Under the pieces are notes generated by a model, which saw only the letters and a program-made list of their open reading frames with translations, ran no database searches and was not told where the DNA came from. The position numbers and the translations under genes were made by a program. A DNA stretch of 32,876 bases. Source: Candidatus Syntrophosphaera sp. (GTDB lineage Bacteria; Cloacimonadota; Cloacimonadia; Cloacimonadales; Cloacimonadaceae). The stretch is from positions 1-32,876 of the forward strand of contig JAHYIU010000015.1 of assembly GCA_019429425.1 (NCBI GenBank), read 5' to 3'. Each line of letters starts with the position of its first letter. Within the stretch, counting starts at the first letter, position 1. Below are positions 1 to 32,876 of this stretch, piece by piece.

Positions 1-126
1 CAGAAAGGACATTAGAGAGGCAAAAGCACAAAAATAGACCAAAAAAGGCCTGTCGGGACAGAAAAGCTTATGTGGGATACAGTGAATTCATCTCAACCGA
101 AGCGTGGGTGCATTATTCAACGGTCT

Positions 127-174
127 TCAAGCCACTAAGGCCAAGGCAAGTCCAAACCAAACTTTTGTCTTCAT
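127..174 (-). pseudogene. Relic 5' end of an exported-protein gene
   Basis: On the minus strand, 51 bases after the TAG at 226-228, an ATG (172-174) follows an AGGGAG ribosome site at 181-186. It encodes MKTKVWFGLALALVA, a typical signal-peptide start, and then a TGA stop at 127-129. None of the three minus-strand frames stays open for long beyond it, so no mature protein can be made from what is visible. I read it as the surviving start of a secreted or lipoprotein gene whose body was lost or frameshifted. A chance ATG is the alternative, but ribosome site plus signal-like peptide together argue against that. The rest of 1-225 holds one plus-strand frame open from position 3 to about 239, with no recognisable protein character. 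Confidence 0.4.
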
Positions 175-225
175 CAGAAACTCCCTGTGTCCATGCAATG
201 ATAGCTAAATCTATGTTTTGCCGCT

Positions 226-282
226 CTATTCCTTGACCGCGGTAACGCGGTAGAACATGCGCGGCTCGGCTGTCAGAACATA
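226..282 (-). other. In-frame continuation of the SBBP protein beyond its stop codon
   Basis: Directly after the TAA at 283-285 the same frame reads YVLTAEPRMFYRVTAVKE and then ends in TAG at 226-228. The piece RMFYRVTAV is the usual last strand of a fibronectin-III domain. The coding frame therefore appears to have run 18 codons further before a single-codon change, for example in a Thr, Gln, Glu, Lys or Tyr codon, made the TAA. Confidence 0.65.
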
Positions 283-1788
283 TTAGTGGGTGTAATTGGT
301 GGCGCCGGTACTGCCCAAATAGGTGTAAGGGCTTGTGGCATCGAGGCTGTTGCGGTAAACTTTGTAGTGGTCTGGGATCATCGCCTGGCCGAAGATGGTT
401 TCTGTGACGGGATCCCAGGCCAGGACAGCGTTTCCGGCGCTCCGCGTGATGCTCAGGTTATCCGGAGGCCGGGGTATCAAATCACCGATCTTGGCCACAA
501 ACAGGTCTGATATCAAGGTGCTGATACCAGTCAGCGTCAGGCTGCCAAATGCCGCGTTGGACATAAAATAACCCCCGACGCGGAGATCGCCGTTCGCGTC
601 CAGGGCGATCGCTCTGCCCTCATCATATTGAACGCCACCCGCCCTTTTTGCCCACAGCCAGGTTCCCGTGCTGTTCATTTTGGCGACGAAAATGTCCTGG
701 AAACCGGCACTCACCAAACTGTATGAACCCCAAACACCGGTATCGGTGAAAACACCGGTCACATAAATGGCGTTGGAGTTTTCCACGCAGATGGAGTAGG
801 GAAATTGCGTGCCGGAACCGCCGATCTGCGCGGCTCCCTGCCAGGTTCCGGTGTTGCTTAGTTTGGCGACGAAACCGTCTGTTCCGTTGCTGGTGAACAC
901 AATGCCCCCGATATTTGTCGTGCCGTCAAAATTACCTGTGGCATAAACGGTTGAAACCCCATCCAGGGCTATGCCCCGGGCAAATTCATTGCCAATGCCT
1001 CCAGCCCTGCGGGCCCATTCCAAAGTTCCGCTGGGTGTCAGTTTGATGATGAACATGTCATGACCGCCAGCACTGGTCAAGGTTGTGGCACTAAAGACAA
1101 CCGATCCGGAAAAATTACCTGTGATATATATATTGCCATAGGCATCAACAACGATCCCCCTTCCCACGCCGGAGCCGGTTCCCCCGGAGAGAAGAGTGAC
1201 CACGTGGATTCCACCGGATGTAAATTTGCTCACATAGATCACGGTGCCGGCATATCCGGTGATGTAAACATTGGCCTCATCGTCCAAGGCCAGGGCATTA
1301 CAGATCTCATTATCTCCAGTGCCGGCGGATTGAGACCAGATCCAGTTGCCGTGGGTATCCAATTTGGCCAGAAAGATATCAGCCTGTCCAGCGCTGACAT
1401 GAGTTGTGGTACCAAAAACCGCGGTACCGGAGAAATTTCCGGCGATAAAGACGTTTCCCGCGGAATCCACAGCCAGGGCGTTGCAGTAACTGGAAAAGGA
1501 TGTGTCGCCGGCTTGCCTGGCCCACAGCCAGTTTCCCGAGGGATCCAACTTGGCGACGAACATGCTCGTCTCGCTGGTCGTTAATGTGATGCTTCCCAAG
1601 ATGGCACTTGTATTGAAATATCCGCCCACATAGGTGTTGCCCCAAGAATCAGTGGCCAGCGCTGTTACATGCTCCGGCCCGGCACCGTTGCTCCGGCTGA
1701 TCCAATGCCAGTCCTGGGATTGCGCGGACAGGCACGTCCACGCAACCAACCAAGCCACACAGAGAAAAAGAACTCTGACTTTGTCCAT
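283..1788 (-). CDS. Exported SBBP-repeat (beta-propeller-like) protein with Fn3 tail, shortened by a stop codon
   Basis: The product is 501 residues. Residues 1-22 form a signal peptide with a probable cut after CLSA. Residues about 27-430 are roughly seven copies of a 55-60 residue unit of the type A.D..GN.Y..G.F.G...FG, then D.FVAKL...G.W.WA..AGG, which is the SBBP / seven-bladed propeller signature. From about 436 a fibronectin-III-like domain begins (PPDNLSITRS...LAWDPV...HYKVYRN). It stops at TNYTH, inside its last strand, at TAA 283-285. Reading on in the same frame gives the strand that such domains normally end with. No FlgD-type sorting domain is present. The ATG at 1786-1788 follows GGGGGAG closely. 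The gene has its own promoter and is not tightly linked to the minus-strand genes upstream. Its role is probably extracellular or cell-surface; no enzymatic motif is visible. Confidence 0.8.
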   Translation of the reverse strand: MDKVRVLFLCVAWLVAWTCLSAQSQDWHWISRSNGAGPEHVTALATDSWGNTYVGGYFNTSAILGSITLTTSETSMFVAKLDPSGNWLWARQAGDTSFSSYCNALAVDSAGNVFIAGNFSGTAVFGTTTHVSAGQADIFLAKLDTHGNWIWSQSAGTGDNEICNALALDDEANVYITGYAGTVIYVSKFTSGGIHVVTLLSGGTGSGVGRGIVVDAYGNIYITGNFSGSVVFSATTLTSAGGHDMFIIKLTPSGTLEWARRAGGIGNEFARGIALDGVSTVYATGNFDGTTNIGGIVFTSNGTDGFVAKLSNTGTWQGAAQIGGSGTQFPYSICVENSNAIYVTGVFTDTGVWGSYSLVSAGFQDIFVAKMNSTGTWLWAKRAGGVQYDEGRAIALDANGDLRVGGYFMSNAAFGSLTLTGISTLISDLFVAKIGDLIPRPPDNLSITRSAGNAVLAWDPVTETIFGQAMIPDHYKVYRNSLDATSPYTYLGSTGATNYTH

Positions 1789-1824
1789 AACTCCCCCTAT
1801 AACAATATTCTACAACAATTTTTA

Positions 1825-1853
1825 TACATAGTGGGGTCTGAGATTCCTGTCAA
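1825..1853 (-). promoter_or_regulatory. Sigma70-like promoter of the SBBP gene
   Basis: On the minus strand a perfect TTGACA box (1848-1853) is followed after 17 bases by TATGTA (1825-1830). The expected start of transcription lies near 1818, about 30 bases before the ATG at 1788. The surrounding 1789-2039 gap is AT-rich and shows nothing else I can name. Confidence 0.65.
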
Positions 1854-2039
1854 GGTTTTTTTTCTATTTTCCCGAGTTAGATAATTATCTGCAGGGCTTG
1901 CAAGTTGTCTATTTGCATGGATAGAGGTGATCACGAGGTGGAATTTTCACAATTAAGGGGAAGGGTCTTCTGATGCTTGCTGCAACTGAAGTTTGAGATA
2001 GGTGTAATGGCTGATATGAGGATTTTTACCTGGACTCTC

Positions 2040-4148
2040 TCATTTAAGTAAGATCATCCTTTGGTTAAAGAGGAGCTTTTCAGAATTCAGCTTCAGCAGG
2101 TAGATACCGGCGGAGACTGGTTTTTCCTGCTCATCCCGGCCGTCCCAAACCACCTCATGCAAGCCGCCGGAGCGGATTTCATCCACCAGGGTGCGGACTT
2201 TCTGCCCCCGGGAATTGAAGACCTCAAGACGCGCCGGGGCAGGCTGTTTCAGGCTGAAGGCGATGGAAGCGCTTGTTTTGAAGGGATTGGGGCTGATCCC
2301 CAAAAGAGCGGTTGAGGCAGGCGGGACCAGTGGATCGGAGCTGTCAACCAAACTCAGGGCAAAGTCCTGGACCGTGGTCTGGTCCAGATTGATGATCACG
2401 CCGTAAACTGTTTGGGCCACATAGCCGTCGGCGGAGATCATGAGGTCGTAAGTTCCCACCGGCAAATGGATTGCGTAATTCCCGTTGGCGTCGGTTGATG
2501 ATGAATACCCGGTGTCCAAAACCTGGAGCGTGGCGCCTTGCAGGGGCTGGTTTCCGGTGCCCGAAACGCTTCCCTGCAGGATCCCGACCGGTACGTAAGC
2601 CCAAACGAATCCGGTTTGGGGAAACTCCCCGCTGACCGTGGCGTTGGCCGGAGGATTGGCCGGATCGTATACCGTGCTGTCACTCTGTACTTTACGGGCT
2701 CGATTCACACCCCAGGTCTGGGTCCGGAAATAATCCGAAGAAGAGTAATATTCCGAGTCCATGGGCCGCTGCGCCAGGATGACCAGGTTTGACCGGTTGA
2801 AATAGTCAAAGGGCTGGCTGAAAGGCAGGGTGATGATGTTCTCGCCGCTGGGAAAATCCACCAGGCCGCTGAAGACGAGGGTCAGTTCGGTCGAGGGTAT
2901 CCAGCCGTCCGCCAGATCGGGAAAAGCGGTGGTGCCCATCCAGACCAGGACCGGCTTGTCCGTCAGGCTGTTGGTGAAATTGTTGTAAAATCTAAGTCCG
3001 GTGAAGCGTCCGGTGAAGTTTTCCAGTTCGGCAGGATAGATGAGGCATTCGAAGAGCGAGTTTTTCCAATACATGTCCACCGGCACCCGCGCCGTCTCGT
3101 GACCTGAGCCGACAATGCCGCTCCAGACCGGACCTGCGGGCAGCACTGTGAGGTTCAGATCCGGCGTCTGGTCATTGGCGGGGTTCTCATCCCCGTTCAA
3201 AAACACTTTGCCGTAGATGGTCATGGGGCCGAAAACGGCGGGGGTCCAGACTACGGGGATCTGCACCTCCTCACCCGGAGCGATGGGCACTCCGGCTGAA
3301 AAGCCCAATTCATCGCCGTTTCCGTTGAACAGGCTGACCGTGTAGCCGTTCTGGCTTTGGCTGCCTACGTTTTGGATCCTGACCTGGTGGACTGTTTCGA
3401 CCCCTTCGGAGGGGGTGACGTTTCCCGTGACCTCGAGGGCGGCCAGATCGTGTTCCAGAGCTGGCGGCGGAACGAAAGAGTATTGATGGCCAAAGAGATA
3501 GGGTACGTGGGAACCGTTGATCCCGGTGAATTCCTGAGTAGTGGAATAAGTGGCCTGGGGCGCGGCGGGGGTCACGCTGATGAAATCTCCGGATACTGCG
3601 CCGGAAATGCCGATCGAGGCTGAAGCCGAGGCGCCAGGAGCGTTTCCCAGCAAGCCATAGACAAATTCGACGCGATTGGAGCCCTCGCGCAGGCGGATCT
3701 GGAAATTGACCAGGTTTTGCGGGGAAGCGCCGAAATACCAGTTCAGGTTCTGGAATTGGACCGTCAGCACCAGGTCCGGCGCGGTCCCAGTCAGTTTATA
3801 GGACACGCTGGAATCGTTGTAAGTGGTTGCCAGATCGTCCCATAGGGCGCCAATGACCAGGGTGTGGGTGTTCAGCAGATTGTAAGGCGCGGGACTGATA
3901 GAGGGATTGAAGGTGATGAAGCCGTTCGTGCTGGCGCGGAACTGGGTGTAATAGATCCCGTCGTATAAAAAGCTGAAACCAATGTCGATAAGGGGCGAGA
4001 TCGCGTCATCGACCCCCTGGCCGTGGATCTGAATGGGATTGGTGAGCGCGGCATAGCCGGAAGGGGTCTGCTCAAATGTGTATTCGGCCACGGACGCGAA
4101 GCCAAAAGCGGCCAGCAGGGACGCGATAACGGTCAAAAGTGTCTTCAT
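2040..4148 (-). CDS. Large sorting-domain surface protein (CARDB + carboxypeptidase-regulatory domain)
   Basis: The product has 702 residues. A signal peptide covers residues 1-20. An N-terminal beta-sandwich of a type common in FCB secreted proteins follows (about 21-228). A CARDB-like adhesion module (HDLAALEVTGNVTPSEGV, about 233-335) comes next, then an all-beta region (340-525). A carboxypeptidase-regulatory-like module lies at about 527-600 (G.V......PL.GA.L......SS.TDANGNY.I.LPVGTYDL). The C-terminal 90 residues are a FlgD-like sorting domain (SPNPF...IAFSL, VFNSRGQKVRTL, WDGRDE..KPVSAGIYLLKL). No catalytic motif is visible, so an adhesin or structural surface role is likely. The ATG at 4146-4148 follows AAGAGGA. 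Only 37 bases separate it from the protease gene upstream, so the two are probably cotranscribed. Confidence 0.85.
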   Translation of the reverse strand: MKTLLTVIASLLAAFGFASVAEYTFEQTPSGYAALTNPIQIHGQGVDDAISPLIDIGFSFLYDGIYYTQFRASTNGFITFNPSISPAPYNLLNTHTLVIGALWDDLATTYNDSSVSYKLTGTAPDLVLTVQFQNLNWYFGASPQNLVNFQIRLREGSNRVEFVYGLLGNAPGASASASIGISGAVSGDFISVTPAAPQATYSTTQEFTGINGSHVPYLFGHQYSFVPPPALEHDLAALEVTGNVTPSEGVETVHQVRIQNVGSQSQNGYTVSLFNGNGDELGFSAGVPIAPGEEVQIPVVWTPAVFGPMTIYGKVFLNGDENPANDQTPDLNLTVLPAGPVWSGIVGSGHETARVPVDMYWKNSLFECLIYPAELENFTGRFTGLRFYNNFTNSLTDKPVLVWMGTTAFPDLADGWIPSTELTLVFSGLVDFPSGENIITLPFSQPFDYFNRSNLVILAQRPMDSEYYSSSDYFRTQTWGVNRARKVQSDSTVYDPANPPANATVSGEFPQTGFVWAYVPVGILQGSVSGTGNQPLQGATLQVLDTGYSSSTDANGNYAIHLPVGTYDLMISADGYVAQTVYGVIINLDQTTVQDFALSLVDSSDPLVPPASTALLGISPNPFKTSASIAFSLKQPAPARLEVFNSRGQKVRTLVDEIRSGGLHEVVWDGRDEQEKPVSAGIYLLKLNSEKLLFNQRMILLK

Positions 4149-4185
4149 GTTTTTCCTCTTTGTGGCTTGCCTCAGGCAGCCGTGG

Positions 4186-5850
4186 TCATCTGATCAAACA
4201 GAGCTTCTGAAAAGCAGATTTCGCTCCGGTATCAAAGCGGAGCAAATAGATCCCGCCGGAGACCGGGCTTCCGGATTGGTCCCGGCCGTCCCAGTCCAGC
4301 CGCATCTGGTCTGATCCCGCGGAATCTGGTGAATCCAGGCGCCGAACCAGTTGGCCACGGGAATTGTAGATCCGCAAGCTTCCGGGATTTTGGGCCTGGC
4401 CGCGCACTTGGATCCTGAGCAAGCCGCTTTCCGCCTGGAAAGGATTGGGATAACAGGCGAGCGCGGGTTCGGTCAGAGCTGGATTGAGCAGGTCATCGCT
4501 GCTTACATGTTGGTAAATGTTGTAATGGGCCTGCGAGGACGAGGGATTGGACAGGACATACACGGCCCGGTGGTGGTTTCCGAGGTTGGGGAACAATTCG
4601 ATCAGGTTTCCCGCTCCCAGATCGATCAGTTCCGTGCAAAAGCCCAGAGGGTCGAAGAACAGAGCGGTCAGGCGCAGGTCGATGTTTGAAGACATGACCC
4701 TGCCAAAGGGCTCGCTGCTGAAAGTGTAGGCCAGATAATCCGCGGCGTAGGGCTGGATGGCCTGGTTGGAGGGATAGGGATTGGCGTTCAGATTGGTGGT
4801 CGCGAACTGGGGCAGATCAAGCTGGGTATAATTGTAGAGCCCGTTTCCGGGTGTCTCCGCGTCCAGCATATTGGCAATGTTCCAGTTGGTGAAAAGTTCT
4901 GGAAAACCCAGGTCCGGATGGTGGATCGCGAGTTGCTGGTTCAGCGAAACCAGGCCGTTCGCGGGATCGGCCACCAGGTCCCGGATCAGTCCGGTCGCGT
5001 CGTAATGCTCCTGCAGATAGGTGAAGAACAGCATCACCTTGACGTAGTCCGCGAAAGTTTGGTTCCAGGCGATGAGGCTGTTGTCCGGATTGGAGGGAAA
5101 GCCGGTGATGGGGTCCGGCACTCCGTAGGCCACCATGGCAAGTTCGGAGCAGCCTTCATTGAGCCAGGTTTCCTCGTTGGCGTCCTGGCCCCAGTGGATC
5201 AGGTGCTGCAGTTCGTGGGCCAGCACGGAAAGCCGCACCGGGGCAACCGGATCGAGCGGATAACAGGTCATGTAGATCATTTCACATTCGTTGCTGTGCC
5301 CGGGCGGGTTCATCTGCTGGGCCTGGGCTTCGGTGACTTGGTTGTAGGGGCTGAAATAGCCGTCAAAAGCGCTCCCCTGAAAGGATCCGAGCGCGGAGTA
5401 GAACACGATCAGCCGTGGATCGTTGTCCAGCTCGTCCGGGAGCGGGCCGAACAGCTCGATGTCCATTTCGATCAAGCCCTGGGTGGGATCATTGACCGTG
5501 CTTTCCTCCAGACGAAACATCACCGTATCCACGTCCGACTGGTCCATGTGGACGTTCCATTCAGAATCGGCCACAAACACGTAGCAAAGGTCTCCCACGG
5601 CCCGGCAGGTCGCGGGGGTCTGAACCCAGAGCGGCGGCATCACGGAAAGGTTCCATTTCCAGAAGGTTGCGGTGTCGCCGACTTGGTAAGTGCGGGTATC
5701 TCTTGCGCGCAGAACCTGGTGTTCCTGCGAATCTTTGAATTGGGCGGCCTGGATGCCCAGGTCCCTTTGCAGTTCGCTCCAGCCGGCTGGACTGGCCAGA
5801 AGCGACAGGGCCAGCATAAACATGGTGATTAATAGGAATAGTTTCTTCAT
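4186..5850 (-). CDS. Secreted zinc metalloprotease, M30 (hyicolysin)-like, with FlgD-like sorting domain
   Basis: The product has 554 residues from the ATG at 5848-5850. The signal peptide covers residues 1-20 (MKKLFLLITMFMLALSLLAS). The zinc motif HELQH sits at 212-216. It is followed by the ETWLNEGCSE block (227-236), whose glutamate E232 would be the third zinc ligand, as in M30-like gluzincins. Residues about 470-554 are the sorting domain (YPNPFQAESG, IYNSRGQLVRRL, DWDGRDQSGSPVSGGIYLL). The likely job is extracellular protein breakdown. A GTG 15 bases further upstream is in frame, but it overlaps the GGAGG ribosome site itself, so the ATG is the better start. That ATG lies only two bases after the stop of the PhzF gene, which indicates one transcript. 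Confidence 0.85.
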   Translation of the reverse strand: MKKLFLLITMFMLALSLLASPAGWSELQRDLGIQAAQFKDSQEHQVLRARDTRTYQVGDTATFWKWNLSVMPPLWVQTPATCRAVGDLCYVFVADSEWNVHMDQSDVDTVMFRLEESTVNDPTQGLIEMDIELFGPLPDELDNDPRLIVFYSALGSFQGSAFDGYFSPYNQVTEAQAQQMNPPGHSNECEMIYMTCYPLDPVAPVRLSVLAHELQHLIHWGQDANEETWLNEGCSELAMVAYGVPDPITGFPSNPDNSLIAWNQTFADYVKVMLFFTYLQEHYDATGLIRDLVADPANGLVSLNQQLAIHHPDLGFPELFTNWNIANMLDAETPGNGLYNYTQLDLPQFATTNLNANPYPSNQAIQPYAADYLAYTFSSEPFGRVMSSNIDLRLTALFFDPLGFCTELIDLGAGNLIELFPNLGNHHRAVYVLSNPSSSQAHYNIYQHVSSDDLLNPALTEPALACYPNPFQAESGLLRIQVRGQAQNPGSLRIYNSRGQLVRRLDSPDSAGSDQMRLDWDGRDQSGSPVSGGIYLLRFDTGAKSAFQKLCLIR

Positions 5851-5852
5851 CT

Positions 5853-6671
5853 TTAGATCCTCCACTTAGGTGATATTTGCCCTTCCAGCCAGATCAAGGC
5901 CCGGCCGCGGATCAGGACCCGCTCCTGGCGGACCTCCACTTCGAAAGAGCCGCCCCGCGCGGAAGCCTGGAATCCCCTCAGGACCTTCTTTTGAAGCTTT
6001 TCGGCCCAGTAGGGTGCCAGGAAGGTTTGCGCGGAACCGGTCACGGGATCCTCATTGATCCCCTCCCGGGGCGCGAAATAGCGGCAGATGTAGTCCTGAT
6101 CGTTTCCCCGGGCTGTTGCAGCAATGCCAAAATAGGGCGCTTCCTCGAGGCCGGCCAGGGTTGCGAAATCCGGCCTAAGCGCCAGCACCAGTTCCGGAGC
6201 GGGATAGACCACGACCAGGTTGCGGGTGGCCGGGGCCAGCAGGGCCTCGCTCGGATAAGCAGGGCCAAGCGCCTGCAGTACAGCCTTTTCCGCCGTTGCC
6301 AGATGGGGCGGGTCGGCAGGAAAATCCAGCTCGATGCTGGCACCTTTTTTCCTGGCACTGAGCACTCCGGAGCGGCTTTGGAAACGGATCTCTTCCAGAT
6401 TCGCCTCCTCCCCCGCGAACAGGCATTGCGCCGAGGCCAAAGTGGCATGGCCGCAGAGCGGGACCTCCACTTCCGGGGTGAACCAGCGGATCTGGTATTC
6501 ATTGCGCGCCATACGTTTGAGGAAGGCGGTCTCGCTCCAGCCGAATTCCCGGGCCAGGGCCAGCAGCCTGGCGTTCGCGGGATAGTCTTCCAGCTTCACC
6601 ACGGCGGCCACGTTGCCCTGGTAAAAGCCCACCGTGAAAGCGTTTACGAAGAATACTGGGTCGCCCGTCAT
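5853..6671 (-). CDS. PhzF-family isomerase/epimerase-like protein
   Basis: The product has 272 residues, the normal size for PhzF-family enzymes (two matching alpha/beta barrels). Family marks visible are the N-terminal FFVNAFTVGFYQGNVAAVV, the catalytic glutamate in SETAF (E47), RWFTPEVEVPLCGHAT (62-77) and EDPVTGSA in the second half. PhzF itself isomerises a phenazine precursor. Most members outside phenazine clusters have unknown substrates, and nothing here suggests phenazine synthesis. The ATG at 6669-6671 overlaps the TGA of the upstream esterase gene (ATGA) and has GGAG just upstream. An in-frame GTG nine bases earlier lies at that ribosome site and is less likely. The protein is cytoplasmic, with no signal peptide. 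It sits in an operon between an exported esterase and an exported protease. Confidence 0.85.
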   Translation of the reverse strand: MTGDPVFFVNAFTVGFYQGNVAAVVKLEDYPANARLLALAREFGWSETAFLKRMARNEYQIRWFTPEVEVPLCGHATLASAQCLFAGEEANLEEIRFQSRSGVLSARKKGASIELDFPADPPHLATAEKAVLQALGPAYPSEALLAPATRNLVVVYPAPELVLALRPDFATLAGLEEAPYFGIAATARGNDQDYICRYFAPREGINEDPVTGSAQTFLAPYWAEKLQKKVLRGFQASARGGSFEVEVRQERVLIRGRALIWLEGQISPKWRI

Positions 6672-7771
6672 TCTCTCCACTCCAGCCAGGCCTGGATCGC
6701 GGTCCGGGAAACGCTGTGCCCGCCGTCAAATTCATCCCAGCGGACATTGGTGAACTCTCTTTCCTGCAGGATCCTGCGGGCATTTTCCGCTTCCGCGAAC
6801 CGGACCACCTGGTCCTGCTTTCCATGGCTGATGATGATCTTCAGATCCCTGGCCGCGGCGAAATCAGCGTCAGTTATAACGCCTGGGTACAATCCTCCGC
6901 CACAGGCGACCAGCCCGTCGAGGCGCGCGGAGTTTTGCAGGGCCAGCAAATAGCCCATATAAGCGCCTTGGGAAAAGCCCAGGATCCAGGTCTGGCCGAC
7001 ATTGTACTCGCTTGAGACCTGTTCCTGGAGGGTAAAAATATAGTCTGTAAGCAGCTTATATGCCAATTGGGCTTCCGGGCTCGTGTAATCTATGGGAGGC
7101 TGCCAACTGAAGCCGATCTGCCCTTCCGTAAAGGGATAAGGGGCTTCCGGAACCACAAAGATCACCTCCTCATCCTCCAGATGGCGCCAGAGCCGGCTGA
7201 AAGCGGAGGCCTTGTCGCCATAGCCGTGCAGGCCGATCAGCAGGGGGTAAGTCTTCTCCGGGTCGTAATTTACGGGGAGATGCAGCCGGTAGGGTAGAAG
7301 GTGGCGAGAGGCAAGATATTGCTCCCGGCCTTCGTATCTGGCCTTGCGCTCGGCCCATACCTGCAGCGAATCCATGGCCGCGCTGAAAGATCCGGTCTCG
7401 CGGACCTTGTCAAAATCCGGGTCCCGGGTAATGTGCTCCAGGTTCGTGTAGCCGGCTTTGTATGACTGCAGGAGGTATTTGGCCGCCAGATCGGGCATCT
7501 CCAGCAGACCGAAACAACAGGCCAGGTTGTACCAGGTAATAGAATCGTCCGGGCGGTTTTGCAGATGGGCCAGATAATATCTGGCAGCGGTTTCATATTC
7601 GCCTTTGGCATAGGCCTCGGATGCCTGGATGCCGTAATTGGCGGAGTTTGAGGCGGACAGCGGATCAAAAGTGTAGGGGTCGATCTGCTCCGGAACGGTT
7701 TGGGCAAAAAGCGAGGATAGGACTAGCATCCAGGCTACCACCCATGCCGTCTTCCAAAAAACTTGCTTCAT
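6668..7771 (-). CDS. Exported TPR-containing alpha/beta-hydrolase (phospholipase/carboxylesterase type)
   Basis: The product has 367 residues from the ATG at 7769-7771, which has AAGGAG eight bases upstream and begins a clear signal peptide (residues 1-23, cut after LFA). Longer in-frame starts up to 7864 would bury that signal and are rejected. Residues about 45-135 look like two to three TPR-type helical repeats (GEYETAARYYLAHLQNRPDD, then ITWYNLACCFGLLEMPDLAA). Residues 165-367 are an alpha/beta hydrolase: the oxyanion strand LLIGLHGYG (177-185), the nucleophile S267 in GFSQG, then D320 (ISHGKQD) and H352 (GGHS). The arrangement fits the carboxylesterase / predicted esterase family. The substrate is unknown, and the envelope is the likely site. 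It shares a 4-base overlap with the PhzF gene and lies 93 bases after the phosphatase gene. Confidence 0.85.
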   Translation of the reverse strand: MKQVFWKTAWVVAWMLVLSSLFAQTVPEQIDPYTFDPLSASNSANYGIQASEAYAKGEYETAARYYLAHLQNRPDDSITWYNLACCFGLLEMPDLAAKYLLQSYKAGYTNLEHITRDPDFDKVRETGSFSAAMDSLQVWAERKARYEGREQYLASRHLLPYRLHLPVNYDPEKTYPLLIGLHGYGDKASAFSRLWRHLEDEEVIFVVPEAPYPFTEGQIGFSWQPPIDYTSPEAQLAYKLLTDYIFTLQEQVSSEYNVGQTWILGFSQGAYMGYLLALQNSARLDGLVACGGGLYPGVITDADFAAARDLKIIISHGKQDQVVRFAEAENARRILQEREFTNVRWDEFDGGHSVSRTAIQAWLEWRE

Positions 7772-7864
7772 CTTGTGCTCCTTTGAGGAACTTAGTTTTG
7801 TCTCACGACCCTCATGGAAAGTGCCTTTCCGAAGCCTCTGCCCAGCGATGATGATACCGAGCAA

Positions 7865-9322
7865 TTACTTACGGGGCATGTCCAGGCTGAGATTGTATTC
7901 CCCCAGCTTGATCAGGTTGCGGTATTTGCCAAAGCGCCTGTCGCTTGCGAAGAGGACCGCGGCGTTCTCTGGATCGTATTTCCGGTAGAGTTCCCGGGCC
8001 GCGTTATAGGTCTGCTCATCGACTGCTGCGGTGCCGGGGGCAAAAAGTTCGGTTTGCCAGTTTTCCTCCTCAAGGCCGGATTCCACCTCCGATCTGACCA
8101 GAGCGAGGGCGATCAGGGCCTGGATCTCGTCGGCCTTCATATTGTAGCCGCCCTTGTCCTGCAACTGGTTGAAGGCCAGATAGATGGTGTGCCTGGGGAG
8201 GATATAGGCCATCTGTTTGCCCTGGGGATTGGTGATGAATTTCAGGTTTTGGGCCTGGCCGGGATGGCTGGCGATCTTGGCAAAGTATTCCTGATAGGCC
8301 GGATCGGCGTCCCGGGCCGCAAGCCTCTGTCCGATCGCCTGTTCCAGGGTCTGCAGTTGTGTGTCGCCCATAACCCGGGTCGAAGCCTTTCTCTTCTTTT
8401 CCTTCTTGGGCTTGGGGGCCTGGAGCTCGGTCGCCTGCTGTTCCGGCACCTTGGTCAAAGATAGCGAGTACCAGATAACGGCGCCCAAAAAGACCACGAT
8501 CGTGGCGATCATGGCCAGCGAGGGGGAGAATTTCTTTTTCGGAGGGGCGGGGACTTCCTGCCTGAGCGAAAAAGTTGTGCACTGCTGAACATGCACGATT
8601 TGGACGGTGATGTTGTCATCCCCCCCGCGCTGATTGGCTATGTCTACCAGGTTGTGGCAAGCTATGGAGGGCTCTTCCTCCATCTGCTGGAGCAATTCGT
8701 CGTCCTTTATATACTGGGTGAGCCCGTCGCTGCAGAGCAGGAATACGTCGTCCTGCTGCAGGACCCGCGGCCCGGCGATGTCCGGCTCAAAGCTGCTGTG
8801 TCCGAGGGACTTGGTGATGAAATTGCGGCGCGGATGGGTGGAGGCCTGTTCGCGGGTGATGACGCCGCTTTCCAGCATCATCTGGACCTCGGAGTGGTCC
8901 TTCGTGAGCTGCAGCAAAGCCCCGCCGCGGCTGAGGTAGATCCTGCTGTCGCCGACATGCGCCTGCCAATACTGGGCCCCCTTGATCAACATCAGGACCA
9001 GGGTGGTGCCCATGTCCGCCAGATCGGGATCGTGCTGCGCGGCTTCCAGGATCTTGCCTTGGGCAAATTCCACGCTTTGGGAGATGGTTTTGAGTTCCTC
9101 GCCCGGGATGTAACTGGTCTCAAAGTATTTGCGGATGCTTTCCACGGCCACGCGGGACGCGATCTCGCCGCCCTCATGGCCCCCCATTCCGTCGCAAACG
9201 AGGAAAAGATGCCCGTAATCGCCTTCGTAGTATCCGTAAAAATCCTCATTCTTGGTCCGGGCCGGATTTCTGCCGATGTCCGTGATGTTCGCCACTCTGA
9301 GGCGTACTGTGCATTGCTCCAT
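7865..9322 (-). CDS. PP2C-type Ser/Thr phosphatase with membrane segment and extra C-terminal domain
   Basis: The product has 485 residues from the ATG at 9320-9322 (AGAGGAAG ribosome site). Residues 10-245 are a complete bacterial PP2C (Stp1-like) domain: ARTKNEDF (21-28), LVCDGMGGHEGG (41-52), GTTL (105), HVGDSRIYL (122-130), KDHS (141), NFITKSLG (167), LLCSDGL (195-201) and GGDDNITV (233-240). All metal-binding aspartates are present, so it should be active. A single membrane helix spans about 267-289. A Lys-rich linker follows (305-314), then a domain of about 165 residues that I cannot assign. With the helix in place, phosphatase and C-terminal domain should lie on opposite sides of the membrane. 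No Ser/Thr kinase partner is in the window. An in-frame start 42 bases upstream lacks a good ribosome site. Confidence 0.88.
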   Translation of the reverse strand: MEQCTVRLRVANITDIGRNPARTKNEDFYGYYEGDYGHLFLVCDGMGGHEGGEIASRVAVESIRKYFETSYIPGEELKTISQSVEFAQGKILEAAQHDPDLADMGTTLVLMLIKGAQYWQAHVGDSRIYLSRGGALLQLTKDHSEVQMMLESGVITREQASTHPRRNFITKSLGHSSFEPDIAGPRVLQQDDVFLLCSDGLTQYIKDDELLQQMEEEPSIACHNLVDIANQRGGDDNITVQIVHVQQCTTFSLRQEVPAPPKKKFSPSLAMIATIVVFLGAVIWYSLSLTKVPEQQATELQAPKPKKEKKRKASTRVMGDTQLQTLEQAIGQRLAARDADPAYQEYFAKIASHPGQAQNLKFITNPQGKQMAYILPRHTIYLAFNQLQDKGGYNMKADEIQALIALALVRSEVESGLEEENWQTELFAPGTAAVDEQTYNAARELYRKYDPENAAVLFASDRRFGKYRNLIKLGEYNLSLDMPRK

Positions 9323-9378
9323 GTATCGCTTCCTCTTTCCAGCGCTCCAGAGAGCCTGGGGCATTTTTGTTGTAAATC

Positions 9379-9407
9379 ATGACGCTGAAAAATCCCGAAT
9401 ATGTCAA
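9379..9407 (-). promoter_or_regulatory. Possible promoter of the phosphatase operon
   Basis: On the minus strand a perfect TTGACA (9402-9407) stands about 80 bases before the phosphatase ATG. The box 17 bases further is CGTCAT, a poor -10, so only the -35 element is convincing. It lies back to back with the plus-strand promoter at 9484. Confidence 0.3.
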
Positions 9408-9483
9408 GAGATTATTTTGCCGGAGGCCCAGAAGCCAGTACTTGCCCCTGGCAGCAAGCATTCCAAAATAGTTTGGATTTATC

Positions 9484-9512
9484 TTGACAAAAATCAAGGG
9501 AAGTTTTATTTG
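9484..9512 (+). promoter_or_regulatory. Promoter of the lipoprotein gene
   Basis: A perfect TTGACA (9484-9489) is followed after 17 bases by TATTTG (9507-9512). Transcription would begin near 9519. That leaves room for the GGAGGTG ribosome site and the ATG at 9550, but makes the in-frame GTG at 9535 a less likely start. Confidence 0.5.
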
Positions 9513-9549
9513 TTAAGCTAAGAGACAAGTCCTTGTGCGTGGAGGTGTT

Positions 9550-11739
9550 ATGAACAGATTGTTACATATCACCGAGACCCTGGTTCTGCTGGCAATGCTG
9601 GTTTCCTGCGTTAAAAGCGGACCCACGGCCCCGGCCCATCCCGCCGCGGAGCTGGATTTCGCGGAGGAGAAGATCCCCCTTCCGGACGGGGAATACATTT
9701 ACCGTCAGACCATTTCCATTCCCCGGATAGAAGACGGCGGAGAACTCTTTTCCTGGCGGCTGGAAACCTTTACCGGAGAGCCTTTGCCGGGCACCTGGGC
9801 TGACGGGCAAGGCTGGCTCTGGTTCCGCGTCCCCGGCTCAGATCCCTCCATCCCCTTAAACCGGCCTGGAGCGCATCGCGGCCTCTGGACCAGCCAAAGC
9901 TCTCTTTCCTTCGACCATGTTTCAGCCCAGGGCAAGATCTCCAATCTGGTCATCCATGCCGAAGCGCGCATCAGATCTGCCTCCGGAGCCATCGAGACCC
10001 GCAGTTCCGCCTTGAGAAGCGGACGCCTGATCGGCAGCCGGATAGCGGTCGATTTTCAAAACGGGGACGAGACCGGCTCAGGTATCGAATTCTGGCTGCG
10101 TGAAGTGATCGGCGACATATATGTGGAGGGCCTCTACGCTGGTCAATTCATGTTTCGCGTCAACATCCTGGATGAGGTCCTGGATACGGTTTCGGAAGGC
10201 CAGTGGCACAGCTCCCTGGAAATGGCGGACCTGCGCCGCGTGCGGCTGAATGCATCCAGCGATCCGCCTCTCGCGGCCAACGCTGCGGGCCAGTACACCC
10301 AGTTCGAGTGCTATGTGGTGAGCCGCCTGGGAATCGAGGAAGCGGCCCGCCAAAGCGTATATTTCCGCGTCCGGTCAGGCTTTCGCCCCCAAGCCGTGAT
10401 CTTTCCCCAGACCCTGGCCGCCCTGGGTTCTTACCATTACAGCGTTTCGCACAACGATCCCCTTGCCGGCCATGAACTCATCCCTTCCACGGACAGCCGA
10501 ACCAACCGCAATCTGTGGACCACGGACAGCGGATACGAGGCCATCAATTCACCCGATCTCAGGCTGCACCTGCAATGGGGCTTCCGGGGCCAGTTTCAGG
10601 CACCCAATCCTCCCTGGCCCGGAGGGCCTTGGGAAGGCGGTCCTTTCGAAAAAGAGGTCAACATCTGCCTGGATGCAGACACCGGCGCCAATTACCACAG
10701 CCAGGTGGCGGCTTTCGACCTGCGCTTGGATGGCGCGCCTTTTCCTGCCCTCGGCCAGTTCGTCGCACCGGTCCAGATAAGCCATGGCGGCAAAAGCTGG
10801 CTCCGGGTGCAAAATCTCAACTCCGCGGCCAAGTCCTGCATCCTTACCGGACTGGCAGACGGGGATCACCTGTTCGAGGTCTGCGCGGTTGATCTGCAAG
10901 GCGCCATCAGCGATCCGGCCTCCGTGAACATCCGCCTTGAGCCTTTCGTGCCGGCCCAGCAGCGCACCGGGCTTTTGATTGTGGATGACACTTTTGACCA
11001 CTCCTCCCTGGCCCCGGCGGATTATGTGAACGCATTCTATGATAACATCTGCGACCTGGACTTTATCCCCGGCGGAGTGGACCTCGCTCAGGCCCAGACC
11101 GAAACCGGATACCCCGTCACCGTCTCTCCGGTCCTGCTCCAGAACTACCTGGTGGTGGTCTGGCATTCGGACAATCCCAGCCACGCGGGCACGCTGGGCC
11201 TGAACGCGGACGCTCTGGAGATCTGGCTGGCCCATCAGGGAAAGCTGGTAATCAGCCACAGCAGCCAGCTATACAACAACTTCGAAGCCCTGCGCCTCAA
11301 TGCCTCGGGCTTCCTTGCCCAGAGGCTGGGGATCACCGGCACGGCGGACTACGGAGCTTTGTCCGCGTCCCTGGCGACCCGGCCTTTCTTCGTCCGGGCC
11401 GAGGGCATGTACACTCTGCCGGACATCAACCTGATGATCGGCAATGCCTTCAATCCGCTGGTCCGGAATTACGGCGGTCTGGGCACCGTGACCTATTTCA
11501 ATCCCGGCTCCGGTCTGGATTTTTCCTACAGTTTCGGCTGCAAACCGGTCGACGCACCGGTCCAGCCCCCCTCCCAGGACCAGTATGACCTCTATTCCTC
11601 GAAATACGTTGTTTATGAACACACGCAGAATGATGCCACAGCTGTGCTTTTCGGCTTTCCCCTCTCCTACATGGAGCCGGATGACGCCCAGGCAGCGCTC
11701 TGGCAGATAATCAACGCAATTATGATCTGGAACGGTTGA
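9550..11739 (+). CDS. Large lipoprotein of unknown function
   Basis: The product has 729 residues. The N-terminus is a lipoprotein signal with lipobox LVSC and modified Cys20. The body shows several beta-rich stretches with no named domain. A segment at about 340-460 (ICLDADTGANYHSQVAAFDLRL ending in GLADGDHLFEVCAVD) reads like an immunoglobulin/Fn3-type module. From about residue 475 (RTGLLIVDDTFD) to the end there is an alpha/beta-looking domain (VVVWHSDNPS, LEIWLAHQGKLVISHSSQLY) of the kind seen in glutamine-amidotransferase-like secreted proteins. I do not see a catalytic Cys-His pair there. The start ATG has GGAGG four bases before it. The next gene begins one base after its stop codon, so the two are a translationally linked pair. 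Confidence 0.75.
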   Translation: MNRLLHITETLVLLAMLVSCVKSGPTAPAHPAAELDFAEEKIPLPDGEYIYRQTISIPRIEDGGELFSWRLETFTGEPLPGTWADGQGWLWFRVPGSDPSIPLNRPGAHRGLWTSQSSLSFDHVSAQGKISNLVIHAEARIRSASGAIETRSSALRSGRLIGSRIAVDFQNGDETGSGIEFWLREVIGDIYVEGLYAGQFMFRVNILDEVLDTVSEGQWHSSLEMADLRRVRLNASSDPPLAANAAGQYTQFECYVVSRLGIEEAARQSVYFRVRSGFRPQAVIFPQTLAALGSYHYSVSHNDPLAGHELIPSTDSRTNRNLWTTDSGYEAINSPDLRLHLQWGFRGQFQAPNPPWPGGPWEGGPFEKEVNICLDADTGANYHSQVAAFDLRLDGAPFPALGQFVAPVQISHGGKSWLRVQNLNSAAKSCILTGLADGDHLFEVCAVDLQGAISDPASVNIRLEPFVPAQQRTGLLIVDDTFDHSSLAPADYVNAFYDNICDLDFIPGGVDLAQAQTETGYPVTVSPVLLQNYLVVVWHSDNPSHAGTLGLNADALEIWLAHQGKLVISHSSQLYNNFEALRLNASGFLAQRLGITGTADYGALSASLATRPFFVRAEGMYTLPDINLMIGNAFNPLVRNYGGLGTVTYFNPGSGLDFSYSFGCKPVDAPVQPPSQDQYDLYSSKYVVYEHTQNDATAVLFGFPLSYMEPDDAQAALWQIINAIMIWNG

Positions 11740-11740
11740 C

Positions 11741-13726
11741 ATGAAAAACCTACTAACACTAATCTTGGCAGTCAGTTGCGCGCTCCTGGCTGCCCTGCCC
11801 GCAGACCTGGAAAGCTCCTTCCGCGCCCTTTCCAATGAAAATCACAGCGCCGGAAACATCCGCCTGCAAACCAGCAATTACGGCAACTGCAGGGAACTCT
11901 TCTATCCCAGCCAGAACGAGGACCAGCTTCTCTATGTCAGCTCCTTGTGGGTCTCCGCCAAACTGCAGCGCCGCGATGCAGAGGGCCGCAGGCTCTTCTG
12001 GCTTGCCCAAAATCCCTCCGCGGACAGCAGTGGAACCACCCACGAAGGCGCCCCGGACTGGAATCCAGGCCTGAAGGCGGTTTTGGACACCCTCACCAGC
12101 GTGGGTTTCGATGGGGACATGGATCTCTACGAACTGCTGCCTGCCCATAATCCCTTGCTGGCTGGAAATGCTGAAGCCGCAGACCTTTACAACCAATACA
12201 ATGCCCGGGACCTCGTCCTGAAAAGCATTCTGGGCTATCCCGCGCCCCGGGAATTTGCCTTCCCCGATCCGCTGGGAAACTACTGCTTCAGCGATCCCCA
12301 GCCTGGATCCTTCGCCACGCCTGGCTTTGAGACCCTTTCGGCCTATTTTTACGACTTCTGCCCCTTCGGCACTGTGGGAGACCGCGACCTCGGATCCAGC
12401 CATGCTCTAAACACCCATTATCCCCTCGGGCTGGCAATCCACCGTGAAAGTTATGCCTGGAACCTGCAAAATCACGATAAAATGGTCATCTTCAAATACA
12501 CCCTCATCAATACCAGCGAGCGCGACACGCTCTTCGATCTGGCCATCGCCGAATATGTCGATGGAGACGTTATCCCCGGCGGGATGGGGATTCAGGGCGC
12601 GAGCGACGACGTGAGCGGCTATGTTAAAGGCCCCGGCTACGAATTTGCCTACACTCGCGATGCCGACGGGGATGGCGGCCTCAGCCCCAATTGGCTGGCC
12701 CACAAGATCGTGCTGCCGGAACTGGCCGCGCGCCGCCACTGCTGGTATTGGCGGGTCGGGGACGGCCCGGGCGACTCCAACCCGCTTTCCTTCAATTTCG
12801 CGCCCCGCCGCACCGCCAACGAGAAACATTGGCTGATGACGGGCCGCAATCCCAATCCCACCAAATTCCAGCCCCTGCGCCCGGAGGAGGAAGGGATGTG
12901 GGAATACGAGCAGCCACAACCAAACGACACCAGATTTTTGCACACGCTATATTCCAGCCAGCCCACAGAGGCCGATCCGGACCCGGAAAACAGGCTGCAT
13001 ATGACGCCCGGGGCCAGCTTCAGCTTTTACAGCGTGCTCTTTGTTGGCGATGGCATCGATGACCTCAAAGCACGATCCCTGGCCATCGAGAATTTCCTCG
13101 CCGGCGGCCTGCAGATCGACCCCAGCGCAGATTTGACCTGCATACCTTACTTAAGCGGCTTTGCCGCCCTGGACGGCCAGGTGGCCAAAGTGGACTGGCA
13201 TTCCTACACCGATCCGGCGCGCTTTGAGGTGATATACAAGCCCTTCGACGCACCGGCCGCAGAATGGCGAACGCAGGCCCTTCCAGGCTCCGCGCGGTCT
13301 TTCCATCTCTGGGACCTCGATCCGCAGATTTGGTATCAGGTCAAGGTCGCCGCGGTCTACAATCCCGGCCCCAGCGAGGTTTACCTGGAAAGCGAGACCC
13401 TGCTTGCCAGCCTGGATCATCCGCCCGAACCATCCTACCAGATCCCGCCCTTCCAATTGGGTCTGACCGCCTTTCCCAACCCCTTCCGCGGCAGGGTGTT
13501 GCTGAGCTTTACCCTCAAAGATCCGGGACAGACCAGCTTGAAGATCTACAACCTGCGGGGCCAGATGGTGCGCGAACTAATCGACGAAGACCTGGCGGCG
13601 GGACAGCAGGCCCGGATCTGGGACGGACGCGACAGCAACGCTAATCCCTGCGCGGCAGGAATTTACCTGCTTAAACTGCACAGCGGAAGCCGTAGCCTGA
13701 CCCGGAAACTCATCCTGCTCAATTAA
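11741..13726 (+). CDS. Exported sorting-domain protein of unknown function
   Basis: The product has 661 residues. A signal peptide covers 1-20 (MKNLLTLILAVSCALLAALP). The central 450 residues have no domain I recognise. They contain many Trp, Tyr and Asp residues and a DADGDGGLSPNW stretch at about 304-315 that could bind calcium. Residues about 470-560 look like an Fn3 module (VDWHSYTDPARFEVIYKP, then WYQVKVAAVYNPGPSE). Residues about 572-661 are the FlgD-like sorting domain (AFPNPFRGRVLLSFTL, IYNLRGQMVRELI, WDGRDSNANPCAAGIYLLKL). It is presumably exported to the surface by the type IX-like route. It starts one base after the lipoprotein gene and probably works with it. Confidence 0.82.
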   Translation: MKNLLTLILAVSCALLAALPADLESSFRALSNENHSAGNIRLQTSNYGNCRELFYPSQNEDQLLYVSSLWVSAKLQRRDAEGRRLFWLAQNPSADSSGTTHEGAPDWNPGLKAVLDTLTSVGFDGDMDLYELLPAHNPLLAGNAEAADLYNQYNARDLVLKSILGYPAPREFAFPDPLGNYCFSDPQPGSFATPGFETLSAYFYDFCPFGTVGDRDLGSSHALNTHYPLGLAIHRESYAWNLQNHDKMVIFKYTLINTSERDTLFDLAIAEYVDGDVIPGGMGIQGASDDVSGYVKGPGYEFAYTRDADGDGGLSPNWLAHKIVLPELAARRHCWYWRVGDGPGDSNPLSFNFAPRRTANEKHWLMTGRNPNPTKFQPLRPEEEGMWEYEQPQPNDTRFLHTLYSSQPTEADPDPENRLHMTPGASFSFYSVLFVGDGIDDLKARSLAIENFLAGGLQIDPSADLTCIPYLSGFAALDGQVAKVDWHSYTDPARFEVIYKPFDAPAAEWRTQALPGSARSFHLWDLDPQIWYQVKVAAVYNPGPSEVYLESETLLASLDHPPEPSYQIPPFQLGLTAFPNPFRGRVLLSFTLKDPGQTSLKIYNLRGQMVRELIDEDLAAGQQARIWDGRDSNANPCAAGIYLLKLHSGSRSLTRKLILLN

Positions 13727-13741
13727 ACACAAACCGGCAGT

Positions 13742-13813
13742 GCAATAGCACGGTCTGGAGTGGCAAAAGCCCGCAAAGAGCGTAGCGGATTTGCGGGATA
13801 AGGAGCGTATTGC
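13742..13813. repeat. Nested palindromic element after the surface-protein gene
   Basis: CCCGCAAA (13770-13777) and TTTGCGGG (13790-13797) form a perfect 8-bp stem around a 12-base loop. Outside it GCAATA (13742-13747) pairs with TATTGC (13808-13813). No T-run follows, so it is not a classical terminator. It may be a REP-like element or an mRNA 3' structure. Confidence 0.5.
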
Positions 13814-13887
13814 CGTCATTAGCGACCTTTCGAACTTGTTTCTTTCCTGGCCCCACCCCCAAAAAAACGAATTTCCAACCCACCGCC

Positions 13888-13970
13888 CCCCTTATCAATA
13901 CGGTGTCAATACGGACTCAATACGGACTTTGTCCGTAATGAGTCCGTATTGACACCGTATTGATAAGGGG
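13888..13970. repeat. 83-base palindrome, full copy 1
   Basis: Two 40-base arms (13888-13927 and 13931-13970) pair with one mismatch around the loop TTT. Each arm is CCCCTTA plus three 11-base units of the form TCAATACGGAC (the first unit ends TG). A second full copy lies at 23227-23309 and a half copy at 32708-32747. The gap 13727-14110 otherwise holds the nested hairpin before it and the purA promoter after it. Confidence 0.95.
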
Positions 13971-14053
13971 AGCCAGAGGCTAAAAAACGAGAATTCTGAC
14001 CGGTGGTATCACCGGGAATATTCCTGTCCGGAGTGGCTCAACCAAGAAATCAT

Positions 14054-14082
14054 TTGACAGGAAAGGAAGAGGACAAAATAAT
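14054..14082 (+). promoter_or_regulatory. Promoter of the purA transcription unit
   Basis: TTGACA (14054-14059), a 17-base spacer and AATAAT (14077-14082, five of six bases of the consensus) make one of the two best promoters in the window. It overlaps the in-frame ATG at 14081, so that ATG cannot be the purA start. Transcription should begin near 14089. Confidence 0.8.
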
Positions 14083-14110
14083 GACTTTTACGAATTTTAG
14101 GGAGTGTGAA

Positions 14111-15370
14111 ATGAGTTCACTCGCGGTATTGGGATGTTTGTGGGGCGACGAGGCCAAGGCCAAGATCGTCGATTGGCTGGGCGTGGACGCCGATGTCGTT
14201 GTGCGTTTCCAGGGCGGCGCGAATGCCGGCCACACGATCGTCTCGGAAGGCTTCAAATATGTTTTCCACAGCGTTCCCTCGGGCATCCTTTATCCCAAGA
14301 CCAAATGCGTGATCGGGGCCGGGACCGTGATCGATCCCTATGGCCTGCGGGAGGAAATGCAAGCCCTGATGCAGCAGGGAATTAAGTTTTCCGGACGGCT
14401 GTTCATGGACGAGCGGGCGGGCCTGGTCCTGCCGCTGCACAAAGAGCTGGACAGCAGTATTGAAGAGGGTTTGGGGGCCAGCAAGATCGGCACGACGGGC
14501 AAGGGCATCGGGCCCGCCTATGCGGATCAGACGGCGCGCTGCGGGCTGAGGATCGGCGACCTGAAGCATCCGGACTGGCTGAAGCAGCGCCTGACCGGGC
14601 TTTACAAATTTCATGGCAGAGCGATTTCAGAGAGCGAATTGGAACGGGAACTCGCTTCCCTGGCCGAGGCCTGGGATTTTTTCAAACCCTTTGTCGCTCA
14701 AGTGGATAGTCTGCTGCGGGAGTGGTACAAGCAGGGCCAGTTCATCCTCTTTGAAGGGGCCCAGGGCAGCCTCCTGGACCTGGGTTTTGGCACCTATCCC
14801 TATGTGACCTCGTCTTTTACGATCTCCGGCGGAGTGAGCGTGGGCACCGGTTTTCCGCCCCGCTGGCTGGACAAGGTTTTGGGAGTCTACAAAGCCTACG
14901 CCACCCGGGTGGGCGAAGGGCCTTTTCCCACCGAGCTTTTCGACGCCACGGCCGAACGGATCCGCGTTGCCGGAAACGAATTCGGCGCCACGACCGGCAG
15001 GCCCAGGCGCATCGGCTGGTTCGACGCGGTGGCGGGTAAATACACCGCCTCCGTCAATGGCATCGACGCTCTGGCGCTCACGCTGCTGGACGTTTTGAGC
15101 GGCCTCCCGGAACTGAAGATCTGCACCGGTTATTGGAACGGGCCGAACCGGATCGCCGGATTTCCCACCCATCCTTTGGAACTGGCCGCTGTGGAGCCGG
15201 AATACCTGACCCTGCCTGGCTGGGAGGACGATCTGGGCGGCGCACGCAAACTGGATGACCTGCCCCAGGCCGCGCTCGACTATCTGGAGGCGATCCAGGA
15301 CTTGTTGGAACTGCCGATCGAGCTGGTATCGGTGGGCAAAGACCGCAATCAAACAATTGTTGTTAAATGA
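14111..15370 (+). CDS. purA: Adenylosuccinate synthase
   Basis: The enzyme joins IMP and aspartate using GTP, the first committed step to AMP. The product has 419 residues, near the family's usual 420-430. Recognisable blocks are WGDEAKAKIVD (11-21), RFQGGANAGHT, GTTGKGIGPAYADQTARCGLR, FEGAQGSLLDLGFGTYPYVT, ATRVGEGPFPTEL, ATTGRPRRIGWFD and, near the end, VGKDRNQTI. The oddity is the first block. The family reads GDEGKGK, while here both glycines (15 and 17) are alanine; the catalytic D13 and K16 are kept. The start at 14111 has GGGAG upstream and lies after the promoter; longer in-frame starts at 14003 and 14081 lie in or before the promoter. It leads an operon with an outer-membrane protein (18-base gap), a ferredoxin-like protein and an FtsB-like protein. 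Confidence 0.93.
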   Translation: MSSLAVLGCLWGDEAKAKIVDWLGVDADVVVRFQGGANAGHTIVSEGFKYVFHSVPSGILYPKTKCVIGAGTVIDPYGLREEMQALMQQGIKFSGRLFMDERAGLVLPLHKELDSSIEEGLGASKIGTTGKGIGPAYADQTARCGLRIGDLKHPDWLKQRLTGLYKFHGRAISESELERELASLAEAWDFFKPFVAQVDSLLREWYKQGQFILFEGAQGSLLDLGFGTYPYVTSSFTISGGVSVGTGFPPRWLDKVLGVYKAYATRVGEGPFPTELFDATAERIRVAGNEFGATTGRPRRIGWFDAVAGKYTASVNGIDALALTLLDVLSGLPELKICTGYWNGPNRIAGFPTHPLELAAVEPEYLTLPGWEDDLGGARKLDDLPQAALDYLEAIQDLLELPIELVSVGKDRNQTIVVK

Positions 15371-15388
15371 GATAGAGAGGTTTTACAC

Positions 15389-16585
15389 ATGAGATGGATC
15401 CTTATTCTGGCGTTCCTGCCAGCGGTTGTGGGGCTGGCCGCGCAAAGCGCTGACAGCCTTGATTTTCCCCTGCCCCATTACGTTAATCCCATCTTCGACA
15501 GCTTCACCCGCAACTACGTCTCCACCAGCGCCATGGGGCGCGGCTACACGGGCGTTTCGGTTCCCGGCGGGATCGACAACGTGCTGCTCAACCCGGCCGG
15601 ATACGTTCCGGACAAAGCCACCCTGCATATCGAAATGCTGGTCAAACCACCGGTGGATGCCAAATTTTACGCCGAGCACGACACCCTCACCGGGATCACC
15701 ATGACGCCGGAGGACAGGATGACCTCGCCGGTGCCGCTGGGTATCGTGGGAGGCGGTGGAAGTATCAGCCAGAGATTCACTTACGCCCTGCTCTATGCCA
15801 TGCCCAAGACCATCCGGGTGGATGATTTTTCCGTGGAAATGAACATGGGGGCCTATCTGCTCTCGCGCTATCCCTCTTTCTACCTGCACCAGTTCACCGC
15901 CAACGCGGCCTGGCACACAGAGCGCTTCCACGTTGGGCTGAACCTGCACAACCAGATCTACCGGATCGGGGATGTCACCTTCCTGCGAAGCTTTGAGCGG
16001 ATAAACGACAGCAAATATCTCCTGCGCCCGCAACTGGGGCTGCTTTACACCGGTGATTCTTTCAATGTCGGGCTCAGCGCGATTCCGCGGCAAAATGCCT
16101 CCTGGGACCTCAAATTCGCGCAATACGACACCCATCTGCCGCTCAACCTGGCGGCCGGAGGGGCTTATAAGACAGACAGTTCCAGCTTTGCCGCGGAACT
16201 CGATTATGAACAGACCAGCACCCTCAGCGACAAATACATCGATCGCTACACCCTCAAGCTGGGGGCCGAAACGACGGTGCGCAAATTCACCTACCGGGCC
16301 GGCTACATCTACCATCCGGAGATCTGGCACGGCCATTACAAGCTGCCGGACGCCGCTTCGGACACCCTCTCCATCTGGTGGAACGACGTTTTGGCAGGCG
16401 GCAAGGTGGAAAAAAACACCCAGCACATCCTGACCCTGGGCATGACCTGGCATGGCCGCGACGCGCGGATCAACCTGGGATTTTTGATGGACGTGGCGGG
16501 CCGGGCGCCGATCGCGCAGGTCAACGCCTCTCTGGACCTGTATTTCAGCGCCTTCAGGAAGAAAAACTTCCTCTTTTTCGATTAG
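15389..16585 (+). CDS. Outer-membrane beta-barrel protein, PorV/UPF0164-like
   Basis: The product has 398 residues. The signal peptide covers about 1-19 (cut after GLAA). A block near residue 48 reads MGRGYTGVSVPGGIDNVLLN followed by PAGY. This matches the start of PorV/PorQ/UPF0164 and FadL-like barrels, where the N-terminus carries a GMGGAY...NPAG motif. The remainder alternates polar and apolar residues like barrel strands, and the chain ends FLFFD, close to the aromatic end typical of BamA substrates. PorV-type proteins ferry type IX cargo in Bacteroidetes. With three sorting-domain proteins in the window that role is possible, but it is inference. Start ATG with GAGAGG upstream. The following gene's ATG directly abuts its TAG stop. 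Confidence 0.7.
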   Translation: MRWILILAFLPAVVGLAAQSADSLDFPLPHYVNPIFDSFTRNYVSTSAMGRGYTGVSVPGGIDNVLLNPAGYVPDKATLHIEMLVKPPVDAKFYAEHDTLTGITMTPEDRMTSPVPLGIVGGGGSISQRFTYALLYAMPKTIRVDDFSVEMNMGAYLLSRYPSFYLHQFTANAAWHTERFHVGLNLHNQIYRIGDVTFLRSFERINDSKYLLRPQLGLLYTGDSFNVGLSAIPRQNASWDLKFAQYDTHLPLNLAAGGAYKTDSSSFAAELDYEQTSTLSDKYIDRYTLKLGAETTVRKFTYRAGYIYHPEIWHGHYKLPDAASDTLSIWWNDVLAGGKVEKNTQHILTLGMTWHGRDARINLGFLMDVAGRAPIAQVNASLDLYFSAFRKKNFLFFD

Positions 16586-17710
16586 ATGAGCAAAGTACAG
16601 ATCCGCAAGGTCGAAAGCTACGAGCTGCCGCTCCTGGAAGCAGCAGTGGACGATTTTCTGGCCCACGCAAACGGCTCCAGGATCCGCCGTTCCAAACGGG
16701 TGCTGCTGAAACCCAACCTGCTGGGTGCCTTTCCTCCGGAACGTGCCGTGACCACGCATCCAGCCTTGATGGAAGCATTGGTGCGCCATTGGCTGGACCG
16801 GGGCAAGGAAGTTTGGATCGGAGACAGCCCGGGCGGCACCGTGAATGCCGAGACGGTCTGGGAGACCTGCGGGATGCTGGATCTGGCGGAGCGTTATCCG
16901 ATCAAGCTGGTGAACCTTTCCACCGCCGGTTTCCGCGAACTGGAGCATGACGGCATGAAGCTGAAGGTCTCCGAGGTCTTTTGGCAATGCGGGATCGTGA
17001 TCAACGTTGCCAAATACAAGACCCACGGCCTGGTGGCGTTCACCGGGGCCCTGAAAAACCTCTACGGCCTGATGCCGGGCCTGGTCAAGACCGATTATCA
17101 CCGCCTCTATCCCAATTCCCGGGATTTTTCCCGGCTTCTGGTGGCCCTGTATCAACTCACCAAAGCGAAGATCAGCTACAGCTTCATCGACGGGATCACC
17201 GGCATGGACGGGATCGGGCCCTCAGGCGGCCGGGTGCGCGATTTTGGCCTGCTGCTGGGCTCCAAATCCATATCCAGCCTGGATTACGTCGCTGCCAAAC
17301 TGATGGGGTTCGGGCCGGCCGACGTTCCCTACCTCCTTCCGGCCCTGCATGCCGACGGACAGTTGATCTCGCGCATAACCGTGCCCACCAGCTTCCGGGA
17401 TTTCACTCTTCCGGACGTGGACATCCGGATGGTGAAACTTAGCAAGGACCTGCTCAAACTTATACCCGGAGTGGCGCGGCACGCCTTTGCCCGAGTCTAT
17501 TACAAACGCCCGGTGATCAGCCCGCTCTGCAAAAACTGCGGGATCTGCGAGCAAAGCTGCCCCGTGCAGGCGATCGTGCCGGCCCCCCGGACCGGGTATC
17601 CCAAGATCAACCCAAACATCTGCATCAACTGCATGTGTTGCCACGAGATGTGCCCGCACCGGGCCATAGATATCCAGCAATCACTGCTGGCAAGGATGGC
17701 GCCCAAATGA
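16586..17710 (+). CDS. DUF362 protein with two C-terminal [4Fe-4S] ferredoxin clusters
   Basis: The product has 374 residues. Residues about 1-295 are a DUF362 domain (VLLKPNLLG, WIGDSPGGT, INVAKYKTHGLVAFTGALKN, FIDGITGMDGIGPSGGRVRD). The end is a bacterial ferredoxin fold with both cluster motifs intact: C315, C318, C321, C325 (CKNCGICEQSCP) and C346, C349, C352, C356 (CINCMCCHEMCP). It should be a soluble iron-sulphur electron carrier or a redox enzyme; the reaction of DUF362 proteins is not established. No signal peptide is visible. Its ATG follows the TAG of the barrel gene with no gap, and its TGA overlaps the next ATG, so expression is tightly coupled across three very different proteins. 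Confidence 0.9.
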   Translation: MSKVQIRKVESYELPLLEAAVDDFLAHANGSRIRRSKRVLLKPNLLGAFPPERAVTTHPALMEALVRHWLDRGKEVWIGDSPGGTVNAETVWETCGMLDLAERYPIKLVNLSTAGFRELEHDGMKLKVSEVFWQCGIVINVAKYKTHGLVAFTGALKNLYGLMPGLVKTDYHRLYPNSRDFSRLLVALYQLTKAKISYSFIDGITGMDGIGPSGGRVRDFGLLLGSKSISSLDYVAAKLMGFGPADVPYLLPALHADGQLISRITVPTSFRDFTLPDVDIRMVKLSKDLLKLIPGVARHAFARVYYKRPVISPLCKNCGICEQSCPVQAIVPAPRTGYPKINPNICINCMCCHEMCPHRAIDIQQSLLARMAPK

Positions 17711-18036
17711 AAAGACAGGAACCCAAAAACAAGAAACTGGCCAACCTGGCCTTCCTGGCGGTATTGATCTTCCTGCTGAGTTGGATCCTGCTCTGGGGGC
17801 CGAACAGTTTTTTGAAAGTGATGAAAAACCAGCGCAAGAACGAACTGAACCGGGCCCAAACCGAAGCCCTGCAAGCCGAGAACGACAGCATCGCCCGGCA
17901 AAACGCCCGCCTGAAAAGCGATCCGGACGCGGCGGAGGAAGTGGCCCGCGAGGAGCACGGCCTGATCAAGCCGGACGAGGTGGTCTACCGCTTCAAGCCG
18001 GCCCAGGCAGACTCTCTCGAGGCCAAGAAGAAATAG
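17707..18036 (+). CDS. FtsB/DivIC-like septum formation initiator protein
   Basis: The product has 109 residues. It has a basic N-terminal tail (MKRQEPKNKK), one membrane helix (about 12-31), then a coiled coil rich in Gln, Asn and Glu (about 38-75). The closing segment EEVAREEHGLIKPDEVVYRF (about 77-96) is the hallmark of the FtsB/DivIC family, which links FtsL and FtsQ in the division complex at the inner membrane. Family size is about 90-130 residues. The ATG overlaps the stop of the DUF362 gene (ATGA). No other cell-division gene is in the window; FtsL or FtsQ must be elsewhere. Confidence 0.88.
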   Translation: MKRQEPKNKKLANLAFLAVLIFLLSWILLWGPNSFLKVMKNQRKNELNRAQTEALQAENDSIARQNARLKSDPDAAEEVAREEHGLIKPDEVVYRFKPAQADSLEAKKK

Positions 18037-18087
18037 GCGGGCCAGGTCAAGTTTTAGTTTAACGCGCTGACAGACAAGAGGACGAAG

Positions 18088-19740
18088 ATGAGGGAAAGGC
18101 CGGAACCGGAAGCGATCAAGCCGCTGACAGCCAGGCAGCGCAAGCGCCTGCGCGAGATGCTGGTATCCATCTTGGAGAGCCATGGCAACCAGCGCGACTA
18201 CCTGGTCTCCATGCTGCTTTCCGAAGCCGCCCCGGAATCAGGTGACGAGCCGTCTTTACGCTCTCTGCGGGCCATCAGTTCCAATGTCCTGGAACAACTG
18301 ATCCTCATCCTGCGCGGCCTGAAAAACGGCCAGCCATCGATGTTCCTGTACTTTTTTGAGGCTTTAAAACACCTTCCCCTGGACGCTTCGCCCCGCTTCA
18401 AATCCGTGTTGCAAGACGTATTCGGCAGCGAACCCGCTCCCACGGAAATGCAGGTGGAACTGTTCCGGCAGCTGGAATTGCTGTACCTGCTGGCCAAGAT
18501 GGAGGATTTCGAAGCCGCCCGGCAGCTTGCGGGCTCTCTGGAACCGCGGGTCTCCATTTCCCATCCCCAGCTTCACGTCATGTATCAGGTCTCGCAAGCC
18601 AGGATCCTCCAGCATCGGGGCAAACGCCTGCGGTTCACCTCACTGTGGCTGGGCCTGGTGAGCGACCTTTATCAGTTGGACGGCCCCGAAGGCGCGCTCT
18701 ACGTAGTTTTGAGGTGGATCACGGTCCTGCACTGGGGCCGGGAAAGCTCGGCCAAAAAAGCCCTGCTGCTCAAGTTTGGCCCCGGATCCAGGCATGGCGG
18801 CAACCTGCTCTCCGCCAACCTGCTCTACGCTCTTTTTACCTTGGAAAACAAGCTGATCAGCCCCGACGAGAAAATGCAGTACGCGCGCCTGCTCTTCCGC
18901 CATCCCACAGCGCTGCTGACCGTCCAGCAGATGCAACTGCTGCATTTCTTCGCCGGCAACTACTACTCCGGGATGAAGCTCAGCATGCAGAAATCCATCC
19001 GCTACTACCAGCATTCCAACTATTTCATGCACAAAAGCTGGGCCTATCTGCAGGGGCTTTCCCAGTTTTTGCGCGAAAACCAGGGCTCGGGGCAGTTCGT
19101 TTCCACCATGCCGCATCTGGAACGCTGGGTGATCGAACTGGGCAGCCAGATGAGCTTGCAGAACAACGCCTATGTGGAAACCCTGCACGCGAACTATGAA
19201 ACGATCCGGGAACTCTACCACCAGGTGGAGGAGCTATCCATCACGGACAACCTTACCGGACTGCGTAACCGGCGCTTCCTGGCTAACAACCTTTATCACA
19301 TGTTCCAGCTCGCCTCACGCCACAAGGTGCCAGTCTGCTTTGCCATGCTGGATATCGACCTGTTCAAGCGGGTCAACGATGAACATGGCCACATCGCCGG
19401 AGACAAGGTGCTCAAGGAACTGGCCCAGCTGCTCACAGGTTCGTTCCGCAAGAGCGACGTGATCGTCAGATATGGCGGCGAGGAATTCCTGCTCATCTTT
19501 TTTGACACCCGGCGCGAGCATTTCATGCACCTGATGGAGGAACTGCGCCACCGCGTGCAGGCCCATAAATTCACCTTCAAGGGCAAGACGATCCGCATCA
19601 CCGTGAGCATCGGGGTAAGCTGCGAAGTCGTGCCCTGCCTCACGGAAAAACAGCTTTCCGCCTGCATCGAAAAGACCGACGCGGCACTCTACATCGCCAA
19701 AAACACGGGCCGCAACATGGTGGTGGGGCACGAAAGCTGA
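18088..19740 (+). CDS. Diguanylate cyclase (GGEEF) with long helical N-terminal region
   Basis: The product has 550 residues and would make cyclic di-GMP from two GTP. The catalytic domain occupies about 385-550: DNLTGLRNRRFL, DIDLFKRVNDEHGH, GGEEF at 463-467 and TVSIGVS near the end. The inhibitory I-site RKSD (454-457) stands five residues before GGEEF, so product feedback should work. Residues 1-370 have no membrane helix and no PAS, GAF or HAMP signature. They are leucine-rich and helical, with a look of degenerate TPR-like repeats, which points to a cytoplasmic sensor or protein-binding platform. Start ATG with AGAGGA upstream, 51 bases after the FtsB-like gene; probably in the same transcript, since no promoter is visible between them. 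Confidence 0.9.
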   Translation: MRERPEPEAIKPLTARQRKRLREMLVSILESHGNQRDYLVSMLLSEAAPESGDEPSLRSLRAISSNVLEQLILILRGLKNGQPSMFLYFFEALKHLPLDASPRFKSVLQDVFGSEPAPTEMQVELFRQLELLYLLAKMEDFEAARQLAGSLEPRVSISHPQLHVMYQVSQARILQHRGKRLRFTSLWLGLVSDLYQLDGPEGALYVVLRWITVLHWGRESSAKKALLLKFGPGSRHGGNLLSANLLYALFTLENKLISPDEKMQYARLLFRHPTALLTVQQMQLLHFFAGNYYSGMKLSMQKSIRYYQHSNYFMHKSWAYLQGLSQFLRENQGSGQFVSTMPHLERWVIELGSQMSLQNNAYVETLHANYETIRELYHQVEELSITDNLTGLRNRRFLANNLYHMFQLASRHKVPVCFAMLDIDLFKRVNDEHGHIAGDKVLKELAQLLTGSFRKSDVIVRYGGEEFLLIFFDTRREHFMHLMEELRHRVQAHKFTFKGKTIRITVSIGVSCEVVPCLTEKQLSACIEKTDAALYIAKNTGRNMVVGHES

Positions 19741-19749
19741 AATTCCGGC

Positions 19750-19777
19750 TTGACAGCAAAGCGCGCCCCAATATTGT
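19750..19777 (+). promoter_or_regulatory. Promoter of the MalK/UgpC-like gene
   Basis: TTGACA (19750-19755) and TATTGT (19772-19777) with a 16-base spacer lie between the cyclase stop and the ATPase start. The ribosome site AAAGGAG follows at about 19786-19792. The same -10 and spacing recur at 23328. Confidence 0.5.
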
Positions 19778-19798
19778 ATTTCTGCAAAGGAGTGATTC

Positions 19799-20902
19799 AT
19801 GGCCAAGATCGTTGTGAAAAACCTGAACAAGTATTATGACAACACCGTCCACGCCGTCAAGGACGTGTCCTTCGAAGCCGAGGACAAGGAATTCATGGTG
19901 CTCGTGGGCCCCTCGGGCTGCGGCAAAAGCACCATCCTGCGCATGATCGCGGGACTGGAGGAGATCTCCAGCGGCGACATCTGGATCGGGGACAAGCTCG
20001 TGAACAACGTGCCCCCCAAGGATCGCGACATCGCCATGGTCTTCCAGAACTACGCGCTCTATCCGCACATGACGGTTTTCGACAACATGGCCTTCGCGCT
20101 CAAGCTGAGGGGCGAAACCAAGCCGGAGATCAAGACCAAGGTGCAGAGATCAGCCGAGCTGCTGGGTATCGAAAGCCTGCTCAAACGCAAGCCGGGGCAG
20201 CTTTCCGGAGGCCAGCGCCAGCGCGTTGCCCTCGGCCGCGCCATTGTCCGTAATCCCAAGGTCTTCCTTTTCGACGAACCCCTTTCCAACCTGGATGCCA
20301 AGCTCCGCGTGGCCATGCGCGCTGAGATCGTGAAACTGCACAAACAGCTTGAGAACACGATGATCTACGTCACCCACGACCAGGTGGAGGCGATGACCAT
20401 GGCGGACCGCATCGTGGTGATGAAAGACGGCGTCATCCACCAGATCGACACTCCCCTGAACATCTACAACGATCCCGCCAACGTCTTTGTGGCAGGCTTC
20501 ATCGGCTCCCCCGCGATCAACATGGTCGAAGGCAAACTCAGCGGCAGCGGGAACGACCTTGTCTTTGACAGCGGGGATTTCAGCGTCAAGGTCCATAAAG
20601 AACACAATCAAGTGTTGTCACCATACCTGGGAAAACCAGTCATCCTGGGCATCCGCCCCGAGGACATCTACGACGCCAGGTTCGATTCCATGGCCGATTT
20701 CCCCCAGAGCTTCAACACCATCTGCGACATCGTGGAGCCCCTGGGCAACGAATACCACGTGATCCTGACCACCCCGAAATACAGCTTTACGGCCCGCCTC
20801 GATCCCAAGGAACTGCCCAAGATGGGGCAGGAACTGAAGATCAGCCTGGACATGACGCGGGCGCATTTCTTCGATCCGGAAACTGAGGAACGCCTCGTCT
20901 GA
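19799..20902 (+). CDS. ABC transporter ATPase, MalK/UgpC/MsmK type (no permease nearby)
   Basis: The product has 367 residues, typical for carbohydrate-import ATPases. The motifs are complete: Walker A GPSGCGKST, Q-loop VFQNYALYPHMTV, signature LSGGQRQRVALGRAI, Walker B VFLFDEPLSNLDA and switch VTHD. Residues about 240-367 form the regulatory OB/TOBE domain of the MalK group (GSPAINMVEG, LGIRPEDIYD). Such subunits power sugar, polyol or glycerol-phosphate uptake. No binding protein or permease of that class is present within the window. It may therefore be a shared ATPase serving several transporters, as MsmK does in streptococci; this is inference. It has its own promoter and a GGAG ribosome site. 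Two barrel genes follow 40 bases later. Confidence 0.93.
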   Translation: MAKIVVKNLNKYYDNTVHAVKDVSFEAEDKEFMVLVGPSGCGKSTILRMIAGLEEISSGDIWIGDKLVNNVPPKDRDIAMVFQNYALYPHMTVFDNMAFALKLRGETKPEIKTKVQRSAELLGIESLLKRKPGQLSGGQRQRVALGRAIVRNPKVFLFDEPLSNLDAKLRVAMRAEIVKLHKQLENTMIYVTHDQVEAMTMADRIVVMKDGVIHQIDTPLNIYNDPANVFVAGFIGSPAINMVEGKLSGSGNDLVFDSGDFSVKVHKEHNQVLSPYLGKPVILGIRPEDIYDARFDSMADFPQSFNTICDIVEPLGNEYHVILTTPKYSFTARLDPKELPKMGQELKISLDMTRAHFFDPETEERLV

Positions 20903-20942
20903 CCTGTAAATATTAGCCCCGATCCTGCCAAGAGGAGGAAGG

Positions 20943-21701
20943 ATGCCAATGAAAGCTTTTCTCTGCCTGTGTTTTGGCCTCCTCGCGGCATCCCTTGCTG
21001 CGGTGATCACGGAGGATTCCGCCTCCGCCAACGCGCTCTCCGGAATAACCCTGCTCTCCCAGTCCGTCAGCGATCTGGCCCTTTCCCCCACCATCAACAA
21101 AGCCGGCATCGCCTTTTCCACCCACATTCCTTTCAGAGAAGCGGATTGCGGGGTCTATTCACTGAACACGGCCACCCGCCTGAAGCCTTTGCTGATCAGC
21201 GCCGGCGGGGCTTTTCTGGACCAGGGGGACTATCGCTGGCAGGATGTTCATCTGGGCCTGGCTTTCCATTACCAAGACCTGAGCCTGGGCTATTCCGAGC
21301 ACCTCATCTACGAAAGATTCAGCACCCAGCACAGCTACCACACCTGGACGGGAAACCTGGCCCTCAGCTACCGGGGCGAGATGTACGGCAGCGAGATCCG
21401 GCTCTTGCATCTGGGCGAGGAGGACGCGGAACTGCATATCAGCGCCAGCACCCGGGTCGTTGATCAGGTCCAGGCCGCCTCATCCTATGTTTACGCGCTC
21501 CACGGGGCTGATAGCTTTCGCTTCGCCACCTCCTTCGCCATCGGCGAATCCTTTCTGCTCCAGGCTTCCTGGCAAAACACGCCGCCCCGTTTCGGCGCCG
21601 GCCTGAAGTTCACCTACCGGTCCGGAGAGCTCATGTATGCCGTCCGCTCCCACGCGGAGCTGAGCCTCTCGCACAGCCTGGATCTTGGGTTCAACTGGTG
21701 A
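20943..21701 (+). CDS. Small outer-membrane beta-barrel-like protein of unknown function
   Basis: The product has 252 residues. A signal peptide covers about 1-19 (MPMKAFLCLCFGLLAASLA). After it come short alternating strands and glycine/aromatic turns that suggest a small barrel (about 10-12 strands). It ends in LDLGFNW, with the terminal aromatic residue expected for barrel insertion. AGGAGG stands four bases before the ATG at 20943 and ten before the ATG at 20949, so the true start could be either. Its TGA overlaps the GTG start of the next gene by four bases. I do not recognise the family; a PorV/PorQ-related barrel is possible. Confidence 0.7.
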   Translation: MPMKAFLCLCFGLLAASLAAVITEDSASANALSGITLLSQSVSDLALSPTINKAGIAFSTHIPFREADCGVYSLNTATRLKPLLISAGGAFLDQGDYRWQDVHLGLAFHYQDLSLGYSEHLIYERFSTQHSYHTWTGNLALSYRGEMYGSEIRLLHLGEEDAELHISASTRVVDQVQAASSYVYALHGADSFRFATSFAIGESFLLQASWQNTPPRFGAGLKFTYRSGELMYAVRSHAELSLSHSLDLGFNW

Positions 21702-23209
21702 AACGCTTCGCCGCGGCTCTGCTCTTCCTGCTGGGAGCCTGTCTCGCTGGGGCCCAGGGCTTTGACGACCTGATCGAACTGGACGCCCCCGCTTTGGCGG
21801 ATTCGGCCTGGCAGGACTTTTACAACACCCTCGCTGAACTGGGCCGGCCCCTGAAGCTGGACAGCAGGCTCTATCTGAACCAAACAAGCCGCTATTCATT
21901 GCACAGCGCCATCTACAGCCTGGAAAACGAATCCGTGCTGGTGAATTACAAGCGCGATTGGGACGACGGGGAAAGCCGGATGAACTTCCGGATCGGGCTG
22001 CAAACCGGGCGCTGGGAAGCGGTCCTGGGTTCCTTCCGCTTCCGCTTCGGACGCGGGATCGTGACCGGAAACGGCTCCAGAAGCCCTTCCGACAGCCTGT
22101 TCAGCCTGCGCGAACCCCTTTCCCCGGAAACCTACACGCCCCTGGGCGCGGCGGCCAAGTTCAATCACAAGGCCCTGCGCGCCGGCCTCTTTGGCTCCAT
22201 GCAGAAACGCGATGCCCGGCTCTCCGGGGAAGCCATTATCAGCCTGCCTTCCAGCCGCTCTGGCATTCTGAGCACCACCCAGGAAAGCGTCTTTGGCGCG
22301 ACCGCGGGCTTGGACTCCCGGCACTTTCAGAGCGCCGCCCTGCTCTATTGGCAGCATTACGACCGGCCCTTCGCGGATGAGGAAAAGCGCGGCCAGATCT
22401 GGGCTGCCAGCCTCTATTCCGCCCTCGATCTGGACTTCACCCGGCTGGACGCAGAACTGGCCTGGGCGGAAGGCGGCCCCTTCGGCCTGGTGGCCTGGAA
22501 TCTCCGGCTCAAAGGCTTTACCCAAACCTTCAGCTATGCCCGCAATCCGCCCGCAGGGCAGTTTGCCTATGCCCTTTCCCCGGCCCTGCTCAACCGCGCG
22601 TACGGCCGGGAGGAATACAGCTCCGACCTCAGGCTGGCCCTGCCCCTGAAAACAACTCTGCAACTGCGTTACAGCCTGAACAGTGGCTCCGGGTTCAGCG
22701 GGGAACAGCTTTCCCGCCTGCTGGCCTCTTTGGCCTGGCGAGACGCGGGAAACTCGGTCAAGCTGAGCTATTACAACTTCGACCGCGAGATCATCTCCCT
22801 CATCGACTCCACCTACGTTTCGGCCTCGCCCCGCAACCATCGCCTCCTGCTTCAGGCCCGGCATCATTTCCGGCCCCGGCTCCGTCAGGAACTGGAATTT
22901 TCCTACAGCCTGGAAGACCGTTCCGACTATACCAACAACACCTATCGGGCCAGCCTGGCCCTGGCTTATGAGCCGGGCAAACTGCGCCTCAAGGCCGGGG
23001 TTTTGACCTGGCAAAGCCCGCGCAGCTTCCTCGTGGAGGATGAATTCAGCCCCCAGTACTACAGCATCTGCAGTTCCGAAGACACTGCCCTCTTTGCCTC
23101 CGCGTCCCATCAATTCAAGCGCTGGCACTTCTCCGCCTCCGGACGCAAATCCCTGTTGGAGGCCCGGGATTTTCGCCTCTTCCTGCGCCTGGGGCTTTCC
23201 ATTTTCTGA
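21698..23209 (+). CDS. Outer-membrane beta-barrel protein of unknown function
   Basis: The product has 503 residues starting at a GTG that overlaps the previous stop (GTGA). Coupling by translation explains the lack of a strong own ribosome site. The signal peptide is about residues 1-19 (MKRFAAALLFLLGACLAGA). A short acidic helical stretch follows (FDDLIELDAPALADSAWQDF), in the position where FCB proteins of this shape sometimes carry a helix-hairpin-helix unit. Then come about 420 residues of amphipathic strands rich in Arg, Tyr and Ser (RFRFGRGIVTGNGSRSPSDS and others). The last residues LRLGLSIF end in Phe, as expected for BamA-inserted barrels. The role is unknown. The pair with the smaller barrel gene is probably functional as a unit. 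Confidence 0.75.
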   Translation: MKRFAAALLFLLGACLAGAQGFDDLIELDAPALADSAWQDFYNTLAELGRPLKLDSRLYLNQTSRYSLHSAIYSLENESVLVNYKRDWDDGESRMNFRIGLQTGRWEAVLGSFRFRFGRGIVTGNGSRSPSDSLFSLREPLSPETYTPLGAAAKFNHKALRAGLFGSMQKRDARLSGEAIISLPSSRSGILSTTQESVFGATAGLDSRHFQSAALLYWQHYDRPFADEEKRGQIWAASLYSALDLDFTRLDAELAWAEGGPFGLVAWNLRLKGFTQTFSYARNPPAGQFAYALSPALLNRAYGREEYSSDLRLALPLKTTLQLRYSLNSGSGFSGEQLSRLLASLAWRDAGNSVKLSYYNFDREIISLIDSTYVSASPRNHRLLLQARHHFRPRLRQELEFSYSLEDRSDYTNNTYRASLALAYEPGKLRLKAGVLTWQSPRSFLVEDEFSPQYYSICSSEDTALFASASHQFKRWHFSASGRKSLLEARDFRLFLRLGLSIF

Positions 23210-23226
23210 GTTTTCCATACGGCACT

Positions 23227-23309
23227 CCTTTTATCAATACGGTGTCAATACGGACTCATTACGGACTTTGTCCGTAATGAGTCCGTATTGACACCGTATT
23301 GATAAGGGG
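23227..23309. repeat. 83-base palindrome, full copy 2
   Basis: Arms 23231-23266 and 23270-23305 pair perfectly over 36 bases around the loop TTT. The outer four bases are CCTT against GGGG, which would still pair in RNA through two G-U pairs. The right arm is identical to that of copy 1. It is the first of several palindromes in the gene-free stretch 23210-23776. Confidence 0.95.
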
Positions 23310-23327
23310 AGGCATAGAGACGGAATA

Positions 23328-23355
23328 TTGACAATATGTTTAAATAACATATTGT
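23328..23355 (+). promoter_or_regulatory. Promoter-like sequence containing a 10-bp inverted repeat
   Basis: TTGACA (23328-23333) and TATTGT (23350-23355) with a 16-base spacer match the layout seen at 19750. Between and over them lies a perfect palindrome, ACAATATGTT (23331-23340), loop TAAAT, AACATATTGT (23346-23355), placed as a repressor operator would be. Only short frames follow, such as a 24-codon frame from ATG 23369, so it may be an orphaned promoter or chance AT-rich sequence. Confidence 0.35.
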
Positions 23356-23504
23356 TATTGTGATAGATATGAATTCTGACGCCGTCTTGGAAAACATATG
23401 TGAGGTTTCAGGGATCAACTCCTCGTCAATTTCATTGGCATAGCCTGTCCCGAAAAGGCGCAAGTTGTTGAAGAACTGATTTTAACTGGTGCAGGACAAT
23501 AGGC

Positions 23505-23520
23505 CCGGGATTTATCCCGG
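23505..23520. repeat. Short hairpin, member of the GGACAATAGGC repeat family
   Basis: CCGGGAT and ATCCCGG pair around a TT loop, followed by ATTTT. The eleven bases before it, GGACAATAGGC (from 23494), also occur inside the dispersed repeat copy at 32407-32490, where a similar GG-TTTA-CC hairpin follows them. It could act as a weak terminator. Confidence 0.45.
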
Positions 23521-23537
23521 ATTTTCACGGAATTCAT

Positions 23538-23608
23538 GGGTATTTTACAAAATACCCCGCCCCCTCTCCAAACTCAGATTTGATCTGAGTTTGGAGAGGG
23601 GGCGGGGT
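23538..23608. repeat. Two overlapping perfect palindromes (9-bp and 26-bp stems)
   Basis: GGGTATTTT (23538-23546) pairs with AAAATACCC (23549-23557). The bases 23554-23579 pair perfectly with 23583-23608 (26 bp, loop TTG). The two stems share ACCC at 23554-23557, so they cannot both be fully formed at once. The long stem holds the run CCCCGCCCCCTCTCC and would be very stable in RNA or as a cruciform. Confidence 0.85.
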
Positions 23609-23610
23609 CA

Positions 23611-23694
23611 TGAAACATGGATGGCATCATTTTGCCATGCGACGGCTGAAGCCGCCGCCTATATTCCTTCACCCCACCTGCGGCGGGGTTTGTC
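23611..23694 (-). repeat. 84-base dispersed repeat, copy A
   Basis: Read on the minus strand, this segment matches 32407-32490 (plus strand) with about nine differences by eye. It includes the hairpin halves CCCCACC/GGCGGGG, CGGCT/AGCCG and ATGGCA/TGCCAT. It begins next to the 26-bp palindrome and ends at TGTC, 24 bases before the promoter of the next gene. Confidence 0.85.
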
Positions 23695-23718
23695 CACAGG
23701 CCCGGTCGATTTCTTTGC

Positions 23719-23746
23719 TTGACAAATGTGCGCCCGCGCTCAGATT
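23719..23746 (+). promoter_or_regulatory. Promoter of the membrane-anchored protein gene
   Basis: A perfect TTGACA (23719-23724) is followed after 16 bases by a weak CAGATT (23741-23746). Transcription from here would start after the in-frame start at 23726. This supports the ATG at 23777, which has GGGAGGAAAG before it. Confidence 0.4.
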
Positions 23747-23776
23747 GAACGAAAATCTGCCCTGTTGGGAGGAAAG

Positions 23777-25447
23777 ATGTTGAGACCAAAAGTTCAGGTC
23801 GTGCAACCGATCAAAATGCCCAAACTGAAGCTTCGCCTCTGGGTGGCGATCCTGCTCTGCCTGCTGATTGCCGCTTTTATCCTGTATTTCGTGAGGCCGG
23901 TGCTGTCTTTGCGCTTCACCGTGTGGATCGTTCCCCTGATGATCTGCGTGGTGCCGCTCTTGGCCCTGCGCCGGATCCGGCCCTTCGTGAACCTGTTCAT
24001 CATATTCCTGGGCGCCTGGCTGATCCTGGTGCCGTTCTTTTCCTCGGGAATGTTCAATCCGGGCAGATACCGCAACCTGATCGGCAGGGTGGAGAGCACG
24101 GAGTTTTCAGAGCTGGTTTCGCCGGTGAATCTGGACCAGGTGCCGATCATCGATTCCTCCTTCGCCGCGAGCCTCGCGGAAAAGAAGCTGGGCGAGGATT
24201 TTGCCCTGGGCAGCCGGGTCGTTTTGGGCAATCCGACGATCCAGATGGTGGAGGGAAAACTGTTTTGGGTGGTGCCCTTGCTGCACAGCGGGTTTTACAA
24301 ATGGCTGGCCAACCGCAAGGACGGGACTCCTGGCTACATCAAGGTTTCCGCCACCAATCCCCAGGACATCACCTTCATCCGCGAACTGGGCGGCAAGCCG
24401 ATCAACCTCCGCTATCAGCGCAATTCCTTCTTCGGACAGGACCTCTACCGCCACCTCTATTTCCATGGCTTTGCCGGAAAAGGCCTGGCTGGAGACACTT
24501 TTGAACTGGACGACAATGGCGAGCCGCACTGGACCATCACCACCTTCACCCACAAGATCGGAGTGAGCGGCTCGGAGGCCACCGGACTGATCACCGTTCA
24601 CGCCCAGAGCGGCAAGATCAGCTTTTATCCTCTTGTGAAGGGCGAAAACGGCTATGACGACTCGAACATCCCGGCCTGGGTGGACCGCGTTCACCCTTCC
24701 TATTTCGTGATCCCCCAGCTTTCCTGGTGGGGAAAATACGTGCACGGGTTCTGGAACACGCTCTTTGGCAAACGCGACATGCTGGAGGTGACACGCGGCT
24801 ACAACGTCATCTACGGCCGCGACCAGCGCAGCTATTTCTACACCGGGCTTTCCAGCGTGGGCGCGGATGAAGGCACGGTGGGCTTTTCGCTCACCGACAC
24901 GCGCAACAAAAGCAGCCATCTCTACCTGCTTTCCGGCGCCACAGAGATCGCCGCCATGCGCTCCGCCGAGGGTAAGGTGCAGAATTTCAAGTACAACGCC
25001 ACCTTCCCCATCCTGGTGAACATGAACGGCCGGCCGACCTATTTCATGACCCTCAAGGACGGGGCGGGCCTGGTGAAGATGTTCGCCTTCGTTTCGGTGC
25101 GCGATTTTTCGCTGGTGGGGGTGGGCGAAAGCGTGCGCAGCGCCCGGGACAATTACCAGATGGCGCTGGCCGGAAGCAGGATCGGGGTCATTCCTGAAGG
25201 CGCCGATGTCCAGACCAACCTGGAAGGAACGATCAGCCGCTTTGGCAGTGATATCAAGGACGGACGGACCTACTACTATTTCAGCCTGGCGGAAAAACCG
25301 GACAAGATCTTCATCGCCACCAGCAACCTGAGCAGCTATCTGCCCCTGAGCGGAAGCGGAGACCGGGTCCGGATCGCCTTTCTGGACAGCGAAGACAAGG
25401 ATATCAGCCTCACCGGGCTGAAAAACCTCAGTCTGGGTGAGGAATAG
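23777..25447 (+). CDS. Membrane-anchored protein with large extracytoplasmic domain, unknown function
   Basis: The product has 556 residues. Three membrane helices lie at about 21-40, 45-65 and 73-90. The remaining 465 residues have no further helix and are probably periplasmic. A conserved-looking block near 355-450 reads YFYTGLSSVGADEGTVGFSL, ATEIAAMRSAEGKVQ, FPILVNMNGRPTYFMTLKDG and AGLVKMFAFV. From memory this resembles proteins labelled CvpA-like in Firmicutes, but I cannot confirm the family and assign no function. The ATG at 23777 has an excellent GGGAGG ribosome site; the in-frame start at 23726 would lie near the promoter. The gene is monocistronic, ended by the hairpin terminator at 25494. 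Confidence 0.75.
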   Translation: MLRPKVQVVQPIKMPKLKLRLWVAILLCLLIAAFILYFVRPVLSLRFTVWIVPLMICVVPLLALRRIRPFVNLFIIFLGAWLILVPFFSSGMFNPGRYRNLIGRVESTEFSELVSPVNLDQVPIIDSSFAASLAEKKLGEDFALGSRVVLGNPTIQMVEGKLFWVVPLLHSGFYKWLANRKDGTPGYIKVSATNPQDITFIRELGGKPINLRYQRNSFFGQDLYRHLYFHGFAGKGLAGDTFELDDNGEPHWTITTFTHKIGVSGSEATGLITVHAQSGKISFYPLVKGENGYDDSNIPAWVDRVHPSYFVIPQLSWWGKYVHGFWNTLFGKRDMLEVTRGYNVIYGRDQRSYFYTGLSSVGADEGTVGFSLTDTRNKSSHLYLLSGATEIAAMRSAEGKVQNFKYNATFPILVNMNGRPTYFMTLKDGAGLVKMFAFVSVRDFSLVGVGESVRSARDNYQMALAGSRIGVIPEGADVQTNLEGTISRFGSDIKDGRTYYYFSLAEKPDKIFIATSNLSSYLPLSGSGDRVRIAFLDSEDKDISLTGLKNLSLGEE

Positions 25448-25493
25448 AGCGGTCCAACTCGCGGGAATGGTTTTTAGGCCAGGTTTCCCAAGC

Positions 25494-25521
25494 TGCCGGA
25501 TTTGGGGTTCCGGCACTTTTT
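25494..25521 (+). terminator. Rho-independent terminator
   Basis: TGCCGGA (25494-25500) and TCCGGCA (25509-25515) form a perfect 7-bp stem with an 8-base loop, followed directly by CTTTTT. It ends the preceding gene about 50 bases after its stop codon. Confidence 0.8.
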
Positions 25522-25523
25522 GC

Positions 25524-25551
25524 TTGACTCAGCGCGCGATTTGAGGATAAA
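25524..25551 (+). promoter_or_regulatory. Promoter of the antiporter operon
   Basis: TTGACT (25524-25529), a 16-base spacer and GATAAA (25546-25551) lie just behind the terminator. The untranslated leader would be about 50 bases. Confidence 0.5.
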
Positions 25552-25611
25552 TGCATTTTCGGCTGGATAAACCTGCTGTTAAGACCAAATTAGATCCATA
25601 AAGGCGGATTG

Positions 25612-27339
25612 ATGGACGGAATTACAGAACACCATTTGCTGATCTTCCTGCTGCAGTTCGCGCTGCTGCTTGGCGCCTGCAAACTTGTGGGCTATTTCCT
25701 CGAGAGGATCAAGCAACCAACCATCACCGGAGACATCCTGGTGGGGCTGATCCTGGGTCCGGCGATCTTTGGCCGCTATCTGCCCGGCCTGCAGGGCAAG
25801 ATCTTTCCGGACAACGCGATCCAGTGGACAATGCTGGGCACGGTGGCCTGGTTTGGCAACCTGTTTTTGCTAATGGAGACCGGCCTGGAGATCAATTTCT
25901 CCCGGGTTTGGAAACAGCGCAAAGGCGCTTTCCGCCTAAGTTTCATCGATATGATCATACCCCTGGCGGTGTGCTTCATCCCCTTCTATTTCATCCCCTC
26001 GCATTACCTGATCGACCCCTCCCAAAGGGTCATCTTTGCCCTCTTCATCGCTTCGATCATGACCATCAGCGCTCTGCCCGTGGCGATCCGCGGCCTGCAG
26101 GACCTGGGCATCCTCAAGACCGATGTGGGCTTCCTGATCGTTTCGGCCCTCACCATGAACGACGTGGTGGGCTGGGTGCTGTTTACCATCATTCTGGGAA
26201 TCTTCGCGCGGGGCAGCGTGGAGACCGGATTCCTGATCAAACTGATCGTCCTGACCCTGCTCTTTGCCGGGCTGGCGCTGACCGTTTTCCGCAGATTGGT
26301 GGATAAGGCGGTGACCCTGATCCATACCCGGATCGGCCCGGAAACCGGCTACAAAACGACCTTCATCGTGATCGTGGGCATGCTGTTCGGCGCCCTGACC
26401 CTGCGGATCGGGATCCATTCCCTGTTCGGCTTCTTCCTGGCCGGCATCGTGCTCGGCGAAGCCAAACACATCAGCGAAAAGGACCGCCAGACCATCCACC
26501 GTATGGTCTATTCCATCTTTGTGCCCATCTTCTTTGCCAACATCGGCCTGCACGTGGACATTTTGGCCAACCTGGACCTGCTCCTGGTAAGTGTGATCAC
26601 GGTCCTGGGCGTCGCGACCCGCTATCTGGGCGCGTTTCTGGGCGCCAAATGGGCCAAACAGGACCGCCAGAACCTGCAAACCATCGCCATTTCACACATC
26701 GCGGGGGGCGAGATGCACATCGTGGTGGCCATGCTGGCCTTCAGTTCGCATCTAATCACGGAAAGGGTGTTTGTGAGTGTGGTCGCGGGCTCCATCTTCT
26801 CCACCATCATCTTCGGGCCCTGGCTGGCCCACGCCCTGAAAAAGCTGCGCAAGGACATGCTGGACTTCATCTTCTCCAGCCAGAACGTGCTGATCGATCC
26901 CGAATCCCGCACCCGCGAGGAACTGCTGGACAGCCTGGTGAGTAACGTGGCGGCGCAGACCGGCTTGGAGGAAAGCTATCTGCACAGTGAGATCTATGCC
27001 CGCGAAGAACAGCTCACCACGGCCGCCGGAAGGGGTGTGGCTTTCCCGCACGCCCATCTGGAGGGGATTTCCAGCAGCAAGCTGTTTGTGGTCAAACCCT
27101 TGCATGGGATAGATTGGGACAGCCCGGACGGCGCGGAGGTCCATCTTGTGCTCCTGACCCTCACTCCGGCCGCCAAGCCGGAAACCCAGCTGCGCCTGAT
27201 GCAAAACCTCTTTTCCACCGTACGCGACGCCAAAACGCTGGAAACGGTCATGCGCAGCGAAGATCCCCACCAGATCTACGAACTGCTGGCCAAACACATC
27301 AACCAATGCGACCAATGCCTGATCAACCAACAGGCCTGA
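25612..27339 (+). CDS. CPA2-family cation:proton antiporter fused to a PTS EIIA-like domain
   Basis: The product has 575 residues. Residues about 8-405 contain some 12 membrane helices of the KefB/NapA-like CPA2 family, with GDILVGLILGP near the first helices and TMNDVVGW in the core. There the Asn-Asp pair would be the ion-binding site. The C-terminal 150 residues are an EIIA(fructose)-type fold: EELLDSLVSNVAAQTGLEES, then AAGRGVAFPHAHLEGI with H480 at the phosphorylated-histidine position, then VHLVLLTLTP. Coupling ion exchange to PTS-type phosphorylation is known as a domain pairing, but its signal is not established. The ATG at 25612 is preferred over the TTG just before it. The FetA/FetB-like pair follows after nine bases, so the three genes probably form one operon. 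Confidence 0.9.
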   Translation: MDGITEHHLLIFLLQFALLLGACKLVGYFLERIKQPTITGDILVGLILGPAIFGRYLPGLQGKIFPDNAIQWTMLGTVAWFGNLFLLMETGLEINFSRVWKQRKGAFRLSFIDMIIPLAVCFIPFYFIPSHYLIDPSQRVIFALFIASIMTISALPVAIRGLQDLGILKTDVGFLIVSALTMNDVVGWVLFTIILGIFARGSVETGFLIKLIVLTLLFAGLALTVFRRLVDKAVTLIHTRIGPETGYKTTFIVIVGMLFGALTLRIGIHSLFGFFLAGIVLGEAKHISEKDRQTIHRMVYSIFVPIFFANIGLHVDILANLDLLLVSVITVLGVATRYLGAFLGAKWAKQDRQNLQTIAISHIAGGEMHIVVAMLAFSSHLITERVFVSVVAGSIFSTIIFGPWLAHALKKLRKDMLDFIFSSQNVLIDPESRTREELLDSLVSNVAAQTGLEESYLHSEIYAREEQLTTAAGRGVAFPHAHLEGISSSKLFVVKPLHGIDWDSPDGAEVHLVLLTLTPAAKPETQLRLMQNLFSTVRDAKTLETVMRSEDPHQIYELLAKHINQCDQCLINQQA

Positions 27340-27348
27340 GGATGATGC

Positions 27349-28053
27349 ATGGATCTTGAATCCCAACAAAGCACAAGAGAACAAGACACGAGGCTCCTGC
27401 AATTGAGGATCCAGCGCCTGTTTCACGGGGAAAAGGTCCTCCTGCGGGACATCGTTGTGAGCGTCGACCGGGGCGAGCGCATCCTGATCGTGGGTCCCAC
27501 CGGAGCGGGTAAAAGCTCGCTGCTCAACACTTTGAACCTGATGAACCATGGCTATGAGGGCCAGATAGCCTTCGCCGGCAGGGATGTCCGCGAATACAAG
27601 CCGGAAGAGCTGCGCAGCCGCATCTGCATGGTGCTGCAGGAACCCTATCTGGAACCGGGAACCGTGCGCGAAGCTCTGGACCGGCCTTTGCTCTACCATG
27701 CCCACAAGTACAAGGAACTGCCGGACCGCGAGGAAAGGATCAAAGCCCTCTTTGACAGTTTCCAACTGCCCCAGGTCTATCTGGACCAGGACGCGGAAAA
27801 GCTCTCCGGCGGTGAAAAACAGCGCGTGGCCCTGGTCCGGGCCCTGCAGTTCAGCCCTGAGATCCTGCTCTTGGACGAGATCAGCTCCGCCCTGGACCAA
27901 AAGACCTCCGGGATCATTTCCGATTGCATTTTCGCCAGTTACCCCGGAACCGTGATCGCCATCTCCCACGATCCCCTCTGGCAAAGCCGCTGGCAGAGGG
28001 CCTGGAGCCTGGAGCAGGGAATTTTGCGCGACACCACGAAAAGGGAGGCATGA
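27349..28053 (+). CDS. fetA: ABC exporter ATPase, FetA/YbbL-like
   Basis: The product has 234 residues. Motifs: Walker A VGPTGAGKSS, Q-loop MVLQEPYLEPGTV, signature LSGGEKQRVALVRALQF, Walker B ILLLDEISSALDQ and switch ISHDP. The two-gene order with an UPF0014 permease and the short single-domain ATPase match E. coli FetA/FetB, an iron exporter that eases oxidative stress. The substrate here is inferred from homology only. A TGAGGA ribosome site precedes the ATG at 27349. The stop overlaps the permease start by one base (TGATG). In the same operon is the antiporter with its EIIA domain, which hints at a shared ion- or stress-homeostasis role. Confidence 0.85.
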   Translation: MDLESQQSTREQDTRLLQLRIQRLFHGEKVLLRDIVVSVDRGERILIVGPTGAGKSSLLNTLNLMNHGYEGQIAFAGRDVREYKPEELRSRICMVLQEPYLEPGTVREALDRPLLYHAHKYKELPDREERIKALFDSFQLPQVYLDQDAEKLSGGEKQRVALVRALQFSPEILLLDEISSALDQKTSGIISDCIFASYPGTVIAISHDPLWQSRWQRAWSLEQGILRDTTKREA

Positions 28054-28838
28054 TGGACATCAGCTATCTTGGCCTCGGATTATCCGCCCTGCTGCTGGTC
28101 ATTCCAGTGCTGATCTTCCTGCATCTGAAGCTGGGCCTGATCCGCCAGCTCTTCACTTCCTTTGCCCGCATGATCGTCCAACTGGCCGTGATCGGGCTGG
28201 TCCTGCAGTTCATATTTGGGCAAATGAACCTCTGGCTCACGTTGCTCTGGCTGCTGGTGATGCTGGCCAATGCCATCTTCACCCTCCGCGGCAGGCTGAA
28301 ATTCCAGAAAAGGATCTTGCTCCCGATCGTGGCCATGGCGCTGGCTTTCACCAGCCTGGTCGTCATGCCCTGGATCCTGCTCCTGGTGGTGCGCCCCCAA
28401 CCATTTTTCGCGCCGATGTTTGCCATCCCCATCTACGGCATGGTGCTGGGCAACAGCATGAACAGCTGCGCTTTGGCCCTGGAACGCTTTGAAAGCGGCC
28501 TCAGCGAAAACTGGCGGGCCTATTACACCCGGCTGAGCCTCGGCGCCAGCCTCTGGGAAGCCATCCTTCCACCTTTCAAAAAGGCGATGCAGGCTTCCCT
28601 GATGCCCCAACTCCTCACCATTGCTTCGATCGGGGTGGTGAGCCTGCCCGGCATGATGACGGGCCAGATCCTGGGTGGGGCCTCACCCTTGGTGGCGATC
28701 AAATACCAGATGATGATCATGATCTCCATCTTCAGCGGAGTCACGCTCACGGATTACGTCGCCATCCGGCTCTACCTGAGCAGGCGCTTTGACAGATATT
28801 ACCTGCCCGTGGAGGAAAACGCGTCAGCCAAGCCCTGA
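28053..28838 (+). CDS. fetB: ABC exporter permease, FetB/YbbM-like (UPF0014)
   Basis: The product has 261 residues, about the size of E. coli FetB (259), with about seven membrane helices. Family stretches are RMIVQLAVIGLVLQFIFG, PIYGMVLGNSMNSCALALER, RLSLGAS, ASLMPQLLTIASIGVVSLPG followed by MMTGQILGGASPLVAIKYQ. The first two are the FetB IIQL..VGYVL and P.IPIAGM..GN counterparts. An ATG three bases earlier (28050) is in frame but leaves a single base after GGGAGG, so the ATG at 28053 is taken. It acts in the inner membrane with the ATPase encoded just before it. Confidence 0.88.
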   Translation: MDISYLGLGLSALLLVIPVLIFLHLKLGLIRQLFTSFARMIVQLAVIGLVLQFIFGQMNLWLTLLWLLVMLANAIFTLRGRLKFQKRILLPIVAMALAFTSLVVMPWILLLVVRPQPFFAPMFAIPIYGMVLGNSMNSCALALERFESGLSENWRAYYTRLSLGASLWEAILPPFKKAMQASLMPQLLTIASIGVVSLPGMMTGQILGGASPLVAIKYQMMIMISIFSGVTLTDYVAIRLYLSRRFDRYYLPVEENASAKP

Positions 28839-28949
28839 TGGGGGTCCCGGGCAGCGCTTTGTGTCTGGGGAAACGCCCCATTGAGGGGGTTGAGAATCTT
28901 CCCGGGCATCCATGCCTGCCAAACATCCGGGGCCAGGAGGATTTTTCAC

Positions 28950-28978
28950 TTGACAGTCCGTTCATAGCCAATTAAAAG
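28950..28978 (+). promoter_or_regulatory. Promoter of the aminopeptidase gene
   Basis: A perfect TTGACA (28950-28955), a 17-base spacer and TAAAAG (28973-28978). The start of transcription near 28985 leaves a short leader before AGGAG and the ATG at 29010. The stretch before it (28839-28940) has small GC hairpins but no convincing terminator. Confidence 0.55.
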
Positions 28979-29009
28979 TGATTAAGACACCTATAACAAC
29001 AGGAGCCGG

Positions 29010-31097
29010 ATGTCAAAGCTCCGAACAGCTCCGAAATTTTTAAGAAAAGGATATGCCATGTTACACAATTACACCGACCTCATCTCCCAACTGCTTGAAT
29101 ACAAACCCTCTTATGACGCGCAGATCAAAAAACTGGAAGCGCAAGCCATCCCTGAAAGCCTGCCCCTGCGGGATCTCTTCGCGGAAACCAAAAGCATCGC
29201 CCTGCAGGGTGACAAATTCGGCCGCTTGCTGGAACAGGATCCGGAATTCAAAAGCATCTCCCTGGCAGAACTTGCAGCCCTGAACCAGGAATTCTTCGCC
29301 CCCCTCGAGCCGGAAACCGGATATCAAAACAGCCTCGCCGATCCGGACCACGCCGTCAAACTCTACGGCGAGGGCCTGGGCCAGCTTTGCTCCGCCATCT
29401 ACACCAGATTCAGGAACATGCGCCAGTATTTCACCAGCCAAAACTATCTCCAGTTGGACGAACTGCTGCGGCTCTGGTTCCGGCTGTTCGAGCTTGCCTC
29501 CCAAGGCCAGACGGAATATGAGGCCTGGAACCAGGAGGTCCGGCTGCTCCAGACTGAAAACCTGAAGCTCAAATCCCTGCTCCAGAACCTCCAGCGCCTC
29601 AGCCCGGACGCGGATTATCATGCCAGAATCATCCGCACTGCCGATCTGAGCGACCTCCGCTACCTTTACAGATACGGAATCCATCTCAGCGAGCACGATT
29701 TCGCCCTGGCGGAATTCCTGAGCAAGTATCCAGAAAAGGACCTGGCCGCGATCGCCTCCTTCATCGTGCAAAGCTGGGTGGACGGCTTCACACGGGCCAA
29801 GAAAGACCATCGCCTCAAGCGCTACGCCAATGTCATCATTCCCTGCGGCATGGAACGCCTGGGCCGGCTGCTGATCGCTGAACTGGAAAGGATCGGGATG
29901 CAGCCGCTGGTCCCGCTGCCCCATTCCAAAGGCATCAACAAGCAATACGCTTATGACCACAGGTTCGACCAGGCCCTCTTCCTGGACCGGGAATTTGTGG
30001 ACCAAAGCCTCGCCCTGGCCGCGGAAATCCTGGAAGACCTGAAAGACCTGATCTCCGCGCAGGCCGGGCCCGTTTACGTCGAGCTGTTCGGCGAAACACC
30101 CTTCTCCCCCAAGGCCAAATCCACGGCCCTGCAGCTCAGCCCTGAGCAGCAGCAGCTTTGGCGCGAACTGCAGGCCAAAAACGCCCAGATGTATTTCCAA
30201 TATTACCGCCGCGACGAAGCCAGCTTCACCATCATCGCCTTCCCTTCTCCGGAGATCGGGGCCAAATTCCCGGAGATCTTTGCCGACACGCTTCGCATCA
30301 ACCTTCTGGACAGCAAGCGCTACGCCATGATCCAGCAAAACATCATCAATGTGCTGGACACCGCAGAATACGTCCACGTGAAAGGCAAACCCGGCAACGA
30401 CACGGACATCATGGTCAAAATGCATACCATCAAAGATCCCGTGCACGAGACCAACTTCGAGAATTGCGTGGCCGACGTGAACATCCCCGTGGGCGAGGTT
30501 TTCACATCCCCCGTTTTGAAAGGAAGCACCGGCACCCTGCACGTCGAGGACATTTACCTGGGCAGCCTCCGCTATTTCAACCTCAGGATGCATTTTGAGG
30601 ACGGCTGGGTGAAGGATTATTCCTGCACCAATTTCAATGACCCCGCCGAAGGCAAAAAATACATCCACCAAAACCTGCTTTTGCCCCACGACACCCTCCC
30701 CATCGGCGAATTCGCCATCGGAACGAACACCACGGCCTACCAAATGGCCCGCAAATACGACATCCTCTCCCTGCTGCCCATCCTCATCATCGAAAAGATG
30801 GGGCCGCACTTCGCCATCGGCGACACCTGTTTCAGCCACGAAGAGGACGCCCCGCATCCCAGCTTCGTCAACGGCAAGGAAATGATCGCCGTGGAGAACG
30901 AAAAATCCGCCACCCGCAAGGAAGATCCCGTCAACGCCTACACCCAGAAGCACATGGACATCACCCTGCCCTATGAGATGCTGGAATCGATCTCCGCCAT
31001 CACGCCCGAAGGCAAGAGGATCGACATCATCCGCGACGGCCGCTTCGCCGTGCCCGGAACCCAGGAGCTGAACATACCTCTGGATGAGGGTTGGTAA
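29010..31097 (+). CDS. M29-type metallo-aminopeptidase with extra N-terminal region
   Basis: The product has 695 residues; ordinary M29 enzymes have about 400. The C-terminal half carries the M29 metal-site pattern. E496 lies in NIPVGEVFTSPV, E567 in IGEFAIGTNTT, H600 in GPHFAIGD, and H648 and D650 in QKHMDITLP. Spacing is close to aminopeptidase T (E-E, H, H-x-D order). Two metal ions, often Co, Zn or Mn, would be bound. Residues 1-280 are helical, with a coiled-coil-like stretch near 175-200 (VRLLQTENLKLKSLLQNLQR), and have no assigned domain. There is no signal peptide, so the protein is cytoplasmic and likely involved in peptide turnover. ATG 29010 has AGGAG four bases upstream; ATG 29058 has AAGGA and is a possible alternative. 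It stands alone between two promoters. Confidence 0.82.
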   Translation: MSKLRTAPKFLRKGYAMLHNYTDLISQLLEYKPSYDAQIKKLEAQAIPESLPLRDLFAETKSIALQGDKFGRLLEQDPEFKSISLAELAALNQEFFAPLEPETGYQNSLADPDHAVKLYGEGLGQLCSAIYTRFRNMRQYFTSQNYLQLDELLRLWFRLFELASQGQTEYEAWNQEVRLLQTENLKLKSLLQNLQRLSPDADYHARIIRTADLSDLRYLYRYGIHLSEHDFALAEFLSKYPEKDLAAIASFIVQSWVDGFTRAKKDHRLKRYANVIIPCGMERLGRLLIAELERIGMQPLVPLPHSKGINKQYAYDHRFDQALFLDREFVDQSLALAAEILEDLKDLISAQAGPVYVELFGETPFSPKAKSTALQLSPEQQQLWRELQAKNAQMYFQYYRRDEASFTIIAFPSPEIGAKFPEIFADTLRINLLDSKRYAMIQQNIINVLDTAEYVHVKGKPGNDTDIMVKMHTIKDPVHETNFENCVADVNIPVGEVFTSPVLKGSTGTLHVEDIYLGSLRYFNLRMHFEDGWVKDYSCTNFNDPAEGKKYIHQNLLLPHDTLPIGEFAIGTNTTAYQMARKYDILSLLPILIIEKMGPHFAIGDTCFSHEEDAPHPSFVNGKEMIAVENEKSATRKEDPVNAYTQKHMDITLPYEMLESISAITPEGKRIDIIRDGRFAVPGTQELNIPLDEGW

Positions 31098-31190
31098 ATT
31101 GTCCCGATAACCCCCCTGTCTTTTAAGGAAACAACAAAAGCTGCTCCGGAGCGGGAACATGGCTGCCTTATCCCGTGAAGATGATTTATG

Positions 31191-31219
31191 TTGACAGAAA
31201 AACCAGCATTCGCGATAAT
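31191..31219 (+). promoter_or_regulatory. Strong promoter of the binding-lipoprotein operon
   Basis: A perfect TTGACA (31191-31196), a 17-base spacer and GATAAT (31214-31219, five of six bases). It precedes the transporter genes with an AT-rich leader of 60-90 bases in which I see no regulatory hairpin. Confidence 0.75.
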
Positions 31220-31313
31220 AGTTTTTTATATCGTGAAAGTTTTTTAATATGTCAAACAATGGCTGCACTGGCATCACTGGTGAATCATGAAACAGCTTTT
31301 ACTGGAGCAACAT

Positions 31314-32255
31314 ATGAAAACTGCCGAGTTTGAACGGCTTTCTCGGAGTTTTTCGGCTTGGATGCTGGCTTTGGCGCTGATCGCGGTCCTGCTGGCCGCG
31401 GGCTGCGGCAGAACGCATAAAGAGGAGATGAGGATTGGGGTCATCAAGCCCTCGGTGGACCATTTGCCTCTGACCCACGCGCATCAGACCGGCCAGCTCT
31501 CCCCGCACGTCAAGCTGGTCAATTTCAGCTCCGGCTGGGAGGTTCAGGAAGCATTGATCGCGGGCAGGATCGACGCGGCCATCATGCCTTTCACCTATGC
31601 CTGGAACGCCGCTTCCCTGGGCTATCCGCTGCGCATCGTATCCCATTTCGAACTTGAGACAGACGGCATCATCGTTCCCTCCGGCTTGAGCAACTTCGCT
31701 GAATTGAACGAGGCCAGGATCGGTTTGCTGAAAGCCTCGACGCTGGAAATCCTGTTCATCGATTGGGCCCGGGAAAGGGGAATCATCTACGATCCGGTCT
31801 ATTTCCGCACCCCCAATGAGATGGCCGCCGCCCTGGAGGTTGGGGACGTGGACGCCATCGTGACCTATGAACCCCTGATCCAGAAGCTGCCCGCGCGGTT
31901 CAAGGTGCTGCACTATTTCAAGGCGGATTATCCCGGCCATCCCTGCTGCGATTTTGTGATCAATGTTTCCGGGCTCACGCAACAGCGCCGGGATGAATAC
32001 CGGGAGCTGCTGGATGCCGTGAAGCTCTCCCAGGACGCCGCGAACAGAGCGGAAAACGAACTGCTGGACCTGGCCGGGCGCCTCTATGGGCTGGACCGGG
32101 ATCAGACCCGAAACGCGCTTTCCAATACGGTGTACATGACCGGCCTGAGCGAGGCTGGCATGGCCTTTGAACGGAAAATGACCGGAATGGCCATCGAATT
32201 GGGCTATCAATACCAGGAACTGGACGACTCGGAGATCTTCCTCAGGCTCGAATGA
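31314..32255 (+). CDS. ABC transporter substrate-binding lipoprotein, SsuA/TauA/NMT1-like
   Basis: The product has 313 residues. A lipoprotein signal ends in lipobox LAAGC (Cys31 from this start). The body matches NMT1/SsuA-type binding proteins: MRIGVIKPSVDHLPLTHA, ALIAGRIDAAIMPFTYAWNA, ARIGLLKASTLEILFIDWA and EVGDVDAIVTYEP. Such proteins deliver sulphonates, nitrate, bicarbonate or thiamin precursors to an ABC importer; the ligand cannot be told here. ATG 31314 has GGAG six bases upstream, while the in-frame ATG at 31287 has no clear site. The stop overlaps the permease start (ATGA). Because that permease is broken, the uptake system encoded here is probably dead unless another permease serves it. 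Confidence 0.85.
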   Translation: MKTAEFERLSRSFSAWMLALALIAVLLAAGCGRTHKEEMRIGVIKPSVDHLPLTHAHQTGQLSPHVKLVNFSSGWEVQEALIAGRIDAAIMPFTYAWNAASLGYPLRIVSHFELETDGIIVPSGLSNFAELNEARIGLLKASTLEILFIDWARERGIIYDPVYFRTPNEMAAALEVGDVDAIVTYEPLIQKLPARFKVLHYFKADYPGHPCCDFVINVSGLTQQRRDEYRELLDAVKLSQDAANRAENELLDLAGRLYGLDRDQTRNALSNTVYMTGLSEAGMAFERKMTGMAIELGYQYQELDDSEIFLRLE

Positions 32256-32407
32256 TCGATTGGGCCCAGTTGCTGTCCGATCTTGGGCAAACCCTCCTGT
32301 GGGCGGCGCTGTGGACAACGCTGTCCTGGCTGGTCGGAATTGGGCTGGGCTATCTGGCCTACAGGTCTCGCGTCGCCCAACGTGTCCTGGTGCCGCTGTC
32401 GCTGCTG
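32252..32407 (+). pseudogene. Truncated ABC transporter permease (first 52 codons)
   Basis: The ATG overlaps the binding-protein stop, and the frame encodes MIDWAQLLSDLGQTLLWAAL then WTTLSWLVGIGLGYLAYRSR. This is the first membrane segment of an SsuC-type permease, normally about 250 residues. After VLVPLSLL (codon 32405-32407) the sequence becomes repeat copy B. The frame runs on through it for 15 meaningless residues to a TAG at 32453-32455. No later permease segment is seen up to the window end, so the rest was deleted or displaced. Confidence 0.8.
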
Positions 32408-32490
32408 ACAAACCCCGCCGCAGGTGGGGTGAAGGACAATAGGCGGAGGCTTTAGCCGTCGTATGTCAAAATTACGCCCTCCATGTTTCA
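32407..32490 (+). repeat. 84-base dispersed repeat, copy B, joined to the broken permease
   Basis: It is the inverted counterpart of 23611-23694, with about nine mismatches in 84 bases; 27 bases near one end are identical. Its first base is the last base of the final intact permease codon. It contains GGACAATAGGC and the AGGCTTTAGCC hairpin. Confidence 0.85.
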
Positions 32491-32499
32491 GACCCGGCT

Positions 32500-32572
32500 T
32501 GTCCCGAAGGGACATGGTATGGTAGCGATGGATTTTGAACCCGGCGCTACATCGCTTTGTCCCTACGGGACA
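32500..32572. repeat. Composite hairpin element with two TGTCCC-NNN-GGGACA palindromes
   Basis: TGTCCC GAA GGGACA (32500-32514) and TGTCCC TAC GGGACA (32558-32572) flank a third stem, GTAGCG (32522-32527) with CGCTAC (32545-32550). The inner GGGACA (32509) could also pair with the inner TGTCCC (32558), giving one long alternative stem. It looks like a REP/MITE-type dispersed element. The stretch 32573-32707 holds nothing I recognise. Confidence 0.75.
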
Positions 32573-32707
32573 GGCTGAACGCACCACATCAGCTTGGATT
32601 ATCTCCCCAGACCTTCACACTCATTCACAAATCCACGGAGCATGCGCGTAATTGCCTCCATAACAACATCTTATCGCAATATCTCCATTCCTTCCCCCTG
32701 GGTGGCT

Positions 32708-32747
32708 CCCCTTATCATTACGGTGTCAATACGGACTCATTACGGAC
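32708..32747. repeat. 83-base palindrome, half copy (left arm only)
   Basis: The 40 bases match the left arm of copies 1 and 2, with one unit reading TCATTACGGTG instead of TCAATACGGTG. The arm ends at GGAC, exactly at the loop, and is followed by TAATACAGC instead of the right arm. Confidence 0.9.
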
Positions 32748-32771
32748 TAATACAGCTTCCACAATGAAACA

Positions 32772-32876
32772 TCATATATAAGAGCAAGTGCATAATTTCA
32801 TCAGCACTTCTGAGTTAAGGGTGTCGAAGTATTCAACGACTGCCTTTTCAAGTTGTTTCAAAGAGTCATACAGTCT
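32772..32876 (-). mobile_element. C-terminal end of an IS630-like transposase (runs off the window)
   Basis: On the minus strand the frame is open from the window edge to TGA 32772-32774 and gives 34 residues: RLYDSLKQLEKAVVEYFDTL then NSEVLMKLCTCSYI. The pattern of a helix, an EYF..LN turn and a closing LC...YI is how many IS630/Tc1-mariner family transposases end. The 24 bases between this stop and the half palindrome would hold the insertion sequence's end. The catalytic DDE part lies outside the window, so the family call is from the tail only. Confidence 0.5.

Follow-up and report, generated by a model that had tools for sequence, protein, structure and literature searches.

Palindromes in the window

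The window, i.e., the whole stretch of 32,876 nt that we analysed, carries two complete copies and one interrupted copy of a long palindrome built from 11-bp boxes. The first copy (93 bp, positions 13883..13975, no strand assigned) consists of an end that we call A, three 11-bp boxes, a TTT loop, three mirror boxes and a different end, B (GAGCCA). Its left arm (13895..13927, plus strand) reads TCAATACGGTG, TCAATACGGAC, TCAATACGGAC. The loop (13928..13930, no strand assigned) is followed by the right arm (13931..13963, minus strand), whose boxes, read on the minus strand, are TCATTACGGAC, TCAATACGGAC, TCAATACGGTG; compared with those of the left arm, one box differs (A/T). The second full copy (23222..23314, no strand assigned) has a diverged left foot, and the third is represented by its left half, with end B and three boxes, at 32703..32747 on the plus strand, where the loop is interrupted. 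The arms of the palindromes in the window are 95% complementary and the loop has three bases. One strand of the first copy folds as RNA with an energy of -75.1 kcal/mol (z = -15.6), and the window contains 19 matches to the unit, for 5.1 ± 1.9 expected.

The original prediction had placed palindromes at 13888-13970 and 23227-23309 and a half copy at 32708-32747. The palindromes are indeed there, and the placement stands; the edges do not, since they lie 46 bp from the centre (13883-13975 and 23222-23314). Nor does each arm carry a CCCCTTA foot, as the left foot of the second copy is TCCTTTTA instead. The count of 2.5 copies gives way to one of about 105 in the 2.38-Mb source genome. What had been taken for a half copy is an entire palindrome whose loop was broken up by an IS630-like insertion; the palindrome's other half lies on contig C41, within the same assembly.

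The end of this IS, which interrupts the loop of copy 3 at a TA, occupies 32748..32876 on the minus strand and encodes the C-terminal tail RLYDSLKQLEKAVVEYFDTLNSEVLMKLCTCSYI. Judged by eye, the reading frame in which the reverse strand ends resembles the C-terminus of an IS630-type transposase; a Pfam search with the 34-aa tail gave no hit. The repeat entered at position 32748 recurs at three other contig ends. The right half of copy 3, adjoining the other IS end, begins contig C41. Hence, copy 3 was once a whole palindrome that was split at the TA of its loop, and we could rule out that the half copy is one end of an autonomous transposon.

Two other repeats were seen in the window. Between copy 2 and the next gene there is a perfect 26-bp inverted repeat with a 3-base loop (23554-23608), which is not of the 11-bp type. 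Positions 23611-23699 and 32402-32490 are inverted copies of each other over 89 bp (88%) and contain GTCCCGAAGGGACA motifs. This pair resembles the GTCCC...GGGAC repeats around an IS200-type transposase at another locus (L144), and represents a second, independent REP-like family.

Copy number and architecture in the source genome

We searched the source genome (2.38 Mb in 134 contigs) with a two-box 22-mer, allowing up to two mismatches. We obtained 107 forward and 105 reverse matches, and none with the reversed pattern used as a control. Each palindrome gives one match of each kind, hence the genome holds about 105 copies, at a density of roughly one every 23 kb. The copies are near-identical 93-base hairpins in which an arm is made of three 11-base boxes, each of about one turn of the DNA helix. 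Exactly three boxes per arm were found in 58 of the 61 distinct copies that we read, and one box was lost in the other three. When copies were aligned by their centre, the information dropped to background beyond ±46 bp. This sharp end of conservation on either side of the centre sets the length of the element at 93 bp. The original prediction of a genome-wide element is thus borne out: the arm is dispersed in the source genome and in its relatives rather than being absent elsewhere. An Rfam search returned only sub-threshold matches to microRNA hairpins, plasmid and phage records had no match to the element, and we found no papers in the literature on Cloacimonas palindromes.

We analysed conservation in 58 copies oriented by their loop. 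The boxes are sequence-specific and spaced by 11 bp: their CANTACGG core is nearly invariant, and base N varies independently between arms. Apart from box base 4, which is A, T or C, and a single rare change, the two central boxes of each arm were invariant in the 58 copies. Core variation may be understated in these figures, because the loci were first picked with the central 22-mer and perfect matches were favoured among them; reading the partner arm lessens this bias without eliminating it. Base 4 of the inner boxes was complementary between arms in 29 of 58 copies, for 29.1 expected under independence. Similarly, the GTG/CTA variants of the outer box were unpaired at chance frequency, and mismatches in the stem were common across copies. 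Pairing at chance level around a fixed core indicates that the sequence of the boxes is constrained and that perfect pairing is not.

These results bear on the suggestion that the palindrome is a cooperative protein-binding array. The independent variation of the arms around a fixed CANTACGG and the period of 11 found throughout the family (see below) support an array of boxes spaced by about one turn; no candidate gene was identified for its putative binding protein.

Ends, edges and target sites

The two ends of the element differ at fixed positions. Position 45 was complementary between arms in only 4 of 58 copies, for 25.4 expected. In 50 copies we could distinguish CGCY (end A, of the form T[C/G]GCY) from GAGCCA (end B), with CCA at +44..+46 in 49/50, 50/50 and 48/50 copies, respectively. 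The core was found in both orientations relative to the ends (32 TTT vs 18 AAA), and therefore appears to invert within the foot. The same two types of ends recur in other Cloacimonadota genomes. We detected no excess of target-site duplications for edges 42-53 and lengths 2-9, and no complementarity between flanks. Insertion into pre-existing hairpins was also rejected, for lack of any signal.

The absence of target duplication and the difference of the ends between strands make it likely that mobilisation takes place on folded single-stranded DNA. A putative enzyme would act on the asymmetric foot and in this way copy or insert the hairpin as a whole.

The same data weigh on whether the element is the MITE of a DDE transposon, i.e., a pair of terminal inverted repeats that directly adjoin each other and have boxes for transposase binding in a subterminal position. 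Its long inverted arms with tandem boxes would resemble subterminal arrays for transposase binding, but such a MITE fits poorly with ends that differ at fixed positions and with the lack of target-site duplications at every edge and length tested. Furthermore, we found no arm without a partner in the Cloacimonadota loci that we examined, except for the copy split by the IS, with two more being cut by contig ends in this fragmented genome. Hence, no autonomous inverted-repeat parent is visible, and we regard a DDE origin as hardly likely at all.

Genomic context

Genes were called with a purpose-written codon-usage gene caller, and no copy lay inside a gene in the set that was checked. The 53 classified copies of the source genome were in 25 convergent, 20 tandem and 8 divergent gaps, for 4, 40 and 11, respectively, among 55 other gaps of the same loci. 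In other genomes, 14 of 49 classified copies were in divergent gaps. The palindromes could be bidirectional terminators, or hairpins stabilising 3' ends, that have spread to the ends of genes. This would account for the enrichment in convergent gaps (25/53 vs 4/55) and for the extreme stability of the RNA hairpin. However, divergent gaps also hold copies (8/53 and 14/49), there is no T-run, and orientation shows no bias relative to transcription (10 vs 7). A terminator would need neither an 11-bp repeat nor a fixed box sequence, and mismatches in the stem are common. We find this explanation improbable, in agreement with the original view that the repeat is more than a simple terminator; it is dispersed, occurs in divergent gaps too, and lacks a T-run.

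We found no conserved genomic positions between genomes: no pair of copies shared both flanking genes, and where purA follows the same upstream gene in two genomes (G004 and G001), the gap between them was empty. The locations of copies are lineage-specific. Mobility is proposed on the basis of this presence and absence between genomes that are about 75% identical at the PurA protein.

Distribution and the 11-bp pitch

The three-box pattern was identified in 14 of 125 genomes of the phylum, all in one family. The better-stocked genomes had 38-76 forward matches and many sister species had none. For example, G000, G003, G008, G010, G012 and G020 bear palindromes (about 46 copies in G020), and their relatives G002, G004, G006, G007, G009 and G011 are free of them. 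The spacer and the loop are particular to each genome, G018/HGW-1-like genomes have at least four boxes per arm, and the copies of G031 are degenerate.

We then scanned about 1.0 Mb of unselected family sequence for hairpins with repetitive arms, whatever the sequence of these arms. Of 38 hairpins with arms of at least 17 bp, 20 were periodic; the period was 11 in 19 of them and 9 in the remaining one. The latter, the lone repetitive-arm hairpin of this period, is at positions 16399-16480 of locus L361 (genome G021). In loci fetched around other genes, all five hairpins not based on TACGG had period 11. Other families of the phylum (0.54 Mb) gave six hairpins and viral contigs, used as a control (0.76 Mb), gave three; none was periodic. 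The box sequences of the family include ATCAAGYCTTA, TCCCATATCAT, CATTGCTTACC, CATTGCCCACT, CCCTAACAATT, AATTACGCATG and ATCAAGAGCAA. Boxes of the CATTACGG, CATTGCTT and CATTGCCC types look like possible steps of one drifting unit.

These distributions bear on a further alternative, that the palindromes are functional in place, as chromosomal sites of a nucleoid-organising or regulatory protein under purifying selection rather than a selfish repeat. Such selection would give a core fixed in both arms of 58 copies with variable base 4 and feet, and the decayed copies of G031 look as if the reader protein had been lost. Yet, positions are unshared between genomes, the repeat family is missing from part of one genus or distributed patchily in it, and copy number differs several-fold among relatives. 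We consider it unlikely that in-place function explains the repeat.

Matches outside the phylum were mostly of another nature. Viral contigs were rejected as carriers: single 14-mer matches were attributable to chance, and none of the three three-box matches was palindromic. Three-box matches in many other phyla were direct tandem arrays, and probably are 11-bp tandem repeats that match by chance. Palindromic ones were only found in two Bacteroidota, Prolixibacteraceae UBA10471 (L149, L196, L222, L231) and Bacteroidales LH_M29 (L213), which have long palindromes with 11-bp periodic arms. The architecture may therefore extend beyond Cloacimonadota. Chitinophaga sp. E66 (L157, L160, L165, L182, L221, L253) has dispersed direct arrays of 11-bp units (AATACGGTTAC), in which the order of variant units is constant and a common end, TTAGATGACAATT, is found at many loci; this is possibly another repeat family.

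Candidate mobilisers

We found no mobilising gene. Genes for Y1 transposases were near palindromes more often than we expected, with five cases 27-330 bp away on the 3' side. Hairpins of 11-bp units lie 27-264 bp 3' of the closest TnpA orthologues in G000, G008 and G010, and about 270-330 bp 3' of the RAYTs of G003 and G010. Mobilisation of the element as a REP, by a RAYT or an IS200-type Y1 transposase, would be in line with these distances, and a mismatched foot without target-site duplication fits a single-strand mechanism. However, the repeats around these genes belong to other REP families (ACCGGATTCATCCGG, TGTAGCCAGAGGATTCCGATCCTCTGCC and GTCCC...GGGAC), and the element lacks a GTAG tag. 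The RAYTs inspected in G000, G003 and G010 likewise have other REPs as neighbours; a palindrome is near some of these RAYTs, on one side only. Furthermore, G066 (82% complete) bears palindromes without a match to a Y1 gene, and the copy-rich G020 lacks the IS200-type TnpA found beside one of the source genome's copies. The proposal that the repeat is a substrate of a REP-type (RAYT/Y1) transposase in the usual sense, which had come with a check for a linked RAYT, is therefore not supported, and we hold a Y1 mobiliser to be very unlikely. Because Y1 genes have their own REPs around them, G066 has no Y1 gene and G020 no IS200-type gene, we treated the proximity of Y1 genes and palindromes as co-location in insertion-tolerant gaps.

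Individual candidates were rejected for similar reasons. The Y1/IS200-type TnpA beside the copy at L144 has another REP in its flanks, and both G020 and G029 have palindromes and no such gene. The RAYTs were discarded as mobilisers because they have their own, different REPs. Three RAYT loci with clear REPs of their own (L331, L335 and L146) illustrate these families, with ACCGGATTCATCCGG in G003/G010 and TGTAGCCAGAGGATTCCGATCCTCTGCC in the source genome.

Comparison with known repeats

Among known repeats, the orphan CGTC REP superfamily comes closest; it includes dRS3 of Neisseria and some RPEs of Rickettsia (PMC3733652). These repeats are dispersed, mostly intergenic, and have no known dedicated transposase; they have a CGTC (or TGTC/CCTC) tag at one end, a 3' tail that is mostly CCA, stems of 8-9 bp and loops of 4-5 bases (PMC3733652). 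The elements described here are likewise dispersed palindromes without a known transposase, and they have the CCA tail. Their tag is CGCY in most copies and CGTC in L147. In contrast, their stem has about 45 bp of 11-bp boxes, and their loop has three bases. Since the tail agrees, the tag is close without being equal, and stem length and loop disagree, we did not place them in this superfamily; they are filed as a new form among the dispersed extragenic palindromes.

GTAG REPs and REPINs have the GTAG tetranucleotide at one end, are 20-40 bp long, and the same palindrome flanks their cognate RAYT (PMC8266576, PMC3116915). They share with our element the high copy number, the extragenic location, the conserved stem mismatch and the strand asymmetry. 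Here, however, there is neither GTAG nor a flanking RAYT of its own, the element is several times longer (93 bp), and its arms are not themselves hairpins. It resembles MITEs in being short, non-coding, inverted-repeat, multi-copy and intergenic, and differs from them by the lack of target-site duplication and parent transposon and by its fixed arrays of 11-bp boxes. PHO boxes are head-to-tail direct-repeat binding arrays with 11-bp units, and are promoter sites found at few loci. The 11-bp direct repeats and the sites about one helical turn apart are common to both, whereas the arrays studied here are palindromic, number about 100 per genome, and differ in box sequence between species.

Interpretation

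The hairpins probably represent a small DNA repeat that spreads and is of a kind not described before; its boxes would be read by a putative protein. We favour, with some confidence, the reading that the element is a REP/MITE-like palindrome of 93 bp, non-autonomous, extragenic and dispersed, with arms that are arrays of putative protein-binding boxes. A sequence-specific protein would bind head-to-tail along each arm and touch every 11-bp box, one per turn of the helix. Between species, the sequence of the box and the protein may drift together, with the 11-bp pitch being held. A more general proposal, which we make tentatively, is that mobile hairpins form a class throughout the family, with the pitch and not the sequence as its defining trait; their boxes would be replaced alongside a putative multivalent DNA-binding (perhaps mobilising) protein, and they would spread without a known transposase.

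To our knowledge, no mobiliser is known for orphan REP-like repeats, and what they do is a matter of dispute. The stem of this repeat has an internal 11-bp ruler that is kept while the sequence changes. This makes it directly accessible to experiment, since a single labelled arm would be expected to capture the putative protein. If the proposal is correct, it would link a family of dispersed repeats to a helically phased binding array, and show the co-evolution of such elements and their readers in an uncultured phylum.

Insertion sequences at the palindromes

Insertion sequences recur at the palindromes. In two genomes, IS630-like ISs interrupt the loop at a TA (L382, L392, L479). The end of an IS3-like IS abuts the palindrome foot at seven loci in four genomes (L147, L172, L174, L181, L200, L474, L475). 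This end is TTTTTTAGGACGCGACA in the USDV genome, with variants in the others, and the distance between the IS motif and the first core is constant (19-20 bases). The recurrence of IS3-like ends at this distance from the foot suggests site-directed insertion. IS3-family elements that target REPs are known, e.g., IS1397 and ISKpn1 (PMC1525189). The recurrent presence of ISs at palindromes, IS3-like at the foot and IS630-like in the loop, is reminiscent of these elements; their targets are REPs, whereas the targets here are palindromes of 11-bp units, for which recurrence suggests specificity.
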